Positions 1 to 64,000 of a DNA stretch of 64,000 bases are shown here, in pieces. The stretch spans positions 84,127-148,126 of the forward strand of contig VXQZ01000037.1 of assembly GCA_009838735.1 (NCBI GenBank), in the 5' to 3' direction. Source of the stretch: Chloroflexota bacterium. Lineage in GTDB: Bacteria > Chloroflexota > Dehalococcoidia > Bin125. The first letter of the stretch is position 1, and each line of letters opens with the position of its first letter. The notes beneath the pieces are model-generated. The model did not search any database and was not told the origin of the DNA. It saw nothing but the letters and a program-made list of their open reading frames with translations. Both the position numbers and the translations under genes were made by a program.

Positions 1-1
1 G

Positions 2-85
2 GGGATCGTGTTTCTCGCCATCATCATTGATCGACTGACCCAGGCGCTGACCAGCCGTCGGCAAACGGCGCTGGGCGACGAATAA
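2..85 (+). CDS. Glycine betaine/proline ABC permease, C-terminal end (partial)
   Basis: Only the last 27 residues are inside the window, reading GIVFLAIIIDRLTQALTSRR and a short polar tail before TAA. A hydrophobic helix followed by DRLTQAL is the usual end of ProW/OpuAB-type permeases of the quaternary-amine ABC importer family, which sit in the membrane and pass betaine or proline-type osmolytes. The assignment is supported by the betaine-binding lipoprotein encoded 340 nt downstream on the same strand. The 5' part and any ATPase gene lie outside the window. Identity from so short a piece rests mainly on context. Confidence 0.7.
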   Translation, partial: GIVFLAIIIDRLTQALTSRRQTALGDE

Positions 86-108
86 CAGCGCGAGAGGACA
101 CGAAGCAG

Positions 109-324
109 ATGCGCCATCTACTGTCTCGGTTGGCCCGAATCCCCGGCCTGACGGCGGTGGTGGTCGCGCTCGCGCTGTGGACGGTGACCGGGTTTGCCCT
201 GGCCGATCCTGAACTCTCTCCCAAGGCGTTCCTGGGCGGAGCCAAGGCCATGTTCGTGGTCGTCTCGGTGCTGATGACGCTGATTGCGCTCCATCGCGCG
301 GGTCTGTTCGGCCGCCGCGATTGA
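109..324 (+). CDS. Small two-helix membrane protein, function unknown
   Basis: This 71-residue protein has two predicted membrane helices, roughly residues 12-32 and 44-64, and a basic end (GLFGRRD). The first helix could also act as an uncleaved signal anchor. It starts at ATG with GAGAGGA about 12 nt upstream and lies between the betaine permease end and the betaine-binding lipoprotein on the same strand, so it is probably co-transcribed with the osmolyte importer. I recognise no family. A role as a small accessory subunit of the importer is a guess from position only. Confidence 0.6.
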   Translation: MRHLLSRLARIPGLTAVVVALALWTVTGFALADPELSPKAFLGGAKAMFVVVSVLMTLIALHRAGLFGRRD

Positions 325-427
325 GCTCGTCTGAGAAGTAACAGATTTTCCAGTTGGTGGTGGTTGGTAGCATCTGTTGATATCAGGAGCGCATTGGGCG
401 CATCAGATAAGGGAGGCTCCAATCTCA

Positions 428-2524
428 TTGCTTAACTCACTGAGCGTTCTCACAGGTCTGCGCGGGCTGGCGCTAGCAGCCCTGCTGGCCGGGGCACTGG
501 TCGTGCTGGCCGCCTGTTCCGGAGATGACGAACAGCAACAGCAACAGCAGCAAGCAGCCGAACCATCGCAGCAGCAAGCGGAACAACAGAGTTCAACGGC
601 CGCGTCGGGGCGTAGCGCCGACGACCAGCAGGCACAAGCGCAAGCGCAAGACGAACCGTCCGCCACGAGCCAACAGCAGGCTCAGCAGGAACAACAGCAG
701 CAAGTCGCAGCCGCACCCTCCGGGGACAAAGAAGAGATCATCTTCAGCGACCTGAACTGGACCTCCTCGGAGATCCAAGTGCGGGCGGCAGCCTTCATTG
801 TCGAGCACGGCTACGGCTACCCGGTCGAGCTACAGGCTGGTGACACCACCTCCCTGTTCCAGGGACTGATTCAGGGCGACACCCACATCACGATGGAGAT
901 CTGGCCTGCGCAGCAGCCCTGGATCGACGATCTGGATGACCCGGGCGTGATCGACATTTTGGGCGATTCGCTGGACGAGAACTGGGAAGGCTGGGTCATT
1001 CCCCAGTACGTCAAGGACGCCAATCCCGGCCTGGTCTCTGTGAGCGACCTGCCCGACTACATCGATCTGTTTGTAACGGCCGACTCACGCGGGCGTGCGC
1101 GCTTCGTTGGCTGCGTTCCCGGTTGGGCCTGCGAGCAGGTCAACTCCAACAAGATCGTCGCCTATGGACTCGAGGACCTGTTCGAGGTGATCGCGCCGGG
1201 TTCCGGCGCGGCGCTATTCGAGGACCTGGAATCGACCTACGCCCGCGGCGAAGCCTGGCTGGGCTACATGTGGGGTCCGACCAAGCCGACCGCGACGCTC
1301 GATCTGTACAGGCTGGAAGAGCCGGAGTGGACCGAGGATTGCTGGAACAGCCACCAGGGCTGCGCCTACCCGAGTTCCGAAGTCCGGATCGCCGTGCACC
1401 GCAGCCTGAGCGCTCGCGCGCCCGAGATCATCGAGTTCCTGCGCGCCTGGGACTTCTCCGCCGACGTGCAGGTGCAGTCCGAAATCTGGATGTCCGACAA
1501 CAACGCCTCGCCTGACGAAGCGGCCATCTGGTATCTGGAGAACAACCCTCGCGTCTGGGCCGCATTCGTCCCCGACGAGGTCGCCGCCCGCGTGCTCGAT
1601 GCGCTGGGCCTCTCCGCCACGGCGCTCGACAGGCCAACGATCGTCTTCAGTGATTTGAACTGGACGTCCTCGGAGATCCAGGTGCGGGCCGCCGCATTCA
1701 TCACCGAGCACGGGTACGGCTACCCGGTCGAGCTCCAGGCCGGCGATACCGTTTCCCTGTTCCAGGGCCTGATCAATGGCGACACGCACGTGACGATGGA
1801 GATCTGGCCGGCGCAGCAGCCCTGGATCGACGAACTGGAAGATCCCGACATCATCGCGCTGTTGGGTGATTCGCTGGACGAAAACTGGGAGGGCTGGGTC
1901 ATTCCGCAGTACGTGAAGGACGCGAACCCGGGCCTGGTTTCCGTCTCCGACCTGCCTGACTACATGGAACTCTTCGTGACCGCCGACTCTCGCGGCAGGG
2001 CGCGCTTCATCGACTGCGTGCCCGGCTGGGCCTGCGAGCAGGTCAACGGCAACAAGGTCGTCGCTTACGGACTCGAGGATGTGCTCGAACTGGTCAAGCC
2101 AGGTTCCGGCGCCGCCCTGTTCGAAGACCTTGAGTCGACTTACGCCCGCGGCGAGGCGTGGCTCGGTTACATGTGGGGTCCCACCAAGCCGACGGCCACG
2201 CTTGACCTGTATCGCCTCGAGGAGCCCGAGTGGACCGAGGAATGCTGGAACAGCGACCAGGGCTGCGCCTACCCCGCATCGGAGGTGCGAATCGCCGTCT
2301 ACCACACGATGCTCAACGACGCCCCCGACATCGTCGAGTTCCTGCTCGCCTGGGACTTCGCCGCCGACGTGCAGGTGCTCTCCGAAATCTGGATGTCGGA
2401 CAACAACGCATCGCCCGACGAGGCCGCGATCTGGTACCTGAAGAGCTATCCCGAGGTTTGGTCCGCCTACGTGACGGCGGATGCCGCAGCGGCCGTGCTC
2501 GCCGCGTTGGCCGAGGAGGACTAG
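428..2524 (+). CDS. Glycine-betaine-binding lipoprotein with two tandem OpuAC domains
   Basis: This extracytoplasmic substrate-binding protein of a quaternary-amine ABC importer has a lipobox (LAAC, Cys30) after a hydrophobic signal, so it should be a lipid-anchored receptor. A Gln/Ser-rich linker (about residues 33-100) is followed by two nearly identical OpuAC/ProX-type domains, about residues 103-395 and 404-695. Both begin with FSDLNWTSSEIQVRAAAFI and both carry TMEIWPAQQPWIDxL and YMWGPTKPTATLDLYRLEEP. Typical single-domain family members are about 300 residues, so this is an intragenic duplication. I chose TTG at 428 because GGGAGG (411-416) precedes it at good spacing; an in-frame TTG at 377 would add 17 residues before the signal peptide. 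It belongs with the upstream permease. Confidence 0.9.
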   Translation: MLNSLSVLTGLRGLALAALLAGALVVLAACSGDDEQQQQQQQAAEPSQQQAEQQSSTAASGRSADDQQAQAQAQDEPSATSQQQAQQEQQQQVAAAPSGDKEEIIFSDLNWTSSEIQVRAAAFIVEHGYGYPVELQAGDTTSLFQGLIQGDTHITMEIWPAQQPWIDDLDDPGVIDILGDSLDENWEGWVIPQYVKDANPGLVSVSDLPDYIDLFVTADSRGRARFVGCVPGWACEQVNSNKIVAYGLEDLFEVIAPGSGAALFEDLESTYARGEAWLGYMWGPTKPTATLDLYRLEEPEWTEDCWNSHQGCAYPSSEVRIAVHRSLSARAPEIIEFLRAWDFSADVQVQSEIWMSDNNASPDEAAIWYLENNPRVWAAFVPDEVAARVLDALGLSATALDRPTIVFSDLNWTSSEIQVRAAAFITEHGYGYPVELQAGDTVSLFQGLINGDTHVTMEIWPAQQPWIDELEDPDIIALLGDSLDENWEGWVIPQYVKDANPGLVSVSDLPDYMELFVTADSRGRARFIDCVPGWACEQVNGNKVVAYGLEDVLELVKPGSGAALFEDLESTYARGEAWLGYMWGPTKPTATLDLYRLEEPEWTEECWNSDQGCAYPASEVRIAVYHTMLNDAPDIVEFLLAWDFAADVQVLSEIWMSDNNASPDEAAIWYLKSYPEVWSAYVTADAAAAVLAALAEED

Positions 2525-2742
2525 CGGCCTCGGCCCCAGAGCAGCCAATAGCCGGCCGCGGTCGAGAGCAATCCGACCGCGGCCAGCGGCGGCCACCAGG
2601 GTCGCAGATCCGAGAACAGCGGCGGGTGGACCATGACCGCGGCGCCAACGGCCAGCGCCGCGGTCAGGCCGCAGAACGCCAGCGCTCCCAGCAGCCAGGG
2701 CCAGCACGCCGTCCAGAGTTCACGCCGGCCCGACAGTTGCAT
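2521..2742 (-). CDS. Small two-helix membrane protein, function unknown
   Basis: This 73-residue protein on the minus strand has two hydrophobic stretches (about residues 15-37 and 48-68) and an Arg-rich end (LLWGRGR). Its stop codon overlaps the stop of the convergent betaine-binding lipoprotein gene through the self-complementary CTAG. It is transcribed away from smpB. I recognise no family. The transmembrane-hairpin composition and tidy packing between neighbours favour a real gene, but the region is short and a chance open frame in GC-rich DNA is possible. Confidence 0.45.
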   Translation of the reverse strand: MQLSGRRELWTACWPWLLGALAFCGLTAALAVGAAVMVHPPLFSDLRPWWPPLAAVGLLSTAAGYWLLWGRGR

Positions 2743-2801
2743 GGCCTCATGCTAGGCCCGGGTCCGACCCCGCCGGCTGAAGCCGTCTGAGCTCAACTCC
2801 C

Positions 2802-2807
2802 TAAGCT
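2802..2807 (+). promoter_or_regulatory. Candidate -10 box of smpB (leaderless arrangement)
   Basis: TAAGCT lies exactly 6 nt before the smpB ATG at 2814. No purine-rich ribosome binding site lies between them and no good -35 is visible. The same TANNNT-N6-8-start arrangement precedes mutS, rph, rarA and others here. Confidence 0.35.
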
Positions 2808-2813
2808 CAATGC

Positions 2814-3329
2814 ATGGCCAAGAAGTCGAAGTCGCGCAGGCGCCGTCCGGAGCAGAACGGTGCGCAGCCCAATGATCGGGTCGTCGCCCGCAACCGGCGC
2901 GCGCTATATCAATACGAGGTGCTGCGCCGCTACGAGGCGGGCCTGAGCCTGACCGGCTCTGAAATCAAGAGCGTGCGCGCTGGCCGGGTCTCGATCCAGG
3001 AGGCGTACTGCCGGCCGCGCGATGGCGAGTTGGTGCTGGTTGGCGCTCACATCGCCCGCTATGAACCATCGGGGCAGGCGAACCATGAGCCCACTCGCGA
3101 TCGGCGGCTGTTGCTGCACCGTCGCGAGATCAGGCAACTCGAGCAGGCCTTTGCGCAACAGGGACTGACCCTGGTGCCGCTCCGGCTCTATCTCACCCGC
3201 GGCCTGGCCAAGCTGGAAATCGGCGTGGGGCGCGGCCGGCGGCAGCACGAGAAGCGTGAACAGCTGGCCAAGCGCGACGCCCAGCGGCAAATCGAACGGG
3301 CGATCCGACGCTCAACGAGCGGCGATTGA
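2814..3329 (+). CDS. smpB: SsrA-binding protein SmpB
   Basis: SmpB binds the tRNA-like end of tmRNA and escorts it to stalled ribosomes in trans-translation. The family core is clear: VVARNRRALYQYEVLRRYEAG, then LTGSEIKSVRAGRVSIQEAYC, then an HIARYEPSGQANHEPTRDRR segment and LVPLRLYLTRGLAKLEIGVGRG, ending in a Lys/Arg-rich tail (KREQLAKRDAQRQIERAIRR). At 171 residues it is slightly longer than the usual 150-160 because of a basic N-terminal extension (MAKKSKSRRRRPEQ). The tmRNA gene follows 130 nt downstream, the classic smpB-ssrA neighbourhood. The ATG at 2814 is preceded by a -10-like box rather than a ribosome binding site. Confidence 0.97.
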   Translation: MAKKSKSRRRRPEQNGAQPNDRVVARNRRALYQYEVLRRYEAGLSLTGSEIKSVRAGRVSIQEAYCRPRDGELVLVGAHIARYEPSGQANHEPTRDRRLLLHRREIRQLEQAFAQQGLTLVPLRLYLTRGLAKLEIGVGRGRRQHEKREQLAKRDAQRQIERAIRRSTSGD

Positions 3330-3411
3330 GTGGATCCAGCACGCGTTCCGTAGCGAAACATGCAGAGCGACTGCAATAACGAACCAATAACCATGCAAAG
3401 GTTGTCCACTC

Positions 3412-3440
3412 TTGTTAGGTTGGCTTTACACCGGTACATT
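3412..3440 (+). promoter_or_regulatory. Candidate sigma70-type promoter of the tmRNA gene
   Basis: TTGTTA (3412-3417) and TACATT (3435-3440) are separated by 17 nt and lie about 18 nt before the predicted mature 5' end of the tmRNA. Spacing and hexamers are reasonable for a housekeeping promoter that serves ssrA separately from smpB. Confidence 0.45.
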
Positions 3441-3458
3441 CCGGTGAAGAGACTCGAT

Positions 3459-3815
3459 GGGGACGAAAGGGTTCGACAGCGGTTGACTTCGAGCTGCTGC
3501 GTGTCGAGCTGGCGTTGCTCGCTAAACCACGCCACCACTCCCTAATTGGCGAAACCAGGGAACTCGCCCTCGCCGCCTAACCGCGGTGACGTCGCCTCTC
3601 AACCGCTGCCGAGTCGGAGAGAGCGCGGCGACGACTAACTCGGATGCCCGTCACGGGAAGTTGGGACCGCGGCGGAAAGACATTCCCACTTACCTGTTCG
3701 TAACGGTCGGCCGACGCGCCGGCGGACAGGGACAACACAAGCAACGGCTACGCACGTAGAAGCAGCTCGCGGAGACCGTCTGGACGGGGAGTTCGATTCT
3801 CCCCCGTCTCCACCA
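3459..3815 (+). ncRNA. ssrA: Transfer-messenger RNA (tmRNA), one-piece
   Basis: The 5' end GGGGACG pairs with CGTCTCC immediately before the encoded ACCA at the 3' end, forming the tRNA-like acceptor stem. A T-arm (GGGGAGTTCGATTCTCCCC) lies at 3786-3804. The internal reading frame GGC GAA ACC ... GCC TAA (3548-3580) encodes a tag ending GETRELALAA, whose hydrophobic Ala-rich end is the usual protease signal. Whether the resume codon is this GGC or a little upstream cannot be fixed by eye. About 357 nt is a normal length for a one-piece tmRNA. It acts with SmpB, encoded just upstream, to rescue stalled ribosomes and tag truncated proteins. Confidence 0.95.
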
Positions 3816-3895
3816 GCGCGCCCGATCCGCCCGCTCGGACGCCGTCCATTCACGGCCGTGCGTCTTTGCGACGTGAAGCCGGAATCGAGGCTGTC

Positions 3896-4378
3896 ATGTT
3901 GAGCCAGGTGAGCGATCAGCCTGAGGACCAGCCGGACACGCCCGCGTCGGAGCTGGAAGAGACGCTCGGTCAGCGGGTGCGCGCGCTGCGCAAGAAGCAG
4001 AAGCTGTCGCTCAACGATCTGGCGCGCCTGTCCGGCGTCTCCAAGGGATACCTGTCACAGGTCGAACGCTCGCTCACGGTCAGGCCGTCGGCCCTGACGA
4101 TCTTCTCGATCGCCGAAGCCCTGGGAACCACGGTTGGCGAGCTGTTCGATGGCCGCCCGGAAGGTGGAGTCGATCTGTCGGCCGGCCGAGATCTGCCTGA
4201 CGCCCTGCGCGAGTTCGCTCAGGAAGCGGAACTGCCCCCAACCGACGTCAACATGCTGGCCGCGATTCGCTATCGCGGCGCCCAGCCGCGGGACAAGGAA
4301 GACTGGCGCTTCCTCTACGAATCGATCCGCCGCAGCATCCGCGTGCCCGGCGGGTCCGGACGTCCGGCGGCCGGATAG
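3896..4378 (+). CDS. XRE-family helix-turn-helix transcriptional regulator
   Basis: This 160-residue protein carries a cro/C1-type DNA-binding domain at about residues 25-85: LGQRVRALRKKQKLSLNDLA, then SGVSKGYLSQVERSL as the recognition region, then SALTIFSIAEALGTTVGELF. The C-terminal part (about 95-150) has no recognised sensor domain. I chose ATG 3896 because CGAGG precedes it; an in-frame TTG 30 nt upstream is less likely. It lies between the tmRNA gene and the peptide-type ABC importer, and a 12-bp palindrome sits between it and that importer, so local regulation is possible but not shown. Confidence 0.85.
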   Translation: MLSQVSDQPEDQPDTPASELEETLGQRVRALRKKQKLSLNDLARLSGVSKGYLSQVERSLTVRPSALTIFSIAEALGTTVGELFDGRPEGGVDLSAGRDLPDALREFAQEAELPPTDVNMLAAIRYRGAQPRDKEDWRFLYESIRRSIRVPGGSGRPAAG

Positions 4379-4470
4379 CCCCGGCGATTCGCAGTTCGAT
4401 CCGTTCGGCGCCCGGGCGCCCGCCCACAGCCTCACTGCGGGCGATTGATCATATACCGACGGAATGTACG

Positions 4471-4482
4471 AGTTCATGAACT
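4471..4482. promoter_or_regulatory. Perfect 12-bp palindrome, candidate operator
   Basis: AGTTCATGAACT is fully self-complementary and lies 121 nt before the start of the peptide-binding lipoprotein gene, just after the XRE regulator gene. XRE proteins often bind such symmetric sites, so it is a candidate operator. No binding evidence is available. Confidence 0.3.
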
Positions 4483-4572
4483 AACGGCCGACAGTTGTCG
4501 AGCGTTTCATCAAATGTGTTGTACCCTGCGCAGAACTGACCCGGCAGGCCCAGTGTCGGGCGAAGAGTATCC

Positions 4573-4598
4573 AGCGGGAGCGTCCCGCTACAGGAGGT
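4573..4598 (+). promoter_or_regulatory. Leader hairpin and strong Shine-Dalgarno before the binding-protein gene
   Basis: AGCGGGA and TCCCGCT form a 7-bp stem with a GCG loop (4573-4589), followed immediately by AGGAGGT (4592-4598) and ATG at 4603. The near-perfect ribosome binding site fixes the start and suggests strong expression of this lipoprotein. The hairpin may stabilise the mRNA 5' end. Confidence 0.5.
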
Positions 4599-4602
4599 AC
4601 CA

Positions 4603-6720
4603 ATGAGTGAGCGAAACTACTGGCAACGGATGCGCCGGCGACGCATGTCGCGCCGCGCGCTGCTCGGGGCGTCCGCCCGCGCTGGTGTTGGCGCCGCCGG
4701 CCTGGCACTGGTCGGCTGCGGCGACGATGACGACGACGGTCAGCAGGCGGCCGCGCAGGTGCAGCAGCAGCAGGCTGACCAGCAGCAGGCGATGCAGCAG
4801 CAGCAACAGCAGGCCGCGCAGCAGCAGGCTGCCGAACAGCAGGCTGACCAGGCTGACCAGCAGCAGGCCGCCGATCAGGGCCAGCAGCAGCAAGCCGCCG
4901 TTGCCGCCGCCAGCGACATCATTCGCGGCGGCACCCGCACCGCCCCCTTCGTGGGCCCTTACTCGGGTAACCCGCCGACCCTGGACCCGTACGAGAACCT
5001 GACCTACCGCGCCCAGATCCCGTCCGGCTTCCACTACTCGAAGCTGATCCAGGCGATCACCGGCAGCGAAGGCGTCAACCCGATCAACCTGGCCGAGTAC
5101 GAGCCCGACCTGGCCGCGGCGATGCCGGAAATCCCGGACGACACCACCTTCGTCTTCCGAATCCGCGAAGACGCCACCTGGCACGACGTCGATCCGCTCA
5201 ACGGCCGCGCCGTGACGCTCGACGACATCGTCATGACGCACGATCGCTTCCAGGAGATCTCGCCCAACGCCGCCGGTTGGAACAAGGTCATCTCCGCCTT
5301 CGAGCCAGGCGAGGACAACAGCCTGACCTTCAAGCTGCACCGTCCGCACGCGCCCTTCCTGACCCTGGCCGGCTCCGGTCAGCACCTGTACGTCATTCCC
5401 CAGGAAATCGTTGACGACGGCACCGTGGCCGAGCGCCCGGTCGGTTCCGGCGCCTGGATCTTCGACAGCTACGAGCCTGACGTCTCCATCAACTGGCGGC
5501 GCAACCCCAACTGGCACCGGTCGAACGACCTCGGTCACGACCTGCCCCTGATGGACGGCATCGTCGCCACGATGAACGGCGACACGAACGTCCTGATCCC
5601 GGCGCTGGGCGAGGGTTCGCTGGACTTCTCGCAGCTCTCTCCCGCGATCTTCAAGCAGGCACAGGAAGCCGCTCCGCAGATCGAGGAAGACGGCTACGTC
5701 TTCACGCCGAACACCGTGCCCGGCGGCTTCTACTTCAACTTCTCGATCCCGCCCTGGAACGATGTCCGCGTGCGCCAGGCGCTGTCGCTGGCCATGAACC
5801 GGAACGACATCCTCTCCGCGACCGATGACACCGGCCGTGGCGGCTGGATGACCGGTATCTCACAGCTGCCGCCCTACTGGATGGACCCGCAGGATCTGGA
5901 CAAGTTCGGCGAGACCTTCGAAGGCGAAGACTCAGGCATCCTGTTCCATCGCGGCGTGGCGCTGAGCAACGACGAAGCGCTGCAGAAGGCGCGCGAGTTG
6001 CTCTCCGCCGCCGGCTACCCCGACGGCATTTCGGCGACGGTGCATCACACCCCCGACTACGGCGCCACGGTGGTCAACTTCTACGAGGCCTGCACCCTGT
6101 CAGCCTCGGAAGGCGGCTTCCAGTTCGAGTACTTCGGCAAGGAGTACGCCGCCTATATCGCCTCGATCTTCCGCGGCAACTTCCCCGACGACTGGGACGG
6201 CGAGTCGACTCACCTCGCGATCGGCCCGCTGTACGGCGGCGCGACCGACCCCGAGGACCTCTTCGCCGCCTGCTACGCCCGCACCTCCGGACGCCACAAC
6301 TGGGGTTCCGCCGCGCGCACGCCCGACAACATCGAGAACGTGCTCGCGCTCGACACCGGCGGCAACGCCGGCGCCGAGAACTGGACGCCGCACCCCAACG
6401 CGGCCGTTGGCGGCGGCCCGGAGACCGACGAACGCCTGCACGAGATGTTCGACACCCAGAAGGGCCTACTCGACCTCGAAGAGCGGATCGAGTACATCAA
6501 CGACATCCAGCGCTACATGGCGACCAAGATGTACATCGTGCCGTACACCGCCGCTCCTGGCGTCTACGCCTTCAACCCCTGGATGAAGCAGCTTGACGTC
6601 AAGACCGGCCAGGTCATCGGCGGCACCCCGCGCATGTGGCCGAAGGCCACCTACGGCTGGGGCCAAGAGGGCGAAATCGCCTTCATGCTCGACCAGAGCA
6701 TCAAGGACGAGTACGTCTAG
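4603..6720 (+). CDS. Tat-exported peptide-type (family 5) ABC substrate-binding lipoprotein
   Basis: This 705-residue solute receptor belongs to the SBP_bac_5 (DppA/OppA) family. The N-terminus has a twin-arginine signal (RRRRMSRRALLG, about residues 11-22) and a lipobox ending LVGC (Cys39), so it should be exported folded and lipid-anchored. An Asp run and a Gln/Ala-rich linker (about 41-105) precede the binding domain, which shows family features such as TLDPYENLTYRAQI, LNGRAVTLDDIVMTHDRF, HAPFLTLAGSGQHLYVIPQE and WNDVRVRQALSLAMNRNDI. Two permease genes follow on the same strand. The natural ligand (peptide, opine or other) cannot be read from sequence. The start is certain because of AGGAGGT. 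Confidence 0.92.
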   Translation: MSERNYWQRMRRRRMSRRALLGASARAGVGAAGLALVGCGDDDDDGQQAAAQVQQQQADQQQAMQQQQQQAAQQQAAEQQADQADQQQAADQGQQQQAAVAAASDIIRGGTRTAPFVGPYSGNPPTLDPYENLTYRAQIPSGFHYSKLIQAITGSEGVNPINLAEYEPDLAAAMPEIPDDTTFVFRIREDATWHDVDPLNGRAVTLDDIVMTHDRFQEISPNAAGWNKVISAFEPGEDNSLTFKLHRPHAPFLTLAGSGQHLYVIPQEIVDDGTVAERPVGSGAWIFDSYEPDVSINWRRNPNWHRSNDLGHDLPLMDGIVATMNGDTNVLIPALGEGSLDFSQLSPAIFKQAQEAAPQIEEDGYVFTPNTVPGGFYFNFSIPPWNDVRVRQALSLAMNRNDILSATDDTGRGGWMTGISQLPPYWMDPQDLDKFGETFEGEDSGILFHRGVALSNDEALQKARELLSAAGYPDGISATVHHTPDYGATVVNFYEACTLSASEGGFQFEYFGKEYAAYIASIFRGNFPDDWDGESTHLAIGPLYGGATDPEDLFAACYARTSGRHNWGSAARTPDNIENVLALDTGGNAGAENWTPHPNAAVGGGPETDERLHEMFDTQKGLLDLEERIEYINDIQRYMATKMYIVPYTAAPGVYAFNPWMKQLDVKTGQVIGGTPRMWPKATYGWGQEGEIAFMLDQSIKDEYV

Positions 6721-6743
6721 GAACCTGGCTTCGATTCGACTCC

Positions 6744-6783
6744 CCAGCGGGAGAGCCCGGCCCGTCGCCGGCTCTCCCGCTGG
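6744..6783 (+). promoter_or_regulatory. Long stem-loop between binding-protein and permease genes
   Basis: CCAGCGGGAGAGCCCGGC pairs with GCCGGCTCTCCCGCTGG apart from one bulged C, giving about 17 bp. There is no T-run, so it is more likely an mRNA-stabilising or attenuating element than a full terminator. It would keep the receptor message more abundant than the permease message, as known for other binding-protein operons. Confidence 0.6.
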
Positions 6784-6822
6784 CGATCATCGGCGGTGGG
6801 GACCCAGGGAAAGCGCGTTCTC

Positions 6823-7788
6823 ATGCGGCAGTACATCATACGCCGACTCCTGCTGATCATCCCCACGATGATCGGCGTGACGATGCTGGTCTCGCTGCTG
6901 ACTCAGTTGCTGCCGGGAGACTTCATCGACGTCATGCTCGCCGATCACGTCGGCGCAGGCGAAGACAAGGAACGCATCCGCGCTCAATGGGAAGAGCAGC
7001 TCGGCTGGAACGATCCCTGGATCGTGCAGTACGGCAACTGGCTCTGGCGCGCGCTCCAGGGCGACCTCGGCACTTCGTTCATCGGCTCCTTCCAGACCGT
7101 GGTCGAGGAGATTGAGCACCGGGTGCCGGTCACGCTCGAGTTAGGAGTGCTCGCCCTCATCGTCGGAGTGGCGATCGCCCTCCCCGTCGGGATCATTTCG
7201 GCGATCAGACAAGATTCAGCGCTCGACTATGTGATCCGCGGGGGAGCGATTCTTGCGCTCTCCGTGCCGGGTTTCTGGCTGGCGGTACTCACGATTCGGA
7301 TCATCTTCCCCGAGCTCGGCTTACCGCCGTTGCCGCTGATCTACCAGACGCCAGGTGAAAACTTGGCGGAGAACCTGCGTCAGCTCTACGTGCCGGCGAT
7401 CATCCTCGGCATCGGCCTCGCCGGTCCCGTCATGCGGCTCACGCGGGGCGAAATGCTCGAGGTGCTGCGCCAGGACTACGTGCGGACCGCGCGCGCCAAA
7501 GGCCTGCAGGAGAACGCAGTCATCGTGCGCCACGCAATGCGCAACGCCCTGATCCCGGTCCTCACCCTGATCGGCCTCTCCGCCTCGATCCTGGTCGGCG
7601 GCTCGGTGATCATGGAGAGCATCTTCACGCTGCCCGGCATGGGCCTGCGTATGATTACGGCGCTCAAGGACCGCGACATCCCCGTCGTGATGGGCATCAT
7701 GGTCGTGATCGCGTTGGTCGTGATTCTCGCCAACCTCGTGATCGACATCGCCTATTCGCTCGTCGATCCGCGCATTCGCTACAACTGA
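6823..7788 (+). CDS. Peptide/nickel-type ABC permease, DppB/OppB subfamily
   Basis: This inner-membrane permease has the standard DppB layout: a first membrane helix (MRQYIIRRLLLIIPTMIGVT), an external loop, and five C-terminal helices. The EAA-type coupling segment is visible as RQDYVRTARAKGLQENAVIVRHAMRNALIPVLT, the cytoplasmic loop that contacts the ATPase. Its 321 residues match the family. I chose the ATG at 6823, typical for the family, over a GTG 27 nt upstream. It follows the family 5 binding protein and precedes the DppC-type partner. No ATPase gene is adjacent, so the ATPases must be encoded elsewhere. Confidence 0.93.
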   Translation: MRQYIIRRLLLIIPTMIGVTMLVSLLTQLLPGDFIDVMLADHVGAGEDKERIRAQWEEQLGWNDPWIVQYGNWLWRALQGDLGTSFIGSFQTVVEEIEHRVPVTLELGVLALIVGVAIALPVGIISAIRQDSALDYVIRGGAILALSVPGFWLAVLTIRIIFPELGLPPLPLIYQTPGENLAENLRQLYVPAIILGIGLAGPVMRLTRGEMLEVLRQDYVRTARAKGLQENAVIVRHAMRNALIPVLTLIGLSASILVGGSVIMESIFTLPGMGLRMITALKDRDIPVVMGIMVVIALVVILANLVIDIAYSLVDPRIRYN

Positions 7789-7848
7789 TCCGACCCGGCT
7801 GCTCGCTCCAGGCGCGCTGGTCACACGGATGACAGAGGGAGAACGCTG

Positions 7849-9273
7849 ATGTCAGACGCGCAGGAGGCCGCCTCCGCCTTCGTCGTCCGCGACGACGGCG
7901 GGATCGCGAACTGGATCCGAGACCAGCTCCAACTCCTGATTGACCGCTCCGTCTCCAGCCCGCTCGGTTTTGTCACGGCCGTGGTCACGCTGATGTTTGC
8001 CGGCTCGGTCGGCTTCCTGATCGGCGTCGTCGTGATGCCCTGGTGGATGTTCAAGCGCAAGAAGTACTTCGGCGCCTTCGGCGCGGTGATCCTGCTGGTC
8101 TGCGTGATCGTCGCCGCTACCGCGCCGATCATCCAGACCGTCGAACAGGACCCCAACGCAATCCAGGTCGCTCCCTATGGCAAGGGCACGCTGGGCGATC
8201 GCTTCATTTCGCCCAACGCCGACCACGTCATGGGTACCGACAACCTCGGCCGCGACATGGTCACCCGGATCGCCTATGGCACCGAGATCACCGTGTTGGT
8301 CGGGCTGGGCTCGGTCATCCTCACGGCCCTGCTCTCGACCGCGATCGGACTCGTCTCCGGATACTTCGCCGGGGCCGGGGCGAGTTGGAGGATGCACGCG
8401 CCCGGCTTCATTCTCGCCCTGCGGATCCCGCTGCCGGCCAGTCTGACCGGGCCGGGGCTGCTCTATGCCCTGCCGCGTATGATCGCCGGCCTGCCCCTCT
8501 GGTGGGTGCTCGCCTTACCCTTCGCCCTCCTCGTTCTGGCGCTGCAGCTGGCGCTCAAGATCATCGATGTCGGCAGTTTCGGACTGCTGACTGAGCCGCT
8601 CGATCAGTTGCAGAACGCCATCAGCAACACCTTGCCTTCGCGCAGCGGTCCAGTGCCCGACGTCGACATCGTGATTCAGCGCGTGGTCGATATCTGGAAC
8701 GCCTTCCCGGCGATCTTCCTGATCCTCGCCGTGCTGGCCGTGCTCGGCACCGGCGGCGACGGCTTCTTCGGGCTCGGCTTCGGCCCCAACATCGGCCCGC
8801 AGGCGCAGATTGGCGACGAGTGGTTCTGGCAGGTATTCCCGCGCACCACGACCGTGATCCTCACGATCGCCCTCGTCCTGGCCGCCGGCAACTCGCGGAT
8901 CGTGCGCGGCGCCGTCTTCGCCACCCGCGCCGCCCAGTACGTCGAGGCCGCGCGCACCCTCGGGGCATCCAACGTGCGCATCATGGTCGCCCACATCATG
9001 CCCAACATCATGGCCACGATCATCATCCTCGCCTCGCTCAACCTCGGCGCGGCCGTGCTGATTGAGGCGGCCATCTCCTTCCTCGGCTTCGGCATTCCGC
9101 CGCCCTTCCCCACCTGGGGACAGGACACCGGCGGCGTCTCGCTGTTCTACGCGACCGAAGCCTGGTGGCTGGGCGTCTTCCCCGGTCTCTCGATCGCGAT
9201 CGCCGTGTTCGGCTTCAACATGATGGGCGACGCGTTGCGCGACATCCTCGACCCCCGGCTGCGGGGCACCTGA
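7849..9273 (+). CDS. Peptide/nickel-type ABC permease, DppC/OppC subfamily, with a large insertion
   Basis: This is the second permease of the importer, starting at ATG after GAGGGAGAA. The conserved parts are MGTDNLGRDMVTRIAYGTEI (about residues 124-143), VVDIWNAFPAIFLILAVLAV and the EAA loop YVEAARTLGASNVRIMVAHIMPN, ending DALRDILDPRLRG. At 474 residues it is about 160-190 longer than usual. The extra length is an N-terminal 90 residues with two helices and about 110 residues inserted after GYFAG (about 175-280), carrying two more hydrophobic segments. The reading frame is intact and both flanking halves are conserved, so the insertion looks like real architecture rather than a sequencing error. 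Confidence 0.9.
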   Translation: MSDAQEAASAFVVRDDGGIANWIRDQLQLLIDRSVSSPLGFVTAVVTLMFAGSVGFLIGVVVMPWWMFKRKKYFGAFGAVILLVCVIVAATAPIIQTVEQDPNAIQVAPYGKGTLGDRFISPNADHVMGTDNLGRDMVTRIAYGTEITVLVGLGSVILTALLSTAIGLVSGYFAGAGASWRMHAPGFILALRIPLPASLTGPGLLYALPRMIAGLPLWWVLALPFALLVLALQLALKIIDVGSFGLLTEPLDQLQNAISNTLPSRSGPVPDVDIVIQRVVDIWNAFPAIFLILAVLAVLGTGGDGFFGLGFGPNIGPQAQIGDEWFWQVFPRTTTVILTIALVLAAGNSRIVRGAVFATRAAQYVEAARTLGASNVRIMVAHIMPNIMATIIILASLNLGAAVLIEAAISFLGFGIPPPFPTWGQDTGGVSLFYATEAWWLGVFPGLSIAIAVFGFNMMGDALRDILDPRLRGT

Positions 9274-9296
9274 GCCGAACCTCGGCCAGCCATCAC

Positions 9297-9326
9297 CGAG
9301 GCCGTTCCCGACCGGGGGCGGCCTCG
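9297..9326. terminator. Convergent stem-loop between dppC-type permease and mutL
   Basis: CGAGGCCG (9297-9304) pairs with CGGCCTCG (9319-9326), with additional CCCG/CGGG pairing in the loop. It lies 24 nt after the permease stop and 56 nt beyond the mutL stop, where two convergent transcripts meet. There is no long T-run on either side, so termination strength is uncertain. Confidence 0.55.
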
Positions 9327-9381
9327 TTCGTTGAGCGCCGCTGCCGGGGCGGAGGAGCGGCTGCCGCCGCCCGCCGAACGG

Positions 9382-11277
9382 TTACTTGCGGCCGAACTGC
9401 CGGAGGACGTCGTCGGACGAAATCTCGACCAGCGTTGGCCGGCCGTGTGGACACGAATGCGGGTTGTCGCAGCGTTCGAGATCGCGCAACAGAGCGGTCA
9501 TCGCCGTCGGATCCAGTACCTGTCCGCGCCGCACCGAGCCATGACAGGCGGCCGAGGCCGCCGCCCGGTCGAAGCGCTCCGGTTCGCGGCCGGCCGGGTC
9601 CAGGTCGGCCAGCACGGCCCGAACCAGCGCGTCGGCCCAGCGGGCTGCCCTGCCGGCCGCCAGCGTGGCGGGCAAGGCGCGCACGCGCAGCGTCCGTTCG
9701 CCAAACAGATCGGCCTCGAAGCCCAGCCTGAGCAACTCTGCTGCCGCCGCCGACCAGTGCGCCGACTCCTCAGCGTCGAGCGGCAGCAGGATCGGTTCCA
9801 GCAGCGGTTGACTGGCGTCCCGGCGCGGTCCGGCCGCGTCAGCCAGCAGGCGCTCGTACATGACCCGCTCGTGCGCGCCATGCTGGTCGACCAGGACCAG
9901 GCCGCGTGGACCTTCGGCAATGATGAAGGTGCGGTGCAGCTGTCCGACCATGCGCAGCGGCGGCAACGCCGGAGACGCCGCCGTTGCCGCGAACGCCGGC
10001 GCCAGGGGTGGCTCGGCGACCGCCTGCGTCCGCCAACTCCGGCCGGGCAGCGCCGTACGCGGCTGCGCGCCCGGTTGCTCGAATCCCGCGGGCGGGGTGG
10101 ATGAGCGTTCGCGGTCAGGTGCGGTTCGATTGTCGACCGCGGACTCAGCGGCGACCGCGCCGTTCCCTAATCGCGGGCCCGACGGCATCCGCAGGGGGAT
10201 CGCCGAACGCCGGCTGGCCAGCGCCTCGCGCAGCGTGCGCTGCAACAGCGAGAAGGCGGCGCCGGGATCGCGCAGCTTGACCTCGGTCTTGGCAGGGTGA
10301 ATGTTGACGTCCACCGCGTCCGGCGGCAGCCGCAGCCGAGCCACGACCAGGGGGAACTCGCCCGCCCCGAGCCAGTCGCGATAGGCCTCCTGCACCGCGT
10401 ACGAGAGCCGCCGATCGTGCACCGGTCGCCCGTTGACGAACAGCCGGATCCGCTCCCGGCTGCGCCGCGCATCCTGCGGCGCGCCGGCGATTCCGTCCAG
10501 CGCCAGCTCGGATCGCTCAGACCGGGCGTCGATCCAGATCCCGCGTTCGGCCGCATCCGGGCTAAAGACCGCGGCCGCAGCCTCGCGCAGCGCCGCCTCC
10601 CGCCCCGGTCCCGGGCCCGCGTCGTGGGCCAGCGGCGTGCGAGTCTCCATCCGCACCCGCAGCGAGCGATCGGGCTGGGCCAATAGCGCATCCGAACTGA
10701 CCCGCAGGAGCGCCGCGCGCTCGGCCCGCGCCCCGGCCAGGAAGGCCCGGCGGGCGGGCTGACCGGCGAACAGATCGAATACCTCCACCGAGGTCCCCAC
10801 GGCCCGCGCCGCCGGCCGCGGCGCCGCCGCCGCGCCAGCGGCGAACTCGATCAGACTGGCGGCATCCTCGGCCGCGCTGCGCGTCGTCAACCGCAGCCGG
10901 CCGGCCGCCGCGGCGATCGCGGGCAGCGCCTCGCCGCGGAATCCGTAGCTGTCCAGCCGGCCGAGGTCGTCCACCGTGGCCAGTTTGGAGGTCGCATGCC
11001 GGCTGAAGGCCAACGGCAACTCGGCCGCGCGAATGCCTCGGCCGTCGTCGTGCACGGCGATCCGCTCGCGGCCGGCCGCCTCGATCTCGACCGATATCCG
11101 CCCGGCGCCTGCGTCGAGCGCGTTCTCCAGCAGTTCCTTGAGCACGGCAGCCGGCCGCTCGATCACCTCGCCCGCCGCGATCTGCGCCGCCACCAGTTCG
11201 GGCAGCTGACGGATCGGACGCCGCGCGTCGGTGTTCGACCCAGCGGACGCTGCGAGCGGTGCTTGGGAGCGACTCAT
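9382..11277 (-). CDS. mutL: DNA mismatch repair protein MutL
   Basis: MutL couples mismatch recognition by MutS to strand incision. The N-terminal GHKL ATPase is plain: IAAGEVIERPAAVLKELLEN (about residues 33-52), DDGRGI, then SRHATSKL and DSYGFRGEALPAI. The C-terminal part carries endonuclease-type motifs: DQHGAHERVMYE (metal-binding DQHAxxE.. type), CPHGRP and a terminal FGR, so it should be a nicking MutL rather than an E. coli-type one; the usual ACR motif appears as ACH. At 631 residues it is of normal size. Its start overlaps the mutS stop by 4 nt, implying translational coupling. Confidence 0.97.
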   Translation of the reverse strand: MSRSQAPLAASAGSNTDARRPIRQLPELVAAQIAAGEVIERPAAVLKELLENALDAGAGRISVEIEAAGRERIAVHDDGRGIRAAELPLAFSRHATSKLATVDDLGRLDSYGFRGEALPAIAAAAGRLRLTTRSAAEDAASLIEFAAGAAAAPRPAARAVGTSVEVFDLFAGQPARRAFLAGARAERAALLRVSSDALLAQPDRSLRVRMETRTPLAHDAGPGPGREAALREAAAAVFSPDAAERGIWIDARSERSELALDGIAGAPQDARRSRERIRLFVNGRPVHDRRLSYAVQEAYRDWLGAGEFPLVVARLRLPPDAVDVNIHPAKTEVKLRDPGAAFSLLQRTLREALASRRSAIPLRMPSGPRLGNGAVAAESAVDNRTAPDRERSSTPPAGFEQPGAQPRTALPGRSWRTQAVAEPPLAPAFAATAASPALPPLRMVGQLHRTFIIAEGPRGLVLVDQHGAHERVMYERLLADAAGPRRDASQPLLEPILLPLDAEESAHWSAAAAELLRLGFEADLFGERTLRVRALPATLAAGRAARWADALVRAVLADLDPAGREPERFDRAAASAACHGSVRRGQVLDPTAMTALLRDLERCDNPHSCPHGRPTLVEISSDDVLRQFGRK

Positions 11278-14165
11278 GATCCTGCCTCCGCCCTGCGGGC
11301 CGGGCGCTCGGGCTGCAGACCGCGCAGCTCGGCCCGGGCCTGCTCGCGCAGCGCGTAGAGCGCCGAGATCGCCTCCAGGGGCGTGATCCCGTCGACATCG
11401 ACATCGGCCAGATCGTGCAGCAGCGGATGCGCGGCTGGTGGAGCGGGCGGCATCAGCATCAGCTGCGGCGCTCGCTCCCCAGCCGCGCGCGCCGCGGCAT
11501 CGCCCGTCGTCGCGCCCGCCGCGGCATTACCTGTCGCAGCGCGCGCCGCGGCATCGCCCGTCGCCCCGCGCTGCGGCCGTTCCAGTTGCTCGAGCAACTC
11601 CCGCGCCCGTGCGACCACCGCGGCCGGAAGCCCGGCCTGAGCCGCAACATGCACGCCGTACGAGCGGTCGGCGGCGCCGGGCGCGATCCGGTAGAGGAAC
11701 TCGATCCGGCCCGCCTCGGTCTCCTCGACCTGGACGGCGGCGTTGGCCACCCGCGGCAGCCGGCCGGCGAGCGCGGTGAGCTCATGGAAGTGGGTCGCGA
11801 AGAGCGTCCGCGGCCCGCGCTCGGAGCGCGGCGGAGCAGATGCTGTGCGCGCGTCCGGGCAAGCCGCCTGCGGACCGCCGCCCAGTGCCTCGGCCACCGC
11901 CTGCGCGATCGCCAACCCGTCCCACGTGGATGTCCCGCGGCCGATCTCGTCCAGCAGCACCAGCGATCGATCCGTGGCCCCGTGCAGCAGGTGCGCCGTC
12001 TCCAGCATCTCAACCATGAACGTCGAGCGGCCCCGGGCCAGCTCGTCATGCGCGCCGACTCGGGCGAAAATCCGGTCGACCAGCCCGACCCGCGCCCGCT
12101 CGGCCGGCACGAAGGATCCGGCCTGGGCGAGAATCACGATCAAAGCGGCCTGCCGCAGATAGGTCGATTTGCCGGCCATGTTCGGCCCCGTGACCAGCAG
12201 CAATTGCGGCGCGTGTTGGCCGTCGTCGGCCAGACGCAGGTCGTTGGGCACGAACCCGCCCTGGGCCGCCGCCGCCTCAACGATCGGGTGACGGCCGGCG
12301 GTGATGTCGAGGACGCCGGAGTGTTCCAGGCTAGGCCGGCTCCAGGCCCGTTCGGCCGCCACCGCGGCCAACGACGCGGCCGCGTCGAGCCGGGCCAGGG
12401 CGCCCGCGGCCCGGCGGACCGTCTCCGCCTGCGCCACGAGGGAGCGGCGCAGGCGCTCAACACAGTCCCGCTCGGCCTGTTCGAGCCGCTCCTCGGCCGC
12501 CTGCAGTTCGGTTTCAATCCGGCGCAACCCGGGCTCGGAGAAGCGTTCGCGATCGCGCAGCGACTGGCGCCGCTCCCACGCCTCCGGCGCCCGCCCGGCG
12601 ACCGATCGGGTCAGCTCGATGTGATAGCCGAAGGTCCGGTGATAGCCGATTCTGAGCGATTCGATGCCCGACTGCTCACGCAGCTCGCGCTCGCGCGCGG
12701 CCATCAGTTCGCGCGCCGCCGCGCTCGCCGCCCGGGCGGAGTCGACCTCGGCGTCGACGCCGGCGCGGACCACGCCGCCGCCAGCTTCCGCGGGGCGCTC
12801 GTCCAGGGACGCGTCAATCCGCTCAGCCGCAGCCGGCGCCGGCGCCAGCTGCCCGGCCAGGTGTTCCAGCGCCGGGCTCGCGCTGCCCGCGGTCGACTCC
12901 TCGATCGTCGCCGCCAGATCCGCCGCGGCGATCAGTCCGCGCGCCAGCCGCGCCAGTTCGGCGGCCGAGGCGACCCCGGATGAGGCGCGGCCGAACAGGC
13001 GCTCGAGGTCGGCGGCGCCACGCAGCTGCGCGGCCAGCGCGCGCCGCAGGGCCGGCCGCCGGACCAGGGCCTCGACCCGGTCCAGCCGTCGTTCGATTCG
13101 CTCCACGCTGAGCAGCGGCGAGGCCACCGCCGCCCGCAGCCAGCGCCGGCCCGGGGCGCTGCCGCAACGGTCGATCACTTCCAGCAGCGTCTGCGCTCCC
13201 GCGTCCGCGGCCGCCGCCGAACCCCCCGTCGAGCCCGGCGCGGTCACGCCCAGCGCGCGCTCGGTCGCCCGGTCCCACTGCAGGTAGGCCTCAGTCTCGA
13301 ACCAGCGCGGCGCCGACAGATGCGGCATGGCGCCCGGCTGCGCTGCCCCCGTCGTCTCGTCGCCCGTCTCATCGCCCAGATCATCAACCGGGGCACCGTT
13401 CGCCGGCAGCGCCCGGCGCAGGTAGCCGATCAGCGCGCCCAGCGCGCCCAGGGCGGCGTCGCCGCGTTCGCCCTCCAGCCCCAGCGCCGCAGCCGGCGCG
13501 CCGTACTGCTCCTCGAGCGCCCGCCTGGCTGTGTCGCCGCGGAACTCCGAATCCGGCCGCCGGGTCAGCGCCAGATCGACCAGATCGATCAGTGGCGCCT
13601 CGCTCGTCTCTCCGATCAGCAACTCGCGCGCGCCTAGCCGCTCGAGCAAATCGGCCGCGCGCCGCCAGAGCGCCGCGTCCTCTTCGAGCTGGCCGTCCAG
13701 TTCGGCCACGTGGCAGGCGCCGGTCGTGATGTCGGCCACGGCGACCCCCAGACGGAGCCGGCGCCGCTCACGGCGCACCACGACCGCGGCGCAGGCCGAG
13801 GCCTGGCCCGCCTCGAGCAGCGCCGGTTCCAGCGCGGTCCCGGGCGACACCACCCGCACGACTCCCCGCTTGACCAGCCCCTTCGCCGCCCGCGGCTGTT
13901 CCAGCTGCTCGCAGATCGCCACCCGGTGCCCTTGCGCGACGAGCCGCGTCAGGTGCTGCTCGACCGAGCGCACCGGCACGCCGGCAAGGGGCGAACGCAG
14001 GCCGCCGCCCATCGGCTTCGAGGTCAGGGCAATGTCCAGCGCCTCGGACACGACCTTCGCGTCCTCGTCAAACGTCTCGTAAAAGTCGCCCAGGCGGAAC
14101 AGCAGGATCGCATCCGGATGACGAGCCTTAAGGTCGAGATATTGCCGCCGAACCGGTGTGACCAT
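11274..14165 (-). CDS. mutS: DNA mismatch repair protein MutS
   Basis: MutS recognises mismatches and small loops and recruits MutL. The N-terminal mismatch-binding domain has the FxE-type wedge (DAILLFRLGDFYETFDEDAK, about residues 18-37). The connector, lever and clamp follow, and the ATPase domain shows TGPNMAGKSTYLRQAALIV (Walker A), DEIGRGTSTWDGLAIA (Walker B) and ATHFHELTAL. At 963 residues it is longer than the usual 850-880, partly because of a 27-residue Ala/Gly repeat near the C-terminus and loops such as QAACPDARTASAPPRSERGP. It is followed by mutL with a 4-nt overlap. A TAACAT box lies 6 nt before its ATG. Confidence 0.97.
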   Translation of the reverse strand: MVTPVRRQYLDLKARHPDAILLFRLGDFYETFDEDAKVVSEALDIALTSKPMGGGLRSPLAGVPVRSVEQHLTRLVAQGHRVAICEQLEQPRAAKGLVKRGVVRVVSPGTALEPALLEAGQASACAAVVVRRERRRLRLGVAVADITTGACHVAELDGQLEEDAALWRRAADLLERLGARELLIGETSEAPLIDLVDLALTRRPDSEFRGDTARRALEEQYGAPAAALGLEGERGDAALGALGALIGYLRRALPANGAPVDDLGDETGDETTGAAQPGAMPHLSAPRWFETEAYLQWDRATERALGVTAPGSTGGSAAAADAGAQTLLEVIDRCGSAPGRRWLRAAVASPLLSVERIERRLDRVEALVRRPALRRALAAQLRGAADLERLFGRASSGVASAAELARLARGLIAAADLAATIEESTAGSASPALEHLAGQLAPAPAAAERIDASLDERPAEAGGGVVRAGVDAEVDSARAASAAARELMAARERELREQSGIESLRIGYHRTFGYHIELTRSVAGRAPEAWERRQSLRDRERFSEPGLRRIETELQAAEERLEQAERDCVERLRRSLVAQAETVRRAAGALARLDAAASLAAVAAERAWSRPSLEHSGVLDITAGRHPIVEAAAAQGGFVPNDLRLADDGQHAPQLLLVTGPNMAGKSTYLRQAALIVILAQAGSFVPAERARVGLVDRIFARVGAHDELARGRSTFMVEMLETAHLLHGATDRSLVLLDEIGRGTSTWDGLAIAQAVAEALGGGPQAACPDARTASAPPRSERGPRTLFATHFHELTALAGRLPRVANAAVQVEETEAGRIEFLYRIAPGAADRSYGVHVAAQAGLPAAVVARARELLEQLERPQRGATGDAAARAATGNAAAGATTGDAAARAAGERAPQLMLMPPAPPAAHPLLHDLADVDVDGITPLEAISALYALREQARAELRGLQPERPARRAEAGS
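11485..11565 (-). repeat. 27-bp in-frame tandem repeat, three copies, inside mutS
   Basis: The word CCGCGGCAT recurs at 11492, 11519 and 11546, exactly 27 bp apart. On the coding strand it gives three 9-residue units (ATGDAAARA, ATGNAAAGA, TTGDAAARA) between the ATPase domain and the C-terminal helix of MutS. The unit length preserves frame, so this is a variable-number repeat candidate in a non-conserved linker. Confidence 0.8.
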
Positions 14166-14171
14166 GCCTGT

Positions 14172-14177
14172 ATGTTA
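14172..14177 (-). promoter_or_regulatory. Candidate -10 box of mutS (leaderless arrangement)
   Basis: On the minus strand TAACAT is followed by 6 nt and the mutS ATG, with no ribosome binding site in between. An inverted repeat ACACG/CGTGT (14177-14190 on the plus strand) overlaps the spacer and a weak TGACGA lies about 17 nt upstream. Confidence 0.4.
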
Positions 14178-14368
14178 CACGCTTCCGTGTATCCTCGTCA
14201 CCCGCTTCGGGGCAACCGCTCAGGCAGTTTATCAATTGGGGTTCGAATACGGAACCGCGTCAGCCCGGTTCGTCCGAGGCTGACGCCCCAGCCTGGACAG
14301 TGCGTGGACAGCGCGTGGACAGTTGGTGGACATGCCGGCCCGGCGGTCGGCCCCGTCGTCGACCGAGC

Positions 14369-16309
14369 TCAGACCACCGAGAGCGTGGTCAGGAACCGGT
14401 CTTCGACCCGGATCGCCTCGGGCGCCACCTCGCGGCAGACATCGCAATGGATGCAGCGCGGCTGATCGATCTGCCAGTCGCCCAGGGCTGCGGCCTGCTC
14501 GCCGCCGTCTTCACCCTCCTCGGTGTCGTCATCGGCCTCGACCGGCGCCCGCGCGATGCAGGCGGTCGGACAGAGCGCCGCCGCCCCCTCCAGGCGCGGA
14601 TCGGACGGATCGGTGATCAGGTATCGGGTCAGCCCCGGCGCGACCCGGGCCGGATCGCGCTTCTCGTCGATGTGCGTGTCCAGCTCTTCGCGGAAGTAGT
14701 TGACCAGTCCGCGCACCGCGTACGGTGTGAACTGGCCGTGCAGACAGTTGGCGTTCTGCAGCGTCTTGTCGATCGCCCCGATCCGATCAAGATCCTCCAG
14801 CCGGCCGTCGCCGTGCATGATCCGCTCCAGCACCTCGACCAGCCGTTGCGACCCGCCGTGACAGGTCGTGCAGCGGCCGCAGGATTCGTCCTCGCAGAAC
14901 TCGGAGAAATACTTGGTCAGGTCGACCGCCGAAGCGCGTTCGTCGAACAGGATCAGCCCGCCCGAGCCCAGCAGCACGCCGCGCTCGGTGAAGGGCGGGC
15001 GCTCCAGCTTGAGGCCCAGGTCCGAGGCCGGCAGGAGGCCGCCCAGGGGACCGCCCGGCTGGATGCCCTTGGGCGTGTGACCGTCGGGTGGGCCGCCGCC
15101 GCAGCCGAGCAGGAGTTCGTCCATGCCCATGCCGAAGGGCACCTCGAGGATGCCCGGCCGCTCAAGCGCGCCTGAGATCGAGAACATCTTCGTGCCCGGG
15201 TCCGATTCCGTCCCGAACTGCCGGTACCAGGCGTCGCCGTGCTGCACGATCAGCGGCACGTTGGCGTAGGTCTCGGTGTTGTTGACATTGGACGGCTCGG
15301 AGAACACGCCCTGTTGGGCCGGGAAGGGCGGACGGATCTTGGGCATGCCGCGGATCCCCTCGACCGACGCAATCAGTCCGGTCTCCTCGCCGCAGACGTA
15401 CGATCCGGCGCCTCGGGTGATCTCGAGATCGAAGTCGAAGCCGGAACCGAAGATGTCGGCGCCCAGCAGCCCGCGTTCGCGCGCCTGATCGAGCGCCAGC
15501 TGCATTCGCTCGATCGACAGGGGGTACTCGTCGCGAATGTAGATGAACCCGTAGTCGGCGCCGGTCGCCTTGCCCGCAATCGCCATGCCCTCGATCACCA
15601 GATGCGGGTCCGACTCCATCAACACGCGGTTGACGAACGCGCCCGGGTCGCCTTCGTCCGCGTTGCAGACCAGGTACTTGGTCGGGCCCGGCGCGCCGAG
15701 CAGGAACTTCCACTTCTGTCCGGCGGGAAACCCGCCGCCGCCTCTGCCGCCCACGCCGGCCGACAGCACGAGGTCGCAGATCGCCATCGGCTCCATCGCC
15801 ACCGCCCGGTCCAGCGCCGCGTAGGCGCCCTCGGCGATGGCTTCGTCAATTGATTCCGGGTCGATCAGGCCCATCACCCGCATCAAGCGCCGCTCCTGCG
15901 GCCCCCAGAAGGGATGATCGGTCAGGGACGGAATGCCCGGCGTCGGCGTTCGCGCGCCGATCAGCCACCGGGCCGCATCCTCGGCCGGGTGATCGCCCAA
16001 CGCGGCCGCGAGAAACTCGGCCGCGTCCTCCGGTCTGACCGGCCCATAGACCACCGCGCCGCCGCCCGCCCCATCCGGCCGTTCTACCTCGACCACCGGC
16101 TCCAGCCAGGACAGCCCCAGCGTGCCCACCCGCATCAGGTCGGCCTCATGCTCGGCCGCGAGCGGCTGCAACGCCTCCCAGAGCCGATCCGCCTCTGCCG
16201 CGATCGAGGAGGTCGACAGGTCAACCCGGATCAACGGGCGCGAGGGGCTGCGCCGCGGCGCAGCCGCCAACTCGGCGGCTTCGCGCAGTTCTTCGTACAC
16301 GCTGCTCAT
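14369..16309 (-). CDS. NADH-binding NuoF-like subunit with C-terminal ferredoxin segment
   Basis: This is a flavin-, NADH- and Fe/S-binding diaphorase subunit of the NuoF/HoxF/FdsB type (646 residues). The FMN/NADH core is seen in GGRGGGGFPAGQKWKFLLGA, YLVCNADEGDPGAFVNRVLM and GAGSYVCGEETGLIASVEG. An SLBB-like region follows, then the [4Fe-4S] segment ESCGRCTTCHGG...NANCLHG. A C-terminal extension holds LCPTAC and CIHCDVC, together enough Cys for one more [4Fe-4S] cluster; the second half-motif ends VAP where CP is usual. ATG 16309 overlaps the upstream nuoE-like stop by 4 nt; longer upstream frames lie inside that gene. No other complex I subunit is nearby, so its electron partner is unknown. 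Confidence 0.9.
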   Translation of the reverse strand: MSSVYEELREAAELAAAPRRSPSRPLIRVDLSTSSIAAEADRLWEALQPLAAEHEADLMRVGTLGLSWLEPVVEVERPDGAGGGAVVYGPVRPEDAAEFLAAALGDHPAEDAARWLIGARTPTPGIPSLTDHPFWGPQERRLMRVMGLIDPESIDEAIAEGAYAALDRAVAMEPMAICDLVLSAGVGGRGGGGFPAGQKWKFLLGAPGPTKYLVCNADEGDPGAFVNRVLMESDPHLVIEGMAIAGKATGADYGFIYIRDEYPLSIERMQLALDQARERGLLGADIFGSGFDFDLEITRGAGSYVCGEETGLIASVEGIRGMPKIRPPFPAQQGVFSEPSNVNNTETYANVPLIVQHGDAWYRQFGTESDPGTKMFSISGALERPGILEVPFGMGMDELLLGCGGGPPDGHTPKGIQPGGPLGGLLPASDLGLKLERPPFTERGVLLGSGGLILFDERASAVDLTKYFSEFCEDESCGRCTTCHGGSQRLVEVLERIMHGDGRLEDLDRIGAIDKTLQNANCLHGQFTPYAVRGLVNYFREELDTHIDEKRDPARVAPGLTRYLITDPSDPRLEGAAALCPTACIARAPVEADDDTEEGEDGGEQAAALGDWQIDQPRCIHCDVCREVAPEAIRVEDRFLTTLSVV

Positions 16310-16893
16310 CGGCCCGACTCCTCCGCCCCTTCTTGTCCGTGGGCGTGTCCCGGCCCGTGTGCGGAACCGTACGTCGCTTCGGCGTCGACGAACGTCGCCG
16401 GTGCGATCTTGATCGGCCGTTGGGGCCACTCGATCACGTCATCTCCCGCCTTGAGCCGCCGGGCCAGCTTGACCGACTCGACCATCGTCAGCGGGCCGAC
16501 CACTCGACCATTGACCCAGACCATCGGCGCCTGCTCGCAGGTGCCGTTGCACTGGCCCAGCCAGAGACCCAGCTCGTCGTCGGGCGTGTTCTCGCCCAGC
16601 CGGCAGCCGAACTCGGCCTCGAAGATCCGACGCACGCGGTCGCCGCCGACGACGCGGCAGGACGGACCGGAGCACCACGTGACCAGCGTCTTGGGCGGCG
16701 GCGAGTGGCGAAACTCTGCGTAGAACGTGGCCGGACCGTAGACCTGCGCCTCCGACACCCGCAGGTGTCTCGCGATTAGCCGGATCGCATCGCGCGAGAT
16801 CCAGCCCAACTCTTCCTGGGCCAGGTGCAGCGCGCGCAGCATCTCACCCTGCTGGCGTGGCAGTTGCTGAAGCAGCCCGGCAAACCGTTCCAT
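16306..16893 (-). CDS. NuoE-like thioredoxin-fold [2Fe-2S] subunit
   Basis: This 195-residue subunit of an NADH-oxidising module carries the four cluster ligands in two pairs: CSGPSC (about residues 74-79) and CNGTC (about 114-118), as in NuoE/HoxE/FdsG. The N-terminal helical part (LHLAQEELGWISRDAIRLIARHL) and VYGPATFYAEF are standard for the family. A His/Gly-rich tail (GSAHGPGHAHGQEG) extends past the fold and is unusual. It is the first gene of a two-gene operon with the NuoF-like subunit, overlapping it by 4 nt. It most likely transfers electrons between NADH and an oxidoreductase encoded elsewhere, for example a formate or other dehydrogenase. Confidence 0.92.
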   Translation of the reverse strand: MERFAGLLQQLPRQQGEMLRALHLAQEELGWISRDAIRLIARHLRVSEAQVYGPATFYAEFRHSPPPKTLVTWCSGPSCRVVGGDRVRRIFEAEFGCRLGENTPDDELGLWLGQCNGTCEQAPMVWVNGRVVGPLTMVESVKLARRLKAGDDVIEWPQRPIKIAPATFVDAEATYGSAHGPGHAHGQEGAEESGR

Positions 16894-16991
16894 CCCTGCT
16901 CCCGTCCCCGCTAGACCGTGCAGCGCGCTCCCCGCATGCTATCCGCGCCCCCGATAGCGGACAAGCTGCGGCGCCCAAACAGTTCCCCGTC

Positions 16992-17131
16992 ATACCCGCG
17001 CTTGTCGCGGGTATCTCGCCTTGGTCCCGACGACTCATGTCGGCAGTGCGGAGCGACCAGGGCCGGACCAATCGGCGCCGGTCGCGAAGAGGCTCTGACC
17101 GCTTCGAGATTCCCCCGGCAACCGCGGGAAT
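16992..17131. repeat. Pair of inverted REP-like palindromes (BIME-like)
   Basis: ATACCCGCG-CTTGT-CGCGGGTAT (16992-17014, flanked by GTC and CTCGCC) and, in opposite orientation, ATTCCCCCGG-CAAC-CGCGGGAAT (17109-17131, flanked by CGAG and GGCGG). Similar units occur at 20490, 28904 and 46281. The two copies lie between the NuoE-like gene and the convergently read SMP-30 gene end. Confidence 0.8.
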
Positions 17132-17142
17132 GGCGGTGCCGC

Positions 17143-18063
17143 CTACGCGTTGAAATGGAGCCGCAGACCCGGACGCGGCCACTGACACGAAATCAGCCGC
17201 CCGCTGGTCGAGAGCGTGATGTAGGCGGTCTGCATGTCGGCCCCGCCGAAACAGATGTTGGTCGTCAGCGGATCGTCGCCGACCGCGACGTGCTCCACGT
17301 CGCCCGTCTCGGGATTGATCACGGTGACCCCGCCCGGGCCGATCGTCGCCACGCAGACGTTGCCCGATTCCTCCACCGCGAGCGAATCGAACAGCGTGTA
17401 GCCGCCGGCGTTGGCGATGAAGGAGTGGAATCCGGCCGCCGCGTTGTCCGAGGCCAGCACGCCCGGCTCCGCGATCTCCCAGCCGAACAGTCGGCCGGTC
17501 GGCGTCTCGGCGATGTAGACATGCGTGTCGTTCGGCGCGAGACCCACCCCGTTGGCGCCGCCCGGGATCGGGAAGACGGCGCGCGAGATGTGATTGCCGT
17601 CGGTGGTGGCGTAGTAGAGCGCACCCAGGTCACGGTCGTACTCGCGGTTCTTGCCCAGGTCCGAGAACCAGAACCCGCCGGATGAATCGAAGACGATGTC
17701 GTTCGGCCCCTTGAGCGGAACCCCGTCGCATTCCGTGTAGACGGTCTCCACCGCGCCGCTCTCGATGTTGACGCGTTGGATCGAGCCCGACGTGTAGTCG
17801 AGCGCCTGGCCGCCCGGCAACAGCCGCCCGCCCGATCGGTTCCATTCGAAGCCGCCGTTGTTGGTGATCCAGACGTGCCCGTCCGGCCCGATCGCCGCCC
17901 CATTGGGTCCGCCGCCGGTTTCGGCGACCACTTCCACGCGACCGTCCGGCGTCACCCGCGTGAGCGTCTGGCGCGCGATCTCGGTCAGGATTACCGAACC
18001 GTCGTCCATCGCGATCGGCCCCTCGGGAAACTCCAGTCCCGAGGCCAGCTCCACGAAAGCCAT
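17143..18063 (-). CDS. SMP-30/gluconolactonase-family beta-propeller hydrolase
   Basis: This 306-residue protein belongs to the SMP-30/LRE family of metal-dependent lactonases. Family marks are LEFPEGPIAMDDGSVILTEI at the start (metal-binding Glu in FPEGP), GGGPNGAAIGPDGHVWITNN, LKGPNDIVFDSSGGFWFSDL (Asn/Asp metal ligands) and GGANGVGLAPNDTHVYIAET. Such enzymes open sugar or aromatic lactones in the cytoplasm or periplasm; no signal peptide is seen. Start ATG 18063 follows AAAGAAG. It stands alone on the minus strand. The substrate is not predictable, but nearby SDR and dienelactone hydrolase genes point to catabolism of small organic acids or lactones. Confidence 0.9.
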   Translation of the reverse strand: MAFVELASGLEFPEGPIAMDDGSVILTEIARQTLTRVTPDGRVEVVAETGGGPNGAAIGPDGHVWITNNGGFEWNRSGGRLLPGGQALDYTSGSIQRVNIESGAVETVYTECDGVPLKGPNDIVFDSSGGFWFSDLGKNREYDRDLGALYYATTDGNHISRAVFPIPGGANGVGLAPNDTHVYIAETPTGRLFGWEIAEPGVLASDNAAAGFHSFIANAGGYTLFDSLAVEESGNVCVATIGPGGVTVINPETGDVEHVAVGDDPLTTNICFGGADMQTAYITLSTSGRLISCQWPRPGLRLHFNA

Positions 18064-18122
18064 CAATGTCTTCTTTCCAGAAGGCCCAAATGACGTGTGT
18101 CTGCCTGGATCCTAACCGCTCC

Positions 18123-18518
18123 CTACTCGTTCGAAGCGGTCAGGGTCTGCAGATAGTAGGTGCGCTGTTCGCGCGGACCGATGATGTGATCGATCCGCAG
18201 CGCCAGCTGAGCCTCATGCGGCGTCCGCAGCACGACCTGCGGGTTGGTCCGCAGCAGCGGCTCCAGCGCGCCCGCCGGGTCGACCTGGCTGACCTCGACC
18301 GCGTACGTATCTGCCGGCAGCGTGGCCGGACGCGGTCTGACCAGCGCCCGTGCGAGGAGCGCGCCCGAAGGCGTCAGGATCGAGCAGACGACCGGCCTGG
18401 AGATCGGCCCGGCGCCCGGTCCGTGCGCGCGCCCCTGCGCCGTCTCGGCGCCGGCTTGTTCCGGATTGACCAGCAGAGAATGCGCCGCCGCCGGCGACGC
18501 CACCGATGTCGTAACCAT
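18123..18518 (-). CDS. Hypothetical protein
   Basis: This 131-residue protein is unrecognised. It begins MVTTSVASPAAAHSLLVNPE, with no signal peptide or membrane helix. The middle is Pro/Ala-rich and the C-terminal half (TYAVEVSQVDPAGALEPLLRT) looks like a beta-rich fold. It lies 57 nt upstream of the SMP-30 gene on the same strand and may share its transcript. I prefer the ATG at 18518 (GAGGGTG upstream) to one 33 nt earlier. It could be spurious, though codon use resembles the neighbours. Confidence 0.45.
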   Translation of the reverse strand: MVTTSVASPAAAHSLLVNPEQAGAETAQGRAHGPGAGPISRPVVCSILTPSGALLARALVRPRPATLPADTYAVEVSQVDPAGALEPLLRTNPQVVLRTPHEAQLALRIDHIIGPREQRTYYLQTLTASNE

Positions 18519-18701
18519 CACACCCTCACTCGGGGAGACCCACCCGTCCAACCGCCACTACCGCTTTAGCAAGAAGTTCCTCATTCCGTCAAGTAACGGC
18601 GTCGAGTCATAGCGCCCTGGCGGTCCCGCGCAATACGTCCAGTGCCGGACCGCCTTGTATCCTGCCTGCGGAATCAGCTACTTCGAGAAAGGACCCAACC
18701 A

Positions 18702-19649
18702 ATGGGTGATCGACTTGATGGCCGCGTCGCAATCGTGACCGGCGCCGGACGTGGCATTGGCCGTGGACATGCCCTGCTGCTCGCCTCCGAGGGCGCCAGG
18801 GTCGTGGTCAACGACTACGGCGGATCCCAGGGCGGCGAACTCGATGGTCAGTCGGCGCCGGCCGACGAGGTCGTGGCAGCGATCAAGGATGCCGGCGGCG
18901 ACGCCGTCGCCAACTACGATTCAGTCGCCGACATGGACGCCGGCGAGCGCATGGTCCAGCAGGCGCTCGACGCGTTCGGCCGACTCGACATCCTGATCAA
19001 CAACGCCGGCATCCTGCGCGACCGGATGGTCTTCAACATGACCGAAGAGGAATGGGACGTCGTCGTCGATGTCCACCTCAAGGGCCACTTCACCGTGACC
19101 AAGTTCGCTTCCCAGGTCTTCCGTCAACAGCGTTCGGGACGGATTGTCAACACCTCTTCCGAGTCCGGCCTCGGCAACATGGGCCAGGCCAACTACGCCG
19201 CGGCCAAAGAGGGCATCGTCGGCCTGACCCGCACGCTGGCCCGCGACCTGGGCCGCTACGGCGTCACCGCGAATGCGATCCGGCCGCGCGCCGGGACGCG
19301 CCTGACTCTGACCGAGGAGCTGGCCGAAGCCCAGCGCCGCGCCCGCGAGGCGGGCCTGGCCGCGGGCGACGCTGGCGACATCGACTTCGGCGCCGATCGT
19401 GAGGCGATGATGGCGCCGGAAAACGTCTCGCCCTTCGTCGTCTGGCTCTGCACCGACGCCGCGGCCAACATTAACGGCCGCGACTTCCTTGTCTGGGGCA
19501 ACGAAGTCGGCATGTACAACCTGCCCACGGTCGAAGCCGCCGTCTACTCCGCCGGCCTGAGTTTCAGCCTGGACGAACTCGATCGAGTCGCCGCCCAGTC
19601 TTACCTCGGCTCACAGAAGAATCCCTGGCCTGCACAGGCCCCACGCTAG
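18702..19649 (+). CDS. Short-chain dehydrogenase/reductase (hydroxyacyl-CoA type)
   Basis: This 315-residue NAD(P)-dependent oxidoreductase has a cofactor motif TGAGRGIG (residues 13-20), NNAG (100-103), catalytic Ser in NTSSESG and the YAAAK pair (Tyr165, Lys169), followed by GIVGLTRTLARDLGRYGVTANAI. The start of the protein (GRVAIVTGAGRGIGRGHALL, then VVVNDYGG) resembles the dehydrogenase part of peroxisomal multifunctional enzyme 2, so a 3-hydroxyacyl-CoA dehydrogenase role is plausible. ATG 18702 follows GAAAGGA. A C-terminal extension of about 60 residues goes beyond the usual SDR fold. A 22-bp tandem repeat covers its stop codon. Confidence 0.9.
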   Translation: MGDRLDGRVAIVTGAGRGIGRGHALLLASEGARVVVNDYGGSQGGELDGQSAPADEVVAAIKDAGGDAVANYDSVADMDAGERMVQQALDAFGRLDILINNAGILRDRMVFNMTEEEWDVVVDVHLKGHFTVTKFASQVFRQQRSGRIVNTSSESGLGNMGQANYAAAKEGIVGLTRTLARDLGRYGVTANAIRPRAGTRLTLTEELAEAQRRAREAGLAAGDAGDIDFGADREAMMAPENVSPFVVWLCTDAAANINGRDFLVWGNEVGMYNLPTVEAAVYSAGLSFSLDELDRVAAQSYLGSQKNPWPAQAPR

Positions 19650-19670
19650 GCCTGCACAGGCCCCACGCTA
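19627..19670. repeat. 22-bp direct tandem duplication spanning the SDR stop codon
   Basis: GGCCTGCACAGGCCCCACGC plus TA occurs twice head to tail (19627-19648, 19649-19670). The TAG stop of the SDR gene falls at the junction. It looks like a recent slippage duplication without effect on the product. Confidence 0.85.
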
Positions 19671-19698
19671 GGAGTCCGTTTCTCCGCCCATCTCTTTC

Positions 19699-19742
19699 CT
19701 CCCCCCTCTGGGGGGAGGCGCCGAAGGCGGAGGGGCCTCCCC
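19699..19742. repeat. Palindromic repeat, CTCCCCC/GCCGAAGGC family
   Basis: CTCCCCCC-TCT-GGGGGGAG (19699-19717) is followed by GCGCCGAAGGCG and GAGGGG. The same two-part design, a C/G hairpin followed by a GCCGAAGGC mini-palindrome and a G-run, recurs at 27199, 36881 and 44217. Confidence 0.8.
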
Positions 19743-19779
19743 ACACCGCCGGAACTCCAACAACCGAAAGACGCCAAAC

Positions 19780-20475
19780 ATGGCAATCCTCGCCCACGAA
19801 ACCATCGAATTCGCCGCCAACGGCGGCACCGCCTCCGGATACCTGGCCAAGCCTGTCGAGGGCGGGCCCTACCCCGGCGTCGTCGTGATCCAGGAATGGT
19901 GGGGACTCAACCCCAACATCTGCGACATCGCCAACCGGATCGCCGCCGAGGGTTATGTCGCGCTCGCGCCCGACCTCTTCCACGGCGCCGTCACGGCCGA
20001 GCCGGACGAGGCGCAGAAGCTGATGATGACCTTGCAGGAGCCCAACGCGCTGGTCGACATGTCCGGCGCCGTCTCGGCCCTGCAGGCGCGTGACGACGTC
20101 CGCGCCGATCGGATTGGCGTGACCGGATTCTGCCTGGGCGGCGGCATGTCGCTGCTGCTGGCGATGAACAACCCGGCCGTCACTGCGGCCGCGCCCTTCT
20201 ACGGCGTGCCCGGTGCAGGCATGGGCGACGCGGGCCAGATCCAGGGCGCAGTGATGGGCTTCTTCGCCGGTCGCGACGAGTGGATCAACGCCGAAGTCGT
20301 GGAGGGCATCGGGTCAGCGCTCAACGGCGCCGGCGTGCGCAACCAGATCCACATGTACCCGGACTCCGACCACGGCTTCTTCAACGACACCTCCCCCGAG
20401 GTCCACGATCCCGAAGCCGCCGCCGACGCCTGGGACAAGCTCAAGGCCTTCTTCGCCGCCGAACTCCAGGCCTAG
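19780..20475 (+). CDS. Dienelactone hydrolase family protein
   Basis: This 231-residue cytoplasmic alpha/beta hydrolase of the DLH family carries the expected Cys-Asp-His triad: Cys118 in GFCLGGG, Asp166 in FFAGRDEW and His198 in DSDHGFF. PGVVVIQEWWGLNPNI near the start is also characteristic (the Glu in QEWWG is conserved in DLH). Enzymes of this family open dienelactones and other lactones or esters in aromatic and related catabolism. The gene stands between the SDR (130 nt upstream, separated by a repeat) and a convergent membrane-protein gene. The specific substrate is unknown. Confidence 0.92.
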   Translation: MAILAHETIEFAANGGTASGYLAKPVEGGPYPGVVVIQEWWGLNPNICDIANRIAAEGYVALAPDLFHGAVTAEPDEAQKLMMTLQEPNALVDMSGAVSALQARDDVRADRIGVTGFCLGGGMSLLLAMNNPAVTAAAPFYGVPGAGMGDAGQIQGAVMGFFAGRDEWINAEVVEGIGSALNGAGVRNQIHMYPDSDHGFFNDTSPEVHDPEAAADAWDKLKAFFAAELQA

Positions 20476-20489
20476 CCCCCAACTCTGTC

Positions 20490-20512
20490 ATACCCGCGCT
20501 TGCCGCGGGTAT
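20490..20512. repeat. REP-like palindrome, ATACCCGCG family
   Basis: ATACCCGCG-CTTGC-CGCGGGTAT, a perfect 9-bp stem with a 5-nt loop, flanked by TGTC and GTCACC. The core is identical to the copy at 46281. Confidence 0.85.
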
Positions 20513-20597
20513 GTCACCGCGTGCGGCACGGCGTCTCCTACGGGAGCAGCGTGATCGCATCGGCAGGGCGGGTCGAAGACCTGGCGACTATGTAGAG

Positions 20598-20621
20598 GCG
20601 CCCCCTCAAACGAGGGGGCGC
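20598..20621. terminator. Bidirectional stem-loop between convergent genes
   Basis: GCGCCCCCTC-AAAC-GAGGGGGCGC forms a perfect 10-bp GC-rich stem with a 4-nt loop, extendable by A-T and G-T pairs. It lies between the ends of the dienelactone hydrolase and the minus-strand membrane-protein gene. The T-run is weak, so it is a probable rather than certain terminator. Confidence 0.6.
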
Positions 20622-20650
20622 TTCGTAACGCGTAAGAAGAGGATGTGACC

Positions 20651-20980
20651 CTACAGCTCCAGCATCCCCGACTCGGCCTCGTCCTCCACCTCGGTCTCCT
20701 TGTCCGCGCCCAGACCGACCCCGATGTACACAAAGCCGCCGGCGGCGAGACCGATGAACAGTCCTGCACCGATGATGATCCACAACAGCCAGGCGTCGAA
20801 TCCGCCGTTGGCCGACGACAGATGCTGATTGCCGGCGCCCAGGTTGATCATGATCGCGTGCACCGCGATCGCGAGAATGTTGCCCACGATCAAACCGGGC
20901 AGCAACAGCGCCATCTGGATCGGAATCGGAGCGTCCTTGAGCCACTGCGGCATCATGAAGGAGGGAACCAGAGGCGGCAT
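20651..20980 (-). CDS. Small membrane protein, function unknown
   Basis: This 109-residue protein has two hydrophobic segments (about residues 23-45 and 62-88) around a polar loop (NLGAGNQHLSSANGGFD) and an acidic C-terminal tail (DKETEVEDEAESGMLEL). The second segment is Gly-rich (WIIIGAGLFIGLAAGGFVYI). ATG 20980 is preceded by GAAGGG; ATGs 24-27 nt further in are less well placed. It is transcribed divergently from the second peptide-binding lipoprotein gene. I recognise no family. The acidic tail could contact a cytoplasmic partner, which is speculation. Confidence 0.55.
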   Translation of the reverse strand: MPPLVPSFMMPQWLKDAPIPIQMALLLPGLIVGNILAIAVHAIMINLGAGNQHLSSANGGFDAWLLWIIIGAGLFIGLAAGGFVYIGVGLGADKETEVEDEAESGMLEL

Positions 20981-21074
20981 CGCGTCAACCCTTCGCTCGC
21001 CGAACACGGCGACGGTTTCACCGGCTTGCACAAGTATCGCGCCACTCTGGCCTTTCGTCTAGTTGCCTGATCGA

Positions 21075-21090
21075 ATTGATATTGATCAAT
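21075..21090. promoter_or_regulatory. Inverted repeat in a divergent promoter region
   Basis: ATTGAT-ATTG-ATCAAT lies in an AT-rich stretch between the divergent membrane-protein and binding-protein genes. A TACGAT box follows at 21113-21118, 7 nt before the ATG at 21126. It is a plausible operator overlapping the promoter of one or both genes. Confidence 0.35.
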
Positions 21091-21125
21091 CCCGCCATAG
21101 AGAAATCGCGGATACGATAACGCGT

Positions 21126-23075
21126 ATGTCAACGAGAGATTCCGGTGGCCCGAGGGCCGCCTCATCGCGAGGCGGCTACTGGACCCGGACGCGCCGTCGC
21201 CGCCTCTCCCGCCGCTCGTTGCTTCGCGCGTCAGCCCGCGCCGGAGTCGGCGCCGCTGGCCTGGCACTGGTCGGCTGCTCCGACGACGAGCCCGCCCCGC
21301 AGGAACTGCAGCAGCAGACGATGCCGCAGCAGGACGAGCCTCCTGAGCCGCCTGACCCTCAACAGCAGTCCAGCCAACAACAATCACAGGCAACCGGCCA
21401 GCAGGCCGCTCAGGCCGAGCCGCCGAGCGGACCGCTGCCAGGCGGCGTCATCCGCGTCTGGCTCGCCACAGAACAGCATGATCGCTGGGATCCGCACCGC
21501 TCCCGCTTCCGACACACCCGGGCCGCACACAGCCTCATGTACAACCGGTTAATCCGGCCGTCCTCGGCGTCCACCGGCGAGCTCGAGGCCGACCTCTGCG
21601 GGCTGCCCGAGATGCCCGATCAGAACACCTACGTTTTCACAGTCGAGCCCGGCGCTGTCTTCTGGGACCACGAGCCGGCCAACGGCCGCGCCTTCACCGC
21701 AGAGGACATTCGCTGGAACATCGAGCGCCAGCAGGCAGCAGTTGACGCGAACGGACTCCCCGATCCGCACTTCTTCCGCCGCGACGCCTACAACCGAACG
21801 AACTCTGCAGAGGCAACGTCCAACGAATCGATCAGCCTGACGACTGCCCAGCCCGACGCCGGCTATCTCGCCTCCGTTCACGCCTCGCCCTTTGCCTGGA
21901 TGACCAGCCGCGAGGCGGCCGAGCAGTTCGGCGACGCCTGGCGCGACGACCCCTCCGACGCCTTCCTCAACAGCGGCACGGGACCGTACACGCCGTTGCT
22001 GTACAACGGATTCGAGTTGACGCTCGCTCGTTCCGGCAACTGGTGGCGCGGCGATTCCTCCTGGGCCGAAGGGATCACCTTCACCTCGGGCGACGCCAAC
22101 AACATCGTCAGCCTCTATGGCGCCGCCGCCTTCGATCGCGCCGACTATCCCCTGTCAAACGAGACGGTCGAAGCGCTGCGCGAGCAGTATCCGGACCATC
22201 CCACCCATGAACTGCCCCTGGCATCGGCCGTCGAACTGCTCGCACCCCTCTCGGCCGATCCTGACTCGCCGCTCGCGGATCCCAGACTGCTGCGAGCCGT
22301 CGGCGTCGCGATCGATCGGTCCCAGTTGATCGAACGGCTCTACCGCGGCCACGGGCGGGCCTCCGGCCCATTGCCCTGGTATCTCGACGGCTGGAGCCTC
22401 AGCCAGCAACAGCTTGCCACCTTCCCCGGCTACCGCGCCGATCGGGATGCCGACCTGGCCGAAGTCACCCAGCTGCTCAGCGCCGCCGGGGCAACCGCCG
22501 GCTGGTCTGTGTTGCCACTGGTCGTCGCCGACCTGTTCGAGGGCTTCTTCCCCGGCTCAGGAGAGTCGCTCCGCTCTATGATCGCCGACGCTACGGGACT
22601 ACAGGTGGAACTGGAAAACCGTCCCTTCGCCGAGGCGATCGACCAGCTCCGCGAGGGCGAGCGATTCTGCTTCCTCGGCTGGGGCGCGGTGCCGCACGGC
22701 GCCGATCCGACCGACGACTGGCGCCGAACCTTGTACTCCAGCGGCAGCGGACACTGGAGCGACGACGCTAGCGCCGAGCTCGATGCGCTCATCGATGACA
22801 TGTCGACCACGTTCGACCTCGCCGCGCGACAGCAGGTTGGCCGCCAAGTTCAGGAGTTGCTCCTCAGCGGCGAGGTCCACCAATGGCGGATCCCGCTGCT
22901 CAACGGGATTCAGCTCGGCCTCCATCAACCCTGGTTGCACCCCGACCCACGCCTCTTCGACTACGCCTGGTCGACCGACCATCTCAGCACCTCGTGGCTC
23001 GACACCAGCCTCGACACCTACCCGGTTGGCCGCGAACTCCCGGCGCCCGAGGACGAGTCCGAAGAGGGCGGCTAA
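21126..23075 (+). CDS. Tat-exported family 5 substrate-binding lipoprotein
   Basis: This 649-residue protein has the same design as the 4603-6720 product: a twin-arginine signal (RRRRLSRRSLLRASARAG, about residues 23-40), a lipobox LVGC (Cys51), a Gln/Pro-rich linker (about 55-100) and an SBP_bac_5 domain. Family traits include LMYNRLIRPSSA near the start of the domain, ANGRAFTAEDIRWNIERQQA and LADPRLLRAVGVAIDRSQLI. It stands alone, without permease genes, so it may feed a shared importer. The ATG at 21126 has no ribosome binding site but a TACGAT box 7 nt upstream, suggesting leaderless expression; longer upstream frames lack any start signal. The ligand is unknown. Confidence 0.9.
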   Translation: MSTRDSGGPRAASSRGGYWTRTRRRRLSRRSLLRASARAGVGAAGLALVGCSDDEPAPQELQQQTMPQQDEPPEPPDPQQQSSQQQSQATGQQAAQAEPPSGPLPGGVIRVWLATEQHDRWDPHRSRFRHTRAAHSLMYNRLIRPSSASTGELEADLCGLPEMPDQNTYVFTVEPGAVFWDHEPANGRAFTAEDIRWNIERQQAAVDANGLPDPHFFRRDAYNRTNSAEATSNESISLTTAQPDAGYLASVHASPFAWMTSREAAEQFGDAWRDDPSDAFLNSGTGPYTPLLYNGFELTLARSGNWWRGDSSWAEGITFTSGDANNIVSLYGAAAFDRADYPLSNETVEALREQYPDHPTHELPLASAVELLAPLSADPDSPLADPRLLRAVGVAIDRSQLIERLYRGHGRASGPLPWYLDGWSLSQQQLATFPGYRADRDADLAEVTQLLSAAGATAGWSVLPLVVADLFEGFFPGSGESLRSMIADATGLQVELENRPFAEAIDQLREGERFCFLGWGAVPHGADPTDDWRRTLYSSGSGHWSDDASAELDALIDDMSTTFDLAARQQVGRQVQELLLSGEVHQWRIPLLNGIQLGLHQPWLHPDPRLFDYAWSTDHLSTSWLDTSLDTYPVGRELPAPEDESEEGG

Positions 23076-23076
23076 G

Positions 23077-23484
23077 TCAGGCCCAGCGGCGTCGATGCTC
23101 CCGCTCGTACTCCAGGATCCTTCTGTACACCCGCACCATCTCCCGATCCCGCGCCAACGGCTCGCGCGGCGGCTTGATCACCGCGCCGCCCAGCGCCTCG
23201 ACAATCTCACGATGGTCGTCAATGATGAAGTCGGGCACGATGTCCGTGAACAGGTGCAGGCGCTGCCGGTACTGGAAGATCGGCTTGCCCATGATCCCGG
23301 CCAGCAGCGGCCACAGGTCGTGCTTGTCGGCCACCTCGCGCCGCGCCCCATACCCCGACCACATGTAGACGTGGTGCCCGCGCTCCTGAAGCCGCTCCAG
23401 CACTTCCCGCGCATAGGGCCGCAGGTGCAGATTCCACGAGACCAGGCATCCGTCGACGTCGAAGAAGATATTCAGCGGCCGCAC
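23077..23484 (-). CDS. HAD-superfamily phosphatase-like protein
   Basis: This 135-residue protein opens with the HAD nucleophile motif FFDVDGCLV (Asp9 and Asp11). A helix-rich middle (YAREVLERLQERGHHVYMWSG) carries the second Ser/Thr motif as WSG, and IIDDHREIVEALGG looks like the acidic motif IV. This small size without a cap domain matches phosphatases acting on accessible substrates such as proteins or nucleotides. It starts at GTG (23484), 7 nt after TAGGCT on the minus strand, and is divergent from the NrtS gene 20 nt away. Its stop lies next to the stop of the convergent binding-protein gene. The substrate is unknown. Confidence 0.8.
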   Translation of the reverse strand: MRPLNIFFDVDGCLVSWNLHLRPYAREVLERLQERGHHVYMWSGYGARREVADKHDLWPLLAGIMGKPIFQYRQRLHLFTDIVPDFIIDDHREIVEALGGAVIKPPREPLARDREMVRVYRRILEYEREHRRRWA

Positions 23485-23504
23485 GAACGTTAGCCTAGCG
23501 CCAA

Positions 23505-23828
23505 ATGTCGAATGCAGCCCAGACGACGCAGCGCCTCAGGCAGTGGTGCCGCCACCTCAACCAGGCCAATCCCGGCCGTCACTTCCAGATGAAGAGCGGC
23601 CGAGAGTGCTGGCGCTGCGCCTTCCGAAATCGAGGCATGCTCCGCCGCTCCATCCTCACCTCAGCCGTCGTCGGCACCATCCTCGTCGCCATCAACCAGG
23701 GCACGGTCATCGTCGGCGGGGATGGTTCGGCCGAACTCGCCTGGAAGATCCCGCTGACTTACTGCGTCCCCTTCCTCGTCGCCAGTTGGGGCGCCCTCGG
23801 CAACGCCTACGTCCGATCCGCGGCGTGA
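23505..23828 (+). CDS. NrtS-like small membrane protein (nitrate/nitrite transport family)
   Basis: This 107-residue protein has two membrane helices (about residues 48-66 and 83-101). The helices carry the pattern SILTSAVVGTILVAINQG and WKIPLTYCVPFLVASWGAL, which matches my knowledge of the NrtS domain described as a nitrate/nitrite transporter in marine cyanobacteria. The N-terminal 45 residues are polar and basic with three Cys. No nitrate assimilation genes are nearby, so the transported ion is not supported by context. It is divergent from the HAD gene, with a shared TAGCCTA core between the two starts. Confidence 0.65.
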   Translation: MSNAAQTTQRLRQWCRHLNQANPGRHFQMKSGRECWRCAFRNRGMLRRSILTSAVVGTILVAINQGTVIVGGDGSAELAWKIPLTYCVPFLVASWGALGNAYVRSAA

Positions 23829-23889
23829 GCTTCGGGTGTCTCGCGGATGACGGATCCGACGCCGCTGTCTTTCTCCTCTGAAGTTGCGC

Positions 23890-23918
23890 TTGACAACATA
23901 TGATCTCTGATGCATATT
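23890..23918 (+). promoter_or_regulatory. Strong sigma70-type promoter with overlapping inverted repeat (toxin-antitoxin operon)
   Basis: TTGACA (23890-23895), a 17-nt spacer and CATATT (23913-23918) form the best consensus promoter in the window. The toxin ATG is at 23926, 7 nt after the -10, so the message would begin at or next to the start codon. An imperfect inverted repeat CAACATATGATC / GATGCATATTG covers spacer and -10 and is a candidate antitoxin operator. Confidence 0.6.
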
Positions 23919-23925
23919 GAAGCTG

Positions 23926-24294
23926 ATGAAGTGGAACGTCGAGTTCGATCCATCGTTCGACACCGAGTTCGCTTCACTGTCGGATGCCGTTCAAGACGAG
24001 CTGTTGGCACACGCCCAGTTGCTCGCCCAGATCGGCCCGACGCTCAACAGGCCACGGGTGGACACACTGAAGGGGTCGCGCCATTCGAACATGAAGGAAC
24101 TCCGGTTCGACGCAGATCGAGGAGTCTGGCGGGTGGCGTTCGCCTTTGATCCCGCGCGGAACGCGATCCTGCTGGTCGCCGGAGACAAGCGCGGGTCGAA
24201 CGAGCGCCGCTTCTATCGCCGCTTGATCCAGCTAGCGGACGAACGGTTCGATTGGCATCTCGCACGGATCGAGAGGCAAAGGAGAATGCCATGA
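23926..24294 (+). CDS. HigB/RelE-like toxin (phage Gp49-type)
   Basis: This 122-residue protein belongs to the RelE/HigB-like toxin group. WNVEFDPSFDTEFASLSDAVQDELLAHAQLL is the N-terminal helix pair. KGSRHSNMKELRFDADRGVWRVAFAFDPARNAILLVAGDKRG is the beta-sheet core, with the conserved ELR and RVAFAFDP patterns and basic residues that in this family cleave ribosome-bound mRNA. The stop overlaps the antitoxin ATG by 4 nt (ATGA), the toxin-first order typical of higBA. The start at 23926 is chosen because it sits 7 nt after a consensus promoter; an in-frame TTG 9 nt upstream would fall inside the -10. Confidence 0.85.
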   Translation: MKWNVEFDPSFDTEFASLSDAVQDELLAHAQLLAQIGPTLNRPRVDTLKGSRHSNMKELRFDADRGVWRVAFAFDPARNAILLVAGDKRGSNERRFYRRLIQLADERFDWHLARIERQRRMP

Positions 24295-24716
24295 GCACGC
24301 TGCAAGACAAGCTCGACCAGCTCTCGCCCGAGCGCCGCCACCGCGTGGAGCAGCGGGCCGCGAAGCTGGTTGCCGAGGAGATGACCCTGCGCCAACTTCG
24401 CCAGGCGGTAAGGCAAACCCAGGTCGACGTCGCTCAGCGGCTGGGCATTAACCAGGAGAACGTCTCGCGCCTCGAACAGCGCGACGATCTCCTGCTGTCC
24501 TCACTCAACCGCTATGTCGCGGCCCTGGGCGGCAAACTCAGCCTAGTAGCCGAGTTTCCTGATTCGCCGCCAATCCTGCTGACTGGCATCGGACCGGGTG
24601 GGCCTTCTGAGCAGGAGGCCGACTGGTCCACATTCACGGTGCGCTCGCTGGCCAGCGTCTCCGAGGACGCCCCGCCCTACTCGCCTGCCGACAAGCGGAC
24701 CGACCGGACCGCTTGA
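24291..24716 (+). CDS. HigA-like XRE antitoxin
   Basis: This 141-residue partner of the upstream toxin has a helix-turn-helix domain at about residues 35-85: TLRQLRQAVRQTQVDVAQRL, then GINQENVSRLEQRDDLLLSS, then LNRYVAALGGKLSLVAEFP. The last segment is typical of HigA-type antitoxins. The N-terminal helix (LDQLSPERRHRVEQRAAKLVAEE) probably contacts the toxin. A 45-residue C-terminal tail is Ser/Pro-rich and unassigned. The ATGA overlap implies coupled translation. It should repress the operon through the inverted repeat at the promoter. Confidence 0.85.
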   Translation: MSTLQDKLDQLSPERRHRVEQRAAKLVAEEMTLRQLRQAVRQTQVDVAQRLGINQENVSRLEQRDDLLLSSLNRYVAALGGKLSLVAEFPDSPPILLTGIGPGGPSEQEADWSTFTVRSLASVSEDAPPYSPADKRTDRTA

Positions 24717-24800
24717 TCCCGAAGACCGGTGCAGTCGGGACGATATTCGTCGCGATACGTGAGCAACCGGTGACTCTCCGAGGACAGCGCGCTGCTGAGC

Positions 24801-25985
<1,185 letters not shown>

Positions 25986-26042
25986 CAGATCGCTCCCGCC
26001 ACGATTCGGTCGTGCTCTCAGATTACTAGAGGTCTCAACGTT

Positions 26043-26063
26043 CCCTCTCCCAGAGCGAGAGGG
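26043..26063. repeat. Palindrome of the CCCTCTCCC family
   Basis: CCCTCTC-CCAGAGC-GAGAGGG lies in the divergent promoter region between the acyl-CoA dehydrogenase and CoA-transferase genes. Related copies are at 29033, 30789, 35198 and 43538. Confidence 0.65.
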
Positions 26064-26094
26064 AGCCGGAGACAGAGCCTCCGAGATCCCCCAC

Positions 26095-26100
26095 TACAAT
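26095..26100 (+). promoter_or_regulatory. Candidate -10 box of the CoA-transferase gene (leaderless arrangement)
   Basis: TACAAT lies 7 nt before ATG 26108 with no ribosome binding site between them. It is the best -10 match among the candidate leaderless starts in this window. Confidence 0.5.
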
Positions 26101-26107
26101 CTCATCC

Positions 26108-28450
26108 ATGCCCGACAGCCGACCCGGTCCGCTCGCCAACGTCCGCGTCATCGACCTGACTGACGATCACGCCATCTACGCGGGTAAGCTCATCGCCGAT
26201 CTCGGCGCTCAGGTCATCAGAGTTGAACCATCCGGCGGCGACCCGCTCAGGCAGCGCGGCCCGTTTCACGGCAATGGCGCATCGCTCTGGCACGCCTTCT
26301 TCGCCAGTTCCCGCGACTTCCAGATCGAGGAACCGGGATCTGTCGCCCAACTCGCCCAGTCGGCCGATATTATTCTCGACTGTGAGCGACTGAGCGATCC
26401 CGAGGGCCTGCTGGAAGCGAATCCGGGGCTCGTCATCGTCGATGTCACCTCGTTTGGTCGCTCCGGTCCCTGGCGGGACTACCAGGCGCCGGGCCTCGTC
26501 GCCGAGGCGCTGGGCGGTGTCGCCGCCACCTCAGGCGACGCCGACACGCCGCCGCTCAAGCTCTACGGGGACCAGTACGCATTCGTCGGAGGCGTGTACG
26601 CCGCCGTCGGCGCGCTGGCCGCGCTCAACCATGCCCGCGAGACCGGGCAGGGCCAGATTGTCCGTCTGAGCACCCACGAGGCGCTGGGCAGCATTCTTGA
26701 GCATGTGCTGATGTGGGCCTGGCACCACGAGATGCTTCCGTTCGCGGATGGCCCTGTGCTTCCGCGCCAGGGCTCGCTGCACTGGTCCAACGCCTACGTC
26801 GTCATGCAGGCGATCGGCGGATCGATCATGATCACGCCAACGCCCGACTTCTCCAAGCAGGTCGCCTGGCTGATCGAGGAGGGGACCGGGATGGACCTGC
26901 TGGACGAGCGCTTCAGCGATCCCGCCAATCTGGCCGAGATGATCGACCTGACCATGACCTCCCTGAGGGAGTGGGTGAGCACCAAGGAGGTCGAGCCCTT
27001 CTTCCACGAGGCCCAGGCCCGGCACCATCCATACGGCTGGGTCATGACCACGCCTGAGGTCGCGGCCAACCCGCAGCTCGATGCCCGCGACTGGTGGACG
27101 CCGTACCCCGTCGGAGATGCGATGGTGAGAGGCCCCGGCGCCCCCTACCACTTCTCCGACACCCCGTGGCGCGTCAAGAGGCTCGACGATGCTCCCACCT
27201 CCCCCTCGCAGGGGGAAGCGCCGCAGGCGGAGGGGGTCCCCCACAGCGGCCGCCGCACCACCGGACCCCTCGAAGGCATCCGCATCCTCGACTTCACCCA
27301 CGTCCTCGCCGGACCGTTCGCCACCCGCGTCCTCGCCGACATGGGTGCCGACGTCGTCAAGATCATGTCCTCGACCCGCGCCGGTCTGGCCGGCGGCGTT
27401 GACCACCCGTACCACGCGCTCTGGAACCGCAACAAGCGTGTCTTCCAGCTCGATCTCAGCCGCCAGGAGGCCCGCGACATTGCCCGCGAGCTGGCGCTCC
27501 AGGCCGATGTCGTGATCGACAACTTCTCCGTCGGCGTGCTCGACCGCTGGGGCATCGGGTACGACGCGGTCAGCCCCGACAATCCCGGCGTCATCTACAT
27601 CGGCATGTCCGGCATGGGCACGTCCGGTCCCTGGTCGAAGTACGTCACCTACGCACCGACCGTCCACGCACTTGCCGGCCTGACCTACCTCACCGGCGTG
27701 CCCGGGCGCAACGACATCGGCATCGGTTTCAGCTACAACGACCACATGGCCGGCCTGCACGGCGCAGTCGCCGTGCTCGCCGCGCTCGAAGGCCGTCGAC
27801 TGACCGGCCGCGGCCAGCGGATCGACATGAGCCAGTTCGAGGTCGGCGTCAACTTCGGCGGCCCGGCCTTGCTCAACTGGTTCGCCAACGGCGTCGCTGC
27901 CGAGCCGGTCGGCAACGACCCACCCTGGGAGTCGTGGACCCCGCACGCGATCTACCGTTGTCGGGGAGAGGATCGGTGGTGCGCGATCGCAGTCATCGAC
28001 GATGAGCAGTGGAACTCGTTATGTCGGCTGATGCAGGCCGACGACTGGCTCAACGACAACGCAATGGCCACGGTCCAAGGACGAGCAGCCAGAAGGGGCG
28101 AAATCGACGGCCGCATCTCTCAATGGACGGCCGCCCAGGATCGTTACGAGCTCATGCAGCGCTGCCAGCAGGCCGGAGTTCCCGCCGGAGTCGTCCAGAC
28201 CGGCGACGACCTCATCAACCGAGACCCGCAGCTCGCCGAGGCCAACATGCACTTCGCCTACGACGACCCTCATCCCGACCTCGGCCCGCTCAAAGCCGAC
28301 CGGCTGGCGCTGCGCTTTGAGAAGACCCCCGCAACCGTCTACAGCCGCTCCGAGGTCTACGGAGAATCCAACCTCTCCGTCGCCGCCGACTGGCTGGGAA
28401 TGTCGGCAGATAAGGTGGCTCGCCTCGAAGCCGAAGGCGTCGTGGAATAA
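26108..28450 (+). CDS. Class III CoA-transferase with two CaiB/BaiF domains in one chain
   Basis: Class III transferases move CoA between carboxylic acids. Each half of this 780-residue protein is one CaiB/BaiF domain: about residues 5-360 (GPLANVRVIDLTDDHAIYAG, DLGAQVIRVEPSGGDPLRQR) and about 390-780 (LEGIRILDFTHVLAGPFATR, LADMGADVVKI). The catalytic Asp is expected at the ALNHARETGQGQIVRLS region in the first half and the equivalent segment (RRLTGRGQRIDMSQFE) in the second. The N-terminal half has degenerate positions (LTDDHAIYAGKLIAD) and may be structural. The linker of about 25 residues (DAPTSPSQGEAPQAEGVPHS) is encoded by a palindromic repeat. Normal family members have one 400-residue domain and dimerise. 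Confidence 0.93.
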   Translation: MPDSRPGPLANVRVIDLTDDHAIYAGKLIADLGAQVIRVEPSGGDPLRQRGPFHGNGASLWHAFFASSRDFQIEEPGSVAQLAQSADIILDCERLSDPEGLLEANPGLVIVDVTSFGRSGPWRDYQAPGLVAEALGGVAATSGDADTPPLKLYGDQYAFVGGVYAAVGALAALNHARETGQGQIVRLSTHEALGSILEHVLMWAWHHEMLPFADGPVLPRQGSLHWSNAYVVMQAIGGSIMITPTPDFSKQVAWLIEEGTGMDLLDERFSDPANLAEMIDLTMTSLREWVSTKEVEPFFHEAQARHHPYGWVMTTPEVAANPQLDARDWWTPYPVGDAMVRGPGAPYHFSDTPWRVKRLDDAPTSPSQGEAPQAEGVPHSGRRTTGPLEGIRILDFTHVLAGPFATRVLADMGADVVKIMSSTRAGLAGGVDHPYHALWNRNKRVFQLDLSRQEARDIARELALQADVVIDNFSVGVLDRWGIGYDAVSPDNPGVIYIGMSGMGTSGPWSKYVTYAPTVHALAGLTYLTGVPGRNDIGIGFSYNDHMAGLHGAVAVLAALEGRRLTGRGQRIDMSQFEVGVNFGGPALLNWFANGVAAEPVGNDPPWESWTPHAIYRCRGEDRWCAIAVIDDEQWNSLCRLMQADDWLNDNAMATVQGRAARRGEIDGRISQWTAAQDRYELMQRCQQAGVPAGVVQTGDDLINRDPQLAEANMHFAYDDPHPDLGPLKADRLALRFEKTPATVYSRSEVYGESNLSVAADWLGMSADKVARLEAEGVVE
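27199..27242. repeat. Palindromic repeat embedded in the CoA-transferase coding sequence
   Basis: CTCCCCC-TCGCA-GGGGGAAG followed by CGCCGCAGGCG and GAGGGGGTCCCCC. This is the same two-part design as the intergenic copies at 19699 and 36881. It lies exactly at the junction of the two CaiB/BaiF domains and is read through in frame as a Ser/Pro/Gly/Glu-rich linker. Confidence 0.8.
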
Positions 28451-28903
28451 TTCGTCTGCGTCCTCCTTTCTGTCGCTGTCGATTGCCGGTTTCAGGTTTT
28501 CGCTCTACTTTTTTTCTGACGGGCTGAGCGGTTCGATCTCCCGTGTTGTACTGGGTTTCGTGTTCCAGGTCTTTCAGCTTTTTTCAGGTCTTTTAGGTTG
28601 TTTCGGCGCACCTGATGGGGGAGATTCGTTCTGGAGCGTTCGGATCTGTTCGGCTGCGTTCGGTCGGATCCTTGAGGTGGTGGTGGCGTCGGTTGGGAGG
28701 GCGAATGTACGCATGGGCCTGTGCTCTCGGCTGCATAATGTCGAACGGATAATCTCATCCTATTGGGAGGCGGCCGGGCCGAGCCTTCGACTGGCGTAAC
28801 CGCCTTTACGGAATGTGTCGGCACTGCTCGGACCCTCCCGGTGACACCCATTGCAGCGCTTGTGTTCTCCCAGGGGGGCAGCCCCGGTGCCCGATCAGGC
28901 GAG

Positions 28904-28926
28904 ATTCCCGCGGCGAGCGCGGGAAT
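28904..28926. repeat. REP-like palindrome, ATTCCCGCG variant
   Basis: ATTCCCGCG-GCGAG-CGCGGGAAT, perfect 9-bp stem, flanked by CGAG on the left and GACGG on the right. It is the reverse orientation of the ATACCCGCG family. Confidence 0.8.
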
Positions 28927-29032
28927 GACGGGGTTAGGAGCGGGTGCGACAGACCCATGGGGTGGGCGGCCCCATCCGTCACGTCGTGGCAGATCCGCTG
29001 GAAGAGACCTGCACGTAGACGACGTTCCGGTC

Positions 29033-29053
29033 CCCTCTCCCGGCGGGAGAGGG
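29033..29053. repeat. Palindrome of the CCCTCTCCC family
   Basis: CCCTCTCCC-GGC-GGGAGAGGG, perfect 9-bp stem, lies beyond the 3' end of the TPP-enzyme gene and could also act as its terminator. Confidence 0.75.
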
Positions 29054-29106
29054 AGTTGGTCCTCGTGGGATTACCCGCAACTCTCCGGAGGGGGAGCTCT
29101 TTGTTC

Positions 29107-30753
29107 CTACCTAAACACCGAGTAGTCGATCTCCTTTGACGTGATCACCTCGATCAGCGCCGGTTGACCGTCCTCGGTGGCTCGGATGCCTCGCTTGAAG
29201 GCGGCGTTGAGATCTTCCGGCGACTCGACGCGCTCTCCGTAGCCTCCGAAGGCTTTGGCCATATCGGAGTAGTTTCCGGAGATGTCGGTGGCCCGGTACT
29301 TCTCGGTGGCGGTTTTCATGATCGGCAACTCGATCGCCATCGAGAAGTTGTTGAGCAGCACGCTGAGGATCGGAATGTTCTCGCGCACGGCGGTCTCGAA
29401 ATCCATGCCGGTCATGCCGATCGCGGCGTCGCCCCAGACGTTGACGCAGGTCTTCTCGGGATCGGAGACCTTGGCTCCCATGGCGTAGCCGAGGCCGGTG
29501 CCGAGCTGCGTCGTCTTGCCCCAGCCGATGTAGCTGAGCGGCGTGGTCGAGTTCCAGAACGGCGACATCTGATCACGGGGTGATCCGGCGTCGTGGGTCG
29601 CCACGACGTTGTCGATCCCGACCGTTTCATCCAGCGTCGCGTGCAGGTCGCGCAGCGCGCGGTAGGGGTTGATCGGCGTGTCGTTCGAGTCGGTCTTGTG
29701 CGACCAGTCCTTGCGCCAGGCGCCGTTGACCTCGGCGATCTTCGTGGCGATCGCGTCGGCGCGGCCACGCGGACCGGAGATCAGTTCGCGCACCTCGGCG
29801 ATGATCGCATCGAGCACCAGCGCGGCGTCGCCGACGACGCCCTCGGAGATCTCGACCTCGTTGTTGAAGTCCTCGGGATCGAGCGTTGAATGGATGTAGT
29901 ACGGACCCTTGGGCATCTGCAGACCGAAACCGGTCTTGGCGAAGGAGCAGCCGATGCCGAAGACCACGTCCGCGTCGCGCAAGAACTCGTGCACGGCCTG
30001 GGGGAAGGCGCGGCCGCCGGAGCCCAGCGAGAGCGGGTGCGTCTCGGGGAAGGCGCTCTTGCCCTGCAGCGAGGTCGTGACCGGCGACTCCAGCAACTCG
30101 GCCAGCTCCTTGAGCTGATCCCAGGCCCTGGCGTAGTGGACGCCTTGACCGGCGTAGATCACCGGACGCTCGGCGTTGACCAGCGTCTGCGCCGCCTTGC
30201 GCGCGTCGGCCGGATCCGGACCCGAGCGATACGCCGGAGTCGGGGTGTAGTTGATCGGCTCCTCGATCTCGGCGCCCCAGAGGTCGCCCGGAATCTCCAG
30301 CACGACCGGTCGCTGGCGGCCGTTCTTGGCGTGCGTGAACGCGCGGCGGACGGCGTTGGCGAGGTCGTTGGCGTCGGTCAGTTGCTCGGTCCACTTGCTC
30401 ACGTGCTGGAAGTTGACCAGACCGGAGAAGTTGGGCGACACGTTGGTCTGCGCCCGCGCGTAGCCGCCCGGAATCGCAACCATCGGCGCCGACTCCGACC
30501 AGGCCTGGGCCAGACCGCCGAACGAGTTCTCCGAGCCGGGACCGTTCTGGGTCAGATAGACGGCCACGCGGTCGCCCGAGTTCATCCGCGCAAAGGCGTC
30601 GGCGATGTGAATCCCGGTCCGCTCTTGGCGCACGATGATCGTGCGGATGTCGGCCTCGGCGGCCGCCTCGAAGATCGGGTTGACGGGATAACCGACCACG
30701 AAGTCGACGCCTTCCCGCTTCAGCATCTCGGCAATCGCGTTTGCAGTTCTCAT
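29107..30753 (-). CDS. Thiamine-pyrophosphate enzyme of the acetolactate synthase/pyruvate oxidase family
   Basis: This 548-residue TPP enzyme shows the conserved Glu that activates TPP in IIVRQERTGIHIADAFARMN (about residue 44). A central domain (about 180-330) has lost an obvious FAD site. The TPP-binding motif GDAAIGMTG...NIPILSVLLNN is the GDG-N27-NN pattern with GDA. The family makes or breaks C-C bonds next to carbonyls, for example acetolactate synthase, oxalyl-CoA decarboxylase or sulfopyruvate-type enzymes. No small regulatory subunit is adjacent, so biosynthetic acetolactate synthase is unlikely. ATG 30753 follows AAGGAGA, better than a start 30 nt upstream. An amidase gene lies just upstream on the same strand. 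Confidence 0.88.
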   Translation of the reverse strand: MRTANAIAEMLKREGVDFVVGYPVNPIFEAAAEADIRTIIVRQERTGIHIADAFARMNSGDRVAVYLTQNGPGSENSFGGLAQAWSESAPMVAIPGGYARAQTNVSPNFSGLVNFQHVSKWTEQLTDANDLANAVRRAFTHAKNGRQRPVVLEIPGDLWGAEIEEPINYTPTPAYRSGPDPADARKAAQTLVNAERPVIYAGQGVHYARAWDQLKELAELLESPVTTSLQGKSAFPETHPLSLGSGGRAFPQAVHEFLRDADVVFGIGCSFAKTGFGLQMPKGPYYIHSTLDPEDFNNEVEISEGVVGDAALVLDAIIAEVRELISGPRGRADAIATKIAEVNGAWRKDWSHKTDSNDTPINPYRALRDLHATLDETVGIDNVVATHDAGSPRDQMSPFWNSTTPLSYIGWGKTTQLGTGLGYAMGAKVSDPEKTCVNVWGDAAIGMTGMDFETAVRENIPILSVLLNNFSMAIELPIMKTATEKYRATDISGNYSDMAKAFGGYGERVESPEDLNAAFKRGIRATEDGQPALIEVITSKEIDYSVFR

Positions 30754-30788
30754 ACTGAGGTCTCCTTGAGGTTCGGCCGTCACCCTAA

Positions 30789-30809
30789 CCCTCTCCCTCA
30801 GGGAGAGGG
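30789..30809. repeat. Palindrome of the CCCTCTCCC family
   Basis: CCCTCTCCCT-CA-GGGAGAGGG with the conserved side arm TCACCCTAA on its left, lying between the amidase and TPP-enzyme genes. It is the reverse orientation of the copies at 35198 and 43538. Confidence 0.8.
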
Positions 30810-30826
30810 GAATTCTGGCTGGCTGT

Positions 30827-32257
30827 CTACGCGTCTGAGTGTACGGGAGGCTTCCGACTCGCCCACGGTTGCGCCTGTTCGAGCGCCGAGCCGATCCGAA
30901 TCAGCGACGCCTCGTCGCCGTAGGGGGCGACGAAGTGGGTACCGATCGGCAGGCCGTCCTCGTTCCAGTAGAGCGGGATCGAGGCGGCGGGGTTGCCGGC
31001 AGAATTGAAGGTCGACGTGTACGCCACGGTGTAGGCGACGTCCTCGCCCTGGGCGCGCATGTCGTCGCGGTCGAGGTTGAGGTGGCCGAGCGGGAAGGGC
31101 GGCATCGCCATCGTCGGCGTGAGCATCAGGTCATACCCGGTGAAGAAGCCGGCGACGATCCTGCCGATCGCATGGACGGCCCGCGTGGCGCGAATGTAGT
31201 CGGCGGCGCTGGGCTGTTCTGAGTTGATCATTTGCCAGGTGATCGGCTCGACGTCTTCGGGATTGGGTTCGCGTCCGAGCTGGGCCGCGCGGTCCTGGAC
31301 CGCGACCAGCGTGCTGGGGCGAACGACATTCCAGAGGGCGATGCGCAGTTCTTCCGGGATTTCCAGCTCCGCGTCCTCGACCTCCAGCCCGAGCTGTCGG
31401 CAGAGATTGGCAGCGTGATCGACGGCCGCGACGCAGTCGGGGTGCGTCTCGACGCCGTTGAAGGCCGTCTTGATCACGCCAACGCGCAGGTTGCCCGGGT
31501 CTCGGCCAACCTCGTCGAGCCAGGGACGCTCCGGCGGCGGAGGGTAGTACGGGGCGCCGAGGTCGGGACCGGCGGTGGCGTCGAGCAGCGCGGCAGAGTC
31601 GCGGACGCTGCGGGAGACGGCGTGGATCGTCGACTGCCCGGCCCAGCCCTCCCCGACATCCGGTCCAGCCGGAGTGCGTGCGCGAGTTGGCTTGAGCCCA
31701 AACAAACCGCAGCAGGAGGCGGGGATGCGGATGCTGCCGCCGCCATCGGATGCATTCGCAACCGGGAGGATGCCCGCCGCTACCGCTGCCGCCGCGCCGC
31801 CCGAGGAGCCTCCTGCCGTGTGCTCAAGATTCCAGGGGTTACGAGTCTTGCCGTGGAGGATCGACTCGGTCGTGGCGGTGATCCCGAATTCGGGCGACGT
31901 GGATCGACCGAAAATCGAGAGACCGGCAGCCTTGTAGCGCGTCGTCATCTCGTGATCATGGTCTGGGACGTAGTCGGCGAAGATGCGCGAGCCGTTGCTC
32001 ATCGGCTGACCGGCGTAGAGCAGGTAGAGGTCCTTGAGCAGGAAGGGCACGCCGGTGAAGGGGCCGTCAGGCAGGCCCGCGTATGCTCGCTCCCGCGCTT
32101 CGTCGTAGTAGGGATAGACGACCGCATTGATCTGCGGGTTGACCCGCTCGGCTCGCTCGATCGCCTCCTCGAGCAACTCTGTCGCCGATACCTCGTTCTC
32201 GGCGACCATCCGAGCCAGTTCCAACCCGTCGAAGTCCGAATAGCCCTGTATTGCCAT
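30827..32257 (-). CDS. Amidase signature family enzyme
   Basis: This 476-residue hydrolase of the amidase signature family has all three residues of the Ser-cisSer-Lys triad: Lys75 in GVPFLLKDLY, cis-Ser152 in AGGSSGGAAAAVAAG and nucleophile Ser175 in DGGGSIRIPAS. Family members hydrolyse amides, including aryl or fatty amides and, in GatA, glutamine on tRNA. The context (TPP enzyme downstream, no gatB or gatC) argues for catabolic amide hydrolysis rather than tRNA work. ATG 32257 is the clear start. The gene is divergent from rph, only 27 nt apart. Confidence 0.93.
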   Translation of the reverse strand: MAIQGYSDFDGLELARMVAENEVSATELLEEAIERAERVNPQINAVVYPYYDEARERAYAGLPDGPFTGVPFLLKDLYLLYAGQPMSNGSRIFADYVPDHDHEMTTRYKAAGLSIFGRSTSPEFGITATTESILHGKTRNPWNLEHTAGGSSGGAAAAVAAGILPVANASDGGGSIRIPASCCGLFGLKPTRARTPAGPDVGEGWAGQSTIHAVSRSVRDSAALLDATAGPDLGAPYYPPPPERPWLDEVGRDPGNLRVGVIKTAFNGVETHPDCVAAVDHAANLCRQLGLEVEDAELEIPEELRIALWNVVRPSTLVAVQDRAAQLGREPNPEDVEPITWQMINSEQPSAADYIRATRAVHAIGRIVAGFFTGYDLMLTPTMAMPPFPLGHLNLDRDDMRAQGEDVAYTVAYTSTFNSAGNPAASIPLYWNEDGLPIGTHFVAPYGDEASLIRIGSALEQAQPWASRKPPVHSDA

Positions 32258-32278
32258 CTGTCCGTCCTCTCCTAAGCT
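32251..32278 (+). promoter_or_regulatory. Candidate promoter of rph (leaderless arrangement)
   Basis: TTGCCA (32251-32256), a 16-nt spacer and TAAGCT (32273-32278) stand 6 nt before ATG 32285. The -35 overlaps the first codons of the divergent amidase gene. No ribosome binding site is present for rph. Confidence 0.45.
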
Positions 32279-32284
32279 CTACGC

Positions 32285-32989
32285 ATGGTACGCATCGACG
32301 GCCGACAGCCCAACGAGTTACGTCCGCTCAGCTTTGAACTTGGCGTGCAGAAGCACGCCGACGGCTCGTGCATTGTCTCCCTGGGCGATACCCGCGTGCT
32401 CTGCGCTGTGACGGTTGAGGAACAGGTCCCGCGCTGGATGCGCGGTTCCGCTCGCGGCTGGCTGACCGCCGAGTACAACATGCTGCCCGCGGCCACCAAC
32501 ACCCGCTCCAACCGCGAGCGCGTGCTCTCCGCCGGCCGGACCAAGGAGATCCAGCGCCTGATCGGACGCAGCCTGCGAGCCGCCATCGACCTCGACGCCC
32601 TCGGCGAGCGAACCTTCAACATCGACTGCGACGTGCTCGACGCCGACGGCGGGACCCGAACCGCGGCGATCACCGGCGCATTCGTCGCCGTCACCCAGGC
32701 CATCGACAAACTGGCCTACAAGAAATCACCAATCACTTCCCCCGTCGCCGCCGTCAGCATCGGCATCATCGACGGCCAGGTCCTCGTCGACCTCGACTAC
32801 GGCGAGGACTCGACCGCAGACGTCGACTGCAACATCGTCGGCCTGGCCACGGGAGGCCTCGTCGAAGTCCAGGGCACCGCCGAGGGTCAATCGTTCAGCC
32901 CGGGCCAACTCGCTGACATGGTCGCCGCGGCTCAAACAGCGCTCAAGGAAATGTTCGCCGCTCAGCAGGCGGCCGTCGATCAAAAGTAA
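32285..32989 (+). CDS. rph: Ribonuclease PH
   Basis: RNase PH is a phosphorolytic 3'-5' exoribonuclease that trims tRNA precursors. The 234-residue protein shows RIDGRQPNELRPLSFELGVQ, GDTRVLCAVTVEEQVPRWMRG, GWLTAEYNMLPAATNTR with the RERVLSAGRTKEIQRLIGRSLRA phosphate-binding helix, and the Asp pair in VLVDLDYGEDSTADVDCN. Length and motifs are standard. It is divergent from the amidase and overlaps the end of the convergent HIT-family gene by 10 nt. Confidence 0.97.
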   Translation: MVRIDGRQPNELRPLSFELGVQKHADGSCIVSLGDTRVLCAVTVEEQVPRWMRGSARGWLTAEYNMLPAATNTRSNRERVLSAGRTKEIQRLIGRSLRAAIDLDALGERTFNIDCDVLDADGGTRTAAITGAFVAVTQAIDKLAYKKSPITSPVAAVSIGIIDGQVLVDLDYGEDSTADVDCNIVGLATGGLVEVQGTAEGQSFSPGQLADMVAAAQTALKEMFAAQQAAVDQK

Positions 32990-33846
32990 TCCGCGTACAG
33001 ACCCAGGTGGCTCCCGCCAACCAGCAACACATGCGCCGGACCAAACTCCTCGTCCGACTGCTGACCGGGGAAATTGCTCATCACCCGAAACCCGCCCGGG
33101 GACGCTTCGGCTCCATACTCAACCACATCAGCTCCGACCTGCCCCACGTCCTCCCACATCCCCCACTGTGAGATCGGTTCTCGCGGCACCGCCAGCAGCG
33201 CCATCTTGGGCAACGAACGATTCGGCGACGTAAACCCGACGGACACTGTCACCTGCCACAGATTGGAGCGGCCCGCCTCCAGCGTCGGCAGCGCGTCGTA
33301 GAAGATTGCAGACTCCGTCTCATGGACGATCGTCGAGCCGTTCCTCGTCACCGCTTCGAGCCAGGGCTCGCCCGTCGGCGACCAGCGTGACGGATCGAGT
33401 TCCTTGGCCGCGTGGACCTGCAGGTGCGCATGCGGCTGCGACTGCTCGCCCATGGAACCGAAGTTGCAGAACACGCGAAATCCCGCCGGCGCCCGCTCGG
33501 CGTCTCGATCCTGCAGCCACTCGACCGTCTGCAGACCATGGTCCCGAGCCGTGGCTCCGACCTCGCCCAGGTCCGACCACAGCTCGCTCTGCTGCGAATA
33601 GAACGGGGTCACGGCGTCCGAGTGCTCCTGCGGGATCACCAGCGACGTCAGATCGAAAAACAGATACTGATTCTCGAAGACGAATACCTCCGGTCGATCC
33701 TCGGACCATGGCGCAGATGGGTCGCCGCGTCGTGAGTCCGTGAATCGCCGCTGTCCGTCGCGAAAGAACAGCGCCGACTCGCTCCCGTCCGCGATCCCGC
33801 AAAACACGCAAAACCGCGTCGGACGCTGCCCCGGCTTGTTCGGCAT
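32980..33846 (-). CDS. HIT-superfamily protein (GalT/HIT-like nucleotide hydrolase or transferase)
   Basis: This 288-residue protein has the histidine-triad active site in QSQPHAHLQVHAAKEL (about residues 133-148, pattern HxHxxxH). An N-terminal CVFCGIADG (Cys13, Cys16) could bind zinc, as is common in HIT/Ap4A phosphorylase-like proteins. It is longer than simple HIT hydrolases, with a second half (WQVTVSVGFTSPNRSLPKMA) resembling the duplicated fold of GalT or Ap4A phosphorylase. The start MPNKPGQRP at 33846 follows GAGG; an open frame upstream overlaps the divergent DUF1015 gene and is not coding. Exact nucleotide substrate unknown. Confidence 0.8.
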   Translation of the reverse strand: MPNKPGQRPTRFCVFCGIADGSESALFFRDGQRRFTDSRRGDPSAPWSEDRPEVFVFENQYLFFDLTSLVIPQEHSDAVTPFYSQQSELWSDLGEVGATARDHGLQTVEWLQDRDAERAPAGFRVFCNFGSMGEQSQPHAHLQVHAAKELDPSRWSPTGEPWLEAVTRNGSTIVHETESAIFYDALPTLEAGRSNLWQVTVSVGFTSPNRSLPKMALLAVPREPISQWGMWEDVGQVGADVVEYGAEASPGGFRVMSNFPGQQSDEEFGPAHVLLVGGSHLGLYADYF

Positions 33847-33960
33847 GCGCCTCAGCGTCGCACCAAACCCCCGACCGCGCAAACCCGTGAGATACGATCT
33901 TCCCAGTCCCCGCTTCACGCGGGAACCCGCTCGGGCTCGACCCACCGAGGAATCCCAACC

Positions 33961-35178
33961 ATGGTCAACGTCCAACCCTTCCGAGGCCTCCGCTACGACC
34001 CCGGGGTCGTCGGCGACTGGGGCGCCGTCCTTGGCCCGCCCTACGACATCGTCGACGCCGCCCAGACCGCCGAGCTCAAGGCCTCGAGCCCGTACCAGAT
34101 CGCTCATATCGAGACCGCTGCCGGTGATGACATCGCCGCAGCCTCACAAACACTGCGTGACTGGCGATCGTCCGGGGCCATCGTCCAGGACGACGCGCCT
34201 TCCTACTACCTGCACGAGCACCAGTTCGGCGACGGCCCCGAGCGCCAGGTCCGCCGGGCGATCTTCGGCGCGGTCGAGTTGACGCCCTGGGGCGACGGCG
34301 TCATGGCTCACGAACGCACCATGCCTGGGCCCCGCGCCACTCGTACCGCGCTGCGCTCGATCGTGGGAGCCGACGTGTCTCCGCTGATGGCGTTCGTGCC
34401 GGACGCCGACGGCGCGCTGGCCGAGTTGATCGAGATCGCCGCCAGACTCACGCCCCTCTACGAGGGCACCGATCCCACCGGCGACTTCCACACCCTTTGC
34501 CGCATCGACGGCGCCAACACCGTCATGCGAATCAGCGACGCGTTCGCCAACGACACGATCTACATGGCCGACGGACACCACCGCTACGAGTCCGCGCTTG
34601 CATCGATCGACGATCGCCCCGGTTCGCGAAGAGTGTTGATGGGCGTCGCCTGCGCCGGCGACCCGGCGCTCGTCGTCGGCGCGACGCACCGCGTCGTCCA
34701 CACCGATGTTCCGGCCAGCCTCCTGGCCCAGCTCGGCCGGAGCTTCCAAATCAAGGAGTCAACCGCAGACGCCCTCATCGCCAGCTTGCCCGACGGCAGC
34801 TCCGCGATCGGACTGATCACCGGACAGGGCGTCTGGCTGCTAGAACCAACAGATGCTGCCGTGCGCGCCATGCCCGACGACGTGCCCGATGCCTGGCGCA
34901 ATCTGGCCCCCGCCGTCCTCCAGCACATCATCCTTGAACCACTGCTTCACATCGACGCCGACGCCCTCGCCGGCGGTCAGGCCGTCACCTACACACACCA
35001 CCTTGACGAGCTCCTCGAAGCAATCGCCAGCGGAAGCGCCAACGCCGCGTTCGTTCTCCCCGCGCCCACACTTCAGGACGTGATCGACACCGCCGACGCA
35101 GGCAGCTTCATGCCCCAGAAGAGCACCTACTTCGTCCCCAAACTCCCCACCGGCCTCGTCCTGCACGCACTGGACTGA
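33961..35178 (+). CDS. DUF1015 family protein
   Basis: This 405-residue protein matches the DUF1015 family by its start VQPFRGLRYDPGVVGDWGAV with GPPYDIVD, by SPYQIAHIE, and by DTIYMADGHHRYESAL in the middle. The family has a Ser kinase-like relative in archaea and is often found beside serine biosynthesis genes, as here, where serA and a class V aminotransferase follow on the other strand. The biochemical role in bacteria is not established to my knowledge. ATG 33961 is the clear start. The convergent serA gene ends 60 nt beyond its stop, with a palindrome between. Confidence 0.88.
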   Translation: MVNVQPFRGLRYDPGVVGDWGAVLGPPYDIVDAAQTAELKASSPYQIAHIETAAGDDIAAASQTLRDWRSSGAIVQDDAPSYYLHEHQFGDGPERQVRRAIFGAVELTPWGDGVMAHERTMPGPRATRTALRSIVGADVSPLMAFVPDADGALAELIEIAARLTPLYEGTDPTGDFHTLCRIDGANTVMRISDAFANDTIYMADGHHRYESALASIDDRPGSRRVLMGVACAGDPALVVGATHRVVHTDVPASLLAQLGRSFQIKESTADALIASLPDGSSAIGLITGQGVWLLEPTDAAVRAMPDDVPDAWRNLAPAVLQHIILEPLLHIDADALAGGQAVTYTHHLDELLEAIASGSANAAFVLPAPTLQDVIDTADAGSFMPQKSTYFVPKLPTGLVLHALD

Positions 35179-35197
35179 GCAGGAGCTCCCTTCGGTT

Positions 35198-35227
35198 CCC
35201 TCTCCCTCTGGGAGAGGGTTAGGGTGA
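35198..35227. repeat. Palindrome of the CCCTCTCCC family with TTAGGGTGA arm
   Basis: CCCTCTCCC-TCT-GGGAGAGGG followed by TTAGGGTGA, between the convergent ends of the DUF1015 and serA genes. It could double as a terminator. Confidence 0.8.
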
Positions 35228-35238
35228 GGCCCGTTCCT

Positions 35239-36849
35239 CTACATTTGCGCCTGCGACACGTCCTCGACGCCGTCAATCCCATTGATCACCCCTACCTCCT
35301 CCACCGACAGCGCCCGCGATATCGTCAGCGCCATCAACGACATCTCCGACGGATCATCCGGGCTGAAGCCAACGTCCATCGCCGCGATGTTCACTTCGAG
35401 ACGGCCCAGCGCCATCCCCACTTCGCCAATCCGCCCCGGACGGTCTTCATTGCGAAGCACGAGTAAATGCAGATGATCTGGCGCTTCCCCGGGGCGAGTA
35501 AGCGGACTGCGAATATGCACGTAGAACCCGTTGATCTCCACCACCGCCGGCCGCCCATGTTCCAGCGTGCCCATCAAGGAGGTCTCGCCCGACGACGTGC
35601 GCAGCTCCACCGTGATCGATGAGGTGTACGGCTCTGCATCCGGCGTCTTGCGCTCCAAAATTCGCCAGCCGCGATGCGCAATCACGTTGTTGATATTGAC
35701 CAGGTTCACGTGCTCGTCGGAGATCGGCGCCAGCAGTCCCGCAACGACCGACGCCTTCAGCGGCGTCACGTCATGGTTGGCGATCTCGCCCCGGTAGCGG
35801 ATCACGATGTCGCGCCACTGGCCCGACGCGAGCTGGGTTGCCAGACGACCACACATCTCCGCCACCGACAGATACGGCCCGACCGCCTCCAACGACTCCG
35901 GGTCGATCAAGGGCGCATTAACCGCGGCCTGGGACGGTTGACCGCGCAACACCTTGAGCGTTTCCGTTGCAATATCGACCGCCACCCGCTCCTGCGCCTC
36001 CTGCGTCGACGCGCCCAGGTGCGGCGTTGCCAGCACCCGCGGATGGCCAACCAATGGATTCTCGTGAGCCGGTTCGACTGCGAATACGTCCAGCGCCGCG
36101 CCTCCCAGCCGATCGGAATCCAGGGCTGAGGACAGCGCCGCTTCGTCGATCAGACGGCCGCGAGCGGTATTGACCAGCAACGCGCCCCGCTTCATCTGCT
36201 CAAACTCGTCCGAACCCAACAGCGGCGGCGCATCAGGCGACGCCGACGAATGCAGGGTGATGACATCCGACGTTGCCAACAGATCGCTCAGTTCCACCAA
36301 CTCCACGCCGACGCTCCGCGCACGTTCCTCAGACACGAATGGGTCGAACGCAATCGTCCGCATCTCCATCGCCTGGAGGCGGCGCGCCACCGCCGCGCCA
36401 ACCAGACCCAGGCCCACAATCCCCGCCGTCTTCCCGCGCAGCTCTGCTCCGACGAAGTCCGAGCGATTCCACTCACCCGATTTCAGCGACGCATTCGCCT
36501 CGGGCAGATGGCGAGACAAGGACAGCAATAGCGCGATCGTCAGCTCAGCAGCCGAGACCGTGTTCCCGCCGGCTGCATTCAGCACGATGATCCCACGCTC
36601 CGACGCCGCATCGAGGTCGATGTTGTCAACCCCGGCGCCGGCCCGGCCGATCACGCGAAGTGTCGGAGCGGCCTCGATCAGCTCCCGATCCACTTGTGTC
36701 CCGCTGCGGACGATGAGCCCCTGGCAACCAGAGATCGCCGCAACCAACTCCGCCCGCGACCACCCCTCCCGCGCATCAACCTCCGCACCCCCGCGCAGGA
36801 TCGCCAACCCCTCCTCCGCGAGTGACTCACTGACCAGAATGCGATTCAT
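35239..36849 (-). CDS. serA: D-3-phosphoglycerate dehydrogenase
   Basis: This is the first enzyme of serine biosynthesis, oxidising 3-phosphoglycerate with NAD. The 536-residue long form has the substrate domain (GLIVRSGTQVDRELIEAAPTL), the NAD motif GIVGLGLVGAAVARRL (about residues 146-161), catalytic Arg/Glu/His in NTARGRLIDEAAL, DVFAVEPAHENPL and TPHLGASTQEAQ, then the ASB domain. A C-terminal ACT domain (LVLRNEDRPGRIGEVGMALG, about 462-481) normally senses serine. It precedes a repeat and is read in the same direction as the class V aminotransferase upstream, so both likely belong to one serine pathway unit. Confidence 0.96.
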   Translation of the reverse strand: MNRILVSESLAEEGLAILRGGAEVDAREGWSRAELVAAISGCQGLIVRSGTQVDRELIEAAPTLRVIGRAGAGVDNIDLDAASERGIIVLNAAGGNTVSAAELTIALLLSLSRHLPEANASLKSGEWNRSDFVGAELRGKTAGIVGLGLVGAAVARRLQAMEMRTIAFDPFVSEERARSVGVELVELSDLLATSDVITLHSSASPDAPPLLGSDEFEQMKRGALLVNTARGRLIDEAALSSALDSDRLGGAALDVFAVEPAHENPLVGHPRVLATPHLGASTQEAQERVAVDIATETLKVLRGQPSQAAVNAPLIDPESLEAVGPYLSVAEMCGRLATQLASGQWRDIVIRYRGEIANHDVTPLKASVVAGLLAPISDEHVNLVNINNVIAHRGWRILERKTPDAEPYTSSITVELRTSSGETSLMGTLEHGRPAVVEINGFYVHIRSPLTRPGEAPDHLHLLVLRNEDRPGRIGEVGMALGRLEVNIAAMDVGFSPDDPSEMSLMALTISRALSVEEVGVINGIDGVEDVSQAQM

Positions 36850-36880
36850 CGGACCTACCAGTCCCTCGCAAGGTTCCTTT

Positions 36881-36938
36881 CTCCCCCCTTCCAGGGGGAG
36901 ATGCCGAAAGCCTGCCCCGCACTTGATGCGGGGGCAGA
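36881..36938. repeat. Composite palindromic repeat between aminotransferase and serA
   Basis: CTCCCCCC-TTCC-AGGGGGAG with ATGCCGAAAG, then a nested hairpin CCTGCCCCGCACTTGATGCGGGGGCAG, then AGGGGGTCCC. The inner hairpin splits the GCCGAAGGC mini-palindrome seen in other copies, suggesting one repeat element inserted into another. Confidence 0.75.
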
Positions 36939-36960
36939 GGGGGTCCCACCCGCCCGCACA

Positions 36961-38085
36961 TCAACCATCGATCGCCGGAATCACCGCGCCCTCAGCCACA
37001 GAGAATCCCTCCGCGACCAGCGCCTGCTGCAGCGCCGAGAAGCAGGCCGCAAACTCGCTCTCGTCGAGGTAGCCCAGATGGCCGATCCGCCAGATCGACG
37101 CCGCCAGCTTGCCCTGACCGCCGGCGATCACCACATCATGATCCTCGCGCAGGCGCTTCGTCACCGCCGAGCCGGTCAGGCCCTCGGGCACCTTGATCGC
37201 CGTCACCGTGTCCGATGCATACTGCTCATCAGCCAGCAACTCGAGGCCGAGCGCCTTCGCCGCCGAGCGAGTCCACGAAGCGAATCGATAATGCCTCGCG
37301 TAGATCGCCTCCGGGCCCTCCTCAATCAGCATCGGCAGTGCCGCGTCCATGGCGTACATCGTCGGCAGCGCCGGCGTCCACGGCGGTTGACCGCGCTCGG
37401 CGTAGTCGTGGTGGGTCGTCAGGTCGAAGTAGAAGCTCGGCATCGTCGACGTCTTCGTCGCCTCCCAGCCGCGTTCCGACAGCGCCGCCATCGCGAGTCC
37501 CGGCGGCGACAGCCAGCCCTTCTGCGACGCCGTCACCACCGCGTCCAGCCCCCAGTCGTCCATCCGCATCTCAATCGATCCCAGCGACGACACCGCGTCA
37601 ACAATGATCAGCGGATCCGCCACTTCTCGCACGGCCGCGGCAATCTCGCCGATCGGATTGGTCACCCCGGTGGAGGTCTCGTTGTGCGTGATCAACAGCG
37701 CGTCGTAGTCGTCTTCCTGGATCAGCTCGGCGACCAGCTCAGGCGTCGCCGCCTCGCCCCATTCGATGTCAGAACGCGTCACCTCGGCTCCATACCGCTC
37801 GGCGATGGTGCCGAACCGGTCCCCGAACGAGCCCACCGTCACGCACAGCGCCTTGTCGCCCACCGACAGCGTGTTGACGATTCCCGCCTCCATCGCTCCG
37901 GTGCCCGACGCCGTAATCAGCAGGATCTCCTGGTCGGTGCCGAAAAACGGCTGGATGCCCGCCGTGAGTCGCTCCTGCAACTCGGCGAACTCGGGACCGC
38001 GATGATTGATCATTTCGCCGGCGGCTGCGGCCAATACCTCGGGCGGACATGGAGTCGGACCGGGAATACGCAGATTCGTGGACAT
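36961..38085 (-). CDS. Class V aminotransferase (phosphoserine or serine-glyoxylate type)
   Basis: This 374-residue PLP enzyme of the alanine-glyoxylate/serine-pyruvate aminotransferase group has RIPGPTPCPPEVLAAAAGEM at the start, LLITASGTGAMEAGIVNTLS, THNETSTGVTNPIGEIA, the PLP aspartate in IIVDAVSSLGSIEM and the PLP-binding Lys189 in VTASQKGWLSPPGLA. In organisms lacking canonical serC, such enzymes act as phosphoserine aminotransferase; the adjacent serA supports that reading. ATG 38085 is chosen because the longer upstream frame overlaps the divergent selA gene and has no family similarity. A 110-nt gap with a repeat separates it from serA. Confidence 0.92.
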   Translation of the reverse strand: MSTNLRIPGPTPCPPEVLAAAAGEMINHRGPEFAELQERLTAGIQPFFGTDQEILLITASGTGAMEAGIVNTLSVGDKALCVTVGSFGDRFGTIAERYGAEVTRSDIEWGEAATPELVAELIQEDDYDALLITHNETSTGVTNPIGEIAAAVREVADPLIIVDAVSSLGSIEMRMDDWGLDAVVTASQKGWLSPPGLAMAALSERGWEATKTSTMPSFYFDLTTHHDYAERGQPPWTPALPTMYAMDAALPMLIEEGPEAIYARHYRFASWTRSAAKALGLELLADEQYASDTVTAIKVPEGLTGSAVTKRLREDHDVVIAGGQGKLAASIWRIGHLGYLDESEFAACFSALQQALVAEGFSVAEGAVIPAIDG

Positions 38086-38206
38086 TGCTAGCTCACACCG
38101 TTCTTTACGATGAATGGAGTCACTGGATCGTCCAGTGTCATTGGAGCGCCCAAACACGGAGCTGTTCGTCGCTGGTCGAATCGTATCAGCGCGACTGACC
38201 TTCACC

Positions 38207-39613
38207 ATGTCGAACTCATCTGACACCCCCCCGGATCTGTCGCACAAACTGCGCTCTCTGCCCAGCGTCGACCGCGTGCTCGCCGAGCCCGCCCTCAGCC
38301 CCGCGCTGGAGCAATGGCCCAGATCCCAGGTCGTCGATGCCGTCCGCGCCGAGCTGGACAGCGCCCGCGCCTTGCTCGGCAACGGCGCCGCCGCCGCGTT
38401 CGCACCCGCCGACATCGCCGAGTCGGCCCGTCACGCCCTGAACGGGCAGTTGCAGCCGTCCCTGCGCCGAGTGATCAATGCCACCGGCGTCGTCATTCAC
38501 ACCAACCTCGGTCGCGCCCCCGTCTCCGAGGCCGCCGCGCAGGCCATGTCCGAAGCCGCCGCCGGCTACTCCAACCTCGAATACGACCTCGACGCCGGCG
38601 AGCGCGGCTCACGCGCCAACCACCTGGAATCCCTGCTTCAGTCCCTGACCGGCGCCGAGGCGGCCGTCGCCGTCAACAACAACGCCGCCGCGCTCTACTT
38701 CGTGATGGCCGGGTTGTGCGCCGGCCGCGAGGTGCTCGTCTCCCGAGGCCAGGCCGTGGAGATCGGCGGCGGCTTTCGCATTCCCGACGTCCTCCGCGAC
38801 GCCGGAGCGACCCTCGTCGAAGTCGGCACCACCAACCGCACCCGAGCCTCCGACTACGCCGCAGTCATGCACAGAGACACGGCGGCAATCCTGCGAGTTC
38901 ATTCCTCCAACTTCCGCATCGTCGGTTTCACCGAAGAACCGTCCCTGGCCGAACTCCGCAAGGTTGCCGACCGCAATACGAGGGGACTCCCGACCCTGTT
39001 GATCGACGACGTCGGCAGCGGCTGCCTGCTCGACAGCCGACAGTTCGGACTCGCTTACGAACCACGACCGCAGGACAGCATCGAAGGCGGCGCCGATCTC
39101 GTCCTCTTCAGCGGCGACAAGCTCCTCGGCGGACCCCAGGCCGGCCTGATCATCGGCAGGCAAGCCGCGGTCAACCGGCTCCGCTCCCATCCCCTGATGC
39201 GCGTCCTCCGACTCGACAAGGCGGCCATCGCCGGACTCAGCGCCACACTCCAGCACTACCTCCTCGGCGAAGCCGTCGACACCGTCCCCATCTGGCGCAT
39301 GATCGCCGCCGAACCCGAGCAGCTGCGCGAACGCGCCGGACAGTGGTGCTCCGCCGTCGGCGCCGGCGAGATCGAGCCGTCCGATTCCGCCATCGGCGGC
39401 GGCTCACTCCCTGCCGAGACCCGCCCCACCTTCGTCTGGACACTCGACACGCCGCATCCATCCGACGCCGCCCGTCAACTCCGCGAACGAGCAGTCCCGA
39501 TCATCGCCCGCGTCGAACACGACCGTGTGATCCTCGACCCGCGCACCGTCCTCCCCGGCGAGGACGCCGAAGTGATCGCCGCCCTCCAGCAGTTGCTCGG
39601 CAACAACGCGTGA
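38207..39613 (+). CDS. selA: L-seryl-tRNA(Sec) selenium transferase (selenocysteine synthase)
   Basis: SelA converts seryl-tRNA(Sec) to selenocysteinyl-tRNA(Sec) using selenophosphate. The 468-residue protein shows the family pattern: LRSLPSVDRVLAEPAL near the start, RRVINATGVVIHTNLGRAPV, YSNLEYDLDAGERGSR, TGAEAAVAVNNNAAALYFVM, and LFSGDKLLGGPQAGLIIG with the PLP Lys305. Its presence implies selenoproteins and a tRNA(Sec), selB and selD elsewhere in the genome; none is seen in this window. It is divergent from the class V aminotransferase, and its stop overlaps the start of the following LigB-like gene. Confidence 0.96.
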   Translation: MSNSSDTPPDLSHKLRSLPSVDRVLAEPALSPALEQWPRSQVVDAVRAELDSARALLGNGAAAAFAPADIAESARHALNGQLQPSLRRVINATGVVIHTNLGRAPVSEAAAQAMSEAAAGYSNLEYDLDAGERGSRANHLESLLQSLTGAEAAVAVNNNAAALYFVMAGLCAGREVLVSRGQAVEIGGGFRIPDVLRDAGATLVEVGTTNRTRASDYAAVMHRDTAAILRVHSSNFRIVGFTEEPSLAELRKVADRNTRGLPTLLIDDVGSGCLLDSRQFGLAYEPRPQDSIEGGADLVLFSGDKLLGGPQAGLIIGRQAAVNRLRSHPLMRVLRLDKAAIAGLSATLQHYLLGEAVDTVPIWRMIAAEPEQLRERAGQWCSAVGAGEIEPSDSAIGGGSLPAETRPTFVWTLDTPHPSDAARQLRERAVPIIARVEHDRVILDPRTVLPGEDAEVIAALQQLLGNNA

Positions 39614-40410
39614 TCGTCCTCGGCACAGTCCTCCCGCATCCGCCCATCCTCCTGCCGCAGATCGCCCAGGGACGCGAGGTCCACGTGCAGGCCACGTTGA
39701 ATGTATACGAAACCATCGCGGTTCGCATTCAAGAACTCGACGTCCAGCGACTCCTCCTGATCTCCACCCACGGAATCGTCACCCTCAACCGATTCCACAT
39801 CCTCGCAAGCAATCTCTCCGGCAACTTCGAGCGCTTCGGTCATCCCGGTCTCACCTTTGAACACGCGATCGACCAGGAGATGGCCCAACTCCTCGTCAAC
39901 GCAGCCGAGTCCGCCGAACTCCCGCTCTCTCGGACCCCAATCTGGGAACAATCCGACCACTCGGTCGGAGTCCCAATCACCTTGCTCGGAAACGCCCTGC
40001 CGCCGACCATCGGTGTCGTCAGCATCAGCTTCCGTCCACCCGCCGACCACTACCGGCTCGGCCAGACCATCGGCCACGCGCTCGCATCCCTCGACGAGCC
40101 GACCGCAATCATTGCCTCCGGCGACGCCGTGCACCGCCTCAACGAGGACTCGCCCCGAGGCAGTCATCCCCGCGGCGAAGAAGTCCAGCAGACCTACGAA
40201 ACCGCCCTCACCAACTGGGACCACGAATCGCTGATCGCAATGGACGAGTCCCTCCGTCGCGACGTTGACGAATCCGTCGTCTCCCCCACCCTGATCCTCA
40301 TGGGCGCCATGCAGGAGTTGGGTGCAAACCCGCGTATCCTGTGCTCGGAGCATCCCTGGGGCATTGGTTATGTCACCGCGTTGGTGGATACGACCCCGGA
40401 ACACCACTGA
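39610..40410 (+). CDS. Class III extradiol dioxygenase-like protein (LigB/MEMO superfamily)
   Basis: This 266-residue protein starts with GTG overlapping the selA stop (GTGA). The N-terminus IVLGTVLPHPPILLPQIAQG is characteristic of the LigB/AmmeMemoRadiSam-B superfamily, in which His residues near the start (His11 here), in LLISTHGIV and in SGDAVHRLNE coordinate iron in dioxygenase members. Motifs for ring cleavage are only partly recognisable, so a non-enzymatic MEMO-like role is possible. Coupling to selA and 2-nt spacing to mutS2 show a compact operon but give no function. Codon use and composition match the neighbours. Confidence 0.75.
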   Translation: MIVLGTVLPHPPILLPQIAQGREVHVQATLNVYETIAVRIQELDVQRLLLISTHGIVTLNRFHILASNLSGNFERFGHPGLTFEHAIDQEMAQLLVNAAESAELPLSRTPIWEQSDHSVGVPITLLGNALPPTIGVVSISFRPPADHYRLGQTIGHALASLDEPTAIIASGDAVHRLNEDSPRGSHPRGEEVQQTYETALTNWDHESLIAMDESLRRDVDESVVSPTLILMGAMQELGANPRILCSEHPWGIGYVTALVDTTPEHH

Positions 40411-40412
40411 TC

Positions 40413-42836
40413 ATGGACGCCAAGAGCATCGCCGTCCTCGAGTTCCCCAAGATCATCGAGCGCCTCGCCGACCTCTGCAGATCGGCCGGCGGCCGCGACC
40501 TTGCCCTCAAGCTCACTCCCAGCTCCGACGCCGAAGAGGTACGCCGCCGCCTGGCTGCCACCGCCGAGGCGAAAGCGCTCTCCCGGCTCAAGCCCCACTT
40601 CCACATGGGACAGGCTCCCGAGATCGAAGGGTCGCTCCTCGCCGCCTCCCGCTCCGCCGTCCTCCCCACCCAGGACATCCTCGAGATCGCCATTCTCCTG
40701 CGCACCGCGCGGCACTCGCGCAATCAGATCGCGCCGCTCTCCCGCGAACTCCCACAGCTCGCCCGCATTGCTCAGCGCATCGCCGACTTCTCGCCCATCA
40801 TCCGCGAGATCGAGTCCATCATCGACGAGCGAGGCGAAGTCCCCGACAGCGCCAGCCCCGCCCTGGCCGAAGCCCGCGACCAGGTCCGCACCATCCAGGA
40901 CCGCCTCGAACGCCAGCTCGAACGCACCCTCCGACACGCCGTCTCCGAGGGCGTCGCCCAGGAGTCGCTGATCACCGAGCGAGACGGACGCTACGTGATC
41001 CCGATCAAGGCCGAACTGCGCGGCCAGATGCCCTCCGTCGTCCACGACGTCTCCGCCTCCGGCGCGACGCTGTTCGTCGAGCCCCTCGCCGTCGTCGAAC
41101 TCGGCAATCGCCTGCGCGAGGCCCGCCGCGAGGAGCAGCGCGAAGTCGAACGCATCCTCCGCGCGCTCTGCACCGCAATCGGCGCGGAGGCCGGCGCCAT
41201 CCGAGCCGCCATCCGTTGCCTCTCGCAGATTGACCTTGCCCAGGCCAAGGCCCGACTCGCCGCAGAACTCGACGCGCCCCTGCCCACGGATGACGACCAG
41301 CTCAACTGGGTCGGCGGCCAGGACGCCGACCTCATTCTCCACTCCGCCCGGCATCCGCTGCTCACCGGCGATGTCGTCCCCATCTCCACCGCGCTCGACG
41401 CCGACGCCCGCTGCGTCCTCATCACCGGACCCAACACCGGCGGCAAGACTGTCGCCCTCAAGACCGTCGGACTGCTCTGCCTCATGGCCCAGGCCGGACT
41501 GCCCGTGCCCGCCGAGACCGGCACGCAAATCCCCGTCTTCGACGATGTCTTCGCTGATATCGGCGACGAGCAGTCGATCGAGCAGTCGCTCTCCACCTTC
41601 TCCGCCCACATGACCAACATCGTGCGCATCATCGACTCCGCCGGCCCCCAGACCCTCGTCCTGCTCGACGAACTCGGTGCCGGCACCGACCCCGGCGAAG
41701 GCGCATCCCTGGCCCGCTCGCTGCTGCAGGAGCTGCTTGAACTCGACAGCATGGTCGTCGCCACCACCCACCACGGCGAGCTCAAGGTCTTCGCACACGC
41801 CACCGACGGCATCGTCAACGCCTCGGCCGAGTTCGACGCCGTTTCCCTGCAACCCACCTACCGACTGCTGATGGGCACCCCCGGACGCTCCAACGCCCTC
41901 GCCATCGCCCAGCGACTCGGCATGCCCGAGCGAGTCCTCGACCGCGCCCGCCAGTCCGCCCCCACCGAGACCGCCACGATGGAACAACTACTCGGCGAAC
42001 TGCAACAGGAACGCGACGCGATCGCCGACCAGGTTCGAGCCGAACGTATCGCCCGCGAGGAGGCCGAAGAAATCCGCGCCAGCCTGTCCGAGCGACGCGA
42101 CGCCATCGAGTCCGAGCGCGACGCCGTCCTCGCCCGCGCCGAGCGGGCCATGGAGGACGAGCTGGCCGTCTTCCGCCGCAACATCCGAGCCGGTCTCAAG
42201 GAGCTCGACAAACAGCACACCCGCGAACAGGCCGAAACGCTGGCCGAACGGCGCGCCGACGACAGCCGCGAGCGGCTGCAGACCGTCCGCCGCGAGCGAG
42301 CCAATCGGCGCCGGCGTCGTGCGCCGGCGAGGCGCGAGGACACACAGTTCGACCCCAATCAACTCGCTATCGGCGATTTCATCTACCTGCGTGGTCTGCC
42401 CGAGCCCGGCGAGGTCCTCACCGCCGTCGAGGACGATGCCCTCGACGTCCAGCTCGGCGCCCTCCGCACCCGAGTCCGCGTCGAACAGATCGAACGGCGA
42501 GCTCCCAAAGGGGCGCGAACAGCCGAGGAACCCCGTCCCCTCCGAGGCATGCACGCCACCGTCGGAAACATGCCCAAACCGCCAGTCGACCCCGGTTCCA
42601 AGATCGACCTGCGCGGGCGCGTCACCGACGAAGCCCTGCCCATGGTCGACTCCTTCCTCGACGTCGCCTACCGCGCCGGACAGAATCGGCTCGAGGTCGT
42701 CCATGGCAAAGGCACCGGCGCCCTCCGACGCGCCGTGCGCGAGATGCTGCGCAAGCACCCGCTGGTCACCACGTTCGAGAGCGCCGAGCCCAAACAGGGC
42801 GGCGACGGCGTCACCATCGTCACGCTCGTCGGCTGA
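40413..42836 (+). CDS. mutS2: MutS2 family protein with Smr endonuclease domain
   Basis: MutS2 lacks the mismatch-binding domain of MutS and acts in suppression of recombination or in rescue of collided ribosomes. The 807-residue protein begins VLEFPKIIERLADLCRSAGG. It has the ATPase motifs LITGPNTGGKTVALKTVGLL (about residues 337-356) and LVLLDELGAGTDPGEGASLA, an ATTHHGELK segment, a long Glu/Arg-rich coiled coil (about 515-650), a KOW-like region and the C-terminal Smr domain IDLRGRVTDEALPMVDSFLD ... VVHGKGTGALRRAVREML. ATG 40413 is 2 nt after the preceding stop. It ends the selA-LigB-mutS2 operon. Confidence 0.96.
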   Translation: MDAKSIAVLEFPKIIERLADLCRSAGGRDLALKLTPSSDAEEVRRRLAATAEAKALSRLKPHFHMGQAPEIEGSLLAASRSAVLPTQDILEIAILLRTARHSRNQIAPLSRELPQLARIAQRIADFSPIIREIESIIDERGEVPDSASPALAEARDQVRTIQDRLERQLERTLRHAVSEGVAQESLITERDGRYVIPIKAELRGQMPSVVHDVSASGATLFVEPLAVVELGNRLREARREEQREVERILRALCTAIGAEAGAIRAAIRCLSQIDLAQAKARLAAELDAPLPTDDDQLNWVGGQDADLILHSARHPLLTGDVVPISTALDADARCVLITGPNTGGKTVALKTVGLLCLMAQAGLPVPAETGTQIPVFDDVFADIGDEQSIEQSLSTFSAHMTNIVRIIDSAGPQTLVLLDELGAGTDPGEGASLARSLLQELLELDSMVVATTHHGELKVFAHATDGIVNASAEFDAVSLQPTYRLLMGTPGRSNALAIAQRLGMPERVLDRARQSAPTETATMEQLLGELQQERDAIADQVRAERIAREEAEEIRASLSERRDAIESERDAVLARAERAMEDELAVFRRNIRAGLKELDKQHTREQAETLAERRADDSRERLQTVRRERANRRRRRAPARREDTQFDPNQLAIGDFIYLRGLPEPGEVLTAVEDDALDVQLGALRTRVRVEQIERRAPKGARTAEEPRPLRGMHATVGNMPKPPVDPGSKIDLRGRVTDEALPMVDSFLDVAYRAGQNRLEVVHGKGTGALRRAVREMLRKHPLVTTFESAEPKQGGDGVTIVTLVG

Positions 42837-42871
42837 CACGCCTCGAGGACAGTTGGATAGCCTGAGACATC

Positions 42872-43501
42872 ATGGTCCTGCGACGCATCGCCGAAGCCAT
42901 CGACCGCCGGCCCAACACCTACCGCGTCCGCCGCAGCATCCTCCAGATCGCCGCCGACGAGTTTGTCACCCAGCTGCCCAAACGCAAGGGACGCTCCGGC
43001 GCCTGGGGCGTCAGCGGCTGGGACGTCTGCAACCTCGCCCATCCCGCCTTCTGGTGCATGGCCCTGGTCAGCCAGCGCAGGCAACGCTACGCCATGACCT
43101 TAATCGGACAGGTGCATCAGGATCAGGCTGCCGTCCAGCCCTACGTCCAGGAGAAGCGCGCCACTGAACAGGTCCTGCACGGACTGCAGGGCATCGACCC
43201 CGATTCGCTCGTCGGTTTCGTCGACTCCGCCGTGATGCTCTTCCAACCGCCCGGTGCCAGCGGCGCGCCCCTCGTCCCGGCCGACCAGGCCACGGAAATC
43301 GTCCGTCTCGCCCTCCTCAGAGGAGCCATGGTCGGCGAACTCCGCCCCGACGAAGTCCGAGACGCCTGGAGCCAGGCCCACCCCGACCAGCTCGACCAAC
43401 ACGGCCCGGAAGTCGCCTGGAAAAAGGCCCAGGGCCGAGCCGAAATGCTCCTCCAATCCTGGAACCAAACCCGCCGAGGCCAGGGCCGCCGCCTCATCTA
43501 A
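42872..43501 (+). CDS. Hypothetical protein
   Basis: This 209-residue protein is unrecognised. It is soluble in appearance and starts MVLRRIAEAIDRRPNTYRVR. A Trp/Cys-containing segment (GAWGVSGWDVCNLAHPAFWC) lies at about residues 43-62 and two helical, charged stretches lie towards a basic end (QTRRGQGRRLI). It follows mutS2 by 35 nt and may be co-transcribed, although a TAGCCT box 8 nt before the ATG also allows its own promoter. The evenly distributed Trp and Cys residues suggest a genuine folded protein. No catalytic motif is obvious. Confidence 0.65.
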   Translation: MVLRRIAEAIDRRPNTYRVRRSILQIAADEFVTQLPKRKGRSGAWGVSGWDVCNLAHPAFWCMALVSQRRQRYAMTLIGQVHQDQAAVQPYVQEKRATEQVLHGLQGIDPDSLVGFVDSAVMLFQPPGASGAPLVPADQATEIVRLALLRGAMVGELRPDEVRDAWSQAHPDQLDQHGPEVAWKKAQGRAEMLLQSWNQTRRGQGRRLI

Positions 43502-43537
43502 CCGCCCCACACCCGCTGCTTCCCGCTCCCTCCGGCT

Positions 43538-43568
43538 CCCTCTCCCCGAGGGAGAGGGTTGGGGTGAG
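43538..43568. repeat. Palindrome of the CCCTCTCCC family with TTGGGGTGA arm
   Basis: CCCTCTCCC-CGA-GGGAGAGGG followed by TTGGGGTGA, 37 nt after the preceding stop. The arrangement matches the copy at 35198. Confidence 0.8.
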
Positions 43569-43633
43569 GGCCCTTCCCTCCCAATGCCTCTCCTCCTCCG
43601 ACGTCCTCCCCCCCTTCCGACACCCCGCACTTA

Positions 43634-43686
43634 CCTGCCCCTGGCTTGAACAGGGGATGCGGAGATGTCACGAAGTGACAGAGGAG
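43634..43686. repeat. Second palindromic repeat of the intergenic region
   Basis: CCCCTG-GCTTGAA-CAGGGG followed by GATGCGGAGATG, the mini-palindrome TCACGAAGTGA and CAGAGGAG. It has the two-part design of the GCCGAAGGC family with a different small arm. Together with the previous repeat it fills most of the 250 nt before the HTH gene. Confidence 0.65.
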
Positions 43687-43754
43687 TCCCCGCCCCTTCC
43701 TCCCTTCGCTACCCTCAAGAGAGAACGTATGTACTGCCAGAAAGCGAGCCACCC

Positions 43755-44543
43755 ATGAACCCCGCCAAACGAGCCAAGCGACTCCAGGCCCACAGCCTCC
43801 GCTGCCAGGGCCTCACCTACCGACAGATCGGAGAGCGCATGCGCTGCGCTCACTCCACCGCCGCCAGGTACGTCCGCGACTTCGAGGCGAACCGAGCCGA
43901 GATCATGGAATCCCTCGCCGCCGACCTGCTCGTCCACTCCGTCGCCAACCTCCAGACCCCCGACCCCGACCTCCACGCCCAGCACATCAACGCCGCCCGA
44001 GAACTCCGCCTGCTCGTCAACTCCCTCGATCAGGTCGAAGACCGCCGCCAGAAGCGCCAACGCCGGGTCGCCATGGAAGAGGAAGCCGACGCCCTCAAGA
44101 ACATCCAGGCCCTCGAGGACCTCGTCGTGACGATGCACGAGAACGGCATCGACGACATGACCCCCTACCTCGCCGACCAGGGAGCCTTCCGCACCGAACA
44201 CGTCACCCAACCTCCGCTCTCCCCCCGCGCAGCGGGGGGAGATGCCGAAGGCAGAGGGGGGGCCCTACTTTCTCAACCCCTACACTCGCCACTCCAACCC
44301 CAGCCAACCTCGTCCAACCACAACCCAGGTCCGCACACCAACCGACCAAATCCGCACAAAATCGTCCAAAATCGAACAACACCGACCAAGATCCCCCACA
44401 ATCCCCCGCGAAACACGCCGAATCCCGCCCAAACGCCCGAAAACAGCAGCTATCCGGTCTCCAGTTCACCACTCCCGAGCCCCTGCCCAAGCCCAGTAAC
44501 CGCCGCTATCTCGGCACCGACCCCACCGTCCGCCGAGTCTTAG
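43755..44543 (+). CDS. HTH protein (terminase-small-subunit-like), C-terminus disrupted by a repeat
   Basis: The first about 150 residues look like a real protein: a homeodomain-like HTH (RAKRLQAHSLRCQGLTYRQI, then GERMRCAHSTAARYVRDFEA) and a helical part (LRLLVNSLDQVEDRRQKRQR ... NIQALEDLVVTMHENGIDDM), similar in style to phage terminase small subunits. From about residue 155 the frame runs through a palindromic repeat (44217-44264) and then AC-rich DNA, giving a low-complexity tail that ends in a TAG at 44541. A different frame (from about 44267) reads TFSTPTLATPTPANL and finishes LGTDPTVRRVLGDWIRP at a TGA, 44561-44563, a more natural end. I infer a frameshifting insertion. Confidence 0.6.
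   Translation: MNPAKRAKRLQAHSLRCQGLTYRQIGERMRCAHSTAARYVRDFEANRAEIMESLAADLLVHSVANLQTPDPDLHAQHINAARELRLLVNSLDQVEDRRQKRQRRVAMEEEADALKNIQALEDLVVTMHENGIDDMTPYLADQGAFRTEHVTQPPLSPRAAGGDAEGRGGALLSQPLHSPLQPQPTSSNHNPGPHTNRPNPHKIVQNRTTPTKIPHNPPRNTPNPAQTPENSSYPVSSSPLPSPCPSPVTAAISAPTPPSAES
44217..44264. repeat. Palindromic repeat inside the HTH gene
   Basis: CTCTCCCCCC-GCGCA-GCGGGGGGAG followed by ATGCCGAAGGCAGAGG and a G-run, the standard member of the GCCGAAGGC family. It lies where the HTH protein loses its natural reading frame. Confidence 0.85.
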
Positions 44544-44574
44544 GCGACTGGATTCGCCCTTGACCCACCCCGGC

Positions 44575-44580
44575 TACCCT
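44575..44580 (+). promoter_or_regulatory. Candidate -10 box of rarA (leaderless arrangement)
   Basis: TACCCT is followed by 6 nt and ATG 44587 with no ribosome binding site. No good -35 stands at the right distance, so confidence is limited. Confidence 0.3.
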
Positions 44581-44586
44581 CGACAC

Positions 44587-45909
44587 ATGGCACACGCGAC
44601 CAGGCGCAATCCGCAATCCGAACCTGACATGCTCGGCTCCCGCAGCATGTTCGACGACGCCCGCACCGTCGACCGTTCGGCGCCCCTCGCCGCCCGGATG
44701 CGGCCCCGCAATCTCGACGAGATCGTCGGCCAGACCCAGCTCGTCGGACCGGACGCCCCGCTGCGCCGGGCGATCGAGTCCGACTCGCCGCCATCCTGCA
44801 TCCTCTGGGGACCGCCCGGCAGCGGCAAGACATCGATCGCCCGGGTCGTCGCCCGCGTCACCAACACCCGCTTCGCCACGCTCTCGGCCGTCTCCAGCGG
44901 CGTCGCCGACCTGCGCAAGGTCATCGCCTCGGCCGAGGCCGGACGCCGCGACGGCCTCGCCCGCACCATCCTCTTCATCGATGAGATTCATCGCTTCAAC
45001 AAGTCCCAGCAGGACGCTCTTCTGCATGCAGTCGAAGACGGAGCGATCACCCTGATCGGCGCAACGACGGAGAACCCATCCTTCGAGGTGGTCCCTCCAT
45101 TGCTCAGCCGAGCCCGGGTGTTCAAGCTTGAACCCCTCGATGTGCAGGACCTCAAGGCGCTCCTGATCCGCGCCCTCAACGACACCGACCGTGGATTGGC
45201 CCCGGATCCACCGTTGGTGGAGCCGGATGCCATTGACGCGCTCGCAACTTACGGGTCCGGCGACGCCCGCGTCGCACTCAATGCGCTTGAAGCCGCCGTC
45301 CGCGACGCCCGATCACGAAACGGCCCGGTCACTGTCGACACGGTCCAGAGCGTCGCGCAGCGTGCGCTGCCCTACGACAAGGGCGGCGACGCCCACTTCG
45401 ACACCATCTCCGCATTCATCAAGTCGGTCCGCGGCTCCGATCCCGACGCCGCCGTCTACTGGCTCGCCCGCATGCTCGAGGCCGGTGAGGACCCAATGTT
45501 CGTCGCCCGCCGCATCGTCATCCTCGCTGCCGAGGATGTCGGCCTCGCCGATCCCCGGGCGCTATCCGTCGCCGTCGCCGCCCAGCAGGCCACCCACCTG
45601 ATCGGCATGCCCGAGTGCACCCTGGTTCTCTCCGAAGCAGCGATCTACCTGGCCCGCGCGCCCAAGAGCAACTCCGCCATGAAGGCCTACAGCGCCGCCA
45701 GCGCCGCCGTTCGTGAACGCGGCGCGCTCTCCGTCCCGCTCCATCTGCGCAACGCCGCCACCGGTCTCATGGCCGCCCACGGCTACGGCCGCGGATATCA
45801 ATACGCCCACGATCACGAAGGCGGCGTCGCCCCTGACCAACAACATCTGCCCGACGAACTCAGCGGCGCCGCCTTCTACGAGCCCGGCGAGAGGGACGTC
45901 ACGCCATGA
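44587..45909 (+). CDS. rarA: Replication-associated recombination protein RarA (MgsA/WRNIP1 family)
   Basis: RarA is a clamp-loader-like AAA+ ATPase acting at stalled replication forks. The 440-residue protein has LAARMRPRNLDEIVGQTQLV (about residues 35-54), Walker A GPPGSGKT (residues 75-82), Walker B LFIDEIHRFNKSQQDALLHA, sensor 1 IGATTENPSFEVVPPLLSRA and the C-terminal tetramerisation part (GGDAHFDTISAFIKSVRGSD, ILAAEDVGLADP, IYLARAPKSNSAMKAYSAA). The ATG at 44587 agrees with family starts. The following small gene overlaps its stop by 4 nt. Confidence 0.96.
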   Translation: MAHATRRNPQSEPDMLGSRSMFDDARTVDRSAPLAARMRPRNLDEIVGQTQLVGPDAPLRRAIESDSPPSCILWGPPGSGKTSIARVVARVTNTRFATLSAVSSGVADLRKVIASAEAGRRDGLARTILFIDEIHRFNKSQQDALLHAVEDGAITLIGATTENPSFEVVPPLLSRARVFKLEPLDVQDLKALLIRALNDTDRGLAPDPPLVEPDAIDALATYGSGDARVALNALEAAVRDARSRNGPVTVDTVQSVAQRALPYDKGGDAHFDTISAFIKSVRGSDPDAAVYWLARMLEAGEDPMFVARRIVILAAEDVGLADPRALSVAVAAQQATHLIGMPECTLVLSEAAIYLARAPKSNSAMKAYSAASAAVRERGALSVPLHLRNAATGLMAAHGYGRGYQYAHDHEGGVAPDQQHLPDELSGAAFYEPGERDVTP

Positions 45910-46250
45910 AACCGCGCGAGTCCTTTGACGGAGTCACCGCCGATGCGATCAATGCCATCTCGGAGCTCTTCGATTGCAAAGCAGAACAACAAGAGTTCTC
46001 GTTACCAAACGACGACCACGGCGTCTGGCAGGTCCACCACCGAGCCGAAACCGGCAACATCCGCGTCCTCCTCTGGCCCGCCATCAACCGCATCGACGTC
46101 ACCGTCGGGCCCCACATGTGGGTCGTCAAAGGAGTCCGCCAGATCGAAGTCATCCAGGACCTGGAGTTCATCGCCCGCTTCCCCAACGACGGAGTCCTCA
46201 CCGTCGCCCGAAACGGCCAGGTCGTCCTGACTACTGCAAGTGACGCGTGA
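45906..46250 (+). CDS. Hypothetical small protein coupled to rarA
   Basis: This 114-residue protein begins at ATG overlapping the rarA stop (ATGA), so it is translationally coupled. It is predicted to be a small alpha/beta protein: an N-terminal helix (TADAINAISELFDCKAEQQE), then several strands with aromatic residues (GVWQVHHRAETGNIRVLLWP, NRIDVTVGPHMWVVKGVRQI). There is no signal peptide, membrane segment or known motif. Coupling suggests a role linked to RarA or simply co-expression. A REP-like palindrome follows 30 nt downstream. Confidence 0.7.
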   Translation: MKPRESFDGVTADAINAISELFDCKAEQQEFSLPNDDHGVWQVHHRAETGNIRVLLWPAINRIDVTVGPHMWVVKGVRQIEVIQDLEFIARFPNDGVLTVARNGQVVLTTASDA

Positions 46251-46280
46251 CCCCGTCGCAGCCCACGAAACACGATCGTC

Positions 46281-46303
46281 ATACCCGCGCTTGCCGCGGG
46301 TAT
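46281..46303. repeat. REP-like palindrome, ATACCCGCG family
   Basis: ATACCCGCG-CTTGC-CGCGGGTAT flanked by GTC and CTCGC, identical in core to the copy at 20490. It lies between the convergent small hypothetical and Nudix genes. Confidence 0.85.
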
Positions 46304-46344
46304 CTCGCAGAGTTCAGCACAGCCGACAACCTCGGTGAATGCCC

Positions 46345-46968
46345 CTACGAAGGCCCAGGGATCGCCAACCCCCGCAGACGCGACAGGTCATCCAGAAACC
46401 GACCCAACATCGTCGCCGTCGCCCCAAAGATCCGGTGCCCCTCGTACCAGTACTCCCGCATGTGGAAGACCTCGCCCTCCCGCTCGCGCCGCTCAAACGT
46501 GATGTTCGCAGGATCCAGCAGGTGCGACAGCGAGGGTGTGATGATCTCCCCCACTTCGATCGCCAACGGCCGGAACGGATACGGCGCTCGGTCGATCAAC
46601 CCGACAAACGGCGTCACGTGAAAGTTCGACATCGTCCGGTAATGCGACTGTTCCCCCAGCACCTCGACATGCTCGGCTCTGAGTCCGACCTCTTCATCCG
46701 CTTCGCGCAGAGCCGCCGCCATCGGATGTTCGTCGATCGAGTCCAGCGCGCCGCCCGGGAATGAGATCTCGCCCTTGTGATGCTCGACCTCATGCGAGCG
46801 CACCGTCAGGATCACCTCAGGATCGTCATACGGCAGCAGCCCGATCAGCACCGCCGCGCGCCAGCGCCCGATGTCCGGCGGCAGCGTCTGGATGTCGTGC
46901 ATCAACGCCGCCTGGCGAACCTCACGGATCGCCGCCGGCTCGTGCTCGCGGTCGACGTAGTCGGTCAT
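46345..46968 (-). CDS. Nudix hydrolase, CoA pyrophosphatase (NudL) type
   Basis: This 207-residue Nudix enzyme hydrolyses a nucleoside diphosphate linked to another group. The Nudix box is GGALDSIDEHPMAAALREAD with EEVGL directly following (about residues 72-96). The preceding LTVRSHEVEHHKGEISFPGG is the extra CoA-recognition motif of the NudL/UPF0035 subgroup, so coenzyme A or its derivatives are the likely substrates, yielding 4'-phosphopantetheine and ADP. Start ATG 46968 is clear. It is followed upstream by the DinB-family gene on the same strand, 14 nt away. Confidence 0.9.
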   Translation of the reverse strand: MTDYVDREHEPAAIREVRQAALMHDIQTLPPDIGRWRAAVLIGLLPYDDPEVILTVRSHEVEHHKGEISFPGGALDSIDEHPMAAALREADEEVGLRAEHVEVLGEQSHYRTMSNFHVTPFVGLIDRAPYPFRPLAIEVGEIITPSLSHLLDPANITFERREREGEVFHMREYWYEGHRIFGATATMLGRFLDDLSRLRGLAIPGPS

Positions 46969-46982
46969 CGTCCGGCGATCTG

Positions 46983-47507
46983 TCAGTGCGTGCCCTGGGC
47001 CGCCATCACGGTCGGCATGCCCTGCATCCCGCGCAGTGTGTTGATCTCACCGCGGTGACCGTTGAAGTGTCCCATCATGTGCAGCGAGATCGCCTCGCCC
47101 ACGCTCTCGGTCCCATTGCGAGCCGGAATCTCACGCTCCAGATCCTCATCCGAGGCGTTGGCGAGGAAGTCCGCCGTCCGGTCGAAGACGGTGTCCTGGT
47201 AATCGGCTAGCGCCTGCATATCGGTGATCTGGATCCCTTGCGCGTCCTCGTCCGACATGCCGGTGCCGAATCCATCAAAGGGCAGCCCGGTCTTCGAAGC
47301 CCAATCCTCGCTCCAGACCGGCGCCCCGCCCGTGACTCGGCTGATGATCAGGTCCTCCACCCGAGTCGTATGCCAGAGGCACCACGCGATCGAATGGCTG
47401 CCCTGCTCGGGCACATAGTGCAACTGCTCGTCGGTTCCGTTGCGGGCGTCTTTGAGCGCGGCGTGAGTGAACGCCAGGCTGCGCTCGATGAAGGCGACGG
47501 TACTCAT
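46983..47507 (-). CDS. DinB/YfiT-superfamily protein
   Basis: This 174-residue four-helix-bundle protein of the DinB-like group shows the metal-binding His pattern in AWCLWHTTRVEDLIIS (about residue 46) and SLHMMGHFNGHRGEINTLRG (about 142-161). Members serve as thiol transferases (bacillithiol or mycothiol S-transferases) or metal-dependent hydrolases; which applies here cannot be read. It lies just upstream of the Nudix gene on the same strand and is downstream of the M16 peptidase, separated by a short gap. Length is normal for the family. Confidence 0.85.
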   Translation of the reverse strand: MSTVAFIERSLAFTHAALKDARNGTDEQLHYVPEQGSHSIAWCLWHTTRVEDLIISRVTGGAPVWSEDWASKTGLPFDGFGTGMSDEDAQGIQITDMQALADYQDTVFDRTADFLANASDEDLEREIPARNGTESVGEAISLHMMGHFNGHRGEINTLRGMQGMPTVMAAQGTH

Positions 47508-47568
47508 GTCGGTCCTCTGCGTTAGTCATGGCTCGTGGTTCATCAGCGAGTCTAGCCCGCCGCCGGAG

Positions 47569-50500
47569 CTACTCGTCCTGCGGATACAGCACCACGCGGA
47601 TAAACCGGTCCATGGGCAGATAGCGACGCGCCGCGGCCGCGACCTGCTCCAACGTCAACTCATCCAGCCGCACGTCGTACTCGCTGACCGCCTCGAACGG
47701 GTCGCCCCGCTGCCTGGTATTGCGAATGCGGTTGAGCCAGAACTCGTTGTCGCGCAGATCATCCTCTCGATTGGTTCGCAGCAGCTCCTTGACCGTGCCC
47801 AGGTACTCCTGCTCGCCTCCTCCGCGCAGCCAGTCCATCTCTGCCGTGACCTCGCCCAACAACTCCTCGACCCGATCAGGATCGCTGCCAAAGATGACGT
47901 AGAAGAGATAGTCGGAAGCGGGCAACGCCGTCGCGCGCGTCCCCACCTGGATCGCATAGGTGCCGCCCAGCTGTTCCCGCACCCGTTCCCGCAGGCGAAT
48001 CTGAAGCACCTCGCCCGCCGCGGTCAACGCCAGCGACTCGCCCCGGCTCCAGTCCATCTCGCCGGCGAAGACCCAGACCGTATTGCTGCGTGGCTCAATG
48101 CCGATCCGCACTGCCTCGTCAATCACTCCCTGTGGCCGCCGAGCGCCGATGTCTTGCCATCGCTCGGTACGTCCGGTCGACGGCAGGCTGGCCAGATAGG
48201 TCTCCGCCAGCGAGCGCAGCTCGTCCCAGTCGAAGGCGCCAACGAAGACGAACGTCGAGTCGCTCAGATCTGCAAACCGTTCGGCGTAGACGGCTTCGGC
48301 CCGCTCGAAGCGAAGCTCGTCGACGACGGCAACGGACAGCGGCCGCCGCCGCAGATGACTGTCGCTGAGCAGCGTGTTCACCCGGTCAAACAGCACCCAG
48401 TCGGGCTGGGTGGGCCGAAGCTCGGCCTGGCTCCGCAAGCTCGCCTCGAAGGTCGAATAGTAGTCGGGATCAAATCGCGGTTCGGTCGCATACAGGTAGC
48501 TCAGCTGGAACAGCGTTTCCATATCCTGCGGCGATGCCGTACCGCGTAGACCCTCGAATAGTTCGTCAAGGAACGGAGCAACCGATACCCGCTTGCCGGC
48601 GAGGAGTTTGTCCAACGCCACACGGTCGTGAGGCCCCACGCCGCTGCCTGCCGCGATCTCGGCGGCATACGTCGCCGAGACGAAGTCCTCGTCGCTGACC
48701 AGTGAGTGACCGCCGGGGCTGAATGACGCGAAGCGCACTTCGTCATCCTTGAAGTCCGTCTGCTTGGCGATCACTGTGACGCCGTTGGACAACTTCCACT
48801 CGACCGCGTCAATCGACTCGATCTGCTCCTCCGACACGATGCTGCCGGCGGGCGGGATGCCTGCCAGCAACGGCACATCGTCAAACGTGTCCGCATACGC
48901 TTCGACGACCATGGCGCCGGCGTTGTCGAGTTGGAACTGGAGCGCCGCTGCCAGTTCCTCGCCGCCGCTCAGGTCGATCTCCTGAGGACCTAGCACCAGC
49001 AACACCGTGTTCTCAGACCGAATCCAGAATCGCGCGAAGCTATCGACTTCCTCCAGCGAAATCAGCGGCAGCACCTGCTGGTACAGAACCCACTCTGCCT
49101 CCGGGCCCGGGACTGGAGCGCCGCTGTGGAAGTGTTGCCTGAACCGTTCAGCCACCTGGGTCGATTCCACCTGGTCGCGTTGCGTGTAGGCGCGCTCAGC
49201 TTCGCTCAGCAGGTTGGCCTGCTCGCGTTCCAGCTCTCCTGCTGTGAATCCATGTTGCCCGGCCCGCTGCATCTCTTCCATCAACGCTTCGAACCCTCGC
49301 TCGACGCCATCGGGCTCAGTCACAATCGTGAACGTCAGAATGTCGAACGGATCGACAAATGGCCCGCGACCGCTGCCCGACCATAGCCACGGTGCGTTGG
49401 CTTGCCGGCCGCGCTCAAACAGGCGGGCGTTGAGCATCTTGAAGGCCAGCTCCTCGGCCACGCCACGCCGGAACGCCGCCAGATCCTGACCGGTCTCCGG
49501 CGCGATCTTGCGGACCAACGTGATCTGAGTGCCCGGAGCCTCGGGATCGGTGAAGACATCAACCAACGGCGTCTCGTTGTCCGGCACGTCGAACATTGGA
49601 CGCTCGGTTGGCTCGCCGACGGCGGCACGTTCGTACGACGATTCCCCCTCCGGAGGCGGCGCAAAGTGCTGCTTGATTTTGCCTTCGATGACTCCGGCGT
49701 CGAAGTCGCCCACGGCCACGACAGCCATGAGGGTCGGGCGGTACCAGCGCTCGTAGTACGCAACCAGTTGCTCCACCGGCGCATTCTCAATCACCTCAAC
49801 CAGCCCGATGGGCTCGCGCTCCGCATAGCGCGACGAGCCAAACAACAGAGGGTTCAGGTTTCTGAAGAACCGCGAGTCGAAACCCTGGAACAGCCGCCAC
49901 TCCTCGAGGATGACCCCGCGTTCCAACTCAACCTCTTCGGGTTCAAACGAAATCGCGAAGGCCCAGTCGCTGAGAATCTGGAACGCGGTCTCAAGAATCT
50001 CCGGATCATCGGTCGGAATCTCGAGCCAGTAGACAGTGTGTTCGAAGCTCGTGTACGCGTTGAGATCGGGGCCGAACCCGCTGCCCAGCGACTCGAGATA
50101 GCTGACGATTTCCTGCTTCGCGAATCGCTCCGTGCCGTTGAAGGCCATGTGCTCGACGAAGTGCGCCAGCCCGCGTTGTTCCTCCTCTTCGAGGATCGAT
50201 CCGGCCCTGACGACCAACGACAATTGCGCCCGGGCGGGCGGTTCCACATTCTGACGGATGAAGTAACTCAGTCCGTTGCTCAGAGTTCCCTGAATCGCGT
50301 CAGGATCGAAGGGCAACGGCTCATCGGGATCCCAGTCGACGACTTCGGGCTCCGATTGCGCGACGGTCTCCTGCTGGACGTCCTCTTGTTCCGCTTCCGC
50401 GTCTGTGGGTTCCTCGGATTGTTCTTGCTGACGCTCGGCTTCAGCCTGGTCTTGATCTGTCGCTGTCTGGGTTGACTCCTGCGCGTCATCGTCCACGGCG

Positions 50501-50658
50501 GATGCCTGTGAGTCGGACTCCGCTGGTTCCTGTTGAGCGGCCGGCTCGGGTCTGGCCGCTGATTGCTGCTGCGCCTCCGGTGGTCCGTCTCCTGAGCAGG
50601 CTGCCAACGCGAGCGCCAGCAGGATGGCGCAACAGACGGCGACAACAGACTTCAACAT
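47569..50658 (-). CDS. M16 (insulinase-family) zinc peptidase, lipoprotein
   Basis: This 1029-residue protein has a signal peptide with lipobox LAAC (Cys21), then a Gln/Glu/Ala-rich acidic linker (about residues 22-105). Two M16 peptidase units follow. The first carries the inverted zinc motif HFVEH (166-170) in GLAHFVEHMAFNGTERF and the downstream Glu in VELERGVILEEWR, so it is catalytic. The second half (about 590-1020) has no HxxEH and is the usual non-catalytic partner. Such extracellular or surface peptidases clear peptides or process exported proteins. The ATG at 50658, or a GTG 3 nt earlier, follows GGAAGGG. The EEP-domain membrane protein is divergent. Confidence 0.93.
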   Translation of the reverse strand: MLKSVVAVCCAILLALALAACSGDGPPEAQQQSAARPEPAAQQEPAESDSQASAVDDDAQESTQTATDQDQAEAERQQEQSEEPTDAEAEQEDVQQETVAQSEPEVVDWDPDEPLPFDPDAIQGTLSNGLSYFIRQNVEPPARAQLSLVVRAGSILEEEEQRGLAHFVEHMAFNGTERFAKQEIVSYLESLGSGFGPDLNAYTSFEHTVYWLEIPTDDPEILETAFQILSDWAFAISFEPEEVELERGVILEEWRLFQGFDSRFFRNLNPLLFGSSRYAEREPIGLVEVIENAPVEQLVAYYERWYRPTLMAVVAVGDFDAGVIEGKIKQHFAPPPEGESSYERAAVGEPTERPMFDVPDNETPLVDVFTDPEAPGTQITLVRKIAPETGQDLAAFRRGVAEELAFKMLNARLFERGRQANAPWLWSGSGRGPFVDPFDILTFTIVTEPDGVERGFEALMEEMQRAGQHGFTAGELEREQANLLSEAERAYTQRDQVESTQVAERFRQHFHSGAPVPGPEAEWVLYQQVLPLISLEEVDSFARFWIRSENTVLLVLGPQEIDLSGGEELAAALQFQLDNAGAMVVEAYADTFDDVPLLAGIPPAGSIVSEEQIESIDAVEWKLSNGVTVIAKQTDFKDDEVRFASFSPGGHSLVSDEDFVSATYAAEIAAGSGVGPHDRVALDKLLAGKRVSVAPFLDELFEGLRGTASPQDMETLFQLSYLYATEPRFDPDYYSTFEASLRSQAELRPTQPDWVLFDRVNTLLSDSHLRRRPLSVAVVDELRFERAEAVYAERFADLSDSTFVFVGAFDWDELRSLAETYLASLPSTGRTERWQDIGARRPQGVIDEAVRIGIEPRSNTVWVFAGEMDWSRGESLALTAAGEVLQIRLRERVREQLGGTYAIQVGTRATALPASDYLFYVIFGSDPDRVEELLGEVTAEMDWLRGGGEQEYLGTVKELLRTNREDDLRDNEFWLNRIRNTRQRGDPFEAVSEYDVRLDELTLEQVAAAARRYLPMDRFIRVVLYPQDE

Positions 50659-50755
50659 CACGATGAACCCTTCCGCTTCCAGGTTCCGGAACCGAGGCGG
50701 TTTACAAAACCTGGCCGTTATTGTCGCCGAGTTCCGTTGTAGGGACAGTCCTCAG

Positions 50756-52732
50756 GTGACATTCGCTTGGCGAACCCCAAGCACGGTTGCCGGTACCTTC
50801 GATAACCAGGTGAACCGTTCTCCATCCCCGTTGGCCGGCTTCGTGACGTTGTTGGTCCTGGCGCTCTCGATCGCGCAGGGACTGCAACTGCTCCGAGGAC
50901 TGCTCGCCAGTCTGTCCGTGTACCTGGGACAGATTCGCGACATCGAATCAGGTTCCCTCGCCGGCGTGATCTTGCTGATTTTCCTGTCGGCCGTTGCTGC
51001 ATCCTTGGTCCGGCGGTTCATCGGCGGTTGGCAATGTCTGTTGATCCTCGCGGCGACGCTCGCGCTGCTGCGCTTGGCTGACCAGCTGGCGCCGACGCCC
51101 GACGCCCGCCTCGGTGTCGAGATCGCGGGTGTGGTCGTCTGGCTCTGGATGCTTCAGTTCGTCGCTTCCATCTCGCCGCTGCCTTCGGCGAGATCAGGCG
51201 TCGGACGACCGGCGGTCGTCTTGCTGCTCGGTTTGACGATCGACACCGCAATCAACGGCGCGTTCGAAACCCTGGATCCGAGCTTCTCAACCGCCCTCGG
51301 GCCTCTCCTGTTCACGATTCTGTCGATCGGCGCGCAGCTGGCGATGATCTCGTGGCTCGGCCGCTGCCACGCGGCTCCGTTCACGATCGTCAGCCCGCCC
51401 AGTTTGGCCTTCTGCATTGGACCAGCGCTGGCGTTGGAAGCGCTGCTGTTCCAGAGTCTGGCGAGGCAGGTCGTCCTGATCGGCTGGGAACTGCCGGCGA
51501 CGTTTGCCTGGCTGATGGCGGGGAATCTGCTCGCGATCTGGATCGCGGCATTCTGCTCCGTTCGCGGTTTATCGCCGCCCTGGTGGGCCTCGATCGCCGC
51601 GGCCGCGGCGTTGCTCGTTTCCGTCATTCAGCCGGAGCACCACGCCTGGGCGGCGATCGTGGCCGCGGCCGGACCAATCGCGATCGGCGTGCTCTTGACC
51701 GCGGCGCTCACCACCAAACACGCCGGAGGACGGGGTTGGATCAGCGCCGCAACTGGAATGCTTGCGGTCCCACTCGTGATCTTCGGCTGGTACGCCCACT
51801 ACCAGCTCGATGTACCGCTACCGCAATTCGTCTTTGTCGTGTTCGCGGCAACGCTGGTTGCACTTGCCGGCTGCTTCGAATCACTTCGACTGCTGGTGAC
51901 TCGGGCGCGATCGGCCGGGCAGGCGCAATCGGTCCGCACATCGTGGCAACAGGCTGCCCTGGTTCCCGCGATCGCATCCGTGCTGCTGTTGCTGCCGCTC
52001 TATCACGTCATCACCTGGCGCTCCGCCGATCATCCTCCGGCTGCCGACGTTCCCGTACGAGTAGCGACCTACAACATTCACCAGGGGTTTGATCTGCAGG
52101 GAATGCCCAGCCTCGAGCGGATTCTCGCAGTGGTCGAGCAGGAGCGTCCGCATGTAATCGCACTGCAAGAGGTACCGCGCGGCTGGGTCGTGAACGGCTC
52201 AGTCGACGCGTTAAGTTGGCTGGCGCAGAGACTCCGGATGCATTCGGCCTGGGGTCCGGCGGCCGATCCGTTGTGGGGCAACGCCGTGCTGAGCCGCTAT
52301 CCGATCGTGCATATGGAGCATCATCCGATGCCTAACAACCACGATCTGAACCTGGACCGGGGATATCTTCTCGTGACGGTCAATCTGCACGGTGACCTGG
52401 TTCAGGTTGTCGCAACTCACCTGCATCACATCGAGTCGGAGCCCCATCATCGGATCCCGCAGGTGGCGGAACTCCTGAACGCTGTCGACTGGAGCCGGCC
52501 GAGCGTGCTGCTCGGGGATCTCAACGCCCAACCCCATCACGCCGAGATTCGGATGCTGGCCGCGGCGGGACTCTCGCCTCGCCATCCGGTGGTCCCCACA
52601 TATCCGGCCGATCATCCCAGACGCCAGATCGACTACATCATGACGACCGACGCCCTCGCGATCGTCGAGCTGCGCAGCGCCCCAACGGATGCATCGGATC
52701 ATCTGCCGTTGTTCGCCACGCTCGTCCGCTGA
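50756..52732 (+). CDS. Polytopic membrane protein with C-terminal endonuclease/exonuclease/phosphatase domain
   Basis: About 390-400 residues of hydrophobic segments (some 10-12 helices) are joined to an EEP-superfamily domain of about 230 residues. Its catalytic parts are visible: VRVATYNIHQGFDL, ERPHVIALQEVPRGWV (metal Glu), VATHLHHIES, SVLLGDLNAQPHH and DASDHLPLFATLVR (Asp-His at the end). EEP enzymes cut phosphodiesters in DNA, RNA, phosphoinositides or sphingomyelin; fused to a membrane domain, a lipid or cell-wall phosphodiester is likely, by inference. The N-terminus is uncertain: I chose GTG 50756; a GTG at 50810 is an alternative. It is divergent from the M16 peptidase. Confidence 0.85.
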   Translation: MTFAWRTPSTVAGTFDNQVNRSPSPLAGFVTLLVLALSIAQGLQLLRGLLASLSVYLGQIRDIESGSLAGVILLIFLSAVAASLVRRFIGGWQCLLILAATLALLRLADQLAPTPDARLGVEIAGVVVWLWMLQFVASISPLPSARSGVGRPAVVLLLGLTIDTAINGAFETLDPSFSTALGPLLFTILSIGAQLAMISWLGRCHAAPFTIVSPPSLAFCIGPALALEALLFQSLARQVVLIGWELPATFAWLMAGNLLAIWIAAFCSVRGLSPPWWASIAAAAALLVSVIQPEHHAWAAIVAAAGPIAIGVLLTAALTTKHAGGRGWISAATGMLAVPLVIFGWYAHYQLDVPLPQFVFVVFAATLVALAGCFESLRLLVTRARSAGQAQSVRTSWQQAALVPAIASVLLLLPLYHVITWRSADHPPAADVPVRVATYNIHQGFDLQGMPSLERILAVVEQERPHVIALQEVPRGWVVNGSVDALSWLAQRLRMHSAWGPAADPLWGNAVLSRYPIVHMEHHPMPNNHDLNLDRGYLLVTVNLHGDLVQVVATHLHHIESEPHHRIPQVAELLNAVDWSRPSVLLGDLNAQPHHAEIRMLAAAGLSPRHPVVPTYPADHPRRQIDYIMTTDALAIVELRSAPTDASDHLPLFATLVR

Positions 52733-52768
52733 ACGGGGAGGCGTCGCGAGTGCGGTCCGCTGGTGACG

Positions 52769-54133
52769 CTATGCCGTCTTGAAGCCCGACCCGTACATCA
52801 AGCTTCCATAGTGATTGAACCAGCCTCGCGCTTCGGGGTCATCGAAGGGATACTCGGCTCCGAGTTGCCGGGCGGCTGCCAGACCAGTGACGAAACAGGT
52901 CTCCTGGCTGTTGATCAGGGTGTGCGCGCCGCAGTGCCAGGTGCGTCGGTTGCCCTGAATGAAGCGGAACAGATTGACCAGCAGCAGCACGTGTTTCACG
53001 TCGTGCACGACGTGTTGGAACCATCGCCTGGCGACAATCTTGTCCTGGTCAATGGGCGTGATTGGGTTGTAGGTCACCAGGCACGGCCTGTCGGACTGGT
53101 GTGCCCACGGCTGCTGATTGTGCATGATGTACGTGATCTCATAGTTGTCCGGCCGCGCTCCGTACTGCTCGATGTGGTTGCTTCGCGTGGTCAGCGGCTT
53201 GACCTCGTTGTCGGGCAGCACCGACGCATCGGAGTGCACGATCGCGTGATTGTGCAGCTCACTCTCGTAGCGGATCGACGAGAGGACGTATCGCTCGAGC
53301 CAATTCGGCCGGTCAAGCATCATCAGCGTCTGGTTGGCATTGCAGGCGAAGATCACGTCGTCGAAGGTCTCCTGGATACCGTCCTCGTCTTCAAGGACTA
53401 CGCCAGCCGATCTTCGATAGACCTTCCGCACGGGGCGACCCAGGTAAATCCTGTCCCGGAAGTCGAGCGAGAGATGTTCATAGATCCGGCGGGTGCCCTG
53501 GTCCCAGGTTCGCATCGGCGTCGCCGATTCGATGTCGAAGAACTCGAGATACCGGGAGAAGAGGGCCGCGGGCATATCGAACACATTGGTCGCCATCAGG
53601 AAGTTGACGAACATTGGCTTGAGCACCTTGTAGCGGAAGTCGCCCGAGAACCCACCGGCGTTCAAGACGGTCCCCATGCTGACGTAGTTGAAGGGGTTGA
53701 GCGCGTTGAGCAGCTTCGAACGGGATCTGGTGAGCCATCCGAAGCGGTGCATCAGCGCCAGCAGTCGCTGGAACCGGGCAATCTCTTCGCTCAGTTCCTC
53801 CCGGATCTCCGAGTCGAAGTCATGCGCGTACACCTGACCTCGGTACTTGACGCTGTAGCTGAAACGCGTCTCGAGCAACTCGATCCCGAACTGTTGCATC
53901 AGCAGCACGATGTGGTGGTAGACCGAGGGAATGCAGGCTGTCACGGAGATGTCGAACGGAATCGATCTGCCGTCCGCCTGCGGCATATCGGCCGTCACAG
54001 CATTGCCGCCCAGCTGCTCATTGGCCTCAAAGAGCCGCACGTCAAAACGGTCCGGGTCCCGGTTGAGCGCCCAGGCGGCGCCCAGGCCGGAGATCCCGCC
54101 GCCGATCACGGCCACTCGGCGAGGAGATGTCAC
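52769..54133 (-). CDS. FAD-dependent amine-oxidase-like oxidoreductase (COG2907 type)
   Basis: This 454-residue flavoprotein opens with the dinucleotide motif RVAVIGGGISGLGAAWALNR (GxGxxG at about residues 11-16) and FEANEQLGGNA, the FAD ribose and NAD-loop segment of the amine oxidase/desaturase superfamily. FDDVIFACNANQTLMML and the C-terminal INSQETCFVTGLAAARQLG complete the FAD fold. The closest type known to me is the predicted NAD/FAD oxidoreductase found with cyclopropane fatty acid genes, so lipid oxidation or desaturation is plausible. It starts at ATG overlapping the upstream Rieske oxygenase stop (4 nt), an operon with tight coupling. Confidence 0.85.
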   Translation of the reverse strand: MTSPRRVAVIGGGISGLGAAWALNRDPDRFDVRLFEANEQLGGNAVTADMPQADGRSIPFDISVTACIPSVYHHIVLLMQQFGIELLETRFSYSVKYRGQVYAHDFDSEIREELSEEIARFQRLLALMHRFGWLTRSRSKLLNALNPFNYVSMGTVLNAGGFSGDFRYKVLKPMFVNFLMATNVFDMPAALFSRYLEFFDIESATPMRTWDQGTRRIYEHLSLDFRDRIYLGRPVRKVYRRSAGVVLEDEDGIQETFDDVIFACNANQTLMMLDRPNWLERYVLSSIRYESELHNHAIVHSDASVLPDNEVKPLTTRSNHIEQYGARPDNYEITYIMHNQQPWAHQSDRPCLVTYNPITPIDQDKIVARRWFQHVVHDVKHVLLLVNLFRFIQGNRRTWHCGAHTLINSQETCFVTGLAAARQLGAEYPFDDPEARGWFNHYGSLMYGSGFKTA

Positions 54134-55215
54134 TGTCGGGCCAGCTCGGCGCTGCGAGCCGGTTCACATGTTGCCGGCGGCGCCTCATCCTGCAGCGGAT
54201 AAAACTGCGCGCAGTATGCGCGGTAAGTCATGATTTCGCCGTCCGAGCGGCAAAGTCGCGGCCGGCGGACATACCGCTTCCGGCTCCAGATCGTCACATC
54301 CTGCTGTACGTCATTGCGCTGTAGGGCGATCGCGAGCTTGTTGACCAATGGAGCACGCCACCTAACTGGGAGCAAAGCGAAACCGAGGGCGTTTCGGTTT
54401 GGGCTGCGGATTTCCTTGACCTGATTGACGATCGAGAGGTTGATCATCTCGCCGTCGATCGGCGTCGCCAAAATCCAGAGCCGCATGTCCGTGCCGACGT
54501 TGTGCTCGCGAAACTCGACAAAGGAGTAGCCGAGTCCATGGATTCGGGCGCACGCGCTGACGCTCACGTCAACATTGAAGAGATGAGCGATCCTCCGCCG
54601 GCTCTTGAAGTCGAAGCGGCTTTCCAGATACGGGCCATCGACCCGGACCGGATAGTCGCCGTTTACCTGGTCGTAGCCGTGGACGTACTGAAGATGGGCG
54701 AGGTCGACCGAGTTCTCTGTGGTTTCCTGAGGATGGCCGGGGAATCGCAGCGTTCTGATTTCAATGTTGCTCCAGCCAGTTTGATCCGGTTCCTTCTCCG
54801 GCAACTGCCATTGCGGATCTCGCCCGCCGATCCCCCACCAGGCGAAGACCATGCCGCAAATCTCTCTGGTCGCGAACGTCTGTAGCCTGGCCGAACGAGG
54901 CGCCGGCGCATACGGCGTGGCAACGCACTGGCCGTCCGCGTTGAACTCGAACCCGTGGAACGGGCAGACCAACCGGCCGTCGCAGACACGGCCTCCGGCG
55001 TCAGGCCCGAGGTACGAGCCCAGATGCGGACAGTAGGCCTCGGACACGCAGATTCGTCCCTCGTCGTCGTGCCAGACGACGATCTCTTCGCCCATCCACG
55101 TCATCTGGGTGATGTCCGATTTCTTCAACTGCCGACTGGTACCCACGAAGTACCAGCCTTCGGGAAACGGAGCCGGCGGACCATGCTCGGCCGCGTTCGG
55201 CTGAGGAGCGGACAT
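54130..55215 (-). CDS. Rieske non-heme iron oxygenase, sterol-oxidising (KshA/DAF-36-like) type
   Basis: This 361-residue oxygenase has the Rieske [2Fe-2S] ligands in YCPHLGSYLG and CPFHGFEF (about residues 62-93, C-x-H ... C-x2-H) and the mononuclear iron site in ENSVDLAHLQYVHGYDQVNG (His-x4-His and an Asp). The IxxLG segment and PFHGFEF sequence context recall oxygenases such as KshA or the DAF-36/Neverland sterol 7-desaturases. A sterol-, hopanoid- or other lipid-ring substrate is therefore a reasonable inference. ATG 55215 follows GAGGGAAG. It heads a two-gene operon with the FAD oxidoreductase and is divergent from the P450 fusion gene. A separate ferredoxin and reductase must come from elsewhere. 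Confidence 0.88.
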   Translation of the reverse strand: MSAPQPNAAEHGPPAPFPEGWYFVGTSRQLKKSDITQMTWMGEEIVVWHDDEGRICVSEAYCPHLGSYLGPDAGGRVCDGRLVCPFHGFEFNADGQCVATPYAPAPRSARLQTFATREICGMVFAWWGIGGRDPQWQLPEKEPDQTGWSNIEIRTLRFPGHPQETTENSVDLAHLQYVHGYDQVNGDYPVRVDGPYLESRFDFKSRRRIAHLFNVDVSVSACARIHGLGYSFVEFREHNVGTDMRLWILATPIDGEMINLSIVNQVKEIRSPNRNALGFALLPVRWRAPLVNKLAIALQRNDVQQDVTIWSRKRYVRRPRLCRSDGEIMTYRAYCAQFYPLQDEAPPATCEPARSAELARQ

Positions 55216-55300
55216 CTCAGACTTCCCTCGTCTCACGGCCCGGGGCGACCGCCATCTCCGCCGTGCAGGCCCTGTGTAAGAAACGTTAACGGCTCACCAA

Positions 55301-55328
55301 TTGACTGTGGTGGCGTTAGCCTTATGTA
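55301..55328 (+). promoter_or_regulatory. Candidate promoter of the GPP34-P450 gene
   Basis: TTGACT (55301-55306), a 16-nt spacer and TATGTA (55323-55328) point towards the P450 fusion gene 120 nt downstream. A small palindrome CGTTAACG (55284-55291) just upstream of the -35 is a possible operator in this divergent region shared with the Rieske gene. Confidence 0.4.
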
Positions 55329-55450
55329 CGCCGGACGGAAGGCCGATTCAGAACACCCGCCTGTTGTTGCCATATAGTGACGACGATCAGGGAATGCGCG
55401 CCTCAAGACATATTGAGAGCGTGCACCAGGGTGTGTAAAGGGCGCGAACG

Positions 55451-57529
55451 ATGACGCTGAGGACTGCTGACGCACCAGCGCAACAGATGACCTTGCCCCA
55501 GGAACTGGTCTTGATGCTGCTCAATGAGGAGAGCGGCTACTTCCGCCAGGTGCGCGGCTGGAACCTGAACTGCGCCATGGTTGGCGCCGGGCTGGCCGAA
55601 CTCTCCCTGATGGGCAACATCGACACCGATATGAACTCGCTGCAGCTGCTTGACTCGACGCCAACGGGCCATGCGGCTCTTGACCCGATTCTCGAGGCAA
55701 TCGCTGAAGATCCGGCACAACACGACGCGCAGTACTGGGTAGAGGTCCTCGCTCCTCGGGCCGACACCTTCATCGACGTTGCCCTCGATCGCCTCGCTGA
55801 AATGGACATTCTCCAGCATCACGAGGGGGAGTTCTGGACACTGAATCACTCGGCGTGGCAATCCGACCAGTTTGGCGACACCGGGGCAATCACCGCTGCC
55901 GGATTCGTCAGATCGCGCATCGCACGCGTCATATTCGAGGATGAGATTCCCGACCCACGGGACGCGATCCTGATATCGCTCCTCAACACCTGCGATGTGC
56001 TGCGCTTCATCTTCGAACTCGAACCACAGGCTGACGAACGTGTCCAGTTCGTCTCCAACCTGGATCTGCTGGGCCGCTCAATCTCCGATGCCGTTTCCCT
56101 GAATCTGACGAGCCCGCTGGTTCGTCAATCGGCATTGACGAGGACGATTCCGAAAGTCAACCTGCTCAAGCTGCTGTTCAATCCACATGTCCGAACAGGC
56201 AATATTCCTGCGCTGTTCGCCAGTCTGGCCGAGCAGTATGGTCCAGTGTTTCAGTTGGCCCCGCCCTTCCAGCAGCCGACTATCTTCCTGACCGGGCTCG
56301 AGGCTAACCGTTGGGCCCAGCGGGAAGGCAGGCGATTCCTGACGTCGACGAAGTACCTCAACGAGCTTGAGGAGGAGTACGGCGCCCACGGGATCATCCC
56401 GTCACTGGACAGTTCCGATCACTTCCGGATGCGAAAGGCGATGCAGCCCGGCTTGTCTCGGGCGCGACTCGAGAGCCAACTGGGCGAACTCTATCGTCTC
56501 ATGCGGACGCACCTCGCCGAATGGAACGTCGGTGACGCGATGCCCGCGAGGTCCATGTCGCGGCTGATGACTAACGCTCAGATCTCCCCCATTCTTGCCA
56601 GCGTTGATTCACAGGACATCATCGAAGACTTGATCGCCTATAAGGAGCGCGCGCTCAACACGCGCGTTGCCAAGGTGATGCCCAAGTTCTTGCTGCGCAC
56701 GCCGGCCATCAGGCAACGAGCCAAGAGCATTGAAGCGATGCTTGAGCGCGTTCAGCGCGCTCATACTCCAGCCCTGCGGGTCGATACCCCGCGCGATATC
56801 GTCGACGATTTGCTCAGTCTGCACGCAAATGATCCGCAGCTGTTGCCTGAGTCGAGTCTCAAGTTCGCCCTTTCCGCCCCGCTGCTGGCCAGCATGTACC
56901 TGGGCGACACCATCGGGTTTGCGCTCTACGCGCTGGCGTCGCAGCCGGAGCTGTACCAGAGAATCCAGGCCGAGGCCGACGCGATCTTTGCTGACGGCGA
57001 TCCGGACCCTGAGGTATTTCAGGGTCCCGAAATCGATGTCACTCGCCGCTTTGTCCTTGAGTGTCTGCGAATGTACCCGGTCGTTCCCGGTTCACTGCGC
57101 AACGTGATGAACAGCTGCGTCGTCGAAAACTATGAGCTGCCGTTGAGCGCTCGTGTGCTCGTCGTGCAGACCGCCGCGCACTACATGAACGATGTGTTCC
57201 CCGAGCCGCACAAATTCGATATTGATCGATACTTGCCTGGCCGTGAGGAGCATCGCTCGATTGGATACGCACCTTTCGGACTGGGCACGCACACATGCCT
57301 GGGCAACCGTTGGGTGGAACTGCAAATGGCAGTCGACCTGATGATGATCGCGCATTATTTCGACTTGGAAGTCCAGCCGGCCAATGCCAAGCTGCGGATC
57401 AGCCCGTTCCCGTCCTTGTCGATCAGCAACAAGGTGAAGTTCCACATCTCCCGCAAACGCCGCGAGATTCCCCCACCGGGCGAGTCGAATGGCTCAGCAG
57501 CCGCTATGGGTTGCCCCGTTCTTCACTGA
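55451..57529 (+). CDS. GPP34-domain/cytochrome P450 fusion protein
   Basis: Residues about 12-225 match the GPP34 (GOLPH3/Vps74-like) fold: LPQELVLMLLNEESGYF, GAGLAELSLMGNI, DSTPTGHAALDPILEAI, YWVEVLAP and PDPRDAILISLLNTCDVLRF. In eukaryotes this fold binds phosphoinositide-bearing membranes. Residues about 230-675 form a cytochrome P450: the I-helix LGDTIGFALYALASQP (Asp486-Thr487), ExxR as ECLR (Glu537-Arg540), an FDIDRYLPGREE-type segment and heme loop FGLGTHTCLGNRW with Cys616. Bacterial P450s are about 400-450 residues; the 692-residue chain carries a full extra domain. The reading frame is continuous and the start ATG 55451 has AAAGGG upstream. It is divergent from the Rieske gene and convergent with the RND gene. 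Confidence 0.88.
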   Translation: MTLRTADAPAQQMTLPQELVLMLLNEESGYFRQVRGWNLNCAMVGAGLAELSLMGNIDTDMNSLQLLDSTPTGHAALDPILEAIAEDPAQHDAQYWVEVLAPRADTFIDVALDRLAEMDILQHHEGEFWTLNHSAWQSDQFGDTGAITAAGFVRSRIARVIFEDEIPDPRDAILISLLNTCDVLRFIFELEPQADERVQFVSNLDLLGRSISDAVSLNLTSPLVRQSALTRTIPKVNLLKLLFNPHVRTGNIPALFASLAEQYGPVFQLAPPFQQPTIFLTGLEANRWAQREGRRFLTSTKYLNELEEEYGAHGIIPSLDSSDHFRMRKAMQPGLSRARLESQLGELYRLMRTHLAEWNVGDAMPARSMSRLMTNAQISPILASVDSQDIIEDLIAYKERALNTRVAKVMPKFLLRTPAIRQRAKSIEAMLERVQRAHTPALRVDTPRDIVDDLLSLHANDPQLLPESSLKFALSAPLLASMYLGDTIGFALYALASQPELYQRIQAEADAIFADGDPDPEVFQGPEIDVTRRFVLECLRMYPVVPGSLRNVMNSCVVENYELPLSARVLVVQTAAHYMNDVFPEPHKFDIDRYLPGREEHRSIGYAPFGLGTHTCLGNRWVELQMAVDLMMIAHYFDLEVQPANAKLRISPFPSLSISNKVKFHISRKRREIPPPGESNGSAAAMGCPVLH

Positions 57530-57540
57530 CTGTCTGCGGC

Positions 57541-60024
57541 TCAGGACGGGGTCGATTCCTGCTCGTGGCGCTCTTGCGTCTCGTCGATCGCTTCGTCCAG
57601 GTCATCCCACATTCGCTGCATCGCCGAGCGCAACCGCATGTTCTGGAAGGCGCCCCAGACGGTCATCGTTGGCGGTACGACGAGGATTGAGACGATCAAC
57701 GAGTAGGCAATCGTGATCGCTGCGGTGATACCGAACTGCTGCGACGCCAAAAGCGGCGAGGCGATGAGCACTCCAAGACCGAGCGCCGTCGTCAGCGCAG
57801 ACCCAAGGAGCGCCGAGCCGGTCGTGGCCAGGGTGCGAATCGCCGCCTGCTCCGGATCGCGTAGGCGTGTGAATTCTTCCCGATAACGATGGATCAGATG
57901 GATGGTGTAGTCGACGCCGATGCCAATCGAGAGCGCGGTGATGATCGACGTGACCAGCGAGTATGGGATGCCAAGCAGCGCCATCGTACCCAGGACCCAG
58001 ATCAGGACAAAGACGATCGGCACCACTGCGATCACGGCCAACACGGGCTGACGATGGGTCACCCAGAAAAAGATCGCAAGAATGGCAAGCGCCGCAGCAA
58101 TGGTGATGCTGATCGCCTCCGTCTGGCGATCCGTGATCGAATCGGTGATTGTCACCCCGATGATGCCCTCGGATGTCGCGGTGATCGCATCGTCCGTACC
58201 GACCCAGAGCGCTTCCAACTCCGGCTGCACCTGCCTCGCGCCGATCGAATCTCCCGACATGGTTGGGAATTGCACCAGGATCGTATCGAGTCCGTTCGGA
58301 TTGTTGACGAGCGCATGCGAGAGCGCCGGTTCCAGAGTTTCCAGCCGGTTGAGAATCTGCTGCATCAACGCCGGATCAAGCTCCAGGCCGGCAGATGCTT
58401 CGCGGAACGTTGCCGCCAGTTCCGGGTCGTAGTTGTCGGAGGGCTCTCCGCTGTCCGTGATCCAGTCGCGAACGATTAGCTCGTATGACGTCTGAAGTGG
58501 TCCAGCGGCAAACCCCGGCCGGCTGCTGTCGTCCTCAAACACTGCAGCCAGATCGCGCAGATTGAGCAGGGTTCTGGTTTCCGTGGCCTCGGCCTTGATC
58601 AATACGGAGGTCACCTCGGCCGGTCCTCCGATCGCGGCGTCGAGCGTGTCCCAATCTTCGAGCACCGTTCCTCCGCGCGGGAGGATGTCGCGAATGCTGA
58701 ACTCCGACTCAAGATCGGTCGCCGCTACACCGAAGCCAATGGTCACTGCCAGGACCACCAACAGGAAGGGGGCGGGCCTGAGCGCTACGTTGGCGCCCAA
58801 CAGCTCGGCAGCTCGCGCCACGCCCGGGATCGCCTGTGCGATGAGACGTTGCGGAGGCAGCGTGCCCTTGGCTTCCCGCCGGCCGTCGATGATCGCGCGG
58901 CCCGCCGGTACCAGCGTGAGCATCACGAACAAGCTCATGCCGACGCCAAAGGCAGCGACGACGCCAAAGTCGCCCACGATCTCGACCGGGGAGAAGAGGT
59001 TGGCCAATAGGCTGACCATCGTCGTGACCGCGGCAAGCATCAGTGGGATCACCACATGCCGCATTCCCGAACGCACCGCTTCGATCACCGGCACGCCGGT
59101 GGCTCGCTGTTCCCGGTAGTTCGACACGACCTGAATGGCATAGTCGACCGTGAGGCCGATGATGATGATCGGCACGAGCGCCGTGAGGGCGTTCGGTGGA
59201 CCGATCACTCCAAGCGCGCCGGGGCCCAGCCAACCTTCCAGGCCGACCACCCAGATAATCGACAACAGCAGCCCCACCAACGCGAGCACCAGGTCGGACA
59301 GCGTTCGCAGGAACAGCAGAATCAACACGGCAATCAGCAGCAGCGCCACGCCAATCAGCGGCGCCATGCCGTCCTCGGTCGCTTGTTTGTACTCATCCTC
59401 GACGACGATCGGCGACACGCTGCTGACTTGAAGCGGCCCTTCGTCGCTCGTGGCCATCTCGGCGATCCGGCGCTCGGCGTCGGCCACCCGTTCGTCCTGG
59501 GTGTTGCGTAATCGGACGGTCGCGATTGCGACGGCTGTTCCGTCGACGTCCGTCCCCGTGAGCGCGCCCATGACTGGCGCGATTTCCGGAGCCGCGCTGA
59601 CGGCATCGATTTCCGCCTGCGATACCGCATCGAGGTTCTCAGCGCCCAGCGCAGCCTGAATCAAGTGAGCCGGCGAGAAGATCGCATCCGTGGGCGTCAG
59701 CAACATCGCGATATCGGGCTCGGCGGCGATGCCACCAAGCAGCCCACTCATCTGCGACAGCCCCTCGGGCGTCAGCGCTGCTCCTCTGAACACGAGCGTG
59801 ACCAGTCGCACATCACCGGAGGCCTCGAAATGGTCGTTGATCTCTCCGATTGCCTCAACGATCGGGCCATCCTGGGGCAGCAGCGCCAGGTCCGTGCCGT
59901 CTACAATCGGCACCCGCCGATCCGCGCCGGCGGCGAGAATCACTGTGACGATCAGCAACACCCCGATGGTGACCCAGGGGCGGGCTGTGACCAGGCGGCT
60001 CAGTTTGCCGAGAATGTCACTCAT
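57541..60024 (-). CDS. RND/MMPL-family exporter (HpnN-like)
   Basis: This 827-residue inner-membrane protein shows the two-fold RND layout. Helix 1 lies near residues 16-36, a large external loop runs to about residue 205, five helices follow (LIGVALLLIAVLILLFLRTL, VPIIIIGLTVDYAIQVVSNY), then a second half with helix 7 (LLVVLAVTIGFGVAATDLES), a loop (about 430-630) and a last helix block (ITIAAALAILAIFFWVTHR, SIGIGVDYTIHLIHRYREEF). The GxxxDY signatures in both halves carry the proton-relay Asp typical of MMPL and hopanoid (HpnN) transporters. Such proteins move lipids out of the membrane. ATG 60024 is used. The C-terminus ends convergently with the P450 fusion gene. Confidence 0.9.
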   Translation of the reverse strand: MSDILGKLSRLVTARPWVTIGVLLIVTVILAAGADRRVPIVDGTDLALLPQDGPIVEAIGEINDHFEASGDVRLVTLVFRGAALTPEGLSQMSGLLGGIAAEPDIAMLLTPTDAIFSPAHLIQAALGAENLDAVSQAEIDAVSAAPEIAPVMGALTGTDVDGTAVAIATVRLRNTQDERVADAERRIAEMATSDEGPLQVSSVSPIVVEDEYKQATEDGMAPLIGVALLLIAVLILLFLRTLSDLVLALVGLLLSIIWVVGLEGWLGPGALGVIGPPNALTALVPIIIIGLTVDYAIQVVSNYREQRATGVPVIEAVRSGMRHVVIPLMLAAVTTMVSLLANLFSPVEIVGDFGVVAAFGVGMSLFVMLTLVPAGRAIIDGRREAKGTLPPQRLIAQAIPGVARAAELLGANVALRPAPFLLVVLAVTIGFGVAATDLESEFSIRDILPRGGTVLEDWDTLDAAIGGPAEVTSVLIKAEATETRTLLNLRDLAAVFEDDSSRPGFAAGPLQTSYELIVRDWITDSGEPSDNYDPELAATFREASAGLELDPALMQQILNRLETLEPALSHALVNNPNGLDTILVQFPTMSGDSIGARQVQPELEALWVGTDDAITATSEGIIGVTITDSITDRQTEAISITIAAALAILAIFFWVTHRQPVLAVIAVVPIVFVLIWVLGTMALLGIPYSLVTSIITALSIGIGVDYTIHLIHRYREEFTRLRDPEQAAIRTLATTGSALLGSALTTALGLGVLIASPLLASQQFGITAAITIAYSLIVSILVVPPTMTVWGAFQNMRLRSAMQRMWDDLDEAIDETQERHEQESTPS

Positions 60025-60076
60025 GCTGAGCAACAGGATAAGAGGGTCGCATCGAGTCGCAACCAGTTCCTGTGGA

Positions 60077-61702
60077 TCAGGACAGGCTGAAGCCCTGGTA
60101 GCCGTTCTCGGCGACTTCCGCTAGCCGCTCTCGGTATCGCGGTGCGCCGCCGGGGTAGATCATGTAGCGCTGATGATCCTGCTTGCCGTGGCCGTCAACG
60201 TTTGAGTTGTAGCCGGTAAACCAGCTCTTGATCTTGCTCATCAGCTGGAATTGGTACATCTCCTGCACGTGTTGCCGCCATTCCTGCTCGGCGCCGTCCT
60301 GAGCCTCGACTCGTCGATATCCGTGGTCGCGCATGTAGCTGAGCAAGTCGGAGATCCAGTCCACCGAGGTCTCGATGCCGCGTGGATAGTTGGTTGAGAC
60401 GGATCCGCCCTGTGGGCCGCTGAGCATCAACAGATTGGGGAATCCGGACGTCTGCATGCCGAGCAGCGTGTCCGGACTCTGTGCCCATTTGTCCCGTAGC
60501 GGTAGCCCGCCCGATCCGGTGAAGTTGATTCGATCGAACGCGCCGGTGATCGCGTCGAATCCCGTTGCATAGATGATCAGGTCAAACTCGAACTCCCGGT
60601 ACGACGTTCGGATGCCCGTTGGCGTGATGCGCTCGATCGGCGTCTCATTGATGTCGATCAGACGCACGTTGTCTCGGTTGTAGGCCTCGTAGTACTTCGT
60701 TTCGAGCGGCACCCGACGAGTGCCAAACCCATGGTCCTTGGGGATCAGCCTCTCCGCCGTGATTGGGTCGTGTACTCGTGCCCGGATTTTGTCCGCGATG
60801 AACTCCGAGTAGCCGGCGTTGGCCTCAGGGTCGATCCCGACATCGATGAAGTTGCTCATCCACTTGCTGAAGCCGGGAGTCTCGTAGAGCTGCTGCCAGA
60901 GCGCCAGCCGCTCTTCCTCGGGCACGTCGCGGTACTTGCGCTGGTCTGGGGCATGGATGAAGCCGCCGGGCGTCCGCCGGCAGAGTTCGAAGATCTCGTC
61001 GTAGGTCGCGTGAATTTCTGACTGCGTTGCATCGTCGATGCGGCCGTTGTGCAGCGGCGCGCACCAGTTGGGGCGGCGCTGGAAGACAGTCAGTTCGCCC
61101 ACCTTGTCGGCGATCTCCGCGATCACCTGGACGCCGGTTGCGCCGGTGCCAATCACCGCGACCCGCTTACCGGCCAGATCAACTTGCTCATGCGGCCAGT
61201 AGTAGGTGTGCCAGGCGTCTCCCTCGAAGCTGTCGACGCCTTCGATCCGCGGCAAGGTCGCCGCCGAGAGCATGCCGATCGCAGTCAACAGGAAGCGGCA
61301 GGTCAGCTCCCGTCCGTCCTCCAGGCTGACCGTCCAGAGATCAGTCTCATCGTCAAACGACGCGCCGTTGACCCTGCAGCCAAACTGCATGTGCTTGCGC
61401 AGGTCGAACTTGTCGACGACGTGATTGAGATAGCGCAACGTCTCCGGTTGTCCGGCGAAGTGCTCGCTCCAGTCCCATTCATCGAGCAGTTCCTGTGAGA
61501 ACGAGTAACCGTAGGTGTAGCTCTCCGAGTCGAAACGCGCGCCGGGATAGCGATTCCAGTACCAGGTGCCGCCGGGGCCGTCGGCAGTCTCGAGGACCGT
61601 CGCGTCGATGCCCAGCTCCTGCAGCTTGTACATCTGATAGATGCCCGCGACTCCGGCGCCAATGATGATCGCTTCGTGCTGGGGTTGAACCTGCTCGGTC
61701 AT
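60077..61702 (-). CDS. Baeyer-Villiger monooxygenase
   Basis: This 541-residue flavin enzyme inserts oxygen next to a ketone to form an ester or lactone. Both Rossmann motifs are present, GAGVAG (residues 15-20, FAD) and GTGATG (185-190, NADPH), and the family fingerprint FEGDAWHTYYWP (159-170; consensus FxGxxxHxxxWP) lies between them. The catalytic Arg lies in PKDHGFGTRR (about residues 321-330), followed by KYYEAYNRDNVRLID and an ATGF segment. It is close to class I cyclic-ketone and steroid/terpenoid monooxygenases. Start ATG 61702 follows GAAGGAG. The alpha/beta hydrolase is divergent, and the RND exporter lies beyond its 3' end on the same strand. Confidence 0.95.
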   Translation of the reverse strand: MTEQVQPQHEAIIIGAGVAGIYQMYKLQELGIDATVLETADGPGGTWYWNRYPGARFDSESYTYGYSFSQELLDEWDWSEHFAGQPETLRYLNHVVDKFDLRKHMQFGCRVNGASFDDETDLWTVSLEDGRELTCRFLLTAIGMLSAATLPRIEGVDSFEGDAWHTYYWPHEQVDLAGKRVAVIGTGATGVQVIAEIADKVGELTVFQRRPNWCAPLHNGRIDDATQSEIHATYDEIFELCRRTPGGFIHAPDQRKYRDVPEEERLALWQQLYETPGFSKWMSNFIDVGIDPEANAGYSEFIADKIRARVHDPITAERLIPKDHGFGTRRVPLETKYYEAYNRDNVRLIDINETPIERITPTGIRTSYREFEFDLIIYATGFDAITGAFDRINFTGSGGLPLRDKWAQSPDTLLGMQTSGFPNLLMLSGPQGGSVSTNYPRGIETSVDWISDLLSYMRDHGYRRVEAQDGAEQEWRQHVQEMYQFQLMSKIKSWFTGYNSNVDGHGKQDHQRYMIYPGGAPRYRERLAEVAENGYQGFSLS

Positions 61703-61810
61703 CGCTCGCTCCTTCACTTCGCTATGTCGAGGCTAAACGGAGCCGAATCCGTCGGCAACGGATGGGACTCAGCCACCGGCTATGTTGGCGATCGGAACCG
61801 GCTCGGTTAG

Positions 61811-62578
61811 ATGACAATCGATCTCAACGCCATCCACACCCTGATCGAAGGCGACGGCGAGCGTTCATTCCTCTTGCTGAACGGCGCCGGCCAGAGTCTG
61901 CGCACCTGGGATCATGCGGTTCCGGGGCTGCTCAGCGCCGGCCGCGTGATTCGGTTTGACGTTCCGGGGGTTGGCAAGAGTCCGTCGCCCGGCGCTCCTT
62001 ACTCGTTCGAGGAACTCGGACAGGCTGCAATGGAACTGGCTGGTCGCCATGGCGTCGGAGATCTGGTGGCGATCGGCCATGCTTGGGGCGCTCGGGCGGC
62101 GCAAGTGATCGCGCGTGATTTCGACGTCGCGGGCGTCGTGGTCGGGTCCGGCGGAGGGAAGTTTCCGCCGCTGGCCGAGCCTGAAGACATGCGTTCGCTC
62201 TACGTCCTCGATGTGGACGACTGGAGCCGGCGTTTCGAGCGGGCCTATTGCGCTCTTGACTTCAGCGCTCGCCATCCCGAGCTTGCGGACTGGCTGTTTC
62301 GACTCGTCCGCGAGACTCCCGTCGACCGCAGCGTCGTCACGGGAGCGATGGAGCGGTCGCCGGTCGACTCCTACTGGGGCAAATTCGAGTGCCCCACGCT
62401 GTTGCTCTATGGCGCGGACGATCTCGTTGGCCATTCGCAGCACGCCGAAGACTTGCACCGATTGCTGCCGGACTCCACGCTGGTGTACATCGAGCAGGCG
62501 GGCCACTTCGTCGTCGCCGAGCAAGGCGAGCGTTTCGCCGCGGAAGTGCTTCGTTGGATAGACGAGCGGGGACTATGA
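61811..62578 (+). CDS. Alpha/beta-hydrolase-fold protein lacking the Ser nucleophile
   Basis: This 255-residue protein has the complete fold of the MenH/haloperoxidase-like group: LLLNGAGQSLRTWDHAVP (oxyanion region), RFDVPGVGKSP, the elbow IGHAWGARAAQ, the acid in LLLYGADDLVG (Asp203/204) and the His in QAGHFVVAEQ (His232). At the nucleophile elbow the usual GxSxG Ser is Ala (codon GCT, residue 91), so normal esterase or lactonase chemistry is unlikely unless another residue substitutes. It may be a binding, non-hydrolytic or isomerising member. It lies divergently next to the Baeyer-Villiger monooxygenase, whose ester products a typical partner would hydrolyse. Confidence 0.85.
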   Translation: MTIDLNAIHTLIEGDGERSFLLLNGAGQSLRTWDHAVPGLLSAGRVIRFDVPGVGKSPSPGAPYSFEELGQAAMELAGRHGVGDLVAIGHAWGARAAQVIARDFDVAGVVVGSGGGKFPPLAEPEDMRSLYVLDVDDWSRRFERAYCALDFSARHPELADWLFRLVRETPVDRSVVTGAMERSPVDSYWGKFECPTLLLYGADDLVGHSQHAEDLHRLLPDSTLVYIEQAGHFVVAEQGERFAAEVLRWIDERGL

Positions 62579-62635
62579 ACTCGATGGCATCGATCCTGTT
62601 GGCGCCATCCCCGTTGCAAGGAGAGTGATGACGCC

Positions 62636-63256
62636 ATGCAGTTTCGAGTTCGCGATCGGGAGGCCATCGCCAACGGGGAGCTGACGGCCACATTTCGCCG
62701 CTGGCGCAGTCCACAGGCTCGAGTTGGCGGGCGATACCGACTCGACCCAATCGTGATCGAGGTGACGGCGGTTGACCAGATCGATCCGTCCGAGATTTCG
62801 GTTGCCGACGCTCGCGCAGCCGGCCACGACTCGCCGGCGGCTGTCCTCGGGGCGATTCACAGAATTCAGCGCAAGAGCGCGGATCCGAGTGCGCCGTTGT
62901 ATCGGGTCAGATTCATCTGTCTCGGCGAGCAACCGGATCCTCGGTCGATCCTTGCGGCCGAGGCTGGTCTCGACTCTGAGGAACTAACAGCTATCACTGC
63001 CAGGCTGGCGAAGATGGACTCCCGCGCCCGGCATGGAGCCTGGACGCGAACGACGCTTGCGGCTATCTCCGCAACGCCGGGTCGGCGCGCGGCCGAACTG
63101 GCCGCTGCGCAGGGTCGAGAGACGCAGAAGTTCAAGACCGACGTGCGCAAGCTGAAAGCGCTGGGGCTGACCATCAGCCTTGAGGTTGGCTACGAGTTGT
63201 CTCCCAGGGGCCGCGTCGTCCTCAACGCCCTGCAGTCTGCGTCGTCGAACGACTAA
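62636..63256 (+). CDS. ASCH/PUA-like domain protein
   Basis: This 206-residue protein has an N-terminal half (MQFRVRDREAIANGELTATF, VGGRYRLDPIVIEVTAVDQI, SVADARAAGHDS) with the ASCH-type layout: a conserved Arg-rich strand, then VGG-Y, an IxVxxVxxI strand pattern and an A-x-x-x-G helix. These RNA- or nucleotide-binding folds are seen in many prokaryotes and their substrates are largely unknown. The C-terminal part (about 105-200) resembles a helical winged-helix-like region (RRAAELAAAQGRETQKFKTD). ATG 62636 follows AAGGAGAG. It follows the alpha/beta hydrolase by 60 nt on the same strand. Confidence 0.6.
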   Translation: MQFRVRDREAIANGELTATFRRWRSPQARVGGRYRLDPIVIEVTAVDQIDPSEISVADARAAGHDSPAAVLGAIHRIQRKSADPSAPLYRVRFICLGEQPDPRSILAAEAGLDSEELTAITARLAKMDSRARHGAWTRTTLAAISATPGRRAAELAAAQGRETQKFKTDVRKLKALGLTISLEVGYELSPRGRVVLNALQSASSND

Positions 63257-63660
63257 CCCTGGCGTCCCTCCACGATCTCGCGCGCTGCGTTGACGACGCG
63301 CGGCATGGCCTCAGCTACCTCATGTTCGTTGAGTCCGAAGGCAACAGACTCGTAGCCTGCGCGCTCGATCATCGACCTCAGGCGGCCCCGTTCAAAGACG
63401 TTCAGGGTCCAGTCGAGTGAATCGCCGGCCGCGGTCAGGTCGAGCATCAGCCGCTCATCGTCGGCTTCAGGGCCGTAGTGATAGTGAGGAGCGACGCGGA
63501 AACAGTCGAAGCGAAGCAGCTCGGTGTCCTGTCCTTCGACGTCGGCGCGTACCTCGATGCAGAGTCCCTCGTCGCCGGCGATGTCGTCGCGGTAGCGCAT
63601 GGCGAAGGCGATGCCTCCCGCGTCAACTCGAGCCTGGTCAGTTGCTGGCTCGTCACTCAT
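63253..63660 (-). CDS. Hypothetical protein
   Basis: This 135-residue protein has no signal peptide or membrane helix. VDAGGIAFAMRYRDDIAGDE and LCIEVRADVEGQDTELLRFD look like beta-strands, followed by a YHYGPEADDERL segment and two helices. Its evenly mixed composition suggests a genuine folded protein. I do not recognise the family with confidence. Its stop overlaps the end of the ASCH-type gene by 4 nt (convergent). The start ATG at 63660 has GGGAGATGA upstream. Confidence 0.6.
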   Translation of the reverse strand: MSDEPATDQARVDAGGIAFAMRYRDDIAGDEGLCIEVRADVEGQDTELLRFDCFRVAPHYHYGPEADDERLMLDLTAAGDSLDWTLNVFERGRLRSMIERAGYESVAFGLNEHEVAEAMPRVVNAAREIVEGRQG

Positions 63661-63790
63661 GATTCATCTCCCGCCTCTGCGGTTGGTTCGGTCTCTGGCT
63701 GAAATCAGGATAGGAACTTGCGCTCCGGTTTGGGATGGCGTTAGGAGCATGGCGCCTGCGTTCCGCATCGGTGAATCGGTCTGGCTATCG

Positions 63791-64000
63791 CTAGGCCAAC
63801 AAGCGCTCTGCCAGTTCGACAAAGTCGTCGACGATGATGTCGGGCTGGTACTCAGAGTCTTCGGTCGGCAGCCGATATCGATTCACATACGCGGCCCTGA
63901 ATCCACAGGCCTGTGCGCCCAGAATGTCGAAAGAGTGCGCGGCGACCATCATGACCTCGCCAGGCTCGCACCGCAGGCGCTGAATCGCTTTGCGATAGAT
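63791..64000 (-). CDS. Haloacid dehalogenase type II/HAD phosphatase, C-terminal part (cut by window edge)
   Basis: Sixty-nine residues before TAG are visible, beginning IYRKAIQRLRCEPGEVMMVA, then AHSFDILGAQACGFRAAYVN and ending PDIIVDDFVELAERLL. The MVAAHSFDILGAQACGF segment is the conserved motif of 2-haloacid dehalogenases (MVAAHxWDxxGAxxAG), and VDDF is the typical end. The family removes halide from 2-haloacids or acts as a phosphatase. The catalytic N-terminal Asp lies beyond the window. No other gene is seen between 63661 and 63790. Confidence 0.8.
   Translation of the reverse strand: MYRKAIQRLRCEPGEVMMVAAHSFDILGAQACGFRAAYVNRYRLPTEDSEYQPDIIVDDFVELAERLLA

Follow-up and report, generated by a model that had tools for sequence, protein, structure and literature searches.

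The window, a stretch of 64,000 nucleotides, lies in a 3.15-Mb genome (G000) that is assembled in 56 contigs and is 96.6% complete. On its forward strand, where all features of this locus lie, an open reading frame at 43755-44543, closed by a TAG at 44541-44543, encodes a helix-turn-helix (HTH) protein of an HTH_23 family that exists in multiple copies in a lineage of uncultured Chloroflexota. The frame opens with an intact head (43755-44207, a helix-turn-helix followed by a long helix), passes through a REP-like double-hairpin palindrome at 44217-44262 (CTCTCCCCCCGCGCAGCGGGGGGAGATGCCGAAGGCAGAGGGGG, read as PLSPRAAGGDAEGRGG in the HTH frame) and finishes in an out-of-frame tail of 92 amino acids (44265-44543). 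A natural C-terminal tail, homologous to intact tails and probably drifting, occupies frame +2 at 44264-44563 and ends in RRYLGTDPTVRRVLGDWIRP, directly followed by a TGA at 44561-44563. The same DNA contains a 10-nt phased array of the unit CGNNCANNNN (44311-44392), recognized by its lag-10 identity, and a GAACGTATGTAC box, a possible operator of the HTH gene, is found upstream at 43723-43734. The downstream gene, rarA (44587-45909; MgsA_C, 1e-63), served as synteny anchor: the order mutS2 (named via TIGR01069), a 209-aa gene, the HTH gene, rarA and a 114-aa gene is common to the window and the loci L101, L103 and L104, and the homolog L002 is located in L101.

The head matches PF13384 (HTH_23) with an E-value of 2.1e-6 and 27.8 bits, above the curated cut-off of 24.6, which places it in that family. 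An N-terminal helix-turn-helix is what the gene shares with HTH_23 proteins; nothing fuller was obtained from NCBIfam (no family at E<=0.01) or from a Foldseek search of the PDB, where a fold-based assignment was dropped for want of a match at E<=0.001. Among sequences of solved structures the best match was 2lvs (E 3.5e-6, over 32 residues). The AlphaFold2 model of the head has a mean pLDDT of 83.8 and helices at residues 3-17, 22-28, 33-45, 47-67, 71-129, 136-140 and 144-149, and dN/dS in the head is 0.24-0.49 in all six pairs of four genes.

The genome of the window has 10 copies of this gene family; within the genus, members occur in 10 of 15 genomes, and within the taxonomic family in 12 of 20. 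We collapsed 81 overlapping loci with heads, by their first 150 nt, into 56 distinct family genes, three of them open-ended; these are a subset of the known members, the genus having further places. One further copy in the genome of the window (L068, G000:C20:20403-20741) is flagged with two TAA stops. Among the papers listed on palindromes, REP/RAYT, phased repeats and Chloroflexota HTH proteins, none described the family, and searches with the repeat strings themselves gave no match. A phage origin was rejected, since neither viral contigs (queried with a single protein) nor phage records contained a relative; in a test for terminase small subunits, phrog_7067 matched 4 of 28 members (best 0.0041), and Terminase_5, described as an ATPase-subunit family, matched 7 of 28 (best 0.00089). 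A known RNA was rejected as well: at the gathering score the sole Rfam match in the window is a tmRNA gene (RF00023) at 3459-3815, and a scan of eight loci that contain solitary arrays or HTH genes yielded one match at E<=0.5, which scores far under its gathering threshold.

An earlier note on this DNA had described a reading frame that runs through a repeat and AC-rich DNA to a stop at 44541, and a second frame that reads on to a coherent end and stops at 44561-44563 just before rarA; it took the locus to be an HTH gene with its natural tail in another frame. All of this agrees with what we find. When the +2-frame peptide (44264-44560) was compared with the tails of six close intact homologs (L002, L003, L004, L005, L012 and L013), the scores corresponded to z = 6.5 to 22, and none of 500 shuffled peptides reached the score in any of the six comparisons. 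The HTH-frame tail gave z = 0.9 to 4.4 and the third frame z = 1.0 to 3.4. The HTH frame is nominally unusual in places (1 of 500 shuffles for L003, 3 of 500 for L002), and such scores in these two frames fit shared composition and repeats. The +2-frame scores therefore identify the coherent end as a real homologous tail, beyond chance. Frame +2 is free of stops across the whole gene, and its homology to intact tails is clear from about 44312 (VQPQP...).

Each of the six close homologs reads in a single frame from the HTH start through to the C-terminal end, and the HTH frame of all six closes in a C-terminus of the RLF or KLF type, with a W three residues behind it in four (L002, L005, L012 and L013), as in the LGDW of the window. 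Homologs that end with the tail of the HTH frame, or that lack an end like LGDWIRP, had been named beforehand as observations that would speak against a displaced tail; among the remaining C-termini listed for the 56 distinct genes, none resembles the HTH-frame tail of the window by eye. We consider it likely that a lineage-specific frameshift has affected one member of a multi-copy HTH family, freeing the C-terminal tail and leaving the DNA-binding head intact. The frameshift is carried by only one sequence, which is known from an assembly of 56 contigs.

The frame is lost between 44253 and 44311. From the AGA of the palindrome to a downstream GTC, the window has 59 nt and the paralog L012 has 60 nt; the frame offset is 0 in both at the AGA, and at the GTC (44312) it is 2 in the window versus 0 in L012. 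The tail of L012 contains the same palindrome sequence, read as in the window, and L012 remains in frame. The palindrome alone is therefore not sufficient for the shift, and the sequences give no proof of the proposal in the earlier note that the repeat had shifted the gene. Insertion of the palindrome may still have caused the shift, given that no palindrome-free copy of the locus was seen from the same genome. Both the insertion and a later indel are possible causes, the intervening sequence being too diverged for the exact event to be named. Expansion of the G-run at the palindrome end was dropped as a single cause, because the interval in the window is already one base shorter than in L012.

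Palindromes of this kind are not confined to the window gene. The genome contains 62 matches to the window palindrome at E<=1, many of them both strands of one copy, and 28 matches span 41 bases or more. Of the 56 distinct genes, 15 have a tail hairpin of at least 8 bp, compared with a mean of 1.1 and a maximum of 3 in shuffles, and 20 have a GC-rich one of at least 7 bp (shuffles: mean 5.5, maximum 10, so that about a quarter of the 20 may be due to chance). In the first set, the C-terminal motif lies in the HTH frame in 11 genes, out of frame in one, which is the window, and was not found in three; in the second set the corresponding numbers are 14, one (again the window) and five, the five including L003, missed by the regular expressions but judged by eye to be in frame. 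The C-termini had been inspected before the motifs were defined. Palindromes are common in the tails of this family and are mostly tolerated in frame where this can be judged. A single palindrome type is read as PLSPRAAGGDAEGRGG in the window and L012, as SPPAERGEMPKAEGG in L130 and as SPPAPRGEMPKAEGG in L007. In another family gene (L132, G011:C24:82600-84400), six copies of the palindrome GCCCCGCGCCCCGACGCGGGGC lie in one open frame as a coding repeat.

Two known classes of repeat offer themselves for comparison. Rickettsia palindromic elements (RPEs) are described as palindromic repeats of about 150 bp inside open reading frames, translated in frame and with a conserved peptide (PMC10969869). 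The tails of the HTH family, the one family for which palindrome insertion in genes was examined, resemble them in having short palindromic repeats inside open reading frames that are translated in frame. Unlike the RPEs so described, the family palindromes are about 20-46 bp long, comprise several sequence types and are read in frames that differ between genes. The host frame of an RPE continues across the element, whereas the native tail of the window lies out of frame, and in place of a conserved element peptide the reading changes with the gene, as in PLSPRAAGGDAEGRGG versus SPPAERGEMPKAEGG or SPPAPRGEMPKAEGG. REP/REPIN sequences are small GC-rich palindromes with many copies per genome, sometimes inside genes (PMC3733652); the 28 matches of 41 bases or more are comparable in being many dispersed palindromic copies. 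REP/REPIN systems are accompanied by a RAYT transposase, whereas Y1_Tnp (PF01797, RAYT) has no match in the genome of the window and was found in 5 of 14 control genomes; a RAYT-driven REP was rejected on this ground. The window repeat also differs from REP/REPIN in that neither GTAG nor CGTC is found in its sequence.

The earlier note held that the AC-rich stretch of the tail lacks T and so has no stop in any frame. The segment 44264-44540 is indeed T-poor and 74% A+C, but 33 of its 277 positions are T, and the third frame meets a stop at 44497. Among 2000 dinucleotide shuffles of this segment, 36% had no stop in the HTH frame (P 0.36) and 1.6% had none in all three frames. That the HTH frame stays open over 92 residues is therefore expected by composition. 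Because this frame is open, a chimeric product is possible, as far as can be told from the DNA; the protein would still be made and would consist of the HTH domain, the long helix and a meaningless tail of 92 amino acids. One could also suppose that selection now maintains the new tail after co-option. Its 92 open codons would suit this idea, and a new constraint would likewise produce fast change in the old frame; yet composition accounts for the openness, and no second sequence with this tail exists among the 56 distinct genes, so that we regard co-option as very improbable.

If the natural tail has been released from its reading frame, its rate of change is informative. In three-taxon counts over 93 tail codons, the window had 62 changes versus 22 in L002 with L012 as outgroup (P 1.3e-5) and 62 versus 24 in L012 with L002 as outgroup (P 4e-5); the intact pair L002 and L012 stood at 22 to 24 (P 0.77). 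Hand-anchored ungapped blocks (47 codons) gave 21 for the window versus 5 for L002 (P 0.002) and 21 versus 9 for L012 (P 0.03). By these counts, the displaced tail has evolved at 2.3 to 4.2 times the rate of intact ones. In the head (151 codons) the window had 24 changes versus 32 in L002 (P 0.29, outgroup L012) and 24 versus 24 in L012 (outgroup L002). Tail dN between the window and three intact copies is 0.39-0.43, compared with 0.11-0.21 among those three. All six intact close homologs have the basic motif RPPVQAPPRPKRKK or a slightly altered version of it; in the window it is not recognizable.

The choice of outgroup affects the size of this excess. Taking L013 as outgroup raises the tail excess (to 70 versus 18 and 68 versus 18) and also makes the window head appear fast relative to L012 (42 to 11, P 2e-5); with L002 as outgroup, the tails of the intact pair L012 and L013 are themselves uneven (50 to 13, P 3e-6). 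The rate tests are in this way disturbed by an apparent exchange of sequence between paralogs. The palindrome type and the N-terminal DNA group by genome and not by locus, L002 with L013 and the window with L012. This clustering, together with the uneven rate tests, looks like exchange between paralogs within one genome. Four-way unique counts (tail, 93 codons: window 56 versus 12, 12 and 5; head, 151 codons: window 20 versus 16, 4 and 17) and a first block test (window 18 versus 4, 4 and 3; tail versus head P = 0.001) agree in direction with the three-taxon counts but overstate the excess on account of such apparent exchange. An even spread of changes over codon positions was dropped as proof of drift, since in the tail the window (23/16/23) and intact L012 (8/7/9) are equally even. 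Nonsynonymous/synonymous ratios of the window tail did not differ from those of the others (P 0.46 and 1.0). As neither of these measures discriminates, the case for drift rests on rate.

The rate excess and the lost basic motif argue against two other accounts of the shift. One is a sequencing or assembly error, in which an indel artefact near the G-run of a high-copy palindrome conceals a real gene that is intact. The window palindrome ends in G7 and 18 of 19 readable copies end in G6 (20 of the 28 long matches were fetched, of which 19 could be read), and the base count comes from the assembly alone. An error at a single site, however, would not raise the rate over the tail that follows and would not erase a conserved basic motif, and removing one G would still not give an intact frame, since the interval in the window is one base short of that in L012. 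We consider such an error unlikely. The other account is programmed frameshifting or transcriptional slippage at the G-run, joining head and tail so that both frames are used. The G7 run stands at the palindrome end and both frames are open, as this would require; a programmed shift would, however, conserve the downstream frame as protein, and here the displaced tail changes 2.3 to 4.2 times faster than intact tails and has lost its basic motif. All six close homologs, moreover, need no shift. Little credence is given to this mechanism. The frameshift is thus probably real, with a natural tail that is drifting. It looks like ordinary decay of one copy, and the part worth a second look is the link between the HTH genes and the phased array, or ladder, in their tails.

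In the window, CGNNCA cores of the ladder begin at 44311, 44332, 44343, 44353, 44363, 44373 and 44383, and lag-10 identity reaches 0.68 in the best 60 nt, a value that none of 200 dinucleotide shuffles attained. We tested 26 family tails in this way, leaving out L008, whose tail is too short. Lag 10 was the highest of the eight lags from 7 to 14 in 19 of the 26, and its identity was reached by no shuffle out of 200 in 13 tails and by at most 9 in 22. It was not the strongest lag in seven (L002, L016, L018, L019, L021, L023 and L030); in L016 the array precedes the stretch scanned for lags, and in L018, L019, L021, L023 and L030 lag 9 or 12 was strongest. Such tails are low-complexity, and one may ask whether the periodicity is a mere peptide repeat, rich in Lys, Arg, Pro and Asn, with no feature at the DNA level. 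The modest lag-10 identity of L012 and L002 (0.50-0.54) and the tails with a stronger lag 9 or 12 would suit this account. A simple peptide repeat would, however, have a period divisible by three, which ten is not; the ladder of L008 (G014:C1), roughly 500 nt from the start of the HTH gene, lies beyond the HTH stop codon, with a lag-10 identity of 0.76; and strict units occur at sites without an HTH head, with reversed-pattern controls at 0. A peptide repeat is thus quite unlikely to be the whole explanation. The ladder of L008, in another genome, is built of about 11 TTGGACANNN units around another core word (GGACA).

The strict double unit CGAACARAWYCGAACA has 55 matches with at most one mismatch in the genome of the window (reversed control 0), and the strict form (CGAACA) has 37 sites there. 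The ladder of the window gene itself is a loose member: within one mismatch the strict double unit does not match it, and a 14-base form of the unit does so only when two mismatches are allowed, in which case the window holds 6 matches versus 1.6 expected. Most strict sites in this genome have no HTH head nearby; at least two of them lie at the ends of contigs C1 and C31 and resemble the tails of family genes, apparently with the heads off the contig. Among the 22 of 37 strict sites that were inspected with their DNA (loci covering 30 of the 55 matches), seven have a GAAC box upstream and eight have two or more CTGAAA downstream. One solitary ladder lies in the window itself: an intergenic element at 28440-28760 on the reverse strand has a CGAACA ladder (match 28638-28651) and CCTGAAA-type repeats, with no HTH head. 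The genome has comparable elements at other places (L034, L038, L045, L050, L051 and L052), and in some of these a GAAC box precedes the element and a GCAAAACAC hairpin is present.

A strict triple unit was found in 12 of the 20 family genomes, with a control of 0 in each. HTH genes and strict triple arrays occur together in 11 of these genomes; one (G018) has the HTH gene only, one (G007) the array only, and seven have neither (Fisher P 0.0008, ignoring the relatedness of the 20 genomes). In G017, four of seven array places among those listed follow an HTH head on the same strand at a distance of no more than 500 nt.

Centromere and replication-iteron systems, such as parC/ParR, are arrays bound by HTH or RHH proteins. 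The ladders resemble them in consisting of direct repeats of about one helical turn that adjoin, or lie inside, the gene of a candidate binding protein, and differ from them in being chromosomal, present many times per genome and partly inside coding sequence. It seems possible that the HTH proteins bind the ladders and that the 3' coding region doubles as one. The HTH protein and its paralogs would bind 10-bp phased CGNNCA/CGAACA ladders at their own 3' ends and at solitary sites, with one protomer per helical turn, on one unit each. A broader reading, which we put forward as tentative and somewhat doubtful, is a chromosomal self-marking DNA-binding system in Dehalococcoidia-like Chloroflexota, in which the 3' ends of HTH genes would be phased CGNNCANNNN binding ladders, accompanied by many solitary intergenic ladders, some under GAACNNATGTNC boxes, and in which this DNA would be read as a basic tail in whichever frame and so survive frameshifts. 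Under such self-marking, the window would be a case where the ladder stays while the protein tail drifts. With a unit length indivisible by three and little T, the ladder rarely puts a stop in the way of a shifted frame, and a broken copy can read on for 92 codons. Indels and palindromes may be tolerated in the tail region because the head matters more as protein sequence and a T-poor ladder has few stops in any frame.

The frameshift is in this respect a natural test, in which the protein reading is lost and the DNA ladder is kept, and the window copy separates selection at the protein level from possible selection at the DNA level. If the ladders are binding sites of the HTH family, the coding sequence would at the same time serve as a phased binding array, an unusual form of dual coding, and an explanation would be at hand for dozens of elements in these genomes. 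The C-termini of such genes are easily mis-annotated.

The first half of the GAACGTATGTAC box upstream of the window gene resembles the LexA/Cheo box, and its second half reads GTAC, not GTTC, one base off. The lexA gene of the same genome has GAACGGACGTTC upstream, a full GAAC-N4-GTTC; no full box was present in the recA locus scanned. The pattern GAACRYATGTNC, drawn up after such boxes had been seen, has 15 matches in the genome (reversed control 0), of which three precede HTH heads (window, C40 and C36) and three precede solitary arrays. Besides further family genes and solitary arrays, small multi-copy genes of other kinds also have the box in front of them. Other small genes, in similar pairs at L114, L117, L118 and L125, start directly behind a GAACATATGTAC box, which suggests that they and the HTH genes may belong to one shared regulon.

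Follow-up and report, generated by a model that had tools for sequence, protein, structure and literature searches.

Two described systems stand closest to the locus analyzed here, both from the same kind of bacteria and hosts: the clusters of steroid genes (CSGs) in symbionts of Ircinia (PMC9531527) and the msb cluster in a symbiont of Melophlus (PMC7074536). As described in portions of those papers' text, their gene content and order (SdmB, SdmA, ERG24, CYP51, and a bifunctional squalene-epoxidase/oxidosqualene-cyclase, SQE/OSC) are the same as those of a cluster on contig C36 of the present genome. In the same portions, the SQE/OSC fusion already bears the name MsbE, and the genes flanking msb show no resemblance to sterol genes (PMC7074536). 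Sterol methyltransferases (SMTs) of sponge-symbiont bacteria are likewise found in sterol gene clusters, and several were active in vitro, yielding up to 24-isopropyl sterols; fused SMO/OSC proteins were trimmed in the same study (Brown et al. 2023, PMC10070321, from parts of its text). These SMTs belong to the same enzyme family and host kind as the SMT associated with the cassette described below.

The window, a 64,000-nucleotide stretch of contig C39 of a Chloroflexota genome, holds a different set of genes: a GPP34-P450 fusion, a KshA-type Rieske oxygenase, an FAD oxidase, and an RND transporter. This cassette goes unmentioned in the text portions of the CSG and msb papers (PMC9531527, PMC7074536), and no description of it was found in the literature, the de novo cluster and bacterial SMTs being already published. 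The original prediction, that no cyclase lies in the window and that the substrate may come from elsewhere, was borne out. Oxidosqualene cyclase (OSC), squalene epoxidase, CYP51, and C14-reductase (ERG24) are absent from the window and present on C36, where together with SdmA and SdmB they form a de novo sterol cluster; a squalene-hopene cyclase (SHC)-type enzyme was found on C13. No sterol-gene homologues were found in the flanks of the window on C39 (L070-L074). Because the cyclase, epoxidase, CYP51, and C14-reductase sit on C36 rather than at the locus, the window cassette is accessory and not a CSG/msb-type biosynthesis cluster. It is quite probable that the window holds a cassette for sterol tailoring and export, belonging to a Dehalococcoidia-type symbiont of the Chloroflexota.

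Layout and recurrence of the locus

All six genes named in the original prediction are open reading frames, and every domain call lies above the Pfam cut-off. The core FAD-dependent oxidoreductase of 454 amino acids (positions 52769 to 54133, minus strand; Amino_oxidase, 1e-14) overlaps by 4 bp at its gene start with the end of the gene for the core Rieske oxygenase, a KshA_C-containing protein of 368 amino acids (54130 to 55236, minus strand; KshA_C, 1.2e-25; Rieske, 5.3e-20). By its coordinates, a divergent intergenic region of 214 bp (55237 to 55450), possibly a shared promoter region, separates the Rieske gene from the core GPP34-cytochrome P450 fusion of 692 amino acids (55451 to 57529, plus strand), in which GPP34 (2e-29) and p450 (2.1e-38) are matched in one frame. 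Convergent with the fusion gene and 11 bp from it is the gene for the core MMPL/HAE3-type RND transporter of 830 amino acids (57541 to 60033, minus strand; Pfam MMPL, 5.3e-44, 150.9 bits). The genes outside the core encode a PtlE-like type I Baeyer-Villiger monooxygenase of 546 amino acids (60077 to 61717, minus strand; Pfam FMO-like/Pyr_redox_3 and NCBIfam PtlE) and an alpha/beta hydrolase-fold protein without a nucleophile (61811 to 62578, plus strand; Abhydrolase_6, 7.8e-17).

The core four genes recur as a group across Chloroflexota families, and subsets were found in metagenome-assembled genomes (MAGs) of Gemmatimonadota, Acidimicrobiia, and Gammaproteobacteria, mostly from sponges, so that the neighborhood conservation proposed as a check of the cluster was observed. 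The FAD, Rieske, fusion, SMT, and MMPL genes occur together at nine loci, and the fusion, SMT, and Rieske genes, with or without the FAD gene, occur together in Gemmatimonadota and Gammaproteobacteria. More divergent fusion paralogues (~30% identity, three loci) have no partner genes. The cassette is common to unrelated sponge-dwelling bacteria and probably to coral-dwelling bacteria as well. All compared genomes are MAGs, and the negatives for the window genome rest on family searches.

The predicted six-gene cluster was reduced to four. The monooxygenase does carry the type I Baeyer-Villiger fingerprint FEGDAWHTYYWP at residue 164 (FxGxxxHxxxWP, between two Rossmann motifs), scoring 229 bits against the PtlE cut-off of 1100, and the hydrolase has the elbow GHAWG, in which Ala replaces the nucleophile as predicted and which is found also in three relatives. 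Linkage of the Baeyer-Villiger gene to the fusion was seen in four relatives besides the window, and in five genomes its orthologues lie unlinked on other contigs. The Baeyer-Villiger, hydrolase, M16, and EEP genes adjoin the cassette in only 3-5 close relatives and were rejected as members. Since the Baeyer-Villiger gene is outside the conserved unit, the argument from a trio of Rieske, P450, and Baeyer-Villiger enzymes fails to carry the case.

Core proteins

The Rieske protein carries the CxH/CxxH and DxxHxxxxH motifs and a late Asp, and these metal ligands are all invariant across 16 homologues. The Rieske and KshA_C domains and the intact ligand pattern, shared with KshA, DAF-36, and Neverland, uphold its assignment to the KshA/DAF-36 type. 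KshA, the 9-alpha-hydroxylase of cholesterol catabolism, is the best PDB match but only a distant homologue (1.9e-24, N-terminal half). SdmA/SdmB offer a parallel as Rieske-based sterol modification in bacteria, but SdmA has a VanA_C domain where the window protein has KshA_C. A search of six cassette-bearing Chloroflexota turned up no ERG3/ERG25-family desaturase, which leaves room for a Rieske desaturase. The FAD protein was assigned by sequence to the flavin amine oxidase superfamily as an LkcE-like member; the amine oxidase LkcE is its nearest solved relative (E = 5.6e-32), and a second and far weaker PDB match was obtained to 2b9w (E = 1.5e-7), the fatty-acid isomerase PAI. It is 75-92% identical to homologues in Chloroflexota, Gemmatimonadota, and Gammaproteobacteria. 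Its AlphaFold model (pLDDT 44) was unusable and was left out of the fold search.

The fusion is no artefact, as the same two-domain protein was read from ~40 loci in several phyla, and 19 rows from four phyla were aligned. The GPP34 (GOLPH3-like) domain (residues 15-215; 55493 to 56095, plus strand) scores 103.5 bits against the Pfam cut-off of 29.1. The PI4P-binding pocket of GOLPH3 is formed by Trp81, Arg90, Arg171, and Arg174. In the weak PDB match to the GOLPH3 structure, where Arg171 and Arg174 are not reliably aligned, the pocket Trp is aligned and invariant, whereas the Arg90 position is not conserved and is not Arg in the window. The domain thus resembles GOLPH3/Vps74 in its Pfam match and its Trp but differs from them at Arg90 and in being fused to a P450. 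Bacteria have no Golgi and, to our knowledge, no PI4P.

The P450 domain (residues 246-657; 56186 to 57421, plus strand) has an ExxR motif (ECLR) and a Cys-ligand loop (FGLGTHTCLG). Fold search with the AlphaFold model of the fusion (pLDDT 71) returned generic P450 matches headed by CYP51, which were not counted as indicating CYP51 function. Identity with CYP51 was rejected because the best CYP51 match was 6.8e-18, whereas the genuine CYP51, encoded on C36, gave ~2e-106. The oxygen-activation Thr is not conserved in the fusion alignment (DT, DG, DQ, DE, and SA were observed), and ordinary hydroxylation by this P450 is therefore uncertain. A plasmid search gave P450-domain matches only, at <30% identity. 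A literature search for the fusion found nothing relevant, making GPP34 plus P450 a domain joining met in no paper found by that search.

The transporter was assigned to the MMPL/HAE3 RND family from its Pfam MMPL match above cut-off and two GxxxDY motifs, at 293 and 704; it scores 204 bits against TIGR00921, under that model's cut-off. HpnN-type RND proteins are its closest solved relatives (3.4e-14 to 3.9e-14). The predicted likeness to HpnN holds only loosely, the HpnN model giving 99 bits against a cut-off of 751.85. BstA of Methylococcus is a parallel for RND-type sterol transport in bacteria, but the window protein reaches just 62 bits against a cut-off of 1400. Exporter type varies with phylum, being MMPL in Chloroflexota and Acidimicrobiia and AcrB-type in Gemmatimonadota and Gammaproteobacteria, the last with adjacent HlyD and OEP genes.

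Sterol partners and the nature of the substrate

The most telling partner of the cassette lies outside the window. An SMT is the usual fifth member, its gene often separated by a few dozen bases from that of the fusion; the window locus has none, and the genome has two, on contigs C11 and C41. With a sole exception (L050), the fusion-adjacent SMTs from four phyla form one clade (SMT-B, support 100), which includes the C11 copy. The window genome therefore combines adjacent fusion, Rieske, FAD, and MMPL genes with an SMT-B, the features that define the proposed sterol-linked tailoring cassette. In SMT-B, Met occupies the region I Tyr position in 8/8 aligned rows, in contrast to the Tyr of other SMTs, canonically Tyr81 of Erg6.

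Co-occurrence points the same way. Among 61 Chloroflexota, an SMT was found in 16/17 fusion genomes and a bona fide OSC in 12/17, compared to 0/44 others for each, although the related MAGs are not independent and Fisher values overstate the significance. Some fusion genomes (G443, G481, and G008) lack a detected SMT. Physical linkage was also observed: in one relative the cyclase, SMT, fusion, and exporter genes share a single 15-kb run, L106 has the order SdmB-SdmA-ERG24-CYP51-SQE/OSC-SMT-SdmB-fusion-MMPL, at L060/L061 the MMPL, fusion, Rieske, and FAD genes lie within 22 kb of SdmB-to-OSC and an SMT, and squalene synthase and SQE/OSC precede the FAD gene in two Gammaproteobacteria.

These partners bear directly on sterol degradation, in which KshA-like ring opening and a Baeyer-Villiger route would make host cholesterol a carbon source. 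The Rieske protein is indeed KshA-like, and steroid catabolism involves P450 and Baeyer-Villiger enzymes, but degradation was judged very unlikely because the partners are anabolic (SMT, sterol reductases, and the cyclase cluster) and include an exporter, and the conserved unit does not take in the Baeyer-Villiger gene. Oxidation and export of hopanoids made by the C13 cyclase would agree with the presence of that enzyme and with the HpnN-type relatives of the transporter. However, SHC does not track the fusion among the 61 Chloroflexota and is common in cassette-less genomes (four of the many fusion-negative relatives with SHC-type cyclases are G017, G019, G035, and G052), no convincing SQHop_cyclase match was obtained in fusion-bearing Gemmatimonadota, and the partner that stays constant is an SMT, so that hopanoid tailoring is highly improbable. 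COG2907-type proteins elsewhere take part in methyl-branched or furan fatty-acid formation, and the weak resemblance to 2b9w and the match of the methyltransferases to the CMAS model would suit such products here, but this is barely credible given that in these methyltransferases PF08498, a sterol-specific C-terminal domain, scores above cut-off (0/14 control genomes match) and that sterol reductases or a sterol cluster lie at the locus in several relatives.

The prediction that the cluster tailors and moves a cyclic membrane lipid thus stands as to the conserved cluster, and a cyclic terpenoid membrane lipid is very probable. It was narrowed to a sterol, very probably the substrate, because the cassette is paired with SMTs and linked to the sterol cluster, and SHC is common without it.

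Proposed pathway and its meaning

In the sterol reading, the substrate would be made by the sterol cluster of the same cell or, where a cassette-bearing species has no cyclase, be acquired from the host or neighbors. The partner SMT would alkylate the side chain, after which the KshA/DAF-36-type Rieske protein and the amine-oxidase-family FAD enzyme would oxidize the ring system, most likely by desaturation or a double-bond shift. The P450, presumably held at the membrane surface by its GPP34 domain, may also oxidize the rings, and the RND transporter would extract the product from the inner membrane. We infer this order of reactions, the positions attacked, the role of GPP34 as a lipid anchor, and the direction of transport.

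No cyclase was detected in Gemmatimonadota bearing the cassette and an SMT, which suggests that they scavenge sterols; sterol-modifying genes and an SMT in bacteria without a detected cyclase point to sterol exchange inside the holobiont. The cassette also bears on whether unusual marine sterols originate from host or bacteria, and it offers a defined set of five genes, with linkage across four phyla, for expression and sterol feeding. Whether host or bacteria make sponge sterols affects the reading of 24-isopropyl and 26-methyl steranes as early-animal fossils, as stated in portions of one paper (PMC10070321). Tentatively, and as a rather unlikely proposal, the cassette and its unusual SMT-B might be the missing enzymes for rare alkylated or ring-modified demosponge sterols, such as those with 26-methyl or other non-C24 alkylation, which symbionts would finish and export. 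If so, some symbionts would build the sterol nucleus themselves while others remodel scavenged sterol, and the symbiont-finished sterols would include some that serve as biomarkers of animals in Precambrian rocks.

Core and boundary of the cassette

The original prediction placed six genes for the oxidation and export of a cyclic membrane lipid in one neighborhood. All six were confirmed as open frames at the predicted positions, with the named domains present in each. GPP34 and cytochrome P450 share a single 692-codon frame. A gap of 214 bp separates this frame from the divergently oriented Rieske and FAD genes, which themselves have a 4-bp overlap, and 11 bp lie between it and the end of the transporter gene. 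Elsewhere in the window, a tmRNA gene (3459-3815) carries the tag GETRELALAA, and the G+C content is 75% over 10001-14000 compared with ~65% around it.

The homologues of the FAD oxidase, Rieske oxygenase, fusion and MMPL transporter remain grouped in relatives, and for these four the proposed neighborhood holds. It does not extend to the Baeyer-Villiger (BV) monooxygenase and the hydrolase, which, together with M16 and EEP genes, adjoin the cassette in just three to five close relatives; the BV orthologue and the fusion are on separate contigs in genomes G001, G004, G005, G006 and G010. A luciferase-like monooxygenase gene was observed between the MMPL and BV genes at L033:14655-15944 and L038:14693-15985 (Pfam assignment for the L033 copy only).

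The complete unit, seen in distant Chloroflexota families (L126, L128, L129, L131, L132, L135 and L139), comprises FAD, Rieske, fusion, sterol methyltransferase (SMT) and MMPL genes, with SMT and fusion tail to tail and mostly no more than ~50 bp apart. Chloroflexota family f61 (L125, L128 and L129) has, next to the cassette, a tandem pair of ERG24-like sterol reductase homologues (30-31%). The Gemmatimonadota order is AcrB-fusion-SMT-FAD-Rieske, or part of that set, while in Gammaproteobacteria an AcrB-type pump adjoined by OEP and HlyD genes is near the fusion, with Rieske and SMT. The exporter is MMPL in Chloroflexota and Acidimicrobiia and AcrB-type in the other two groups, a swap that would fit export across differing envelopes.

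A sterol as the probable substrate

The substrate is very probably a sterol, as the following data indicate. The partner methyltransferase scored above the cut-off for the sterol-methyltransferase C-terminal domain. The cyclase missing from the window was found elsewhere in the 3.15-Mb genome: while the window is on contig C39, contig C36 (L059:5398-13509) carries a complete sterol cluster in a row, SdmB-SdmA-ERG24-CYP51-SQE/OSC, the last two frames overlapping. The 1,141-residue SQE/OSC (squalene epoxidase/oxidosqualene cyclase) has DCTAE and YVECT motifs; it scored 751 bits for osq_cycl, below the cut-off of 851, and above that of the broader squalene/oxidosqualene cyclase model. CYP51 matched a solved CYP51 with an E value of about 2e-106. 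The SMT genes are on C11 and C41. Linkage was observed in G013, where a single run holds the sterol cluster together with SMT, fusion and MMPL, in G001, where sterol cluster and cassette genes both fall within about 22 kb, and in two Gammaproteobacteria, where a FAD homologue (75% identical) adjoins squalene synthase and SQE/OSC.

Co-occurrence across 61 Chloroflexota supports the same reading. SMT was present in 16/17 fusion genomes versus 0/44 others (Fisher 8e-14) and bona fide OSC in 12/17 versus 0/44 (Fisher 4e-9), both values inflated by relatedness, while squalene-hopene-type cyclases did not track the fusion. In a second, chosen set, SMT occurred in 19/23 fusion genomes versus 2/13 without the full fusion.

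On C41, a second KshA_C-type Rieske gene directly adjoins the SMT-A gene (L102:7402-9683), and a BV paralogue (46%) lies about 13 kb from this pair.

Published work covers de novo sterol clusters of Ircinia symbionts, including Dehalococcoidia (PMC9531527), the msb cluster, whose SQE/OSC is bifunctional (PMC7074536), and bacterial SMTs shown to be active (PMC10070321). No paper on a GPP34-P450 fusion or on this cassette was found in the open-access literature.

Carriers, trees and transfer

The relatives found by protein search were Chloroflexota/Dehalococcoidia MAGs. Several carry bin names that point to symbionts of Rhopaloeides, Ircinia and Aplysina, and the jk18x bins come from the Ircinia study. 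The codes RHO, IRC, COS and APA match the species list of PMC8163846, a link we infer from names. Further fusion matches were to Gemmatimonadota, Acidimicrobiia and Gammaproteobacteria MAGs. One of these, Palauibacter poriticola (Plut_88886), is possibly from the coral Porites, judging by its name.

In a family search, seven MAGs from Gemmatimonadota and the one from Acidimicrobiia, all with fusion and SMT, gave no cyclase match, and an eighth Gemmatimonadota MAG (G072) gave only a short, weak one. Incomplete assembly could explain single MAGs but hardly every one, and these carriers probably use sterols from elsewhere.

Six 6-Mb Chloroflexota genomes (G401, G410, G444, G466, G474 and G638) have P450s without GPP34 that, though unfused, are closely related to the P450 domain of the fusion; SMT is absent from all six. 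Divergent full-length fusions at L130, L134 and L138 (30% identity), without sterol neighbors, are perhaps an older branch of the family.

Except for L050, the fusion-adjoining SMTs from four phyla formed one clade (support 100), SMT-B, which includes the C11 copy; the OSC-adjoining SMTs of Chloroflexota formed a separate clade. The window FAD protein is 78-80% identical to Gemmatimonadota proteins, the same level as to some from Chloroflexota, which suggests lateral transfer. Since the phyla are mostly separate in the trees, the transfers are not recent.

Enzymes and proposed reaction sequence

The Rieske metal ligands were unchanged in 16 aligned homologues. The P450 ExxR motif was kept in all aligned rows and the heme-ligand Cys in all but L037 (10001-12076), where it is Arg (THTRLG); the second fusion copy of that MAG (L040) retains Cys. 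The I-helix Thr was variable, so the P450 may catalyze a reaction other than plain hydroxylation. In yeast Erg6, the region-I Tyr affects product outcome. Met replaces it in 8/8 aligned SMT-B proteins, which may therefore alkylate differently from other SMTs. A search of six cassette-bearing Chloroflexota gave no ERG3/ERG25-family protein, a gap that the cassette Rieske enzyme could fill as a sterol desaturase, by analogy with the Rieske-type sterol desaturases DAF-36/Neverland (PMC7609953).

In the proposed sequence, the cell would make a sterol or take one up, SMT-B would alkylate the side chain, the Rieske and FAD enzymes would alter ring unsaturation, the membrane-held P450 would oxidize the molecule, and the RND pump would export the product.

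Follow-up and report, generated by a model that had tools for sequence, protein, structure and literature searches.

Clusters of steroid genes (CSGs) carrying ERG24, CYP51 and LSS have been described in Ircinia symbionts of ten phyla, together with their horizontal transfer (PMC9531527). Sterol C24-methyltransferases (SMTs) of sponge symbionts make the 24-isopropyl side chain in vitro, and lie in clusters with sdmA/sdmB (PMC10070321). In text searches, neither paper mentions GPP34 or describes a P450 besides CYP51, and PMC10070321 yields no mention of P450, Rieske or transporter. It is an open question whether sponges or their bacteria are the makers of the sterols behind the 24-isopropylcholestane fossil signal.

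The GPP34 family (PF05719) includes GOLPH3, whose fold is known from the Golgi of animals and yeast. In GOLPH3, residues W81, R90, R171 and R174 form the pocket for PI4P (PMC4414131, PMC12494035), and a hydrophobic hairpin inserts into the membrane (PMC12494035). The only study of a bacterial GPP34 protein that was found concerns wall-deficient cells of Streptomyces (PMC12402492). A search of the literature, supplementary files and subscription papers apart, gave no relevant result for GPP34-P450 proteins or for GPP34 in sponge symbionts, and we found no earlier description in it of the fusion reported below.

The Fusion Gene and Its Two Domains

The window analysed here, a 64,000 nt stretch of Chloroflexota contig VXQZ01000037.1, carries a GPP34-P450 fusion gene (type I) at 55451–57529 on the forward strand, in a single frame of 692 aa with an ATG start. 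Residues 15–215 (55493–56095, + strand) match the GPP34 profile PF05719 with 103.5 bits against a cut-off of 29.1 (E = 2e-29), and residues 246–657 (56186–57421, + strand) match the P450 profile PF00067 with 132.8 bits against a cut-off of 22.8 (E = 2e-38). The protein also has the ExxR motif and the FxxGxxxCxG heme loop of the P450 superfamily, while all its scores with the NCBIfam P450 models were far under the cut-offs. An AlphaFold2 model built from a 48-sequence alignment shows two folded domains (mean pLDDT 80, pTM 0.69), separated by a low-confidence linker at about residues 221–228. In Foldseek searches, the top match of the full-length model was the CYP51 domain of the Methylococcus CYP51-ferredoxin fusion (6mcw), and the only significant PDB matches of the isolated N-terminal model were GOLPH3 and Vps74 (E = 6.5e-9).

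The initial annotation had read this frame as one protein with both domains and had asked for a homologue search covering both, and for a structure model; it would have been withdrawn if residues 1–225 were not GPP34 or if the frame were a chimera. All of the 48 aligned homologues match both Pfam families, and the profile and fold matches place a GOLPH3/Vps74-like domain at the N-terminus. Full-length, open frames with the same start recur in 31 of the 294 genomes of the class, at 49–90% identity. A chimera or misassembly of two genes was rejected, its probability being negligible, as the same architecture is found on hundreds of independent contigs and in several phyla.

Distribution and Hosts

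When GTDB 220 was scanned with one genome for each species, 473 stretches were returned, of which 451 encode relatives of the fusion. The best 80 were fetched for analysis of their loci, and nearly all span both domains. Phyla given in the record titles are Chloroflexota, Nitrospirota, Gemmatimonadota, Latescibacterota, Pseudomonadota, Binatota and Verrucomicrobiota, and the isolate names point to marine-sponge symbionts from at least seven phyla; the prefixes RHO, IRC, COS and APA are consistent with sponge hosts in Robbins et al. 2021 (PMC8163846). From these names the carriers are taken to be sponge symbionts, a strong case for many of the records that falls short of proof for each. On the protein tree the phyla are interleaved, with nine changes for seven groups where the minimum is six, a pattern that fits horizontal transfer but is not proof of it alone. 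Plasmids were scanned for fused relatives as well, with unfused P450s as the only result.

A second subfamily of GPP34-P450 proteins, about 30% identical to the window protein, occurs in three genomes (G481, G362 and G515). Its members have a canonical AGADT I-helix and no Trp at the position of GOLPH3 W81, and the gene immediately downstream encodes an acyltransferase-3 membrane protein, with no sterol genes alongside. Divergent copies of this kind with the AGADT motif were located at L157:10284–12287, L158:1272–3311, L159:10002–12032 and L137:1794–3772, the first three of which are followed by the acyltransferase-3 gene. By genome, the frame is broken in the G515 copy and likewise in a relative in G194; by locus, it is broken in L159 and L137. 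Since GPP34 is joined to two P450 subfamilies with different neighbours, the architecture appears to serve at least two pathways, which favours GPP34 being a general targeting module.

Stand-alone GPP34 genes are present in the same genomes, at L140:1053–1706 and, in the genome of the window itself, at G000:C4:16636–17232 (L133:9604–10251). The L140 gene lies about 16 kb from the fusion, and its product shares 46% identity with the GPP34 domain of a fusion protein. The one on contig C4 is near peptide-transporter-like and acyl-CoA-like genes, as read from the starts of their ORFs, and these give no clue to its function.

Gene Context of the Fusion

The gene order in the window is a flavin amine-oxidase-like protein (52769–54133, − strand) and a KshA-type Rieske oxygenase (54130–55236, − strand; Pfam KshA_C and Rieske), which overlap by 4 bases and are read leftward, then the divergently oriented fusion, which begins about 215 bases on and is read rightward, and then two more leftward genes. 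These encode an MMPL/HAE3-type RND transporter with a sterol-sensing-like Pfam match (57541–60033, − strand) and an FMO/Baeyer-Villiger-type flavin monooxygenase (60077–61717, − strand). The latter is found beside the MMPL gene in close relatives, and is outside the core cassette. Elsewhere in the window, a tmRNA gene with the tag peptide GETRELALAA is found at 3459–3815.

When all neighbouring ORFs of the 80 loci were clustered, the commonest neighbours were the flavin protein (51 loci), the KshA-type Rieske protein (49), an MMPL-type RND transporter (48) and an SMT (42), the last not being adjacent to the fusion in the window itself. In 59 of the 80 loci, two or more of the flavin, Rieske, SMT, and MMPL or RND partners are present, and this holds in several phyla. 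In ten loci, from Latescibacterota, Gemmatimonadota and Verrucomicrobiota, a tripartite RND pump replaces the MMPL protein. The neighbouring methyltransferase has the Sterol_MT_C domain, which is diagnostic for sterol C24-methyltransferases. Less often, and chiefly in Nitrospirota, the GPP34-P450 gene is accompanied by genes for a squalene epoxidase-oxidosqualene cyclase (SE-OSC) fusion, a CYP51-like P450, an ERG4/ERG24 reductase and an SdmA-type Rieske protein.

The flavin protein is about 80% identical across phyla, and its closest solved structure is LkcE. The neighbouring Rieske protein scores 39 bits with the model of the SdmA C4-demethylase (NF052579, cut-off 600); a closer SdmA relative is a different gene, which at 398 bits is likewise under this cut-off. 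The MMPL neighbour reaches 62 bits with the BstA sterol transporter model (NF045600, cut-off 1400). A conserved protein of about 245 aa with no Pfam match is encoded next to sterol clusters in several phyla (cluster c20; L134:13667–14410, L046:4224–4955 and L142:8057–8917), and is possibly a membrane-bound sterol isomerase or reductase.

Co-Occurrence with Sterol Genes

Among the 294 genomes of the class, 31 carry the fusion and 31 carry an SMT; both are present in 30, with one discordant genome each way (G054 and G221; Fisher P = 1e-38 across the 294 genomes, kinship ignored). This pattern covers six families, and in several of these there are also members without the fusion. A true oxidosqualene cyclase (OSC, taken as a score over 600 bits) was detected in 17 of the 294 genomes, all 17 with the fusion (Fisher P = 2e-19, again ignoring kinship). 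The other 14 fusion-bearing genomes had no detected OSC, which points either to incomplete bins or to an additional use of the cassette on imported sterols.

The genome of the window carries, on contig C36, a cluster of SE-OSC, CYP51-like, ERG24, SdmA and 3β-HSD-type genes, and has SMTs on contigs C41 and C11. In genome G287, an SE-OSC gene is directly beside the fusion and MMPL genes. Linkage to or co-occurrence with OSC, SMT, ERG24 and SdmA, the feature by which bacterial sterol gene clusters are recognised, was found for the fusion. The initial annotation had expected a hydrophobic substrate for the P450, and the sterol genes among the neighbouring and co-occurring genes agree with this. 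A second SMT in the genome of the window (L135:6363–8683), which shares 44% identity with the SMT of the cassette, is next to a distant Rieske gene of KshA type, and the two may form a second sterol operon.

The P450 Active Site

The ExxR motif (E537–R540; 57059–57070, + strand) is invariant in the homologue alignment, and the heme-ligating Cys616 (57296–57298, + strand) is a Cys in 47 of the 48 homologues, so both had been rightly assigned at the outset. The catalytic core is strongly conserved overall. The one homologue with an Arg in place of the heme cysteine (L047:10001–12076) comes from a genome, SB0664_bin_15, which holds a second copy (L050).

The I-helix carries a degenerate motif, S481-x-Y483-L-G485-D486 (56891–56908, + strand), in which S, Y, G and D are invariant in all 48 sequences. 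Its register was set by the divergent GPP34-P450 subfamily (AGADT), a Planktothrix P450 (GGMET) and the CYP51-like P450 of the window's own genome (AGQHT). In this alignment the canonical acid and alcohol positions are taken by the invariant Tyr483 and by Leu484, and one residue is deleted just after them. The deletion makes the register uncertain by one residue, and in either register Asp486-Thr487, which had been proposed as the catalytic pair, is off the pair positions; at residue 487 the 48 sequences have mainly Ala (A 34, T 6, G 5, M 2 and E 1). That assignment was mistaken. Judged by the alignment, type I fusions lack the usual oxygen-activation pair, a feature that is common in monooxygenases but not universal. 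The P450 would accordingly be expected to have a non-canonical distal pocket, with a probable effect on its reaction. The His-Thr that occupies the pair positions in CYP51, as in the AGQHT motif, is absent as well. The possibility that the fusion is itself the CYP51 was rejected on this difference in the I-helix and on the separate CYP51-like gene in the sterol cluster of the same genome.

The GPP34 Domain and the Membrane

The four pocket residues of GOLPH3 were compared across 44 fusions, with a GOLPH3 query sequence that differs from 3kn1 at one residue. The equivalent of W81 is Trp37 (55559–55561, + strand), invariant in all 44. The other three are replaced throughout: R90 by V, I or A (G in one), R171 by E or D, and R174 by I or V. 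The GOLPH3-type PI4P effector pocket is therefore absent, only W81 of the four residues being kept, and PI4P docking was rejected on these residues. The equivalent of the hydrophobic hairpin is retained at residues 121–131 (55811–55843, + strand), with a conserved F128-W129-T130-L131. The window protein has no predicted transmembrane helix, the top 19-residue score of 1.58 being below the usual threshold.

It had been suggested that the GPP34 part docks the P450 on a membrane lipid. Of this, peripheral docking is reasonable given the kept hairpin and the lack of a transmembrane helix, and binding of a phosphoinositide was dropped with the three arginines. Our reading is that the GPP34 domain probably gives generic bilayer docking, and so takes the place of the membrane anchor that eukaryotic sterol P450s have at the N-terminus.

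Proposed Function and Alternatives

We consider it probable that the fusion is a sterol-tailoring, peripheral-membrane P450 belonging to a cassette shared among sponge-associated bacteria. The P450 would be held on the membrane surface by its GOLPH3-fold domain and not by the usual N-terminal transmembrane helix, and the horizontally shared cassette would unite it with the SMT, the KshA-type Rieske protein, the flavin oxidoreductase and the RND/MMPL lipid transporter. Where a de novo pathway is present (squalene epoxidase-oxidosqualene cyclase, CYP51, ERG24 and SdmA/SdmB), the cassette would act downstream of it, and where this pathway is missing it would act on host-derived sterols. Most likely, the GPP34 domain would sit on the bilayer by its hydrophobic hairpin and a flat face, with no recognition of PI4P, and the mouth of the docked P450 would draw the sterol from the membrane. 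The P450 fold is nearest to CYP51. In sequence, the protein shares no more than about 15–20% identity with any characterised sterol P450. Because Tyr483 and Leu484 replace the acid-threonine pair and the I-helix is shortened, the reaction is probably no routine hydroxylation; our best guess is a desaturation or a C-C bond step on the sterol.

The same active-site changes could mean that type I proteins no longer activate oxygen, and serve as a redox-silent isomerase or dehydratase, or as a sterol-binding carrier. The substituted pair, the deletion and the unconserved residue 487 speak for this; the invariant ExxR, the nearly invariant heme Cys and the well-conserved core speak against it, and P450s without the Thr that still oxidise exist, CYP107A1 being an example. 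We regard loss of oxygen activation as unlikely. KshA-type Rieske enzymes are also found in steroid breakdown, and the closest solved structures to the Rieske neighbour are 3-ketosteroid 9α-hydroxylases. Together with the Baeyer-Villiger-type FMO beside the MMPL gene in the window, and the 14 fusion genomes in which no OSC was detected, this raises the alternative that the cassette degrades or detoxifies host steroids, with the Rieske, P450, flavin and BVMO proteins oxidising sponge sterols imported by the MMPL/RND pump. The near one-to-one co-occurrence with SMT, and with OSC where it is present, speaks instead for building, and the recurrent neighbours in the 80 loci showed no cholesterol catabolic genes, so breakdown is rather less probable still. 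A substrate among other triterpenoids, either a hopanoid or the product of a non-sterol cyclase, would make the sterol link indirect, and would suit the squalene-hopene cyclase of the same genome (C13), the weak HpnN match of the MMPL protein (99 bits against a 752-bit cut-off) and the unfused cousin P450 beside an SHC-like cyclase in Planktothrix. It is quite improbable, given that SHC-like cyclases are common without the fusion (TIGR03463 is matched at E ≤ 0.001 in 122 class genomes, while 31 have the fusion), while SMT and true OSC track it.

The main rival to bilayer docking is that GPP34 acts as a protein-protein adaptor and brings the P450 into contact with the transporter or with partner enzymes, not with a lipid. 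GOLPH3 itself binds protein tails (PMC12494035), the arginines of the PI4P pocket are gone, GPP34 is an obligate part of every family member, and the other proteins of the cassette show tight conservation. Against this, the hydrophobic hairpin has been kept, and the same domain is found on the second P450 subfamily in a quite different context, next to a membrane acyltransferase, which suits a general membrane module. We hold the adaptor role to be possible, and bilayer docking to be the better reading.

Taking the sterol-tailoring role further, the mobile, multi-phylum cassette might supply a tailoring step that is missing for sponge-type sterols, for example a side-chain desaturation or remodelling that feeds the C24-methyltransferase. 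It would do so by means of a P450 that has a Tyr-based distal pocket not described before, and a membrane module of GOLPH3 fold. This is offered tentatively; if true, symbionts and not the sponge would shape part of the sponge sterol biomarker record. The cassette provides named, testable enzymes that travel with SMTs across phyla, and brings in a P450 family whose oxygen-activation site is unusual. It is also the first conserved case that we found of a bacterial GPP34 domain tied to a defined metabolic pathway, so that the role of bacterial GOLPH3-like proteins becomes testable.

Comparison with Known Systems

The CYP51-ferredoxin of Methylococcus capsulatus, a sterol 14α-demethylase (PDB 6mcw/7snm), ranks first by fold and among the top matches by profile, and is likewise a bacterial sterol P450 with an extra domain. 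The two proteins share about 18–20% identity; the extra domain is a ferredoxin in Methylococcus and an N-terminal GPP34 in the window protein, whose genome has its separate CYP51-like gene. The closest unfused P450 found is that of a Planktothrix agardhii plasmid (WP_227398350), 29% identical over the P450 part, which lies beside cyclase and squalene synthase-type genes of a triterpene cluster. It differs from the window protein in having no GPP34 domain and a canonical GGMET I-helix. Plasmid p2 of P. agardhii (L144) carries an apparent triterpenoid cluster, with a cyclase, a squalene/phytoene synthase-type gene and several P450s.

GOLPH3 and Vps74 have the same fold as the N-terminal part, and their Trp81 and hydrophobic hairpin are kept in the fusion, which differs from them in the replacement of R90, R171 and R174, in the attached enzyme and in having no coatomer-binding N-terminus. 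SCO4440, the GOLPH3-like protein of Streptomyces (PMC12402492), is also a bacterial GPP34 protein. The CSGs of Ircinia symbionts and the SMT clusters of sponge symbionts share with the present loci the kind of host bacteria, the ERG24-CYP51-LSS and SMT genes and the spread across phyla; what is new here is the enzyme and its cassette, and not bacterial sterol synthesis itself.
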